DNA of 33,920 nt from Thermodesulfobacteriota bacterium. Lineage in GTDB: Bacteria > Desulfobacterota > Deferrisomatia > Deferrisomatales > JACRMM01. The notes below the pieces were generated by a model, which searched no databases, was not told the DNA's origin, and was given only the letters and a program-made list of their open reading frames with translations. The DNA lies in NCBI GenBank assembly GCA_040756475.1, contig JBFLZB010000028.1:1-33920 (forward strand). The letters are read 5' to 3'. Shown here piece by piece: positions 1 to 33,920 of this stretch (positions are counted from its first letter, which is position 1; every line of letters begins with the position of its first letter). The translations under genes and the position numbers were made by a program.

Positions 1-438
1 ATAGGGGTCGAGGAGGCGGTCCAGGCGTGACGGGGGGGGCACCTCGGCGACCAGGACGTGGTCGTCTTCCAGGGGCAGGGCCAGCCATAGGCCGCTGCGC
101 CCTGCCCGCACCCTGCGCTCCCCCGTGGCGGCGGTCTCCGACGCTAGGCGCCGCACGGCGGGCGGCGCGCGCCCGCCCCCCAGGGGACCCTCGCCGCCCC
201 GGAAGAGGAAGGCGCCCGGCTCGCCCCCTCGGGACCGGGGGCGGTCCGGCCCGGGGAGCGTAGCGCCTTCCCGGGCGGCTGCCAGGAGCTCGGCACCCAG
301 GTGCGCGAGCCGGCCCTCATGGCGCTGGAACAGGGCCCGCCGGGGATCGGTGGTGAGGGCGAGGGTCACGAGGATCGCCCCGATCGCCGCCGCCGCGACG
401 CCAAAGGTGACGAAGATGCGCAAGAAGAGGCTGCGCAC
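1..438 (-). CDS. Sensor histidine kinase, CpxA-like, N-terminal part (runs off window)
   Basis: The reading frame starts at a GTG six bases after the stop of the response regulator and stays open to the window edge, giving about 146 residues. It begins VRSLFLRIFVTFGVAAAAIG, a cytoplasmic start followed by one membrane segment (about residues 5-28) as in CpxA/PfeS-type kinases. A periplasmic stretch rich in Arg, Gly and Pro follows. The HAMP, dimerisation and ATPase domains would lie outside the window, so the kinase call rests on this N-terminus and on the gene being coupled to a CpxR-type regulator. The regulator's TGA lies in the same frame just upstream, so the pair is probably translated together. 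Expected role: sensing envelope state and phosphorylating the regulator. The sensor identity is inferred. Confidence 0.72.
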   Translation of the reverse strand, partial: MRSLFLRIFVTFGVAAAAIGAILVTLALTTDPRRALFQRHEGRLAHLGAELLAAAREGATLPGPDRPRSRGGEPGAFLFRGGEGPLGGGRAPPAVRRLASETAATGERRVRAGRSGLWLALPLEDDHVLVAEVPPPSRLDRLLDPY

Positions 439-444
439 AGGCTC

Positions 445-1158
445 TCAGCCCTCCCCGGGCCGGGTGAGGGCGTACAGGTACCCCACCCCCCGCACGGGTT
501 TGATCCGCTCCAGCTCCCCCACCCGGGGGCCCAGCTTTCGGCGCAGGCTGCTCACGTGCACGTCGACGCTGCGGTCGTAGGCGGAGAGCTTACGGCCCAG
601 GGCCGCTTCGGCCAGAGCCTCGCGGGGCACCACGGTCCCCGCGGCCCGCACCAGGGCTTCCAAGAGGGAAAACTCCACCGAGGTCAGCTCCACCGGCCGC
701 CCCCCTTGCCGAACGACCCGGGTCGCCGGGTCGAGCTCCAGGTCGCCCACGGACAGCGGCGGCGGGGCGCGGTCGGAGGGGTCGGAAGCGGGCGGGCCCC
801 GGCGGAGCACCGCGCGGATGCGGGCCACCAGCTCCCGGGGGTTGAAGGGCTTGGGCAGGTAGTCGTCGGCCCCCATCTCGAGCCCCACGATGCGGTCCAC
901 GTCGTCGCCCCGGGCCGTGAGCATCACCACGGGCACGCGGGACCGCTCGCGAAGCCTCCGCAGCAGTTCGAAGCCGCTCATCCCCGGGAGCATCACGTCG
1001 AGCACCACGAGGGAGGCTTGGCCCTCCAGTGCCCGGGAGAGGCCCGACTCGGCGTCGTGGGCGGCCACGACCGAGAAACCCTCCGACCCCAGATAGTCGG
1101 CCAGGAGCTCGCAGAGCTCGGCGTCGTCGTCGATCACCAGGATGCGGACCGCGGCCAT
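445..1158 (-). CDS. cpxR: Response regulator, OmpR/CpxR family
   Basis: A 237-residue two-domain regulator. The receiver domain (about 1-120) has the acidic pocket D10-D12, phospho-acceptor D54 in VVLDVMLPG, T81 in MLTARG and K103 in LPKPFNPRELVARIRA. The wording around GADDYLPKPFN is that of the CpxR subfamily. A winged-helix DNA-binding domain follows (about 140-232), with the recognition-helix region near YDRSVDVHVSSLRRKLG. The ATG is preceded by GGAGGGG. A sensor kinase follows within 7 bp. A perfect GTAAA-N5-GTAAA site lies about 60 bp upstream and a CpxP-like gene lies divergently beyond it, which together support a Cpx-type envelope-stress role with autoregulation. CpxR is the best fit; another OmpR-type regulator is possible. 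Confidence 0.88.
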   Translation of the reverse strand: MAAVRILVIDDDAELCELLADYLGSEGFSVVAAHDAESGLSRALEGQASLVVLDVMLPGMSGFELLRRLRERSRVPVVMLTARGDDVDRIVGLEMGADDYLPKPFNPRELVARIRAVLRRGPPASDPSDRAPPPLSVGDLELDPATRVVRQGGRPVELTSVEFSLLEALVRAAGTVVPREALAEAALGRKLSAYDRSVDVHVSSLRRKLGPRVGELERIKPVRGVGYLYALTRPGEG

Positions 1159-1216
1159 GGCCCCTCCGGCGAGGTGGAAACTGGGGGCATTCTAGCCCAG
1201 ACGGATGGGCGGCGTC

Positions 1217-1231
1217 GTAAAGAAGGGTAAA
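1217..1231 (+). promoter_or_regulatory. Candidate CpxR binding site (GTAAA-N5-GTAAA)
   Basis: The bases read GTAAAGAAGGGTAAA, an exact match to the tandem pentamer consensus known for E. coli CpxR. The site lies 58 bp upstream of the CpxR-like start codon, between it and the hexanucleotide array. The match is directly visible; that this regulator binds it is inferred from consensus and position. Confidence 0.6.
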
Positions 1232-1246
1232 CCGCCGGCCACAAGT

Positions 1247-1348
1247 CGGTATCGGTATCGCTATCGGTATCGAAATCGAAATCGCCTCCGACCCCGATCC
1301 CGACCCCGATCCTGATCCCGATCCCGATTTCGATTTCGATTTCGATTG
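1247..1348. repeat. Hexanucleotide array 1 (17 units, hairpin-forming)
   Basis: Seventeen consecutive six-base units of the form CGNNNN. The left part is CGGTAT/CGAAAT units, the centre alternates CGACCC and CGATCC, and the right part is CGATTT units. CGAAAT and CGATTT runs are reverse complements, so the array can fold into a long hairpin with a C-rich centre. It lies upstream of the CpxR-like gene. Two related arrays occur at 6412-6507 and 12352-12409. Confidence 0.9.
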
Positions 1349-1421
1349 GGACGGTGTGTCCGCGTGCCCCGTGCCGCCCATGAGGGGGACCGCCTCGAAA
1401 CGGGGCTCGAGACTCGGGATC

Positions 1422-1638
1422 TCAGGTCTCCGGAGACTCCGGGGGCGCCGGCCCTGCGGCGAGGGCCCTGCGGCAGAAGGTCACCGTGGCTTCTTCCAGA
1501 TCTTCCGGCACCTCCACGATTCCCCTGGCGTGGCTGTGGATGATGCCCGCTGGGCGATCTCCGCGGTGGAGGTGCCGTCGAAGCCCTTCTCGGCGAAGAG
1601 GGTCTGGTGGCCTGGAGGATGGCTTCTTTCTTGGTCAC
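1422..1638 (-). pseudogene. TetR/AcrR-family regulator remnant
   Basis: Reading leftward from a GTG at 1638, one frame gives VTKKEAILQAT, the next LFAEKGFDGTSTAEIAQR, and a third IIHSHARGIVEVPEDLEEAT ending in TGA. Joined, these are the first helices of a TetR DNA-binding domain (ILQAAxxLFAEKGFDGTSTxxIAxxAGI). There is a frameshift after QAT, and a deletion with a second frameshift where the recognition helix should be. Almost all of the ligand-binding domain is missing. The gene cannot make a working repressor. It sits between the two halves of the Cpx-like locus and may be the relic of a regulator of a lost neighbour. Confidence 0.7.
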
Positions 1639-1795
1639 GGCCGGGTTCCGGACGGCCTCGGGGATGACCGCAGAGAGGGGGAGGGTAGGGGCGCCGCCGA
1701 TCGGCTGCCGGAGCGGTTCCGCCGCTCCCTGGGGCCTCCGGCCGCCCGGCCGGGGCGCGGGTGCTGAGGGAGATCGCGGGCGCCGCGGGGAAATC

Positions 1796-1810
1796 GTAAA
1801 GAAGTGGGAA
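1796..1810 (+). promoter_or_regulatory. Imperfect CpxR-like site upstream of the CpxP-like gene
   Basis: GTAAA, five bases, then GGGAA: one exact and one two-mismatch half of the CpxR box, 140 bp upstream of the CpxP-like start. It shares the flanking TCGTAAAGAAG with the perfect box at 1217, which suggests common origin. Confidence 0.35.
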
Positions 1811-1949
1811 GCGCCCGGGCGGCTCCGCCCCACACCTTTACCGTGGGGCCCCTACTCTTCACCCCTCTTTGCGCGGTTCCGGCCTACCCTTGCACCGTAG
1901 CCGACCACCCCCAGCCGAGCACCGCCGCGCCGGTGCCGAGGAGACCGCA

Positions 1950-2366
1950 ATGAAGACAACCAAGACGATCCGCCGCACTGCCATCGCCGCTGCCCTGGGG
2001 CTCGCCGTGACGAGCCTCGTACCCCTGTCTGCCCAGGCCTGGGGCCGGGGCGGTCGAGGCCCGTCGCCCGAGCAGGCGGCCCAGCGCCTGGCGGGGGACC
2101 TGGGTCTCACGCCCGAGCAACAGGGGCAGGTCCAGGAGGTCCTGGAGGAGACCTTCGCCCGGCGCGAGGAACTGCGCAAGGCGCACCGCGAGGAGGCGAG
2201 CGTCCTGAGGGACCAAGCCCACGAGAGCCTCGCCGCTGTGCTCAGTCCGGAGCAGGCCGCCAAGCTCGACGAGCTCCGGGAAGGGCGCCGCGACCGGGCG
2301 GAGCGCCGTGGAGACTGCGACGGCAAGCCCGGGCGCCGGGGCGACAAGCGCGGGTGGGCAAAGTAG
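1950..2366 (+). CDS. Spy/CpxP-family periplasmic protein
   Basis: 138 residues. The start chosen is the ATG at 1950 because GAGGAG precedes it and it opens a clean signal peptide (MKTTKTIRRTAIAAALGLAV... with an AQA cleavage site near residue 30); an upstream in-frame ATG would bury that peptide. The mature protein is helical and charged and carries the LTPEQQGQ and LSPEQAAKLDELR motifs typical of the LTXXQ group (CpxP, Spy, ZraP). It ends in a basic Gly/Arg/Lys tail. Family members are periplasmic chaperones or sensors of envelope damage. The divergent position next to a CpxR/CpxA-like pair resembles the E. coli cpxP-cpxRA layout. A strong hairpin follows the gene. Confidence 0.8.
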   Translation: MKTTKTIRRTAIAAALGLAVTSLVPLSAQAWGRGGRGPSPEQAAQRLAGDLGLTPEQQGQVQEVLEETFARREELRKAHREEASVLRDQAHESLAAVLSPEQAAKLDELREGRRDRAERRGDCDGKPGRRGDKRGWAK

Positions 2367-2403
2367 CCGCTCCGGTTCTTGAGCCGTAGCGTCGGAGGCC
2401 GCC

Positions 2404-2431
2404 AAAGGCCCCGGAAAATCCCGGGGCCTTT
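2404..2431 (+). terminator. Rho-independent-type terminator
   Basis: A perfect 11-bp stem, AAAGGCCCCGG pairing with CCGGGGCCTTT, around a 6-base loop, 37 bp after the stop of the CpxP-like gene. The T run is only three bases, so termination strength is uncertain. Confidence 0.7.
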
Positions 2432-2558
2432 CCCTCGCGTTTCGCAAGGCGAGGCACGGCAGGCGGGGTGCCCCGGCTTGAAACCGCCAGGGCTTGCTGC
2501 TAGGTTCCGGGGGCAACGCGAAGCGTTCCGTCGCGCTCCCCGACCCGGGAGGAACCCG

Positions 2559-3143
2559 ATGGCACATCCTCAGACGAAGCCCGCGGACCGCTACACCTAC
2601 GGGGATTATCTCGGCTGGCCCGAGGGCGAGCGATGGGAGCTCATCGAGGGGGTGCCGTATGACATGACGCCGGCGCCCTCGCGACGGCACCAGGCCATTC
2701 AGGTCGCCCTGGCGGGGCAAGTATACGCCTATCTCGAAGGCAGGCCCTGCGAACTCTACCTGGCCCCCTTCGACGTCCGGCTGCCCAGCTCGAACGAGGC
2801 GGACGAAGAGGTCGAGACGGTGGTCCAGCCCGACCTCGTGGTGGTCTGCGATGCCGCGAAGCTCGACGACCGGGGGTGCCGGGGGGCGCCGGACTGGGTC
2901 ATCGAGATCCTGTCTCCCTCCACCGCGGCCCGGGACCACATGGAGAAGCGGGCCCTGTACGAGAAGCACGGGGTGCGCGAGTACTGGCTCGTTCACCCCA
3001 CGGACGGGGTGGTTATGGTCTACCGGAGAGGTGAGGGTGGTAGGTACGGGGCACCGGCGGTCTATTCCGCAGAACACCAGGTCCCGGTGGGAATCTTCGA
3101 GGATTTCACCGTGGATCTGAAGCGGGTCTTCGCCGGCGCCTGA
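2559..3143 (+). CDS. Uma2-family (DUF820) PD-(D/E)XK nuclease-fold protein
   Basis: 194 residues, starting at an ATG with GGAGG eight bases upstream. It has the Uma2 order of conserved elements: ERWELIEG with E30, a strand holding D72, QPDLVVV with D92, WVIEILSPST with E116, and K130 in the following helix (MEKRALYEKHGVREYWLV). D92, E116 and K130 match the PD-(D/E)XK catalytic pattern. The family is abundant in cyanobacteria and some other bacteria and its biological role is poorly known. No toxin-antitoxin or repair partner sits beside it. It is a single gene after the preceding terminator and converges with the next gene. Confidence 0.85.
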   Translation: MAHPQTKPADRYTYGDYLGWPEGERWELIEGVPYDMTPAPSRRHQAIQVALAGQVYAYLEGRPCELYLAPFDVRLPSSNEADEEVETVVQPDLVVVCDAAKLDDRGCRGAPDWVIEILSPSTAARDHMEKRALYEKHGVREYWLVHPTDGVVMVYRRGEGGRYGAPAVYSAEHQVPVGIFEDFTVDLKRVFAGA

Positions 3144-3167
3144 ACCGCCACCCGGCGGAGTAATCGA

Positions 3168-3695
3168 TCAGGGAGTCCGGGAGTGGGCCGAAGCGGCCGC
3201 CAGGGCGCGCTCCAGGTGGCCCAGGAACCACTCGGTGCTCACGAACTCGGCAAAGCACATCCGGCCCCCGCCCGCGTCCTCGATGGCCTCCCCCGTGTAG
3301 TCCAGGAAGAGGAGGAGGCAGTCATACTTGTAGTCGTACTTCCTCCCCAGGGCGATCTCTTCCCGGCTCATGTTGCGGGTCAGGTCGATGCGCACCGGGA
3401 CGAAGCCCTCGTTCACGCGACGGGCGATCTCGGGGTTGCCCCACAGGTCCCGGTCCATCCGCTCGCACCGGTCGCACCCCTCGGGCACGTAGAAGTCCAC
3501 GAGCAAGGGTTTCTCCAGAATCCAGGCCACGTCTTTGGCGTCGGCGAGCCGGTGCCACTGCACCAGGTCTCGGGAGTCGCCCCGGGCGAAGGGACCCTTG
3601 CCGTGTCCCGCGTGCCCCGCGTGGTGTCCGCCGGGGCCCGCACAGGAGGTCAGGAGGATCAGGGCCCCCGCGCACAACGTCAGGAAGAGTTTCAT
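3168..3695 (-). CDS. Thioredoxin-fold lipoprotein with His-rich linker
   Basis: 175 residues. The signal peptide ends in a lipobox (ILLTSC, C18), so the protein should be lipid-anchored. A His/Gly stretch (HHAGHAGHGKG, 24-34) follows and could bind metal. The rest is a thioredoxin fold: KPLLVDFYVPEGCDRCERM, with the redox pair C74-C77, then a region resembling DUF255/thioredoxin_7 proteins. A cis-proline is not clear near the usual place. The start has GAGGA upstream. Likely role: an envelope thiol oxidoreductase or metal-linked thiol protein; the substrate is unknown. Confidence 0.75.
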   Translation of the reverse strand: MKLFLTLCAGALILLTSCAGPGGHHAGHAGHGKGPFARGDSRDLVQWHRLADAKDVAWILEKPLLVDFYVPEGCDRCERMDRDLWGNPEIARRVNEGFVPVRIDLTRNMSREEIALGRKYDYKYDCLLLFLDYTGEAIEDAGGGRMCFAEFVSTEWFLGHLERALAAASAHSRTP

Positions 3696-3863
3696 CGCGT
3701 CCTCGTTGGATGCCGCCCTGCCTCCCCCCGGGGGGCCGGCGGCTGCTTGCGCACACAGAGTCGAGAGTCATTCTAACGAACCCTGACCCGTCCTGTCAGC
3801 GACAAAACGCCATTTGGATGATTTCCTCGCGCCCGCGGGTGCCACGTGGAGATTCCCGGCCAT

Positions 3864-3892
3864 TTGTTGTGTCAACAATGTCTCGGTATTCT
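3864..3892 (+). promoter_or_regulatory. Candidate promoter with palindromic operator for the PLP-enzyme pair
   Basis: TTGTTG-TGT-CAACAA (3864-3878) is a perfect inverted repeat with six-base half-sites. Its left half can serve as a -35 (TTGTTG), followed after 17 bases by TATTCT (3887-3892) as a -10. The surroundings are AT-richer than most of the window. A repressor binding here would block the -35. The regulator is unknown; a sulfur-responsive factor would fit the downstream genes. The rest of 3696-4019 shows only a small GCGGG-CTTT-CCCGC hairpin at 3913-3926. Confidence 0.45.
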
Positions 3893-4019
3893 GCCATAAG
3901 GAATAGATGTTTGCGGGCTTTCCCGCCCTTGCGTTTGCTAGGCATTCAGTGGAACAATCCCGAGCGCAGACGGCCAGTCCGCGGCTTGGCGGGCCCCGGC
4001 CGAAGGAGGACGAGCGACG

Positions 4020-5168
4020 ATGCGCATCGAGACCCGCCTGGCCCGTTCGGGGTTGGGCAGCGACCCGGCAACGGGCGCCCTGAGCACCCCCATCCACCCC
4101 TCGGCTACCTTTGCCCACCCGGCCTTGGGGGAGACCACTGGCTACGATTACTCCCGCACCGGAAACCCCACGCGGAGGGTGCTCGAACAGGCTTTGGCCG
4201 GGCTGGAGGGGGGAACGGCGGGGTTTGCCTTCGCGTCCGGCATGGCGGCCCTGAGCACCCTGTTCCTCCTCTTTCGCCCGGGCGACCACCTGGTGGTCTC
4301 CGACGACCTGTACGGGGGTACCTACCGAACCCTGGAGCGGGTCTTCCGGGCTTGGGGCCTGGAGGTGACCTATGCGGACCTGACCGACCCCCGGGAGGCC
4401 GCCGCGGCGGTCCGGTCGGAGACCCGGGGGCTCCTTGTGGAGACGCCCAGCAACCCCCTGATGAAGGTGGCCGACCTGCGGGCGCTGGCGTCCCTGGCGG
4501 AGGCCCGGGGGCTCCTCCTGGCGGTGGACAACACCTTCCTCACCCCCTATTACCAGCGGCCCCTGGAACTCGGGGCCCACCTGGTCCTCCACAGCGCCAC
4601 CAAGTACCTGGGAGGCCACAACGACCTCCTGGCCGGGGCGATCGTGGTCCGGGACGCCGCCCTGGCGGAGAGGGTCGGGTTTCTCCAGAACACCACGGGG
4701 CCGGTCCTCTCCCCCCAGGAATCCTGGCTCCTCCTGCGCTCCCTCAAGACGCTCGCCGTGCGGCTCGACCGGCAGTCGTGCTCCGCCGGCCGGATCGCCG
4801 CTTTTCTCCGAGCCCACCCCGGGGTGGAGCGGGTCCACTACCCCGGCTTCCCAGATCACCCCGGTCACGGCGTGATGGCCGCCCAGAGCTCGGGGTTCGG
4901 GGCCATGCTGAGCTTTCGCCTGGGGTCGGCGGGGGCGGTGGAGCGCTTCCTGCGGCGCCTGCGGATCGTGACCTTCGCCGAGAGCCTGGGGGGCGTGGAG
5001 TCCCTCGCCACGGTGCCCAGCCGCCAGACCCACTGCGACATCCCGCCCCACGTGCGCAGCCGCATGGGGGTCACCGACGACCTGGTGCGGCTCTCCGTGG
5101 GCCTCGAAGCCCCCGAGGATCTGGAGGAGGATCTCTCGTGGGCCCTGGGCGCAGGGGAGGCGGGATGA
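4020..5168 (+). CDS. Trans-sulfuration PLP enzyme, MetI/MetB-like (cystathionine gamma-synthase or O-acylhomoserine thiol-lyase)
   Basis: 382 residues, the usual length for Cys/Met-metabolism PLP enzymes. Visible marks are YDYSRTGNPTR, EGGTAGFAFASGMAA (phosphate-binding region), DDLYGGTYR, VETPSNPLMKVADL, VDNTFLTPYYQ and HSATKYLGGH with Schiff-base lysine K195. The C-terminal domain has SLGGVESLATVPS. Its stop overlaps the start of a second member of the family, an arrangement like the metI-metC pair of Bacillus. In that pair this position makes cystathionine (or homocysteine) from an O-acylhomoserine. Substrate choice cannot be read from sequence; cystathionine gamma-lyase is the main alternative. 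Start ATG with AGGAGGA upstream. Confidence 0.82.
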   Translation: MRIETRLARSGLGSDPATGALSTPIHPSATFAHPALGETTGYDYSRTGNPTRRVLEQALAGLEGGTAGFAFASGMAALSTLFLLFRPGDHLVVSDDLYGGTYRTLERVFRAWGLEVTYADLTDPREAAAAVRSETRGLLVETPSNPLMKVADLRALASLAEARGLLLAVDNTFLTPYYQRPLELGAHLVLHSATKYLGGHNDLLAGAIVVRDAALAERVGFLQNTTGPVLSPQESWLLLRSLKTLAVRLDRQSCSAGRIAAFLRAHPGVERVHYPGFPDHPGHGVMAAQSSGFGAMLSFRLGSAGAVERFLRRLRIVTFAESLGGVESLATVPSRQTHCDIPPHVRSRMGVTDDLVRLSVGLEAPEDLEEDLSWALGAGEAG

Positions 5169-6340
5169 GCCCGCACGGGCAGCCCAGGCGCCGCACGGCA
5201 ACCCGGCTCGTGGGGGGCCGCCGCGAGGTGGATCCGGCCACGGGGGCCGTGGGGGTGCCCATCGTGATGGCGAGCACCTTTCACCAGACCGACGCGGCAA
5301 CCCCCCAAGCCTACGACTATTCCCGCTCCGGCAACCCCACCCGGCACGCCCTGGAGGCGCTGGTGGCGGAGCTGGAGGGCGGCACGGCGGGCTTCGCCTT
5401 CGCGTCGGGCATGGCGGCCACGACAGCCGTGCTCTCGCTCCTTTCCCAGGGGGACCACGTGGTGGCGGCGCGGGATCTCTACGGAGGCACCTATCGGGCG
5501 CTCACGGCGGTCTTCTCCCGGTTCGGGATCGAGACGACCTTTGCCGATGCCTCGGATATCGAGGCCCTGGCCGGAGCGTTTCGCCCCAACACGCGCCTTC
5601 TCTGGCTCGAGACCCCCTCGAACCCCCTGCTCCGGATCACGGATCTGCGGGCCGCCTCGCGGCTGGCGCTCGAGCGGGGAGCCCTGGTGGCGGTGGACAA
5701 CACCTTCATGACGCCGCTCCTCCAGAACCCGCTGGCACTGGGGGCCGACATCGTGGTGCACAGCGCCACCAAGTTCCTGGGCGGCCACACCGACCTGGTG
5801 GCCGGGTGCGCCGTGGTGGCCGGAGCCGATCTGGCCCGGAAGCTCGGCATGCTGCAGAACGCCCTGGGCGGGGTCCTCTCGCCCCACGACTCGTGGCTGC
5901 TGCTCAAGGGGCTCAAGACCCTCAAGGTGCGCCTCGAGGCCGAGCAGCGCACCGCGGCCGAGCTCGCCCGCCGGCTGTTCCTGCACCCCGGGGTGGAAGC
6001 GGTGCACTACCCCGGCCTGGAAGGTCACCCCGGGGCCGAGACCCACGCGTCCCAGGCCCTCGGGCCCGGGGCGGTGCTGAGCTTCGACGTGGGCAGCTCC
6101 GAGCGGGCCCACCGGGTGCTGGGGGCCGTGCAGCTCCCGGCGGTGGCAGTGAGCCTGGGGGGCGTGGAGTCGATCCTCTCCTACCCCTGGACCATGAGCC
6201 ACGCGGCCATGCCCGAGGCCCACCGGCGGGCCCTGGGCATCGGCCCCGGGCTGCTTCGCCTCTCGGTGGGCCTGGAGGATCCGGAGGATCTCTGGGAGGA
6301 TCTGGCCGGCCCCCTCGCGCCTCGGGAAAGGGTGAGCTGA
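5165..6340 (+). CDS. Cystathionine beta-lyase-like PLP enzyme (MetC type)
   Basis: 391 residues. The ATG overlaps the previous stop (ATGA), so the two genes are translationally coupled. Features are YDYSRSGNPTR, EGGTAGFAFASGMAATT, DLYGGTYRAL, LETPSNPLLRITDL, VDNTFMTPLLQ and HSATKFLGGH with catalytic K203. The C-terminal motif SLGGVESILSYPWTMSHAAM is the form seen in Bacillus-type MetC and related beta/gamma-lyases. Paired with the upstream gene it would split cystathionine to homocysteine, ammonia and pyruvate. The last 80 codons are duplicated at 12041-12278 as a frameshifted fragment. Gamma-lyase activity cannot be excluded. Confidence 0.82.
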   Translation: MSPHGQPRRRTATRLVGGRREVDPATGAVGVPIVMASTFHQTDAATPQAYDYSRSGNPTRHALEALVAELEGGTAGFAFASGMAATTAVLSLLSQGDHVVAARDLYGGTYRALTAVFSRFGIETTFADASDIEALAGAFRPNTRLLWLETPSNPLLRITDLRAASRLALERGALVAVDNTFMTPLLQNPLALGADIVVHSATKFLGGHTDLVAGCAVVAGADLARKLGMLQNALGGVLSPHDSWLLLKGLKTLKVRLEAEQRTAAELARRLFLHPGVEAVHYPGLEGHPGAETHASQALGPGAVLSFDVGSSERAHRVLGAVQLPAVAVSLGGVESILSYPWTMSHAAMPEAHRRALGIGPGLLRLSVGLEDPEDLWEDLAGPLAPRERVS

Positions 6341-6942
6341 GGGCGACCTTCGCGGGGTACCGTTGGGAGGCGGTCCCCCAAGAGGCAGCATGGCCCGCCC
6401 GGATACCCGCTCGAAATCGCCATCGCTATCGATCTCGAAATCGAAATCGACCCCGACCCCGATTTCGACCCCGACGCCGATCCCGACCCGGATCGCGATG
6501 TCGACGGGGACGGAGGCCGTGCTGCGGACGCACGGTCAGGAGGAGCCGGCGATGCCCTCCGAGACGCCCCCGAGCCCCCCCGGGAGCCCGTGGCCCACGG
6601 GGCGGGCTCGACGGAGAGCCCCGACGTCATGGACGACTCAAAATCGATCCGGTCACCGCCGGGCGCTGTGGAGCACCCGCAGGACCCACACGATAGAGCC
6701 TGCGACCGTGCAGGCAACGTCTCCAACTCCTCCTGATCCAAGGCATCCGCTTCGGCGGCGCCGGAGTGGACATCCTCGAGGGCGCGCCGGATTGCCTCCA
6801 CCTGCCAGGCGTTCGTATCCAGGTAGGCGGCAACGGCTGCCTTGACCACCCCCGCTTCGGATCGATCCGTGGCCTCGGCGAGGGCCTGGATCGCCTGCCT
6901 CAGCTCCGGCTCGACGCGGATCGTCATCGTGGGCGCTTTCAT
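6181..6942 (-). CDS. Ribbon-helix-helix (CopG/ParD-type) antitoxin with run-on frame
   Basis: The genuine part is about 75 residues from the ATG at 6942, which has GAGGAG upstream. MTIRVEPELRQAIQALAEATDRSEAGVVKAAVAAYL is a ribbon-helix-helix domain, and a charged C-terminal helix (QVEAIRRALEDV...ALDQEELETL) normally binds the toxin. After about position 6720 the natural end has been lost with the toxin, and the frame runs on through toxin debris, the HEAT fragment and array 2 into the antisense of metC, stopping at 6181. Only 6720-6942 should be trusted as gene. The DNA-binding part could still be made, but the extended tail is probably junk. An RHH autoregulator of a lost ParDE-type system is the best reading. 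Confidence 0.5.
   Translation of the reverse strand: MKAPTMTIRVEPELRQAIQALAEATDRSEAGVVKAAVAAYLDTNAWQVEAIRRALEDVHSGAAEADALDQEELETLPARSQALSCGSCGCSTAPGGDRIDFESSMTSGLSVEPAPWATGSRGGSGASRRASPAPPDRASAARPPSPSTSRSGSGSASGSKSGSGSISISRSIAMAISSGYPGGPCCLLGDRLPTVPREGRPQLTLSRGARGPARSSQRSSGSSRPTERRSSPGPMPRARRWASGMAAWLMVQG
6412..6507. repeat. Hexanucleotide array 2
   Basis: About 16 units of CGNNNN: CGAAAT units on the left, CGACCC/CGATCC in the centre, one CGATTT and degenerate units on the right. It belongs to the same family as the arrays at 1247 and 12352 but is more decayed. It lies just after the metC stop. Confidence 0.85.
6536..6602 (-). pseudogene. 3'-end fragment of the HEAT-repeat gene
   Basis: Read leftward, the codons before TGA at 6538-6536 give ARPVGHGLPGGLGGVSEGIAGSS. 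They align with the true C-terminus at 12432 (YRPVRHRVLGENGGVFEDIAGSL). The remaining part of that gene is absent here. The fragment marks the left breakpoint of the duplication. Confidence 0.7.
6653..6713 (-). pseudogene. RelE/ParE-type toxin remnant
   Basis: Two frames on the minus strand read HGRRLYRV and then WVLRVLHSARR followed by TGA. Together they match the last strands of RelE/ParE toxins (..GRRLYRVxxxxVWVLRVLHxARR), with a small deletion and frameshift where they meet. The rest of the toxin is gone. It lies directly downstream of an antitoxin gene, the usual order for such pairs. Confidence 0.6.
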
Positions 6943-7058
6943 GCTCGGCTCCTCTTGCTCCAGGTGAGACGCCGAGTCGGCCCTCACGCTGACCCTTCCC
7001 CGAGCCCGCGGCCGTCGAAGTCCGCCCTATCTTCTTGCCCTCCCCACGAAAATAGTCC

Positions 7059-7088
7059 TTGACGCTTGCGGTGCCGCTCGCGTAAAAG
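7059..7088 (+). promoter_or_regulatory. Candidate promoter of the feo operon
   Basis: TTGACG (7059-7064), 18 bases, TAAAAG (7083-7088). It lies immediately before the Fur-box-like palindrome and 42 bp before the first start codon. Position and hexamers are suggestive only. Confidence 0.4.
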
Positions 7089-7091
7089 CTC

Positions 7092-7108
7092 TTGAAAATC
7101 ATTTTCAA
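7092..7108 (+). promoter_or_regulatory. Fur box
   Basis: TTGAAAATCATTTTCAA is a perfect 8-1-8 inverted repeat that contains the 7-1-7 core of the Fur consensus (TGAWAATNATTWTCA). It lies 22 bp upstream of the first gene of the ferrous-iron cluster, just after the candidate -10. The expected effect is Fe(II)-Fur repression of 7130-10786, and perhaps of the porin that follows. Confidence 0.85.
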
Positions 7109-7129
7109 TAATCATCGCGGGAGCAGGCC

Positions 7130-7441
7130 ATGTGCGTGACGCTGGTGGGCGGAATGGCTCGGCTGGAGAGGCCCTACCGGGACGAGGCAGAACTGTTGGG
7201 GGTCGAGCTCCGGGTCTTCAACGAGGGGGCGAACCGGCTCGGGCCCGCCGTGCGGGGGGCCGATGCCGTGGTGGTCTTCACCGGCAAGGTCTCCCACGAG
7301 GCCCGGCGTGCGGCGGTGCGGGCGGCCCAGGCCCGGGGGATTCCCGTGCTCTTCCGCCATTCCTGCGGGGTGTGCTCCCTGCGGGACTGCCTCGCGTGCT
7401 TGACGAGGGCGCGGGCCGGGGGCCGACACAGGGCGCCGTGA
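7130..7441 (+). CDS. DUF2325 protein heading the feo operon
   Basis: 103 residues. It begins MCVTLVGGMARLERPYRDEA and has a Rossmann-like alternation with DAVVVFTGKVSHEARRAAVRAA and IPVLFRHSCGVCSLRDCL, the DUF2325 signature. Cysteines in SCGVCSLRDCLAC give a cluster of four near the C-terminus that could bind metal. It is the first gene after the Fur box and overlaps the next by four bases (GTGA), so it is part of the iron regulon. The family's biochemical role is not established; a part in iron handling or in control of Feo is inferred from position alone. Confidence 0.8.
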   Translation: MCVTLVGGMARLERPYRDEAELLGVELRVFNEGANRLGPAVRGADAVVVFTGKVSHEARRAAVRAAQARGIPVLFRHSCGVCSLRDCLACLTRARAGGRHRAP

Positions 7442-7779
7442 AGGTCTTCTGCCACCACGTGTACGAGTTCAAGAAGGGGCTTCGCAACCTGGTCCTCCAC
7501 ACCACCCGGGCGAAGCACCGGGAGGCCATCGAGGCGAAGCTTGAGGCCGAGGGGATCCGCTACCTCGTCCATCCCCTCGGAAACGGCAGCATCAACGTCT
7601 TCTTCGGCAACGCTGTGTGCATGGAGGTGCTGCGGCGCATCGGCGTGGGGAACCTGTCTCGCCTTAGCGACGAGGAGGACTTTCTCCTGGGGATCATGCT
7701 CGGTTACGACCGCCTGCAGCAGTGCGCGCGGTACTTGAAGCGCCGGGACCGGGAGGCGGTGGAGGAGCTGGCGGGCTGA
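7438..7779 (+). CDS. DUF2023 protein of the feo operon
   Basis: 113 residues from a GTG that overlaps the upstream stop. The product starts MKVFCHHVYEFKKGLRNLVLHT and ends near DFLLGIMLGYDRLQQCARYLKR, both typical of DUF2023. The centre is GIRYLVHPLGNGSINVFFGN. C5, H6, H7 and the C-terminal Cys are candidate metal ligands. No signal peptide or membrane segment is visible, so it is cytosolic. Known family members often sit next to feoA/feoB in anaerobes; their function is unknown. Translational coupling to DUF2325 suggests the two act together. Confidence 0.8.
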   Translation: MKVFCHHVYEFKKGLRNLVLHTTRAKHREAIEAKLEAEGIRYLVHPLGNGSINVFFGNAVCMEVLRRIGVGNLSRLSDEEDFLLGIMLGYDRLQQCARYLKRRDREAVEELAG

Positions 7780-7859
7780 CGCGCCCCGAAAACCGGGCAG
7801 GGCGTCGCCCTGGAAGAGAGATTTCACCGTTGGACCAGGCGCGCGGAGGTGCACAGGTG

Positions 7860-8117
7860 ATGATCCCCTTGGGACTGCTCAGCCCGGGCGAACGGGCCGA
7901 GATCGCAGACGTCGGCCCCCTCGGGGGATGCGGGAGCGGCTGCGGGAAGAAGGGATCGGCGGGCAGCCGGGTCGAGGATGTGGGCCTGCGCGCCGGCAAG
8001 GTGGTGGAGATGCTAACCAACGGCAGCGGCGGGCCGATCCTGCTCAAGGTGGACGAGTCCCGGATCGCGCTCGGGCGCGGCGTGGCCATGAAGATCCTGG
8101 TGAGGAGGCAGTCATGA
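7860..8117 (+). CDS. feoA: FeoA-domain protein with Cys-rich insert
   Basis: 85 residues. An SH3-like FeoA domain: LGLLSPGERAEIADV at the start, VEDVGLRAGKVVEML in the middle and LLKVDESRIALGRGVAMKILV at the end. Unlike the second FeoA it carries an insert after residue 20, GGCGSGCGKKG, with two Cys spaced C-x3-C. A GTG three bases upstream is an alternative start; the ATG is kept although GGAGG spacing fits both. It overlaps the next gene (ATGA). FeoA proteins bind or modulate the FeoB channel on the cytoplasmic side. The Cys pair might sense iron or redox state; that is inference. Confidence 0.82.
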   Translation: MIPLGLLSPGERAEIADVGPLGGCGSGCGKKGSAGSRVEDVGLRAGKVVEMLTNGSGGPILLKVDESRIALGRGVAMKILVRRQS

Positions 8118-8341
8118 ACCTGGGAAGGCTCAAGCCCGGCGAGTCGGGCAGGATCACCGCCATCGGTGCGGTCGGACCCCTCAAGCGGCGGCTCATGGAC
8201 ATGGGCGTGCTGGTGGGGGAGGTGGTGAAGGTGGTGAAGGTCGCTCCTTTGGGGGACCCCATGGAGGTGACGGTCAAGAACTACCAGCTCTCGCTGCGCA
8301 AGAAGGAGGCGGAGGGCATCGCGGTGGAGGTGCTGCCATGA
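8114..8341 (+). CDS. feoA: FeoA-domain protein, canonical
   Basis: 75 residues, the normal FeoA length. It reads MNLGRLKPGESGRITAIGAVGPLKRRLMDMGVLVGEVVKV and ends with NYQLSLRKKEAEGIAVEVLP. All parts of the small beta-barrel are present, with the RRLMDMGV helix typical of FeoA. It overlaps both neighbours by four bases (ATGA), so two FeoA proteins and FeoB should be made in a coupled way. The pair probably both contact FeoB, with the Cys-bearing version being the specialised one. Confidence 0.9.
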   Translation: MNLGRLKPGESGRITAIGAVGPLKRRLMDMGVLVGEVVKVVKVAPLGDPMEVTVKNYQLSLRKKEAEGIAVEVLP

Positions 8342-10641
8342 GCGCGAACCCCAGGCTCGACGAACACCCCGGACAGCGCCGCGCCGGCGCCCCGGCCTCC
8401 CCGCCCCCCCACCTGCGGCCCGTGGTCCAGCGGCCCCTCACCGTGGCCGTGGCCGGAAACCCCAACGCGGGCAAGTCCACCCTGATCAACGCCCTGGCCG
8501 GCTCCCGCCTGCACGTGGGGAACTGGCCCGGGGTCACGGTGGAGAAGAAGGAAGCCCAACTCGAGGTGGGCGGCCGCAAGGTCCGGCTCGTGGACCTGCC
8601 GGGTGCCTACTCCCTCTCCCCCTATAGCCAGGAGGAGATCATCGCCCGGGACTTCCTGGTCTCGGATCGGCCCGACGTGGTGGTGAACGTGGTGGACGCC
8701 ACCAACCTGGAGCGCAACCTCTACCTCACCGTGCAGCTCCTGGAACTCGGCATCCCCGTGGTACTGGCGCTCAACATCTACGACGAGGCCGAGGCCAAGG
8801 GCTACCGGATCGACGTGGCGGGCATGGCGGAGCGCCTGGGGGCGGCGGTGGTGCCCACGGTGGCCACCAAGAACCGGGGGATCCGGGAGCTCCTGGACGC
8901 GGTACTCACGGCGGCCTCCGACCCGGATACCCACCGGCCGAAGCGTCTGGGGTACGGCCCCGACGTGGACGCCGCGGAGGACCAGGTGTCCGCCGTCCTC
9001 CGGGACCGCCACCCCCTGGCGGCGGCGCGCTTCCCCGAGCGCTGGCTCGCCCTCAAGGCCATCGAGGGGGACCGCCACGTGCTCGAGGCCCTGGCGGAGG
9101 AGGAAGAGGCGCCGCCCCCTCCCCTTCCGGTGGACGACGCCCTGGCCCACCTGCGGCGGGCCCACGGGGAGGACGTGGAGGCTCTCCTGGCCGACGCACG
9201 TTACGCGCTGGCCTCGGGGCTGACCCGGGAGGTGCTCACCCGGCCCGAGCTCCGCAAGGCCGAGCTCACCGAGAAGATCGACCGGGTGGTGCTCAACCGC
9301 TTCCTCGGCATCCCGATCTTCCTCGGCGCCATGTGGCTCGTCTTCAAGCTCACCTTCGACGTCTCGACCCCCTTTGCCGACTGGCTCGACGAGCTGGCCG
9401 CCGGACCGTTTCGCCGCTGGGTCGAGGGCGGACTCGGCGCGGTGGGGGCGCCGGAGTGGACCGCCTCCCTGGCCCTGGACGGGGTCCTGGCGGGGGTGGG
9501 GTTCGTGCTGGTCTTCGTCCCGGTCATCTTCGCCATGATGTTCTTCATCACCTTCCTGGAGGGCAGCGGGTACATGGCGCGGGCGGCGTTCGTCATGGAC
9601 CGGGCCATGCACGCCATCGGGCTCCACGGCAAGTCCTTCATCCCGCTGCTCCTCGGGTTCGGGTGCAACGTGCCGGCCATCTATGCCACCCGCACCCTGG
9701 AGAACCCCCGGGACAAGGTCCTCACGGCGCTGCTCGTCCCCCTCATGTCGTGCGGGGCCCGGCTGCCGGTGTACGTGCTCTTCTCCGCCGTCTTCTTCCC
9801 GGCGACCGCCGGCACGGCCATTTGGTCCCTCTACGTGATGGGGATTGCCCTCGCGATCCTCATGGGGCTCCTCTTCAAGCGCACCCTCTTCCGGGGCGAG
9901 GCGCCGGTCTTCATCATGGAGCTTCCCCCCTACCGGATGCCGACCCTTCGCAGCCTCCTCATCCACACCTGGGAGAAGGGCAAGCACTTCCTGATCAAGG
10001 CGGGCACATACATCCTCGCGGTCTGCGTCTTCGTGTGGTTCCTCCTGAACCTGCCCTGGGGCGTGGAGCACAAGCGCGACTCCTACCTGGGCAAGACGGG
10101 GGCGGCGCTCGCCCCGGTCTTCGCCCCCCTAGGCTTCGGCACCTGGGAGGCCTCGGCGGCGCTCCTCACCGGCGTCATCGCCAAGGAGATCGTCGTGGGC
10201 ACCATGGGCGAGATCTACGCCCCCGAGGCCCTGGCGGCCGCCGCCGAAGCCGAGGCCGAGGAGGCGGGCGAGGCGCCTACCCTGGGGGAGGACCTGCGGG
10301 AGATCGCCACCTCCTTCCTCGGGGCCTTTGGAGCCGCGGCCCAAAACGTCGTCTCCACCTTCGGCGTGAGCAGCCTGGCCCTCGAGGAGGAGGAAGAGGA
10401 GGGAGGGGAAGCGTCATCCCTCAAGTCCGCCGTGGGGCGGGCCTTCACCCCGCTCTCCGCCTTCGCCTTCATGGCCTTCGTCCTCCTCTACATGCCCTGT
10501 GTGGTGGTGGCGATCGCCATGCGCCAGGAGTTCGGCACTTGGAAGTGGTTCGGGATCGCCTTCGCCTACCAGAGCGTCCTGGCCTGGACCGTGGCGCTCG
10601 TCATCTACCAGGGCGGCCGTCTCCTTGGACTGGGGGGCTGA
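8338..10641 (+). CDS. feoB: Ferrous iron transporter FeoB
   Basis: 767 residues, full length. The N-terminal G domain has G1 GNPNAGKST (40-48), G2 in NWPGVTVEKK, G3 DLPGAYS and G4 NIYD. A helical spacer domain follows (to about 310). The membrane part holds both gate motifs, GCNVPAIYATRTL and SCGARLPVYVL, and a further core segment with MPCVVVAIAMRQEFG. Between membrane segments a cytoplasmic loop is rich in Glu and Ala (ALAAAAEAEAEEAGEA, and EEEEEEGG later). It imports Fe(II) across the inner membrane. It is coupled to feoA upstream, and a small Cys-rich membrane gene begins one base after its stop. Confidence 0.97.
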   Translation: MSANPRLDEHPGQRRAGAPASPPPHLRPVVQRPLTVAVAGNPNAGKSTLINALAGSRLHVGNWPGVTVEKKEAQLEVGGRKVRLVDLPGAYSLSPYSQEEIIARDFLVSDRPDVVVNVVDATNLERNLYLTVQLLELGIPVVLALNIYDEAEAKGYRIDVAGMAERLGAAVVPTVATKNRGIRELLDAVLTAASDPDTHRPKRLGYGPDVDAAEDQVSAVLRDRHPLAAARFPERWLALKAIEGDRHVLEALAEEEEAPPPPLPVDDALAHLRRAHGEDVEALLADARYALASGLTREVLTRPELRKAELTEKIDRVVLNRFLGIPIFLGAMWLVFKLTFDVSTPFADWLDELAAGPFRRWVEGGLGAVGAPEWTASLALDGVLAGVGFVLVFVPVIFAMMFFITFLEGSGYMARAAFVMDRAMHAIGLHGKSFIPLLLGFGCNVPAIYATRTLENPRDKVLTALLVPLMSCGARLPVYVLFSAVFFPATAGTAIWSLYVMGIALAILMGLLFKRTLFRGEAPVFIMELPPYRMPTLRSLLIHTWEKGKHFLIKAGTYILAVCVFVWFLLNLPWGVEHKRDSYLGKTGAALAPVFAPLGFGTWEASAALLTGVIAKEIVVGTMGEIYAPEALAAAAEAEAEEAGEAPTLGEDLREIATSFLGAFGAAAQNVVSTFGVSSLALEEEEEEGGEASSLKSAVGRAFTPLSAFAFMAFVLLYMPCVVVAIAMRQEFGTWKWFGIAFAYQSVLAWTVALVIYQGGRLLGLGG

Positions 10642-10642
10642 G

Positions 10643-10786
10643 ATGGGCGCCCTGGGATTCGAAGACCTCTTCTGGATGGGGCTCGTCCTGGGCGGCGCCG
10701 CCTGGCTCCTCTACCGCTCGGTCCGGAAGAAGAAGGGACACTGCTCCGGCTGCGGCGGCTGCGGTTGCGACACCCGGAAGAGCTGA
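10643..10786 (+). CDS. FeoB-associated Cys-rich membrane protein
   Basis: 47 residues. One membrane helix (about FEDLFWMGLVLGGAAWLLY) is followed by a basic stretch (RSVRKKKGH) and a cysteine knot, CSGCGGCGC. This is the usual build of the FeoB-associated Cys-rich proteins found directly after feoB. It starts one base after the feoB stop. The cysteines could take Fe(II) as it leaves the channel; this is a family-level guess. Confidence 0.85.
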   Translation: MGALGFEDLFWMGLVLGGAAWLLYRSVRKKKGHCSGCGGCGCDTRKS

Positions 10787-10873
10787 GGGTGTGTGGAGAA
10801 ATCGTCGTTCTGACCGCGGAAAGAAAGGACCGTCTTTAGGACTTCTCACAACAAGAATGGAGGAAAGAAACCC

Positions 10874-12007
10874 ATGTGGAACCGTCCTGCTTGGTTGACC
10901 CTGCCCCTCTTGGTGCTGTTTCCCGCCCTGGCCCCTGGCCAGGGCTCCCAAGGCGCCGGGAGCGCCGCGCCCGCCACCCTGGAGGAGCGGGTAGAGGCCC
11001 TGGAGCAGCGCGACGCCGAGCTCTACCACACTCTGGCCGAGAAGAAGGATGCCGGGCTGTCCACCCAGATCGGCGAGCGCCTGACCATCTCCGGGCTCCT
11101 GGAGGTGGAGGCCGGCTACGGGCGGCTCACGCTGAGGGGCGAAGACGACGAGACCGCCAGCGATGTGGTCGTGGCCACGGCCCAGCTGGGCTTCGCCGCC
11201 CAGGTGAGCGACCACCTGGATGCCACCCTGGTCTTTCTCTTCGAGGAGGACGAGACCGATCCTCCGGAAGTGGACGAGGCTACCATCGGCTACGCCCGTG
11301 CGGGCTGGTTCGCGCGCTTCGGGCGGCAGTACGTGCCCTTCGGGGCCTTCCCCAGCCACTTCATCTCCGATCCCCTGACGCTGGAGCTGGGGGAGACCCG
11401 CGAGACCGCGGTGCTGGTGGGGTTCGGGCAGGAGCGCTTCTCGGTGGCCGCTTTCGTGTTCAACGGGGACGCGGAAAAGGTCAACAGCGCCGGCTCGCGG
11501 GCGGACGACCACCTGCGGGACTGGGGGGTGAGTGTGCAGGTCACGCCGGTGGAGCTGCTCGAGCTCGGGGCGAGCTTCCTCAGTGACCTGGCCGATACCG
11601 ACGCGGAGCTGCTGGAGGAGTATCGGCGGCGGGTACCGGGGTGGAGCGCGTACGCCGTGGCGCAGTTGGGTTCGCTCGCGGCGAGCGGCGAGGTCCTGGG
11701 AGCGGTGCGCACGTTCCGGAAGGGAGACCTGGATGTGGACGAGGACGGCTCGGGGGACCGGCCCCTGGCCTGGAACCTGGAGCTGGCCTGGGCAGCCCTG
11801 GAGAACGTGGAGCTGGCGGCCCGGGTGGAGGGCAGCCGGGAGTTCGCCCGTCAGCCCGAGCTCCAGTACGGCCTGGGTGCCTCCTGGGGCCCCTGGGAGC
11901 ACGTGAGCCTGGCACTGGAGTACCTGCGGGGCCTTTTCGACCGGGACTTCGGAGAGGGCCTCCGGCATCGCGACCTCGTCACCGCCCAGGTGGCCTTGGC
12001 GTTCTGA
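10874..12007 (+). CDS. Outer-membrane porin, LbtU-like
   Basis: 377 residues. Signal peptide (MWNRPAWLTLPLLVLFPALAPGQG), then a short coiled coil (LEERVEALEQRDAEL), then about 300 residues of alternating beta strands ending in the aromatic VALAF typical of outer-membrane barrels. Acidic loops (FEEDETDPPEVDEA, DVDEDGSGD) could attract cations. The layout resembles LbtU-family siderophore porins. It follows the feo genes by 87 bp with a GGAGG site, so it may be co-transcribed and would bring iron across the outer membrane. A general porin is the alternative. No separate Fur box is seen in the gap. Confidence 0.7.
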   Translation: MWNRPAWLTLPLLVLFPALAPGQGSQGAGSAAPATLEERVEALEQRDAELYHTLAEKKDAGLSTQIGERLTISGLLEVEAGYGRLTLRGEDDETASDVVVATAQLGFAAQVSDHLDATLVFLFEEDETDPPEVDEATIGYARAGWFARFGRQYVPFGAFPSHFISDPLTLELGETRETAVLVGFGQERFSVAAFVFNGDAEKVNSAGSRADDHLRDWGVSVQVTPVELLELGASFLSDLADTDAELLEEYRRRVPGWSAYAVAQLGSLAASGEVLGAVRTFRKGDLDVDEDGSGDRPLAWNLELAWAALENVELAARVEGSREFARQPELQYGLGASWGPWEHVSLALEYLRGLFDRDFGEGLRHRDLVTAQVALAF

Positions 12008-12040
12008 ACCCCGTGGCGCGGGATGCCGTCCATGGCGGGC

Positions 12041-12278
12041 GGCGGGCGCGGCGGGTGCTCGCGGCCGTCCGGGTCTCGGCGGTGGCGGTAAGCCTGGGGG
12101 GGTGGAGTCGATCCTCTCCTACCCCTGGACCATGGGCCACGCGGCCATGCCCGAGGCCCACCGGCGGGCCCTGGGCATCGGCCCCGGGCTGCTTCGCCTC
12201 TCGGTGGGCCTGGAGGATCCGGAGGATCTCTGGGAGGATCTGGCCCGCCCCCTCGCGCCTCGGGAAAGGGTGAGCTGA
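12041..12278 (+). pseudogene. metC 3'-end fragment, frameshifted
   Basis: Encodes RVLAAVRVSAVAVSLGG, then in the next frame VESILSYPWTMGHAAM and on to LAPRERVS and TGA, matching the last 80 codons of the intact MetC-like gene. One base is missing in the G run at 12096-12101, which breaks the frame. There is no start or catalytic domain. It begins 34 bp after the porin stop. Confidence 0.88.
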
Positions 12279-12351
12279 GGGCGACCTTCGCGGGGGTACC
12301 GTTGGGAGGCGGTCCCCCAAGAGGCAGCATGGCCCGCCGGATACCTACTCC

Positions 12352-12409
12352 CAATCGAAATCGACCCCGACCCCGACCCCGATCCCGATTTCGATTTCGA
12401 TGGGGACGG
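12352..12409. repeat. Hexanucleotide array 3
   Basis: About nine units: CGAAAT, three CGACCC, CGATCC, two CGATTT and degenerate ends. ATCGAAATCG and CGATTTCGAT at the two ends are perfect complements, so a 10-bp hairpin with a C-rich loop is possible. It lies between the convergent ends of the metC fragment and the HEAT gene and could act as a bidirectional terminator. Confidence 0.85.
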
Positions 12410-12431
12410 GGGCCGTGCTGCGGACGCTCGC

Positions 12432-13229
12432 TCAGAGGGAGCCGGCGATGTCCTCGAAGACGCCCCCGTTTTCCCCCAGGACCCTGTGGCGCACGGGGCG
12501 GTATACGGGCACGCCGTCGGGGCCGATCTCGGCGGCCAGCGTGCGCGCGGGGCGGGGGGCGGGGGGCTCCGGGGGGTGGGCTTCCCGCTGGCGCCGTTCG
12601 AGCCGGGACCGGGCGCGGGCTGCCTCCTCGGCGACCGGCCCGAGACATCCGTCGGCGGCCGTCTCCGCGTCCGCGCCGGCCTGCGCCCACTGGGCCAGGG
12701 CCTCCACCTCGTCGGGCCCGAAGCCGTCCCGGTCCACCTGCCCGCGCAGCACCGCCAGGGCGCCGTCCCGGAGCACCTCGCCCGGGTCGCAGAGGGCCTG
12801 CCGGAGGCGCTCCCAGATCTCGCCGGGGGGCCTGCGGCCCAGGGACGCCGCGGCGCACCGCCGCACCTGGGGGTCCTCGTCCCGCAGGAGCGGCCAGAGC
12901 ACCGCCGGGGCCTCTGCGCCGGAGAGGAACTCCAGCGCCTCGGCGGCGCAGGCGCGCCGGGCGGGCGCTTCGTCCAGGGCGAGCTTCTCCAGGAACTCCG
13001 CGGCCGCCTCCGTGCCGATGCGGGCGATGGCCTGCGCCGCCGCTCCCACCAATACCCCCTCCGGGCGCAGCTCGGCCAGGTCCACCAGGGTCCAGAGAGC
13101 GTCGGGGTCTCCCAGGAGCCCCAGGGCCTGTGCGGCGGCCCGCACCACCTCGGTATTCTCCGCGATCGTGGCCGACGGCATCTCCTGCCGGGCGACCCGG
13201 GTGGTCACGGTGCGGGTGCGCCTGCTCAC
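12432..13229 (-). CDS. HEAT-repeat protein, C-terminal part (downstream of an in-frame TGA)
   Basis: 265 residues if started at the GTG at 13229, but the frame is open and in phase back to a TGA at 13274-13272, where the upstream half ends. The product opens with a basic beta-like stretch (RRTRTVTTRVARQ), followed by at least five HEAT-like helix pairs: VVRAAAQALGLLGDPDALWTL, GAAAQAIARIGTEAAAEFL, RACAAEALEFLSGAEAPAVL, QVRRCAAASLGRRPP and VLRDGALAVLRGQV. It ends YRPVRHRV...IAGSL. No signal peptide opens this half, which argues that it is the tail of the upstream secreted protein rather than a free gene. No good ribosome site precedes the GTG. Confidence 0.65.
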   Translation of the reverse strand: MSRRTRTVTTRVARQEMPSATIAENTEVVRAAAQALGLLGDPDALWTLVDLAELRPEGVLVGAAAQAIARIGTEAAAEFLEKLALDEAPARRACAAEALEFLSGAEAPAVLWPLLRDEDPQVRRCAAASLGRRPPGEIWERLRQALCDPGEVLRDGALAVLRGQVDRDGFGPDEVEALAQWAQAGADAETAADGCLGPVAEEAARARSRLERRQREAHPPEPPAPRPARTLAAEIGPDGVPVYRPVRHRVLGENGGVFEDIAGSL

Positions 13230-13271
13230 CGTCCTCGTAGCGCCGACCCGGACGCTCTTGGTGGCGCCGGT

Positions 13272-13940
13272 TCAACGGTTTCGCACGGTGGCGTACCGCT
13301 CGCGCACCCGCACCCGGGTCACCTGGACCCGGCGCTTCTCCCGCACGGTGATGGTGTTGTCCCCTTCCGGGAGGGGAGTGTCCTCCAGGAGGCCGAGGAG
13401 CTCCGGCACGGCCTCCCGGTGGCCCAGGCGGCCCAGGAGCTCGGCGGCCCCGGCCCGCACCCGGGGGTCGGGGTGGGCCAGGGCGTCGCGGAGGACCCAG
13501 GGGTGCCGGCGCCCCAGCGCCTCCACCGCCGCGGCGCACTCCCGCGTGAAGGCCCGGTCCAGGCACGAGGCCGTGACCTCGTCCTCGGCGGTGAACTCGA
13601 TGTCCGGCTCCCGGGCCACGATGTCGAGAACCACCTCCCGATCCCCGAGGCCTTCCGGGTAGTCCACGGCGATCCTCCAGAGGATCTTCTTGCCCCGCCC
13701 GGGGGCGACGGCGGGTCCCACGTCCCCCTCGGCGCCTTTCAGCCGCAGGGCGAAGGTTGCGCCTGCGTCCTCCGATCCCACCAGGGCGACCTCACACGGG
13801 ACCTCGGCGGACAGATCGTAGGCGACCTCCACGACTCCCTCCCGCTCGGCCATGGAGACGCCGCTCACGACGGCCGCCCGCACGCAGGGGACCGCCGCCA
13901 GCCACAGCGCCGCCAGGACGGCTCCGAAGCGCGCTCTCAT
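13272..13940 (-). CDS. Secreted HEAT-repeat protein, N-terminal part (ends at in-frame TGA)
   Basis: 222 residues. Signal peptide (MRARFGAVLAALWLAAVPCVRA), then a beta-sandwich-like domain of about 95 residues (VVEVAYDLSAEVPCEVALV ... GKKILWRIAVDYPEGLG) of the kind found ahead of SUMF1-type and HEAT domains in secreted proteins. HEAT helices follow (CAAAVEALGRRHPWVLRDAL, VRAGAAELLGRLGHREAVPELLGLL), then a basic beta stretch (VREKRRVQVTRVRVRERYATVRNR) and TGA. The next HEAT repeats continue in the same frame after the TGA. The ATG overlaps the previous gene's stop (ATGA) and has GGAGG upstream. It probably acts as a periplasmic or exported scaffold; its partner is unknown. Confidence 0.7.
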   Translation of the reverse strand: MRARFGAVLAALWLAAVPCVRAAVVSGVSMAEREGVVEVAYDLSAEVPCEVALVGSEDAGATFALRLKGAEGDVGPAVAPGRGKKILWRIAVDYPEGLGDREVVLDIVAREPDIEFTAEDEVTASCLDRAFTRECAAAVEALGRRHPWVLRDALAHPDPRVRAGAAELLGRLGHREAVPELLGLLEDTPLPEGDNTITVREKRRVQVTRVRVRERYATVRNR

Positions 13941-14353
13941 CTCGGGATGCCCTCCTCGGTCACCTGGGGGTCCACCGCGTGGACCCTCTTCCACAGCGCC
14001 TCCTCGAGCTCGAAGACCGCCTCCTGCTCCACCGGGCTGCCGGGAGCGGCTTCCACGGCGGGCACGAGCAGATAGGCCAGCGGCCTCCACTGGGGATCGC
14101 GCGCCACGAGCCGCACGGGCACGCGGACGGTCTCGGCCCCGGTGTTTTGCACCAGGCCCCTCCAGGTCACCGTCACCAGGTCGTCCTCTTCGGCGGTCTC
14201 GCCTCGAACCTGGATGGTCTTGACCTGGACCCCCTGGGTGGGCGCCGCTCCCGGAGGCGGGGCGATGCCCCAGCAGGCGAGCCACGCCGCTCCTACGGCT
14301 GCGGCCCTCCAGGGGCGCGGGCCCCTGCCGCGATTGCGGACCCGGGGTTCCAC
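13937..14353 (-). CDS. Small secreted protein, function unknown
   Basis: 138 residues from a GTG six bases after the RelA/SpoT-like stop. It has an Arg-rich n-region, then a hydrophobic helix (AAAVGAAWLACWGIAPPPGAA) that looks like a signal peptide, then an all-beta domain: VQVKTIQVRGETAEEDDLVTVTWRGLVQNTG and VRVPVRLVARDPQWRPLAYLLVP. The pattern resembles small Ig-like or FxLYD-type domains in which a strand pair ends in a conserved VQNTG turn. No catalytic residues are apparent. It overlaps the HEAT gene by four bases, so the two secreted proteins are translationally coupled and probably act together. I do not recognise a named family. Confidence 0.65.
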   Translation of the reverse strand: MEPRVRNRGRGPRPWRAAAVGAAWLACWGIAPPPGAAPTQGVQVKTIQVRGETAEEDDLVTVTWRGLVQNTGAETVRVPVRLVARDPQWRPLAYLLVPAVEAAPGSPVEQEAVFELEEALWKRVHAVDPQVTEEGIPR

Positions 14354-14359
14354 AGGCTC

Positions 14360-16429
14360 TCAGACCACGGAGCGGAACACCCGGACCTCTTCCACGAAGC
14401 CGTTCTTGCGCAAGGCCCGCAAGAGGCGGTTCAGGGTGCGGTCGGTGCCCGGGTCGAACTGGATGGCGAGGGTGTGGTCCCCCCGTTGCGGAAGGCGAAG
14501 GTTGCGCACCTCGAGATTGAGCTCCTTGAAGGGGGTCAGCAGCGAGTAGAGGATGCCCGGGCCGTCCGAGAGGCGAAGCTCCATCTCCACGGTGTCCACG
14601 TCCCGGGGAGCGCCCCGCTCGGTCCGGTCCCAGGCCAGGGGCAGGCGGAGGGAGTCGGCGAGCAGGGGGCACTCCTGGCGGTGCACGAGCAGGCGCCCTT
14701 CCTCGGGCACCCCCTGGATTTCGTCGCCCTCCAGGGGGATGCAGCGGGGGCAGAAGCGGATGTGGGGGTCGCTGAAGTCGTAGCGGCGCACCTTGCGGCG
14801 GTCGTCGTCGCGGCCCCGCCACCGCCGCAGCAGCGCGCTGCCGGGGAGCTTGCGGCCGCCGCCGGGGGGCAGCCCCAGGATGTCTCCGATGTCCTCCTGC
14901 CCCAGGCAGACCCTGGCGTAGACCTCGTCCTCGCTCAGATCCGCGGCGGCGGCGCGCTGGGCCACCGCCTGGAGGGCGTCGTCCGGGGAGAGGCCGTGGG
15001 ACCGGGCAGCCTGGAGCAGCCAGTGGCGCCCCGTCTGCGCCGCCCGCTCGGCCTGGCGTCGGTTCATGGCCCGGCGCAGGCTCGCCAGCGCCTTGCGGGT
15101 ATGGGCCCAGGCCAGGTACCGGTCGTCGGCCACGTTTTGCCCGGCGGTGACGATCTCCACCCGGTCCCCCGGGCGCAGCACCGTGGCCAGGGGCACCTCG
15201 TGGTTGTTCACCCGGGCGGCCAGCGCGCGCAGCCCCAGTTGTTCGTGCACGGCAAAGGCGTAGTCCAGGGCGGTGGCCCCCTCCTCGAGGCTGAACACCT
15301 CCCCCTTGGGGCTCGTCACCTGGACGGCGTCGGGCCGGTGGAATCGCAGGAAGTCCTGGATGTCCATGGCCTCGTTCTGCAGGAACTCCCGCAGGTCGTC
15401 CATGTATTCGAGGTTGAACTGGGGGCTGGTGATGTCCATGGAGAGGAGCCCCAGGCGGTTGAACCGGTCGGCGGCCCTGCTGGCCAGGTAGAAGTTCACG
15501 ATGCGGCCCTGGTAGGACACCCGGGTCTCCAGGGCCCGGTACCCGTTCTTCCGGGGTACGCTCAAGGTGTCGGCAAAGGTGCCGGGCAGCGCCCGGAAGT
15601 TGAGGTGGATGCGCCCCAGGGCTCGGTAGGCGTCTTCGCTGGTCTCGGTCACCAGGCGCACCGTGAAGAGGTTCTCGGGTACGGGCGCCACGTCGGGACG
15701 GAAGCGGTTCCAGCGGTACTCCGCCCGAACCCCCAGGTCGCCGGGGAAGACGGCCGCGAGCTTGGCCCGGAGCTCCTCCAGGGGGCGCACCCACCCCTCC
15801 TTGAGCTCCAGCTGCGCCCGCTGGAAGATGGCGAACTGCTCCGGGGTGAGGATGGGGCCGATCTTCTCGGTCAACCGCTCGGCCAGGTCGAGCATGCACA
15901 GGCGCCGGCAGATGTTGGCGTACATCTCCGCGCTCTCGCGGGCGATGCGCACCTGCTTGTCGCGCTTGAAGATCTGGAGGCTCTCCAGGTTGTCCAGGCG
16001 GTCGGCGAGCTTGACCAGGAGCACCCGGATGTCCTGGAGCACGAAGCTGAAGAGCTTCTGGTAGGTGTGGACCCGGCTGTCCTTGATCTTGGTGAGGGCC
16101 AGGACGAGCTCGGCGGCGTCGGGGAACTCGCTGCGGAGCTCCGGATAGGTGTAGACCGTGTCTTCGAGGGTGTCGTGGAGCAGCGCCGCCTCCACCGAGG
16201 CCCAGTCGATGATCCGGCCGAACCGGCTCACCTCCATGGCCGTGCGCACGGTGTGCCAGATGTACTCCTCGCCGGTCTTCCGCACCTGCCCCCGGTGGAA
16301 CTCGTCTGCCCGCGCCAGGGCGCGGTCCAGCCGCTCGGCCAGCACGCCCACCTCGGCGTCTCCCACCTCGTGGTGGATGATGAACTGGCTGAGGATCTGA
16401 TCCTTTTCCCGTGCGAAGCGATCCGACAC
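14360..16429 (-). CDS. RelA/SpoT homologue with intact HD hydrolase and degenerate synthetase
   Basis: 689 residues. The HD hydrolase domain (about 25-180) keeps H45 and H59, H85-D86 with E89-D90 in HDTLEDT, and D143 in LLVKLADRLDNL. The region where the (p)ppGpp synthetase should be keeps the fold outline (SEDAYRALGRIH, LPGTFADTLSVPRKNGYRALET). It lacks the RxKxxYSIxxKM loop, and the catalytic ExQIRT strand reads IVNFYLAS. A TGS domain (VQVTSPKGEVFSLEEGATALDYA), a Cys-bearing region (RFCPRCIPL) and a C-terminal ACT domain (VDTVEMELRLSDGPGILYSLL) follow. This suggests a ribosome- or stress-linked (p)ppGpp hydrolase without synthetase activity. A separate bifunctional Rel elsewhere in the genome is expected. 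Start GTG with GAGAGA upstream. Confidence 0.85.
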   Translation of the reverse strand: MSDRFAREKDQILSQFIIHHEVGDAEVGVLAERLDRALARADEFHRGQVRKTGEEYIWHTVRTAMEVSRFGRIIDWASVEAALLHDTLEDTVYTYPELRSEFPDAAELVLALTKIKDSRVHTYQKLFSFVLQDIRVLLVKLADRLDNLESLQIFKRDKQVRIARESAEMYANICRRLCMLDLAERLTEKIGPILTPEQFAIFQRAQLELKEGWVRPLEELRAKLAAVFPGDLGVRAEYRWNRFRPDVAPVPENLFTVRLVTETSEDAYRALGRIHLNFRALPGTFADTLSVPRKNGYRALETRVSYQGRIVNFYLASRAADRFNRLGLLSMDITSPQFNLEYMDDLREFLQNEAMDIQDFLRFHRPDAVQVTSPKGEVFSLEEGATALDYAFAVHEQLGLRALAARVNNHEVPLATVLRPGDRVEIVTAGQNVADDRYLAWAHTRKALASLRRAMNRRQAERAAQTGRHWLLQAARSHGLSPDDALQAVAQRAAAADLSEDEVYARVCLGQEDIGDILGLPPGGGRKLPGSALLRRWRGRDDDRRKVRRYDFSDPHIRFCPRCIPLEGDEIQGVPEEGRLLVHRQECPLLADSLRLPLAWDRTERGAPRDVDTVEMELRLSDGPGILYSLLTPFKELNLEVRNLRLPQRGDHTLAIQFDPGTDRTLNRLLRALRKNGFVEEVRVFRSVV

Positions 16430-16485
16430 GCGCCGATCTCTCTGTGGGCAGGCCGTTGCTGGGATCTTGGCAACTTCTGGCCAGA

Positions 16486-17370
16486 CTATACCGATTTGGC
16501 GGGAAGCGGTAGGGCTCCGCGCCCTGCGAGCTCCCGGGCTGCCTGTTGGGCCGTGCGGCCCGACCGGATGCCCCGGGCCATGGCCCAGCGCACCGCCTCG
16601 GCTTCCCAGCCCGGGGGCGTGGCCGCCCCCAGCGCCGCCAGATGTCGGCCCACGGCCTCCAGGTAGGTGGCCTCGTCGAAGGGGTAGAACCCCAGGGAGA
16701 GGCCGAACCGGTCTGCCAGGCTCACGGTCTCGGCCACGGATTCTTCCGGATGGAGCTCGTCGTCGCCGGGAAAGGCCTCGGGGACCAGGTGCCGGCGGTT
16801 CGAGGTGGCCGCCACCAGGGTGTTTGCGGGCCGTTCCTCGAGCCCTCCCTCCAGAAGCACCTTGAGCTCCCGGTACCTCTCCCCCGGGGTCCCGAAGGAG
16901 AGGTCGTCCAGGTAGAGCACCCAGCGCCGCGAGTCCAGGGCCAGGGCGTCCAGCACCCGGGGAAGGTCCGGGGCGCGATGTTCCGGAACCGCCAGGAGCA
17001 CGAGCTCCTCACGGGGCACCGCCAGCGGCAGGGAACGTACCAGGGACGACTTGCCCGTGCCCCGCTCTCCCCACAGGAGCACGTCGTGGGCCGGCAGGCC
17101 CCGGGCGAACCGCTCGATGTTGGCATAGAAGGCCGCCTTCTGGCGTGCGATGCCTGTCAACAAGGCGGGGTCGGCCGCCGCGGGTCGGCCCACGGCCCGA
17201 AATCCCCCCGCGCCCTCCCAGACGAAGGTGCGGCACTCGGAGGCCGCAGGGGGCGTCGGGGCGCGGTGGAGGGTCTCGCCCCCTCGGGGGCCCAGCGCGG
17301 CGTCGAGGCGCTCGGCGATCCGGTCCAGGCGGGCCAGCAGAGCGGGCAGCAGAGGGGGGTCGGCGGTCAT
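16486..17370 (-). CDS. DUF815-family AAA ATPase
   Basis: 294 residues. Walker A GERGTGKSS (101-108 core), Walker B VLYLDDLSF (151-159), and ATSNRRHLVPE (sensor-1-like) followed by a long insert and a C-terminal lid. RQKAAFYANIERFARGLPAHDVLLWG is the conserved lead-in of DUF815. Members are cytosolic ATPases of unknown target. The ATG overlaps the stop of the upstream membrane peptidase (TGA within ATGA), so the two are translationally coupled; the ATPase may serve the peptidase. A 56-bp gap separates it from the RelA/SpoT-like gene. Confidence 0.88.
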   Translation of the reverse strand: MTADPPLLPALLARLDRIAERLDAALGPRGGETLHRAPTPPAASECRTFVWEGAGGFRAVGRPAAADPALLTGIARQKAAFYANIERFARGLPAHDVLLWGERGTGKSSLVRSLPLAVPREELVLLAVPEHRAPDLPRVLDALALDSRRWVLYLDDLSFGTPGERYRELKVLLEGGLEERPANTLVAATSNRRHLVPEAFPGDDELHPEESVAETVSLADRFGLSLGFYPFDEATYLEAVGRHLAALGAATPPGWEAEAVRWAMARGIRSGRTAQQAARELAGRGALPLPAKSV

Positions 17371-19193
17371 GGGGGAGGCGCCTCCTCGAGGAACTTCTGG
17401 CGCTGGCGCAGATAGTAGCCGGGATTCGCGGGGTTTCGGGCCAGCGCCGCGTCGATGGCCCGCAGCGCCCCCTCCCGGTCTCTCGCCCGCCAACGCGCCT
17501 CGGCCAGGGTGTCGAGGATGTGGGGGGAAGCCAAGATCCGTGCGGCCATCTCCGCCAGGGCCAGCGCCCGCTCGGGCCGTTGGAGGGCCGGGTCCCGGGC
17601 GGTCACGTACAGCCACGCCAGGTTGTTCAGGGCCTCCGCGTTTCGGGGCGCAAGCCGGATGACCTCCTGGTAGGCGGCCTGGGCGTCTCGCTCCCGCCCG
17701 GTCTCCTGGTACAGGCTCCCCAGGAGGAACCAGGAGGGGGCGTCCCGGGGTTCCTGGGCGACCCGGTGGAGCAGCCCCCGCTCGGCCACGAAGCGGTTGA
17801 GATCCCGGTGCAGCGGCCCCGTGTGGAGCGCCACCACGAGGGCTGCCGCCAGGAGCACTCCGAGGGCGAACCACCGGGTGAGGCGGCGCACCTTGCGGTG
17901 GTGCCGGGAAAGCACGCCGGGGTCCCGAGCCGCCGTTACGAGAAAGTCGACCCGTTCGGCGATGGAGCCGTGGTGCCACGAGGGAAGATCCCGGATGTCC
18001 CCCGAGTGGAAGCTCACCCGCTCCAGGGCCGAGACCAGGGGCCCGGGCCGGCCCGTGACCTCCAGGGCGAACGCGTCGGCCTGGCGCTCGAAGGCCCGGC
18101 TCACCGCTCCGAAGAGGAACCGGAAGTAGGCGAACAAGAGCCCCAGGAGCCCCAGGGTCATGGCCGCCGAGGTGTAGAGGCTCGCCTGGGGCCGGCGCAG
18201 CGCCTCGGGGTCGGCGAGGCCCCACCAGGCGATGCCCGCCTCGGAGAGGCGAAAGAAGATCCCCGCCAGGCACACGTACCCGACGAAGAAGAGCAGGAAG
18301 AACCAGAGGTGGCGGTGGCGCACGTGGCCGGTCTCGTGGGCCACCACGGCGTCGACCTCCTCCGGGGAGAGGATCTCCACGAGCGCCGGCGTGAGCAGGA
18401 GGTAGCGGAAGCGGGGCAGCAGGCCCACGATCCCCGCGGTCATCACCCGCCCCTCCAGGAGCGGCCAGTACAGGATCTCGCGCACCCGGAGCCGCAGCCC
18501 GGCGCTCAGCCCCTCCAGGTGGTCCCGCAGGGGGCCCGGGGGCACCGGCGCGCACCCCCACATGGCCTTGACCAGCACAGGGAGGAAGATGCCCACCAGG
18601 GTCAGGAAGACCGGCGCGTAGAGGAGTTGGAGCAGGGGGTTGGCTTCGAGTGCCGCATATCCCCGGGGCCAGAGGGTGGCCACCAGGTCCAGGAGGCCCA
18701 TGAGGGCCAGCCAGGGGAGCAGGATCGGGAGCTCCATCCGGGCGTGGGCCACCACGAACCCCCAGCGCGTGCCGCTGCGGCCCAGCAGCACCCCCTGGAG
18801 CGGGTACGCCTCCCACCACAGCACCCCGAGGAGGAAGACGAAGGGGAGCACGCCGGCCGCGCTCCCCAGGGCCGCGGAGTGTTCGCCCAGGGCCCGGGCT
18901 ACGAGCTCCGGGTAGCTCGTGGCGTACATGAGCAGCGCAAAGGGCACCAGCATCACCCCCTGGTACCCCTGCACCATCCCCGAGAAGGACGCCCGGAGGC
19001 TTCGGGCCTCGGCCTCGTCGTGGAGGGCCCGGGCCATGAGGCCGCGAAACCGGATGCGCAGGGCCACCCACGCGGCCAGGAGATAGACGAGCTGGTGAAC
19101 CGCCTCCCCGAGGCTCCACGCTGCGCCCGCGGCGTGGGGCGCCAGCGCCTGCACGGCAATGGCGATCAGAAAGGTGAGGACGCTTCCGTACAT
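17367..19193 (-). CDS. Multi-pass M48-family metalloprotease with C-terminal TPR domain
   Basis: 608 residues. About six membrane segments (for example 2-20, 33-48, 80-95, 112-128, 155-175, 188-208) lead to the peptidase core. The core has HETGH (H286, E287, H290) and the third zinc ligand E369 in AFERQADAFAL, the HtpX/Ste24 pattern. Two more membrane segments flank it. The last 150 residues hold at least three tetratricopeptide units (WFLLGSLYQETGRERDAQAAYQEVIRLAPRNAEALNNLAWLYV and following). Likely role: turnover of membrane proteins, with TPRs recruiting substrate or a partner. The start has GAGGAG upstream. It is coupled to the DUF815 ATPase. Confidence 0.9.
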   Translation of the reverse strand: MYGSVLTFLIAIAVQALAPHAAGAAWSLGEAVHQLVYLLAAWVALRIRFRGLMARALHDEAEARSLRASFSGMVQGYQGVMLVPFALLMYATSYPELVARALGEHSAALGSAAGVLPFVFLLGVLWWEAYPLQGVLLGRSGTRWGFVVAHARMELPILLPWLALMGLLDLVATLWPRGYAALEANPLLQLLYAPVFLTLVGIFLPVLVKAMWGCAPVPPGPLRDHLEGLSAGLRLRVREILYWPLLEGRVMTAGIVGLLPRFRYLLLTPALVEILSPEEVDAVVAHETGHVRHRHLWFFLLFFVGYVCLAGIFFRLSEAGIAWWGLADPEALRRPQASLYTSAAMTLGLLGLLFAYFRFLFGAVSRAFERQADAFALEVTGRPGPLVSALERVSFHSGDIRDLPSWHHGSIAERVDFLVTAARDPGVLSRHHRKVRRLTRWFALGVLLAAALVVALHTGPLHRDLNRFVAERGLLHRVAQEPRDAPSWFLLGSLYQETGRERDAQAAYQEVIRLAPRNAEALNNLAWLYVTARDPALQRPERALALAEMAARILASPHILDTLAEARWRARDREGALRAIDAALARNPANPGYYLRQRQKFLEEAPPP

Positions 19194-19370
19194 GGCTCCT
19201 CGGGGGGAGGGCAGGAGCGGAAAAGAAGGAGCGCATTCCAGCGCGCGCGGCCGCCCGAGTCAATGCCCCTTTGCGATGCGGACCGGGCAACCCAATGTTT
19301 GCGGCGCCAAGAGGGCCCCGCGGGTCGGCCCGGCCCCTCCCCCAAGGGGACCTCGGTGCGTCGGCGGGCT

Positions 19371-20411
19371 CTACCGGGAGAGCTCCCGCAGGTACGCCGA
19401 GCACCGGCGGGCCTCGTCGAAGATGAGGGCCGAGCTCATGGTGGCGCTGGTCACGGCATCCACCTCGGGCTGGAAGGGGAGCTCGTGGAGCACGCGGCCG
19501 GAGAGCCGCCGCTCCAAGTGGGCCGCGTCCTCCGCGCTCCAGAGCTCGTTGCCGAACTTGGTGACGTACAGCGCCTCGAAGCCGCGCAGCACCCCGTCGT
19601 CGTCGAAGGCGAGCAGGAACCGCACCGGGTGGCACAGGTCGCAGATGGGCTGGCGGCTGCCCGCCCGGGCGAAGAGCCCCGCGGGCTGCCCGTCCTCCCC
19701 CACTGCCCGCCACAGGCGCGTGCCGTCGCCCAGGGCCACGGGCTGCACCGTCACGGGCGCCCAGGCCACCCGGGACAGAAAGGCCTCGACCGACGCGGCG
19801 GAAGCCTCGGCGTCGGGGGCCGCTCCCCCGGACCACCCTCCCGCCGGAGGCGCGGACCAACCCTTCAGGAGCACCCGCGATCGGGCCAGGAGCTCCACGT
19901 CCCCGTAGAACCCCACGTGGAAGTCCGCGAGCACCCACTCCCCGCCCCGGCGAAGCAGCAGCGCCGTGCAGGGGGTTCCCCCCGGCTCCCCCAGGGCGTA
20001 GAACTGCTCGAAGGCAGGGTCCGGCGCCAGGGGGTACGTGAGCCCGGACTCCCGGCGAAAGCCCTCGAGCTCCGCGGCGCTGTTGCCCGCGCCCACCGAG
20101 AGGATCCGCACCCGGCCTCCCAAGTCGCCGGGCTCCAGGAGGCGGGAAAAGGCCTCGAGCTGGGGCGCCTGGCGCCAGCAGGTGAGGCAGTACTTGTTGA
20201 AGAACTCCAGCACCAGGAGGTCCCCCTCCACCTCCGAGAGCCGCACCGGCCCCTCCCGGCGCCCCAGGCCCAGGGTCTCGTAGTCCTCCGGCGCGAGCAG
20301 GTGCTCGAAGACGAGGTCCGGCAGCGCCTCCCCCGGCTTCACGCACAGCTCGGTCTCGCCGGCCAGGGCTGGGGAGAGGGCCAAGAGAGCTAGGAGCATT
20401 GCTCGCCACAT
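19371..20411 (-). CDS. Exported thioredoxin-like / FMN-binding-type fusion protein
   Basis: 346 residues. Signal peptide (MWRAMLLALLALSPALAGE). An N-terminal TlpA/AhpC-type thioredoxin domain follows (about 28-180), with LLVLEFFNKYCLTCWRQAPQ (redox pair C75-C78) and a GGTPCTALLL loop carrying the cis-Pro. The C-terminal domain has ICDLCHPVRFLLAFDDDGVLRGFE and VDAVTSATMSS. The latter resembles the FMN attachment motif (S/T)GAT-x-(S/T) of NqrC/RnfG-type domains but has Ser in place of Gly. CDLCH also fits a c-type haem motif. The start has AAGGAG upstream. It probably moves electrons in the periplasm; the substrate is unknown. Its stop is 177 bp from the next gene, a gap with nothing clear in it. 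Confidence 0.78.
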   Translation of the reverse strand: MWRAMLLALLALSPALAGETELCVKPGEALPDLVFEHLLAPEDYETLGLGRREGPVRLSEVEGDLLVLEFFNKYCLTCWRQAPQLEAFSRLLEPGDLGGRVRILSVGAGNSAAELEGFRRESGLTYPLAPDPAFEQFYALGEPGGTPCTALLLRRGGEWVLADFHVGFYGDVELLARSRVLLKGWSAPPAGGWSGGAAPDAEASAASVEAFLSRVAWAPVTVQPVALGDGTRLWRAVGEDGQPAGLFARAGSRQPICDLCHPVRFLLAFDDDGVLRGFEALYVTKFGNELWSAEDAAHLERRLSGRVLHELPFQPEVDAVTSATMSSALIFDEARRCSAYLRELSR

Positions 20412-20490
20412 CGCCGACTCCTTGCGTGGGCCTCGGGGGCGCGAATTCCTCTTTGGCCTGTCGCCGTCCCTCTGGGAACCGACGCCCCAC

Positions 20491-20530
20491 GTAGGAGCGG
20501 CCTTGGCCGCGAAGACTTGTGGTTCGCGGC
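20491..20530. repeat. REP-like palindromic element
   Basis: GTAGGAGCGGCCTTGGCCGCGAA resembles the well-known Pseudomonas-type REP (GTAGGAGCGGGCTTGCCCGCGAA). It is followed by a second arm so that GCCGCGAA (20506) pairs with TTCGCGGC (20523). It lies between the fusion-protein gene and the vapC-like gene. The rest of 20412-20586 shows nothing else clear. Confidence 0.6.
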
Positions 20531-20586
20531 GCTGGGGCTTCCGGCAGGCAGGGTCGCGCGTGGCATGCCCGGACAAGGACCGGGCG

Positions 20587-21021
20587 TCAGACCGGAGACG
20601 GGTTGCGGAGAAAGGGATTGCAGAACCTGACCCCACCCAACTCCCTGCCGTGCTGGAAGTCCTCGCTGAACAGCAGCGTCACGCCGGCGTCCTTGGCTGC
20701 GGCCCAGAGCAGGGCGTCCCAGAACGCGATGGAATGATTGGCGACGGCGGAAATGGCCTGGCCGAGGGTGGTGGGCTTCGGCGTTGCCGTCGGGAACAGG
20801 ATCTGCCAGTCTCGAACTTGGGCCGCGGCTTCAGGGAAGGGCATCTTCCCCTTTCTCGTGACGGCCGAGAAGAACTCGCTCAGGGCCTGCAGGGTCAGGA
20901 CGCAATCGAGGTCCACCGCCTCGTCCACCAGGGCAGCCGCGCGCTCGTGCCGTTCGCCGGCGTCGCGGTCGACGGCGTAGACCAGAACGTTGGTATCGAG
21001 GGTGATCCGGTCAGCGCTCAT
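20587..21021 (-). CDS. vapC: PIN-domain ribonuclease toxin, VapC-like
   Basis: 144 residues. PIN fold with the acidic sites in ITLDTNVLVYAVD (D9), in TLQALSEFFSAV (E near 49) and in SIAFWDALLWAAA, plus a final SEDFQHGR typical of VapC proteins. These residues bind Mg for RNA cleavage. The ATG lies inside the end of the antitoxin gene (11-bp overlap), the usual arrangement with the antitoxin first. Everything needed for activity appears intact. The target RNA cannot be told from sequence. Confidence 0.88.
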   Translation of the reverse strand: MSADRITLDTNVLVYAVDRDAGERHERAAALVDEAVDLDCVLTLQALSEFFSAVTRKGKMPFPEAAAQVRDWQILFPTATPKPTTLGQAISAVANHSIAFWDALLWAAAKDAGVTLLFSEDFQHGRELGGVRFCNPFLRNPSPV

Positions 21022-21259
21022 GCAGTGACTCCCGGTCGATGCGGTCGCCCCCGAGCGCATACCCTTTGGAGATCCTTTCCCGCACCCGCTGCCTCGCTCG
21101 ATGCTGTTCCTCCGTCAGTTCGCGTGTCTCCGGCTCGGGCACGAGGCGGGCGATGGGCCGGCCCCGGCGCGTGATCACCACGATGTCCCCCCGCTCCACT
21201 GCCGTCACGTAACGCGAGAGGTGTTGATTCGCCTCCCGCAGGGTCACCCGCAGTTCCAT
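21011..21259 (-). CDS. Phd/YefM-type antitoxin
   Basis: 82 residues from an ATG at 21259. MELRVTLREANQHLSRYVTAVERGDIVVITRRGRPIARLVPEP is the Phd/YefM DNA-binding fold. A charged flexible C-terminus (TEEQHRARQRVRERISKGYALGGDRI) would wrap the PIN toxin. It overlaps the toxin gene and has a palindrome 37 bp upstream, consistent with self-repression. Upstream in-frame starts exist but would read through the palindrome. Confidence 0.85.
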   Translation of the reverse strand: MELRVTLREANQHLSRYVTAVERGDIVVITRRGRPIARLVPEPETRELTEEQHRARQRVRERISKGYALGGDRIDRESLHER

Positions 21260-21295
21260 CTCACGCCTCCCCACATCGCTCTCGACGATGTGGAC

Positions 21296-21311
21296 TGTAG
21301 GATGTCCTACA
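21296..21311 (-). promoter_or_regulatory. Palindromic operator of the toxin-antitoxin pair
   Basis: TGTAGGA-TG-TCCTACA, a perfect 7-2-7 inverted repeat located 37-52 bp before the antitoxin start. The position and symmetry fit the binding site of a Phd-type antitoxin. The rest of 21312-21469 holds no gene that I can see. Confidence 0.6.
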
Positions 21312-21469
21312 TCGCCGGTCAAGAGGCGTGCCGAAACCGGGCGTTGGGTACCGGCGGGCCCCTGCGCTGGGCTGCTGGCCAGGACGGGCCCGTGTCGCGC
21401 CGCCTGGCAGGGGCGGGTGCGGCCCTGCGGTTCGCGGGAAGTCGCCCGCCGGGGTCCCCCCTCTTCCCT

Positions 21470-22237
21470 TCACTCCCCTCGGGCCTCCCCCAGCACCTCG
21501 AGCAGCGCCCCGTGGAGGGGGCCGTTGGTGGCTACGACGTCGGCGTGGTAGGGGGTAAAGGGCTCGCCGCGGTAGCCCGTGACGGTGCCGCCCGCTTCCT
21601 CCACCAGGAGGCAGCCGGCCGCCAGGTCCCAGGGCCTGAGGCCGGGCTCCCAGAAGCCGTCCAGGCGGCCGGCGGCCACGTAGGCGAGGTCCAGGGCGGC
21701 GGAGCCCCCCCGGCGCACCCCCTGGGTGCGCTGGGTGAGCTCTCGGAACTCGGTGTAGTTTCGGGGGTTTGTGCCCCGGTCGTAGGGGAAGCCGGTGGCC
21801 AGGAGGGCCGCGCCGAGGTCGGAGACCCCGGAGGTGCGCAGGCGCTCGCCGTTGCAGTGGGCGCCGGTCCGGCGCTCCGCGGTGAAGAGCTCGTCTCGCA
21901 GGGGGTCGTAGACGGCGCCCAGGCGCACCGCGCCCCCCTCCTCCCAGGCCACCGAGGCGCAGAAGACGGGAAAGCCGTGGGCATAGTTGGTGGTGCCGTC
22001 CAGGGGGTCCACGAGCCAGCGGTCGGCCCCCGAGCCGGTGGCGCCCCCCTCTTCGCCGAGGACCGCGGTGCCCGGGGCGAGCCGGGCCAGCACCTCCCGG
22101 ATCGCGTCCTCGCAGGCGAGATCGACCTCGGTCACGAGGTCCACGTCCCCCTTGCGGCGCACGGCAAAGCCGGTGCGGTAGCGCTCGCGCTGGATGCGGC
22201 CCGCGGCCCGGGCGGCCTCGACGGCGACGGCGAGCAC
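21470..22237 (-). CDS. Inositol-monophosphatase-family phosphatase
   Basis: 255 residues. Metal and phosphate motifs are complete: GEEGG (E62, E63), WLVDPLDGTTNYAHG (D77, D80) and WDLAAGCLLVEEAGGTVT near the C-terminus. KGDVDLVTEVDLACE at the N-terminus is typical of IMPase/SuhB/CysQ proteins. The GTG at 22237 was chosen because the protein then starts like other family members; it lies five bases after the stop of the radical SAM gene, so the two are coupled. It would be a Mg-dependent, Li-sensitive phosphatase of inositol phosphate or a related sugar or nucleotide phosphate; the substrate is unresolved. Confidence 0.88.
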   Translation of the reverse strand: MLAVAVEAARAAGRIQRERYRTGFAVRRKGDVDLVTEVDLACEDAIREVLARLAPGTAVLGEEGGATGSGADRWLVDPLDGTTNYAHGFPVFCASVAWEEGGAVRLGAVYDPLRDELFTAERRTGAHCNGERLRTSGVSDLGAALLATGFPYDRGTNPRNYTEFRELTQRTQGVRRGGSAALDLAYVAAGRLDGFWEPGLRPWDLAAGCLLVEEAGGTVTGYRGEPFTPYHADVVATNGPLHGALLEVLGEARGE

Positions 22238-22242
22238 GGCGG

Positions 22243-23604
22243 CTACTCGTCGGGCCTGTCGGACCGGTCGGACCCGCCAGACCCGTCCGACGTGTCCGAC
22301 AGGCCGGGCGCCCCGCACCCCGGCCCCTCGCCGAAGAGCAGCGCCCGCTCCTCGGGGGAGAGGGCCTCCCGGGCCTGGTCCCGGAAGTTGTTCACCCCGG
22401 CGAAGAACTCGCGCATCATCGCCACCAGGAGGTAGCGCCCCCGGGGGGTCAGGGTCAGGGCCGCGGCGTCGTCCCGGGCAAAGGCGCCCGCCGCCTTGAG
22501 GAAGAGGTACTCCGCCGGGAGCCCCCGCTCCGGCGGCACCCCAAAGGCCTCCCGAAAGGCCCGCTTGTCGAGCCGCAGGCCAAACAGCCCCATCATGAGC
22601 CGGTAGCGCATCTGCTCTCGCGGGGGAAAGATCCGGGTTCCGGCGGCCGAGAGGCGCCCGGAGCCCACCGACTCCTCGTACTCTCGCAGGGAGAAGGTGT
22701 TGGCGTAGAGCGCCCCGCCCAGGTAGCTGAAGGAGCCGCTGCCCACCCCCACGTACTCCTCGTAGTCCACGATGTACTCATCGATCATCTGCCCGGCCTT
22801 GCGGGAAAAGGTCCACGCGGTGGCGGGCTCGAAGGCACCCTCCAGGGCCTCGGAGAGGAGCCGGTAGTAGCGGTGCTCCCGGGCATAGTCCACCCGGCCC
22901 ACGGTGCGGGCGAGCGAGCGGCGAACCGCCGGGGAGGTCATGAGGGGGTAGAAGGTGGTCTGGTTCGCCCCGGACTCCCGCAGGCACGCCACGTCGTGCA
23001 GGAGCGAGTCGGGGGTCTGGCTGGGGAAGTTGAAGATCATGTCCACGTTGAGGGAGTGGAAGCGGCCGGCGGTGTGCTGCAGGCGGGCGAGGATCTCTTC
23101 GCCGCTCCCGTACTTCTCGTAGCGGTCCATCTGGCGCAGCAGCGCGTCGTCGAAGCTCTGCACCCCCACCGAGAGGCGCTGCACCCGCTCCTCCAGGGCT
23201 TCCACGACTTCGGGGATCAGGTGGTTGGGGTTGGTCTCGCAGGAGACCTCCTGCACGGGAAAGAGCTCCCGGGCGAGGTCGAGGGTGCGGCAGAGCTCGT
23301 CGAGGAGGATCGTGGGGGTTCCCCCGCCCACGTACACCGAGGAGAAGCGGTAGCCCAGGTCGGCCACGAGGCGCATCTCGTCGCGCAGCCGCCCGAAGTA
23401 GCTGCGCGCCGGCTCCTCGGCGAAGGGGTACCGGTTGAACGAGCAGTAGGGGCACAGGCGCTGGCAGAAGGGCACGTGCAGGTAGAGCAGGTACTTGCCC
23501 CCGGGCCGGGGAGGGGGGAGGGTCACCTGGCGGCCCACCTCCAGGGAGAGGATGCGCCGGTTGGCGAACCGCAGGACGGTCGTGAGGATGCGCTCGGCCA
23601 GCAC
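22243..23604 (-). CDS. HemW/HemN-like radical SAM protein (coproporphyrinogen III oxidase family)
   Basis: 453 residues. The 4Fe-4S site is HVPFCQRLCPYCSF (C47, C51, C54), followed by VYVGGGTPTIL (SAM binding), SCETNPNHL, LSVGVQSFDD and a HemN-type C-terminal region. CQRLCPYCSF fits the family motif CxxxCxYCxF. Catalytic differences from true HemN cannot be judged, so a haem chaperone/HemW-like or methyltransferase-like role is possible. The last 20 residues (GLSDTSDGSGGSDRSDRPDE) are Ser-Asp-rich and come from a palindromic repeat in the DNA (22253-22305), so the end looks recently extended. It is coupled to the phosphatase gene. Confidence 0.82.
   Translation of the reverse strand: MLAERILTTVLRFANRRILSLEVGRQVTLPPPRPGGKYLLYLHVPFCQRLCPYCSFNRYPFAEEPARSYFGRLRDEMRLVADLGYRFSSVYVGGGTPTILLDELCRTLDLARELFPVQEVSCETNPNHLIPEVVEALEERVQRLSVGVQSFDDALLRQMDRYEKYGSGEEILARLQHTAGRFHSLNVDMIFNFPSQTPDSLLHDVACLRESGANQTTFYPLMTSPAVRRSLARTVGRVDYAREHRYYRLLSEALEGAFEPATAWTFSRKAGQMIDEYIVDYEEYVGVGSGSFSYLGGALYANTFSLREYEESVGSGRLSAAGTRIFPPREQMRYRLMMGLFGLRLDKRAFREAFGVPPERGLPAEYLFLKAAGAFARDDAAALTLTPRGRYLLVAMMREFFAGVNNFRDQAREALSPEERALLFGEGPGCGAPGLSDTSDGSGGSDRSDRPDE
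22253..22305. repeat. GTCCGAC-type inverted repeat at the 3' end of the radical SAM gene
   Basis: GGCCTGTCGGAC (22253-22264) pairs perfectly with GTCCGACAGGCC (22294-22305), with inner copies GGTCGGAC and GTCCGACG. The element lies within the last codons of the gene and produces its Ser-Asp-rich tail. Confidence 0.8.
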
Positions 23605-23711
23605 GGGAACCGGTGACCTCCTTGGGGGGTCGGAGAGCGGGAGGCTGCAGACCCCATCTCGCTAGAGACCCTTGAAGAGCGAAGAGCGTGATGCGTCGGT
23701 CAAGTTTTTGG

Positions 23712-23746
23712 GCGGGCCGGGTCCTCCGGGGAGGCCCCCGGCCCGC
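23712..23746. other. Strong GC hairpin
   Basis: GCGGGCCGGG pairs with CCCGGCCCGC, with an inner CCTCC-GG-GGAGG stem. It lies between the stop of the SH3 protein gene and the radical SAM gene. No T run follows on the minus strand, so it is not a standard terminator. Otherwise 23605-23779 shows nothing clear. Confidence 0.6.
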
Positions 23747-23779
23747 ACTCCCGCCTCCGCACTCTGAGGCACAGCTTCG

Positions 23780-24493
23780 CTAGGTGGAGAAACGCGACTT
23801 CTTCTTTCGGGTGAGGGCGCCCAGGACCCACCCCAGCGTCAGGACCCCGGCTCCGGCGAGGAACCACCGGATGGCCCAGGAGCGGCCAAGGGTGGACTTC
23901 TCCGCCTCCAGGCGGCCCACGGCTTCCCGCAGCTCGCCGGTCTGGGCGCGCAGGCGGTCCCTCTCCTCGGTCACCTCGGCCACGTTCTGGGAGGCCTGGA
24001 GGAGGCGTTCGTACCGCTCCCGTACGTCCTGGAGCTCTCGCGCCGCCTGCTCGGCCTCGCCCCGGACCGCCGCGAGCTCTTGCTGGAGCTCGGTTGCCGA
24101 CGAGGCCTGGGCCCTGCGGGCGGCTTCCAGCTCGGCCGTCGCCCGGTCCCGATCCTCCTCCAGGGTCCGCAGCCGATTGCGCAGGCGCGAAACCTCTTCC
24201 TGGAGGCGGGCGGCGACGACCGCGGCCGGGACCTCGGTGGCCGCGTACTGCTCGGCGACCCACCCCTCTTCTCCCTGGCCGGTGCGCACCCGCAGGAACC
24301 CGGGCCGGGACTCCAGGATCTGGAGCGACTCCCCCGTGCGCAGCAGGCGGATCGTGGGGGCGTTGGCCTGGGGCGCCTCCCGCAGGTTCACCAGGAGCAC
24401 GTCGGTGATGTAGCGGGTCTCGGCGCCGCCGAAAGCCGGCGCGAGGACGGCGGCCGTCAACAGCACAGCCAGGGCGACTGCGGATCTTCCCAT
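23780..24493 (-). CDS. SH3-domain, coiled-coil membrane protein (TIGR04211/YgiM-like)
   Basis: 237 residues. Signal peptide (MGRSAVALAVLLTAAVLAPAFG), then an SH3b domain (about 26-85: RYITDVLLVNLREAPQANAPTIRLLRTGESLQILE...GWVAEQY). A long coiled coil follows (about 95-200, heavy in Glu, Arg, Leu), then a C-terminal membrane helix (AIRWFLAGAGVLTLGWVLGALT) and a basic tail (RKKKSRFST). That order is the same as in YgiM and the TIGR04211 group. SH3b would face the periplasm and may contact peptidoglycan; the exact role is unknown. The start has GGAGG upstream. The 217-bp gap to the divergent DUF192 gene must hold promoters for both, but none is clear. Confidence 0.82.
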   Translation of the reverse strand: MGRSAVALAVLLTAAVLAPAFGGAETRYITDVLLVNLREAPQANAPTIRLLRTGESLQILESRPGFLRVRTGQGEEGWVAEQYAATEVPAAVVAARLQEEVSRLRNRLRTLEEDRDRATAELEAARRAQASSATELQQELAAVRGEAEQAARELQDVRERYERLLQASQNVAEVTEERDRLRAQTGELREAVGRLEAEKSTLGRSWAIRWFLAGAGVLTLGWVLGALTRKKKSRFST

Positions 24494-24710
24494 CGTCACC
24501 TCCCGGGGACCGGCGCCCCGCAGGCCCGGCCTTTCCCCGGAGTTCTTGTAGCAGGCGATCGCGCTGCCCGTCAAACCGGTGGAGGCTCCGGTGCAGGCTG
24601 CGGAGCCGCTCCCGTTTCCGGGCCGTCCTGGGGTAGCATGGCGGGCGAGGAAGCGTTCGATTCTCCCATGCCCCGGTCCGGCCACGGACAGCGGGCGGAA
24701 AGGCGGTGTC

Positions 24711-25205
24711 GTGCGGCAACGGCGGATCGGGAGCCCGTTGGCGGCAGCCCTGCTCCTGGCGGGGGTTCTCCTCATGACCGGTGCCCGGGCGGCGTCGGCC
24801 CAGGGCGCGCTGCCGGCGTTCCCCCGGGCCGAGGTCGAAGTGCGCGCCGCCGGGGGAAACTACCGCTTCGCGGTCGAGGTGGCCGCCACGCCGCTCCACC
24901 GGGAGCGGGGGTTCATGTTTCGCACCGAGCTCGCCCCCGACGCGGGCATGCTCTTCGTCCACGAGGCCGAGCGGGAGGTGGCCATGTGGATGAAGAACAC
25001 CTTGATCCCCCTGGACATGCTCTTCCTCGCCGCCGACGGCACCATCGTGCGGATCGAGGAGAGCACCGAGCCCCTCTCGCTTCGCACCATCTCGTCCGGC
25101 GCGCCGGTCAAGGGGGTGCTGGAGCTCCCGGGGGGAACATCGAGGCGGCTCGGCATCGTGCCCGGCGACCGCGTCGTGCACTCCGCCTTTGCCGCCGGCG
25201 GGTAG
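24711..25205 (+). CDS. DUF192-family exported protein
   Basis: 164 residues from a GTG at 24711, chosen because a basic n-region and hydrophobic signal segment (SPLAAALLLAGVLLMTGARAASAQ) follow directly. The mature part has the DUF192 hallmarks: RERGFMFRTELAPDAGMLFVHEAEREVAMWMKNTLIPLDMLFL and then a PVKGVLELPGGTSRRLGI end. The family is a small beta fold of unknown function, usually exported as here. No operon partner is evident; the next gene is lexA, 296 bp away, beyond a palindromic element. Confidence 0.85.
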   Translation: MRQRRIGSPLAAALLLAGVLLMTGARAASAQGALPAFPRAEVEVRAAGGNYRFAVEVAATPLHRERGFMFRTELAPDAGMLFVHEAEREVAMWMKNTLIPLDMLFLAADGTIVRIEESTEPLSLRTISSGAPVKGVLELPGGTSRRLGIVPGDRVVHSAFAAGG

Positions 25206-25240
25206 GCCCGCCCCCCCAGAAGCCACCAGAAAGTTCTGGG

Positions 25241-25398
25241 GCGGGGTCCGGGAGCCGCGGAGCGCAGCCCCGTACCGCCTCGACCGATCCGCCATAGCCG
25301 GTGAACACCGGTGAAGCCGGACGCACCGGCTGCGCGAAGGGCCTCTCATCCAAATGGCGCGGATTACGGGGCGAAGCGCAGGGGCTCCCGGACCCCGC
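25241..25398. repeat. Long imperfect palindrome (MITE-like)
   Basis: GCGGGGTCCGGGAGCC (25241-25256) is the perfect reverse complement of 25383-25398. Inward, GCGCAGCCCCGTA pairs with TACGGGGCGAAGCGC apart from a few bases, and GATCCGCCAT with ATGGCGCGGAT. In the centre AGCCGGTG (25296) pairs with CACCGGCT (25324) around a CACCGGTG palindrome. The whole 158 bp can fold into one cruciform. No open frame of its own is convincing. Confidence 0.8.
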
Positions 25399-25436
25399 TT
25401 GCCTCCCAGGTGGTGGATCCAGGCCCCTTCCTTCCC

Positions 25437-25457
25437 TTGACATGCCATACATATGTC
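25437..25457 (+). promoter_or_regulatory. Candidate lexA promoter and self-operator
   Basis: TTGACA (25437-25442) is a consensus -35. GACAT (25439) and ATGTC (25453) form an inverted repeat across it with a CATATG centre. The element lies 45 bp before the lexA start in an AT-richer patch. Self-repression by this LexA is inferred; the operator is not the E. coli type. Confidence 0.45.
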
Positions 25458-25501
25458 TGCAATTCTTGCCCCGTGGCACCCCGACGTCTGGAGGGGAGAG
25501 C

Positions 25502-26101
25502 ATGGGCAAGACGCCGCCGGGGGAGACCCGGCAGAAGGTCTTCGCGTTCGTGCGGGAACGGCTCCTGGCGGGCCGGCCCCCCACGGTGCGGGAGGTCCAG
25601 GAGGCCCTGGGCTTCCGGGCCGTCCAGACCGCCCGCCAGCACCTGGAGGGCCTGGTAGCCGAAGGGAGGCTCGCGGCCGACCGAGGGGTGGCCCGGGGCT
25701 ACCGGCTGCCGGGGCGGGGCCGCCCGCCGGTACTGATCCCGCTCCTGGGGCGCGTCCCCGCCGGCCCCCTGGACACCGCCGTGGAGGACCGGGAGGGCTA
25801 TCTCCCCGCGGCGCCCCCGGGGGAGGGCGAGGAGCTCTTCGCCCTACGGGTGCAGGGCGAGAGCATGACCGGGGCCGGCCTCCTGCCCGGCGACGTGGTC
25901 ATCGTGCGCCGCCAGCCCACGGCCCGGAGCGGCCAGATCGTGGTGGCCCGGGTGGGGGACGAGGCCACGGTCAAGCGCCTGCGCCTGCGGCGGGGCCGGC
26001 CCGAGCTCCACCCCGAGAACCCCACCTTCGAGGTCCTCGTCCCCGACCCGGCGGAGCTCGAGATCCTGGGGGTGGTGGTCGAGCTGCGGCGCAGGATGTG
26101 A
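25502..26101 (+). CDS. lexA: LexA repressor (mutasome-linked type)
   Basis: 199 residues. Winged-helix domain (about 8-70: RQKVFAFVRERLLAGRPPTVREVQEALGF), then a linker and the S24 protease domain. The self-cleavage site is A87-G88 (GRVPAGPL), the nucleophile S121 (VQGESMTGAGL) and the general base K158 (DEATVKRL). The ATG has GGAGGGGAG upstream. It is followed at 33 bp by imuA, so it heads the lexA-imuA-imuB-dnaE2 series found in many bacteria. It would repress the cassette and cleave itself when RecA filaments form. Confidence 0.95.
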   Translation: MGKTPPGETRQKVFAFVRERLLAGRPPTVREVQEALGFRAVQTARQHLEGLVAEGRLAADRGVARGYRLPGRGRPPVLIPLLGRVPAGPLDTAVEDREGYLPAAPPGEGEELFALRVQGESMTGAGLLPGDVVIVRRQPTARSGQIVVARVGDEATVKRLRLRRGRPELHPENPTFEVLVPDPAELEILGVVVELRRRM

Positions 26102-26134
26102 GAGGGGGTTTTGTCTTCCCCCGAGAGGGCACCC

Positions 26135-26779
26135 ATGGCCCACATCGCCCTGGAGCGCGCGGACATCACGTCGGCGTACCGCCTGCCCACGGCGGAGCCG
26201 GCCTCGGAGAGCCGGTGGGAGCTGGCGGCCCTGGTCGGGCGGCTTGTCGAGGTCTCGGGGGCCGGCCCCTCGGCCGCCCTCACCCTGGCCTTCGGGGTGG
26301 TGCTCGACGCCCAGCGCCGGGGGGAGCCCGCGGCCTGGATTGCGGGGACCGAGAGCGCCTTCTTCCCCCCCGACGCCGCCGAGGGGGGAGTGGACCTGGC
26401 GTGCCTGCCCGTCGTCCGGGTGCCGGACGCCGGCCGGGCCCTGCGGGCCGCGGACCACCTGGTCCGCTCCGGGGCCTTTAGTCTGGTGGTCCTGGATCTC
26501 GGGGGGGGAGAGGGAGTCCGGCTCCCCCTGCCGGCCTTGACCCGCCTGGGGGGGCTCGCCGCCCGGCACGGCACGGCGCTCCTCTTCCTGACCCGGAAGG
26601 GGAGGGGGGAGCCCTCCCTGGGCTCCCTGGTGTCGCTCCGGGCCGAGGCGGTGCGGGAGGGCCTTGGAGGCCAGGAGGGCGGCCGGTTCGCCTGCCGGGT
26701 CCGGGCCCTCAAGGACAAGCGCCGCGGGCCCGGGTGGGAGGGGGAGGAGCTCTGCCGTGGACCGGATGGCCTGCGTTGA
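26135..26779 (+). CDS. imuA: ImuA-like RecA-fold protein
   Basis: 214 residues. The ATG at 26135 is preferred to an upstream TTG because GAGAGGG precedes it. The fold follows RecA/ImuA: RWELAALVGRLVEVSGAGPSAALTLAFGVV in place of the P-loop region, with no Lys of a true Walker A, then PAAWIAGTES, FSLVVLDLGGG (Walker B position) and RHGTALLFLTRK. ImuA proteins are known to have lost or reduced ATPase function and to link RecA to the mutasome. It overlaps imuB by 23 bp. Identification is by context plus fold; sequence conservation is low. Confidence 0.8.
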   Translation: MAHIALERADITSAYRLPTAEPASESRWELAALVGRLVEVSGAGPSAALTLAFGVVLDAQRRGEPAAWIAGTESAFFPPDAAEGGVDLACLPVVRVPDAGRALRAADHLVRSGAFSLVVLDLGGGEGVRLPLPALTRLGGLAARHGTALLFLTRKGRGEPSLGSLVSLRAEAVREGLGGQEGGRFACRVRALKDKRRGPGWEGEELCRGPDGLR

Positions 26780-28301
26780 CGTCCCGGCGCTCCCCCTCCA
26801 GCTCCTCCTCAAGCGAAGCCCCGGCTGGGCCTCGGGTCCCGCGGCGGTGGTGGACCGGGACCGGGCCCAGGGCGTGCTTCTCTGGGTCAACGGGGCGGCC
26901 CGGGGGTGCGGGGTGCTCCCCGGGATGCGCTACGCGGCGGGGCTCTCGCTCGCGGGGGAACTGCGGGCCGGCGAGGTGCCGGAGGCCGAGATCCGGGACG
27001 GGGTCGCCCTCCTGGCCGAGCGCCTGCGGCGCTTCACCCCCGACGTGGAGCCCGCGGCGGCGGAGCCCGGGGTCTTCTGGCTGGGGGCCGGGGGGCTGGG
27101 GCGCCTGTGGCGCTCGGCCCGGCAGTGGGCCCGGGAGCTCCGGGCGGACCTGGAGGGTGTGGGCTTTACGAGCCGCGCCGCCGTGGGGTTTAGCCGCTTC
27201 GGCACCTACGCCGCGGCCCGGGCCGGGCTGGGGGGAGGCCTCGCCCTGTTTCGCACCCCGGCGGAGGAGGAGAGGGCGGCCCGGAAGATCGCGCTCCGGG
27301 ACCTGGGCCTTCCCCCGGCCCTGCGAGACGCCCTGGAGCGGCTCGGGGTGGGCACCGTGGGGGCCTTCCTGGCCCTGCCCGCCGATGGCGTGCGGGAGCG
27401 CTTCGGGCCCGGGGCCCACCGGCTCCACCGCCTCGCCTCGGGGCGCGCCTGGGCCCCCCTGGAGCCCGCCCCGGCCCCCGAGCCCCTGGCCCGGCGCCTG
27501 GATCTGGACGAGCCCGAGGCCGACGTCTACCGCCTTCTCTTCCTGGTCAAGCGCCTCCTCGACCCGCTCCTCGAGGCCCTGGCGGCGCGGCGCGAGGCCC
27601 TGGCGGCCCTGGAGTTGCGCTTCTCTCTCGATGGTCCGATGGGGAATGGGCCGGGCGGCAGCGCCGGAGAGCGGGTGGAGCGCCTGCGCTCCGCCGCCCC
27701 CACCCTGGACGGCCGCCAGCTCCTGAACCTGGTGCACCTGCGCCTGGAAAGCGCGGGCCTCGGCGCGGGCGTCCTGGGGCTCGTTTTGACTGTCGAGCCG
27801 GCCCCCGCCACCGCTGCCCAGCTCGACCTCTTCGCTGCCCTGGGGGGGGCGTCCCGGCGGGACCCCGAGGCGGCCGACCGGGCCCTGGCCCGGCTCCGGG
27901 CCGAGCTGGGGGAGGCCGCCGTGGTGCGGGCCGTCCTGTGCGAGGGGCACCTGCCCGAGGCCCGCTTCCGGTGGGAGCCCCTGGAGCGGATGCCCCGGGC
28001 CGAGCCCCGGGTGGCCCCGGCGAGGGGGAGCGGCAGGGGGCGGCCCCTGGTGCGCCGCCTCTGGGCCCGCGCGGTGCCGCTGCCGCCGCTCGGGCGCCAC
28101 GACCCCGACGGCTGGCTCCTGGCCGGCGAGGCGTGCGGCCCGGTGGACGAGAAGACCGGCCCCTATATCGTGAGCGGCGGCTGGTGGCGGCGCCCGGTCC
28201 ACCGGGAGTACCACTTCGCCCGCATGCGCAACGGCGAGCTCTTCTGGATCTACTACGACCGCCCCCGCCGCCGGTGGTTCCTGCACGGGGCGGTGGAGTG
28301 A
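26757..28301 (+). CDS. imuB: ImuB, catalytically inactive Y-family polymerase-like protein
   Basis: 514 residues. The GTG at 26757 was chosen because GGAGGAG lies seven bases upstream; the ATG at 26766 is too far from it. It starts MDRMACVDVPALPLQLLLKRSP, where a true Y polymerase would have the D-x-F-F metal site. The palm SxDE motif is also missing. SRAAVGFSRFGTYAAARAG, a helix-hairpin-helix region (IALRDLGLPPALRDALERLGVGTVGAFLAL) and the long C-terminal tail with RRPVHREYHFARMRNGELFWIYYDRPRRRWFLHG are typical ImuB features. It serves as the scaffold joining the beta clamp, ImuA and DnaE2. A beta-clamp motif is plausible near AAQLDLF (QLDLF). Confidence 0.93.
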   Translation: MDRMACVDVPALPLQLLLKRSPGWASGPAAVVDRDRAQGVLLWVNGAARGCGVLPGMRYAAGLSLAGELRAGEVPEAEIRDGVALLAERLRRFTPDVEPAAAEPGVFWLGAGGLGRLWRSARQWARELRADLEGVGFTSRAAVGFSRFGTYAAARAGLGGGLALFRTPAEEERAARKIALRDLGLPPALRDALERLGVGTVGAFLALPADGVRERFGPGAHRLHRLASGRAWAPLEPAPAPEPLARRLDLDEPEADVYRLLFLVKRLLDPLLEALAARREALAALELRFSLDGPMGNGPGGSAGERVERLRSAAPTLDGRQLLNLVHLRLESAGLGAGVLGLVLTVEPAPATAAQLDLFAALGGASRRDPEAADRALARLRAELGEAAVVRAVLCEGHLPEARFRWEPLERMPRAEPRVAPARGSGRGRPLVRRLWARAVPLPPLGRHDPDGWLLAGEACGPVDEKTGPYIVSGGWWRRPVHREYHFARMRNGELFWIYYDRPRRRWFLHGAVE

Positions 28302-28328
28302 GCCTCGAACGGAAAGAATCTTAGAATC

Positions 28329-28348
28329 TTAGACAGGATAACAGGATG
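28329..28348. repeat. Direct repeat left of the hicBA-like insert
   Basis: The 20 bases beginning TTAGACAGGATAACAGG are repeated exactly at 28995-29014. Together they bracket about 650 bp lying between imuB and dnaE2. Confidence 0.85.
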
Positions 28349-28373
28349 GGTTTTTTTGATGCCAACCACAGGC

Positions 28374-28567
28374 TTAGAACTGCTTGGGCAGGCCGGCTTG
28401 CTTGAGGACGGCGTTGGCGGTGTGGCGGGACTTGATCTTGTGGTCCACGGGGAAGCGAATGCCGGTGAGGGGGCTGTACCAGATTTCGTGGTCGCCTTTG
28501 CCCGGCGCTCGAAGCGGCAACCGGCAGCGGCAAGGACCGCCTTGAGCTTCGGGGCATAGTCTCCCAT
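28374..28567 (-). pseudogene. HicA-family toxin, frameshifted
   Basis: From an ATG at 28567 the frame reads MGDYAPKLKAVLAAAGCRFERRAK. The match continues one frame over as GDHEIWYSPLTGIRFPVDHK and on to LPKQF and TAA. This is a normal HicA of about 64 residues, with the catalytic His in GDHEIW, broken by loss of one base, probably in the GGG run near 28500. Either the toxin is dead or the base is a sequence error. The ATG overlaps the stop of the HicB-like gene (TGATG). Confidence 0.72.
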
Positions 28568-28803
28568 CAGTTGGCGCAGAGGCGAACGGTCTCGAAACGG
28601 CGGGTGAGGAGCTCGAAGGGGACTTCGGTCAGGCCGGTTTCGCCGTTGGCCTCCAGGAGTTCGGGGATCATGACCCGGAGCTTGTCGACCAGCATCTCCA
28701 TGGTCTCGGCCTCGGTAGCCAGGCCGGGCACGTCGTCGCTGGTGGCGACCCAGACCCGCGCTTCCTCGTCCCACTCCGCATGTACGAACAGACTCTTCGT
28801 CAT
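28567..28803 (-). CDS. DUF1902 / HicB-like antitoxin
   Basis: 78 residues from an ATG at 28803. MTKSLFVHAEWDEEARVWVATSDDVPGLATEAETMEMLVDKLRVMIPELLEANG is the HicB-type degenerate RNase-H fold of DUF1902 proteins. It lies directly before a HicA-type gene and overlaps it, the antitoxin-first arrangement. A separate DNA-binding domain is not seen, so regulation, if any, is through the complex or absent. The pair runs opposite to the mutagenesis genes on both sides, which marks it as an insert. Confidence 0.78.
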   Translation of the reverse strand: MTKSLFVHAEWDEEARVWVATSDDVPGLATEAETMEMLVDKLRVMIPELLEANGETGLTEVPFELLTRRFETVRLCAN

Positions 28804-28905
28804 CGCCGCCTCGCTCCGAGCCAAGGTCAACCGCCCCACAGGGCCCGTGTAGCACGGACACCCAACCCCGTCAACGCGGGGGGACGCGGGAGACGCGGGA
28901 GAGTC

Positions 28906-28979
28906 GTAGGTCGGATTCGCGAAGCGCCATCCGACACTCTTTTCCGTCGGGTTACGCTCCTCGGGCTAACCCGACCTGC
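28906..28979. repeat. GTAGGTCGG-type palindromic intergenic element
   Basis: Begins GTAGGTCGGATTCGCGAAGC and ends GGGCTAACCCGACCTGC. Its two ends and two inner parts (CCATCCGAC and GTCGGGTTA) pair in an imperfect hairpin. Elements of this wording are common between genes in several proteobacteria. It fills the space between the HicB-like gene and the right-hand direct repeat. Confidence 0.7.
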
Positions 28980-28994
28980 ATGACTGCAAGAACT

Positions 28995-29014
28995 TTAGAC
29001 AGGATAACAGGATG
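28995..29014. repeat. Direct repeat right of the hicBA-like insert
   Basis: Exact second copy of the 20 bases at 28329-28348. It continues into GATGAACAGGATG, and an inverted version (ATCCTGCCCATCCTGTGATCC, near 29047) follows, so the right end can form a hairpin upstream of dnaE2. Confidence 0.85.
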
Positions 29015-29085
29015 AACAGGATGTGTCTTTGTTCTGAAGGAGCTCTATCCTGCCCATCCTGTGATCCGGTCCAAAATGTCTTCCC

Positions 29086-32000
29086 ATGACCCACGCCGCC
29101 CTCTGGTGCAAGAGCAACTTCTCCTTCCTCGAAGGGGCGAGCCACCCGGAGGAGCTGGTGGAGCGGGCCCACGAGCTGGGGCTCGCGGCCCTGGCCCTCA
29201 CCGACCGGGACGGGGTGTACGGGGCGGTGCGGGCCCACGTGCGGGCCCGGGAGCTCGGGGTGAAGCTCCTGGTGGGGGCGGAGGTGACGGTGTGCGGCGT
29301 CGAGCCGCCTTCGTTTGCCTCTCCTCCTGCTGTCCCCGGGGAGGGGGGCGGGCGGAGCACCCGGACGGCCGCTCGACCCAAGCACCGGCGCTCGGGTTCC
29401 GAGAGCCGCCCGGAGCCGCCGGTGCACCCTGAGGAGGGCAGGCTCGGGCTGTCCGGCATCGGCCGGGTGCGCAGCCTGCCCCCCTCCCCGGGGACGTCCT
29501 CCCTCCTCCTCCTGGCCCAGGACCGGGTCGGCTACGCCAACCTCTGCCGGCTCCTCACCCGGGGGCGGCTCCGGAGCCCCAAGGGGAGCTCCGCCGTCGC
29601 CTGGCAGGAGGTGTGCGCGCATGCGCCGGGGCTCCTGGCCCTGTGGGGAGGGGACCGAAGCCTCCTGGCCGCGGAGGGGGAGTCGGGCGTCCACGAGGTC
29701 GGCCCCCTCCTCAAGGAAGCCTTCGGCGATCGCCTCTACGCCCTGGCGGCCCGCCACCGGCGGGCCGAGGAGGTAGCGCAGGAGGCGCGGCTGCGGGGGC
29801 GGGCGGCGCGGCTGGGGCTCCCGGTGGCGGCCGCCGTGGAGGTGCTCTACCACACTCCGGCCCGGCGCGACCTCCAGGACGTGCTCACGTGCCTGCGCCA
29901 CGGGGTGCCCCTGGCCGGGGCCGGGCGCCTCACCAAGCCCAACGCCGAGCACGATCTCAAGACCCCCCACGCCCTGGCGGCGCTCTTTGCCGACGACCCG
30001 GCCGCGGTGGAGCGCACCCGGGAGGTGGCCGGGCGGTGCACCTTCACCCTCGCGGAGCTCCGGTACCGCTACCCCGCCGAGAGGCTACCCGACGGCACCC
30101 CGGCTTCGGAGCACCTCAAGCGTCTCGCCCTCGAGGGCGCCCGGGGGCGCTACCCCCGGGGGGTCCCGCCGGCGGTGCGGGAGCAGGTGGAGCGGGAGCT
30201 CGCCCTCGTCGAAGAGCTCGACTACGGCGGCTACTTCCTCACCATGTGGGAGATCGTGCGGTTCTGCCGCTCCCAAGGCATCCTGTGCCAGGGCCGGGGC
30301 TCGGCGGCCAATTCGGCCCTGTGCTACTGCCTGGGCATCACCGCCGTGGACCCCACCCGGGTGGAGCTGCTCTTCGAGCGCTTTCTCTCCCGGGAGCGGG
30401 CCGAGCCCCCCGACATCGACCTCGACATCGCCCACGAGCGCCGGGAGGAGGTGATCCAGCACGTCTACGCCGCCTACGGCCGGGACCGGGCCGCCATGGT
30501 GGCCAACGTGATCCGCTACCGGGGCCGCTCGGCGGTGCGCGACGTGGGCAAGGCGCTCGGGATCTCCGAGACCGCGCTCGACCGCCTGGCAAAGCTCCTG
30601 GGGTACCGGGGCGGCACCGACTCCGAGGTGCTGCGCCAGGCGGGCCTCGACCCGGCGAGCCCGGTCCACGACCACCTCCTGCGCCTCACCCTGGAGCTCC
30701 AGGACTTCCCCCGCCACCTCTCCATCCACCCCGGGGGCTTCCTCCTGGGCCACGAGCCGGTGCGGGACCTCGTGCCGGTGGAGAACGCCTCCATGGCCGG
30801 GCGCACCGTGATCCAGTGGGACAAGGACGACCTGGAGGACCTGGGGCTCTTCAAGGTGGATCTGCTGGGGCTGGGGGCGCTCTCCCAGCTCGACCGGGGC
30901 TTTCGCCTCCTGGAGGCGCACTACGGGGAGAAGCTCTCCATGGACGCCCTCCCCCAGGACGACCCCGCCACCTTCGCCATGATCGGCCGGGCCGACACCG
31001 TGGGGGTCTTCCAGATCGAGAGCCGGGCCCAGATGGCCATGCTCCCGCGCCTTCGGCCCCGCACCTACTACGATCTCGTGATCGAGGTGAGCATCGTGCG
31101 CCCCGGGCCCATCACAGGCGGCATGGTCCACCCCTACCTGCGGCGCCGCCGGGGGGAGGAGCCGGTGGCCTACCCCCACCCGAGCCTCGAGCCCGTGCTG
31201 GCCAAGACCCTGGGGGTGCCGCTCTTCCAGGAGCAGGTGATGCGGCTCGCCATGGTGGCCGCCGACTACACCCCCGGGGAGGCCGACCAGCTCCGGCGCG
31301 ACATGGCCGCCTGGCGCCGGAGCGGCCGGATCGAGCGCCACCGGGAGCGGCTCGTCTCGCGCATGGCGGCCAAGGGCATCGAGCGGGAGTTCGCCGAGCG
31401 GGTCTTCGAACAGATCCGGGGGTTCGGGGAGTACGGCTTCCCCGAGAGCCACGCCGCGAGCTTCGCCCTCATCGCCTACGCCACGGCGTGGCTCCGGTGC
31501 CACTACCCCGACGTCTTCACCTGCGCGCTCTTGAACGCCCAGCCCCTGGGCTTCTACACCCCGGCCACCATCGTGGACGACGCCGTGCGCCACGGCGTGG
31601 AGGTGCGGCCGGTGGACGTGGGCCGGAGCGAGTGGGAGTGCACGCTGGAGGCAGGGGCCAGGGGGCAGGGGGCAGGGGCTGGGGGGCAGGGATCAGGGGC
31701 GGGGGGCAAGCGCTTTGCCGTGCGCCTGGGGCTGCGGTACGTAAAGGGGCTCTCCGGGGAGCGGGACGCGGCACCGCTCCTGGCCGCCCGGGCCGAGGCG
31801 CCCTTTTCGTCGCTTACGGACCTTCGCCGCCGGGCCGGCCTCGGCAAGGGGGCGCTCGACCGCCTGGCGGAGGCCGGGGCCCTGGAGGGCCTGCGGCCCG
31901 GCAGGCGGGCCGCCCTGTGGGAGGCCCAGGGGACGGCGGGAGCGGGCGAGCTCCCCCTCTCCCCCAGCGAACCGCCGCCGGCCTTTGCGCCCCTCTCGGC

Positions 32001-32415
32001 CGCCGAGACCATCGCCTGGGACTACCGCTCCGGCGACCTGAGCCCCCGGGGCCACCCCCTGGGGCCCCTCCGGGAAGCCCTCCGGGCCCGGGGGATCCCG
32101 GATGCCCGAACGGTGGCCGGCCTCCCCCACGGCCGCCGGGTCCGCTACGCGGGCCTCGTGGTCTGCCGTCAGCGCCCGGGCACCGCCGCGGGGGTGACCT
32201 TCCTCACCCTCGAGGACGAGACCGGCTTCGTCAACGCCGTGGTCTGGAAGCGGGTCTTCGAGCGCCACACGGTGCTCGCCAAGACCGCCCCCTTCCTGGG
32301 GATCACCGGCAGGCTCCAGGTCCAGGACGGGGTCGTCCACCTGGTGGCCGAGCGCCTCTGGGAGCCCCGGCTCCCGGCCTCCCCCGCCACGGCGGGGAGC
32401 CGGGACTTCCGGTGA
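29086..32415 (+). CDS. dnaE2: DnaE2/ImuC error-prone DNA polymerase III alpha subunit
   Basis: 1109 residues. The N-terminal PHP domain starts [10 protein letters not shown]-like ([21 protein letters not shown]); the His pair of active PHP domains is missing. Residues about 71-138 are a Pro/Arg/Ser/Gly-rich insert before [19 protein letters not shown]. The palm catalytic acids are D443, D445 and D447 in [41 protein letters not shown] and [19 protein letters not shown] are DnaE signatures. A Gly/Gln tract ([18 protein letters not shown], near 31650-31705) precedes the C-terminal HhH and OB-fold ([27 protein letters not shown]). The ribosome site is poor. Member of the LexA-controlled mutasome that copies past lesions. 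Confidence 0.95.
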
Positions 32416-32494
32416 CCCGGGCGCCGGTCCCCGTGCGGATCCGACCTGCTCGGCCGGTCGACGCCCGCAAGCGACATCGACGGCTTTGGCGGCG

Positions 32495-33559
32495 CTACTT
32501 CAGGGGTAGCGCCTCTGCCAGAGCCGCATGGCCCTCGGGGTCGAGACCGCGAAGGCGCCCGACGGACGCCTGGAGCCGCTTGGCCGCACCGGGCCGAGGG
32601 GCCAGCGCCTCCCAGGCGAGCTCCAGATCCCCCCGCCGGTCCGCGGCGAGCACCCGGATGAGCTGCCCGGCCTGCGCGAGGTCCTTTTCGGCCTTGGCCG
32701 CGTGGCCGGCGTCGCGTTCGGACGCCGTGAGGAGCTTGTGGAGCGCCAGGCGGGCTGGGGCTGGCGCGTTGACGAGCACCCCCGTGTGCCCGACGATGGC
32801 GGCACGCACCGGCTCCTCCAGGAGGTAGTCGAGGTAGCGAAGCGGGGTGGCCGCCGCGTTCCACTGGGGCAGGAAGACCGCGCCCCCCCCCGAGGCGTCC
32901 TGGCCCCGAGCAGGCGTCAGGAGGTCGACCCGAAGCAGGCTCTTGCGCACCCGAAACGACGTCGAAGGGTCCCTGGGGTTGAAGGGCGGCACCGGAAGAA
33001 AGCCCATTTTGAGGCGTTCGAGCGCAAGCGGGATGTCGGCCGCGCCGGAGTCCGGCATGGCGAGCGCCACGGCATCGGCAGCGGCCGCCAGGTCGATGTC
33101 CTGGGTGCGAAGTGCCGCCCTGTCCCAGTGCACGCCGAGCACATTGCCCAGCACCGCGAACGCGTGCGTCCCCACGAGCATCCCGCCGAGGCGAAACACC
33201 CCGGAGTGCGCCAGCGCCTCGAGCACGCGCGCCGCCGACGGGTCGGTGGGGATCGCGCCGCCTCGGCGAAGCATGGCGCACAAGCGCTCGACGTCGGCGT
33301 GCTCGGCGCGGGCCTCGTCGCGCTCGGCGAGGTAGCGTTTGGCCAGACGCTCGATCGTCTCGTCGTATGGTCCCAGGTACGCCTGCTTCTTGGCGCCCGC
33401 CACGCTGTACTGCAAGTAGGCGTAGCGCCGGCCCTTGACTTCCTTCGCGACGAAGGTCCCCCGAAGGCTCCCCAGGGTGCGCTGGGCCTCCAGAGCAGTC
33501 AGATGCTCGATGAGCTCCGCATACAGCGTCTGGACATCCAGGGGAAGTCTCTCGGCCAC
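32495..33559 (-). CDS. GSU2403-family nucleotidyltransferase-fold protein
   Basis: 354 residues from a GTG with GGAGGG upstream. Nucleotidyltransferase fold: [40 protein letters not shown] carries the G-S/G-x-A and later acidic (QDIDL) marks, and [18 protein letters not shown] supplies the third acid. An N-terminal part ([18 protein letters not shown] ... [24 protein letters not shown]) is typical of this family and may bind RNA or DNA. A C-terminal helical half follows ([31 protein letters not shown]). Related proteins act as toxins or tRNA-modifying enzymes in two-gene systems; no partner gene is seen here. A strong palindrome covers its promoter region. Confidence 0.78.
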
Positions 33560-33578
33560 GAGCGCCCTCCGGGTTGCG

Positions 33579-33612
33579 GTTATACGCACTCTGCCACAGA
33601 AGGGCGTATAAC
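33579..33612 (-). promoter_or_regulatory. Palindromic operator of the nucleotidyltransferase gene
   Basis: GTTATACGC (33579-33587) and GCGTATAAC (33604-33612) are perfect complements; inside, TCTG-CCA-CAGA pairs again. On the minus strand TATAAC sits about 20 bp before the start codon as a possible -10. A bound protein would block transcription. The regulator is unknown. Confidence 0.6.
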
Positions 33613-33735
33613 AAAACCCCCGGCATGCTCCCGATCGTCCCAAGCGCCCGTTCGACCTTCGATGGCCGGCCTTAACCCGCCGAAGGCGGCAGGTCATGGG
33701 AGCGAACCATCGCCCTTGCGCGCAGATGGCTTCGG

Positions 33736-33920
33736 ACGCGCCTCAACGTGTACGCGGGCCTCGCGGGCGCCTACCTGATCTCCGATCCGGGCTTCGCCCT
33801 GCCCGCCGGGTTGGCCGCGTACGGGTTGGACAACGCCGGGGTCTTCGAGCCCACCGTCCCCCTGGTGATCCAGGACCGGGCGTTCGACACGGCCGGCCAG
33901 CTCTTCTTCCAGGCGGACGG
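33736..33920 (+). pseudogene. Multicopper oxidase (CotA/bilirubin-oxidase-like), 5'-truncated, runs off window
   Basis: The frame reads TRLNVYAGLAGAYLISDPG and later PTVPLVIQDRAFDTAGQLFFQ. This is the stretch just after the second copper-site HxH of CotA/laccase-like oxidases (GITRLNVYAGLAGFY.., IPLVIQDRxFNxDGSLFY). The preceding WYHDHALG and the whole first domain are missing. Upstream the frame reads unrelated residues back to TAA at 33673-33675 and contains no start. So the gene lost its 5' end here, perhaps when the nucleotidyltransferase segment arrived. The 3' part lies outside the window. Confidence 0.65.

Follow-up and report, generated by a model that had tools for sequence, protein, structure and literature searches.

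The window analysed here, a 33,920-nucleotide stretch of DNA from a Thermodesulfobacteriota bacterium of the order Deferrisomatales, carries on its reverse strand a gene for a RelA/SpoT homologue (RSH), whose open reading frame lies where a preliminary description of the sequence had placed it (Table 1). The opposite strand is open across this region for 969 codons (positions 13757-16666), probably as a by-product of high G+C, and a full-length FeoB ferrous iron transporter is encoded on the forward strand at positions 8338-10641 (632.6 bits to TIGR00437). The preliminary description had read the grouping of the RSH with secreted and membrane-protease genes as a link between (p)ppGpp decay and envelope state. 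When the 25 open reading frames of the window were searched against 10 other RSH neighbourhoods, which extend at most some 8 kb to either side, recurrence beyond the RSH was limited to two genes, M48-TPR in 4 of the 10 and DUF815 in 2 (genomes G010 and G011), and the small secreted and HEAT-repeat frames of the window had no match there. With so few recurring neighbours and a gene order that differs, the envelope link was rejected as a general feature; the recurring M48-TPR and DUF815 genes leave the proposed connection with little support.

Table 1 Features of the RSH gene and its upstream neighbours (nucleotide positions in the window; residue numbers of the encoded RSH)
Feature	Position	Strand	Remarks
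Hydrolase-only long RSH	14360..16429	-	689 aa, GTG start; start backed by aligned orthologue N-termini
HD (hydrolase) domain, intact	15830..16321	-	Residues about 37-200; Pfam HD_4; 11/11 residues
HDxxED motif, HDTLED	16160..16177	-	Residues 85-90
Pseudo-synthetase domain	15482..15814	-	Residues about 206-316; 5/17 synthetase residues; RelA_SpoT sub-cut-off
RAEYRWNRF replacing the RxKxxYS loop	15701..15727	-	Residues 235-243
NFYLAS replacing EVQIRT; catalytic Glu to Asn	15479..15496	-	Residues 312-317
Core linker	15326..15481	-	53 residues by the count used; order's partners 63-65
TGS domain	15146..15325	-	Residues 369-428; Pfam TGS
Zinc-finger-like region	14630..14797	-	C560-x2-C563, H583, C587; no usual CC pair
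C-terminal ACT/RRM-like domain	14372..14602	-	Residues 610-686; fold matches and long profile match
DUF815 AAA ATPase, directly upstream of RSH	16486..17340	-	Near RSH in 3/11 genomes
M48 peptidase with TPR repeats, upstream	17367..19193	-	Near RSH in 5/11 genomes

The window RSH is a long RSH by its HD domain, synthetase fold, TGS domain and C-terminal ACT/RRM-like domain. In a Pfam search of the protein, HD_4 scored 74.2 bits (cut-off 27.2) and TGS 56.1 bits (cut-off 22.2), and RelA_SpoT (PF04607) reached 26.5 bits over residues 254-311, just below its cut-off of 27, and 29.6 bits in the genome search. The synthetase fold is nevertheless present, as residues 1-333 of a predicted model (mean pLDDT 80.2, pTM 0.52) match the catalytic halves of Rel proteins (7oiw_A, Z 30.6, rmsd 2.8, 312 aligned residues). 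That a TGS and an ACT domain remain, as first described, was borne out by Pfam for the former; the C-terminal domain had no Pfam match, and its assignment comes from the match of model residues 606-689 to ACT-type folds (Z about 11) and from a family profile that covers residues 34-680 against full-length RelA (8fr8), nearly to the chain end. The NCBIfam model TIGR00691, applied to the window RSH alone, gave 281.9 bits over residues 37-676, short of its cut-off of 499.2. Among proteins of known structure, the window RSH is most closely related to long RSHs. The top Foldseek match is full-length Acinetobacter baumannii SpoT (7qpr, E 9.8e-30), and VIA-align assigns higher Z scores to bifunctional Rel proteins, those of B. 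subtilis and S. aureus (up to 30.7), than to 7qpr_A (25.6). The long matches have rmsd values above 16 and the arrangement of domains along the whole chain is poorly determined, so the model supports no claim about a compact state. The small alarmone hydrolases (SAH/MESH1) share the HD hydrolase and match the model with Z about 12; these are single-domain proteins, unlike the window RSH, and the TGS and C-terminal domains rule out a lone HD hydrolase as its identity. In the zinc-finger region (residues 558-587), a C-x2-C arrangement is found in all 11 members of the window family (the window RSH and 10 orthologues), as against an adjacent Cys pair in all 73 aligned controls, which are Rel proteins of genomes without a hydrolase-only copy. 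The zinc-finger Cys and the TGS His have functional roles in RSHs, and the shifted Cys may mean a different ribosome contact.

Which of the two activities would such a protein retain? Alignment to E. coli SpoT finds all 11 hydrolase residues tested in place, as the preliminary description had held for the metal and catalytic residues of the HD domain: R50 (R45), Y56 (Y51), H59 (H54), H85-D86 (H78, D79), E89-D90 (E82, D83), K140 (K140), D143, R144 (R144) and N147 (N147), where the A. baumannii SpoT numbers in brackets were assigned via the E. coli SpoT alignment and motif spacing, not by residue alignment to 7qpr. All 11 are likewise present in every family member. For A. baumannii SpoT, PMC9974481 reports that hydrolysis is abolished when R45 is substituted and that the enzyme becomes HD-inactive on substitution of Y51, E82, D83 or N147. 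The synthetase region is in the opposite condition, with 5 of 17 key residues left in the window RSH and 3-5 of 17 across the family. Both synthetase lesions first described, in the RxKxxYSI loop and at the Glu, are confirmed by the alignment. Synthetase catalysis depends on the Glu of EVQIRT (E319 in E. coli SpoT); the window RSH has N312 there and N253 where E. coli SpoT has Asp at position 259, and across the 11 family members the Glu position holds Arg, Ser, Thr or Asn. The full-length alignment revealed no substitutes for the lost synthetase residues elsewhere in the window RSH. The orthologues (n = 10) are 48-70% identical to the window RSH, and the hydrolase-only copy occurs in 11 of 12 Deferrisomatales genomes, being absent from G007, a genome that is 81% complete. 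A residue pattern common to all 10 orthologues is due neither to chance nor to sequencing error, and its occurrence throughout the order except in G007 argues that the window RSH is no decaying relic.

A complementary picture is presented by the second RSH of the genome, for which the preliminary description had proposed a search. This protein, the sole other long RSH, is encoded on contig 214 and retains 16 of 17 synthetase residues; its HD domain keeps all four metal ligands and carries two lesions, which in A. baumannii SpoT numbering are D83V and N147S; most partners in the order have more. Such a partner occurs in 12 of 12 Deferrisomatales genomes, with 16-17 of 17 synthetase and 1-10 of 11 HD residues, and at least one of the five essential HD residues (R45, Y51, E82, D83, N147) is lost in every one. 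The HD lesions differ among the partners of the order, and metal ligands are lost in 6 of 12. The sole changes in G009 and G010 are the conservative D83E and N147D, respectively, and since these are single and milder, residual hydrolysis is possible there. A search with PF13328 (HD_4) detected just the two RSHs in 11 genomes and one protein in G007, which leaves none of these 12 genomes with a small alarmone hydrolase of the HD_4 type. In the genome search HD_4 scored the hydrolase-damaged partner at 169.1 bits versus 76.6 for the window RSH. For this reason domain scores, which rate damaged partners above intact copies, were dropped as proof of activity; they mislead, and the residues themselves must be read. 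Automatic annotation likely misnames both partners for the same reason. Five of the 12 genomes, the window genome not among them, contain an additional, weaker RelA_SpoT match (G003:C69, G004:C32, G006:C1:3052731, G008:C87 and G009:C37; open frames of 292-518 aa), and these proteins are possibly small alarmone synthetases.

The domain lost by one copy is the domain kept by the other, and conservation follows the same division. Mean pairwise identity (36 pairs each) was 69.7% for the HD domain and 58.0% for the synthetase domain of the hydrolase-only copy, and 54.0% and 67.8%, respectively, for the partner; the 73 controls averaged 62.3% and 55.1%. When pairs from the same genomes were compared, the hydrolase-only copy had the better conserved HD domain in 36 of 36 cases and the partner the better conserved synthetase domain in 34 of 36. 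These values bear on the idea that the window RSH is a catalytically dead regulatory pseudoenzyme, as might be supposed of a divergent protein in which one of two catalytic domains already appears dead. However, with 11 HD residues invariant in 11 members and the HD domain its most conserved domain, we regard that idea as extremely improbable. An alternative hypothesis is that the substrate of the window RSH is a different nucleotide, for example (p)ppApp or NADPH, which certain HD small alarmone hydrolases cleave, and that the partner still clears (p)ppGpp. There are features of the family that would fit this: Ser occupies position 150 in 7 of 11 members versus Thr in all 73 controls, the residue before N147 has changed from His to Asp in 11 of 11, and the weak matches of the window RSH include a (p)ppApp hydrolase. 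Yet the guanine-stacking Arg (R50) is present in all 11 members, and A. baumannii SpoT is little affected by loss of the T150 contact, according to PMC9974481. Moreover, hydrolysis requires residues that the partner has lost, and the order yielded no further HD_4 hydrolase, which makes a different substrate very unlikely.

The window RSH is, judging from its sequence, very probably a dedicated (p)ppGpp 3'-pyrophosphohydrolase and its partner a hydrolase-defective synthetase, the two jointly replacing a bifunctional Rel. This reading agrees with the initial view of a full-length RSH that would have lost synthesis and kept hydrolysis, a view to which residue pattern and conservation both point. 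The split rests on residue patterns, conservation, complementarity, the lack of another HD_4 hydrolase in the order and an association across the phylum. The Mn-dependent HD site of the window RSH would degrade the alarmone, its synthetase domain would serve as a non-catalytic scaffold within the long-RSH architecture, and the second RSH would supply synthesis, being now defective in hydrolysis. The hydrolase copy presumably came first and would have relieved the partner HD domain of selection, and Deferrisomatales would thereby have a division of labour that resembles RelA/SpoT but is distinct from the one in Beta/Gammaproteobacteria.

The closest known counterpart is SpoT[Hs] of Moraxellaceae (A. 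baumannii, 7qpr), which, according to PMC9974481, likewise combines an intact HD domain with a pseudo-synthetase, TGS and C-terminal domains, has a shortened α6-α7 loop and Core, and is accompanied by a hydrolase-dead RelA[hS]. The window genome has the same set: a kept HD domain, lost synthetase residues and a hydrolase-damaged long RSH partner. The α6-α7 segment comprises 23 residues in the window family versus 31-34 in the partners, and the Core 53-54 versus 63-65. Short disordered regions accompany the hydrolysis-ready state in A. baumannii SpoT (PMC9974481), and by analogy the shortened loop and Core of the window family probably hold a compact, hydrolysis-ready state. SpoT[Hs] differs in belonging to another phylum, and a clade joining the window family with E. 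coli SpoT was rejected (p-AU 0.010) in a tree with long branches and no Moraxellaceae SpoT row. Moreover, the partner in this order keeps the KDY motif of bifunctional Rel, whereas E. coli RelA has DDY.

Is this arrangement peculiar to one order? Matches to the profile of the window family are confined to Deferrisomatales (11 of 297 genomes of the phylum at 1203 bits or more, the next at 311), yet two further groups of hydrolase-only copies were found, so that 50 of 395 genomes carry one overall. Group 2 (L155-L162, in G133, G183, G228, G268, G306, G324, G342 and G380) occurs in 8 of 395 genomes from families f62, f85 and f100 (at least 855 bits, next 305); its open frames of 483-544 aa end shortly past TGS, with a dead synthetase and an HD domain intact at 11 of 11 residues in seven of the eight (Tyr51 is Cys in G306). 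Group 3, found in 31 of 395 genomes from families f18, f40, f66, f73, f79, f92 and f102 (at least 757.9 bits, next 505.6), is full length, has Leu at the catalytic Glu and keeps all HD residues in 31 of 31. The catalytic Glu is missing from all 50 copies, and the synthetase lesions differ between groups. The Core counts are 50 residues in group 2 and 57-61 in group 3, and neither group has a clear α6-α7 shortening. The resident Rel is damaged in all 31 genomes of group 3 and in 5 of 8 of group 2, being intact in G306 and both f100 genomes (G324 and G342); in G306 it is the hydrolase-only copy, not Rel, that lost Tyr51. Genome G368 has two long RSHs (L141 and L149), both apparently hydrolase-competent, and with 6% contamination it perhaps represents two organisms.

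Across the survey, an essential hydrolase residue was lost from the resident Rel in 46 of 49 partners versus 0 of 81 controls, although these controls are mostly high-scoring matches and no random draw, so that a bias toward intact HD domains is possible. The tally omits the G007 partner (no hydrolase-only copy found), the G008 partner (a near copy of that in G006), both G368 copies (both HD-intact), E. coli RelA and SpoT, three duplicates and four masked or split proteins (G199, G122, G033 and G045; the HD region is masked in G199 and G122). In the fragmentary controls G045, G165, G057 and G158 the HD motifs are intact by eye. On a tree built without HD columns, HD damage of the resident Rel amounts to 6 changes, and an independent-pairs test has 2 contrasts on starred branches and 4 on all, with which 0.05 is unreachable; with so few independent contrasts the association is not significant once relatedness is allowed for. 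A prediction was also fixed before 13 group 3 genomes were viewed, namely that the hydrolase copy would have 11 of 11 HD residues and no Glu, and that the partner, while keeping at least 15 of 17 synthetase residues, would lack an essential HD residue. Both halves were borne out in 13 of 13, and because these genomes are related to ones already seen, the result is a check of the pattern and not 13 independent events. All five essential residues were intact in 40 of 40 new controls, two of which have Arg for Lys at position 140.

A further question is whether the hydrolase-only copies share an origin. In a tree of 116 rows and 426 columns a single branch, with a support of 99, separates all 35 hydrolase-only rows from E. 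coli SpoT and RelA, and a long-branch warning applies to this placement. An origin of the copy by duplication within the order, with the other groups as unrelated convergences, would be compatible with the division of labour proposed above and would suit pairs that are limited to certain families and synthetase lesions that vary by group; long-branch attraction may, in addition, pull the groups together. However, a clade of the hydrolase-only copies with the partners of the order was rejected (p-AU 0.005), which together with the 99-support branch makes this origin rather unlikely. The corresponding clade of group 2 with its partners was also rejected (p-AU 0.009), and that of group 3 was borderline and thus not clearly rejected (p 0.067 and 0.051). 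The one-clade origin test used a 45-row set. When one hydrolase-only group at a time was included, it attached near the base or to long rows (E. coli SpoT, G368 copy b), and this variable attachment means that a single origin is neither shown nor excluded; in an HD-only tree the window family (group 1) and group 2 are still joined, again with the long-branch warning. For the hydrolase-only copies we favour a single ancient origin. We hypothesize, tentatively and at slightly less than even chances, that a distinct ancient lineage of hydrolase RSHs, apart from Rel, RelA and SpoT, repeatedly freed the resident Rel to become a RelA-like synthetase. Different stages would then be represented among present-day genomes, in that the partner is intact in G324 and G342, has lost one essential residue in G268 and has lost metal ligands in G003 and G011. 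If the hypothesis is true, the RelA/SpoT split would have been reached repeatedly, with several of its stages open to observation.

Two other systems invite comparison. Rel and RshB of Bacteroidetes are likewise duplicated long RSHs in which Rel is without key HD residues, and they differ in that RshB is described with both activities, a one-sided split (PMC6994654). RshD of delta-proteobacteria is likewise a second-copy long RSH (Atkinson 2011, PMC3153485), and it differs in being written RshD[HS], with both domains present. Moraxellaceae are described as having split synthesis completely from hydrolysis (PMC9974481), and the kind of system observed here is therefore already known from Moraxellaceae SpoT and RelA; a reciprocal, phylum-wide RSH split in this phylum was not found in the literature searched, which covered few subscription papers. 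Published hydrolase-only long RSHs found in that literature are from Moraxellaceae only, and the split has been told as a story of Beta/Gammaproteobacteria. The reciprocal split in the present phylum falls outside those classes and extends to 50 of 395 species, mostly beside a hydrolase-damaged Rel and with intermediates included, and these species offer natural replicates for asking why a bifunctional Rel splits.
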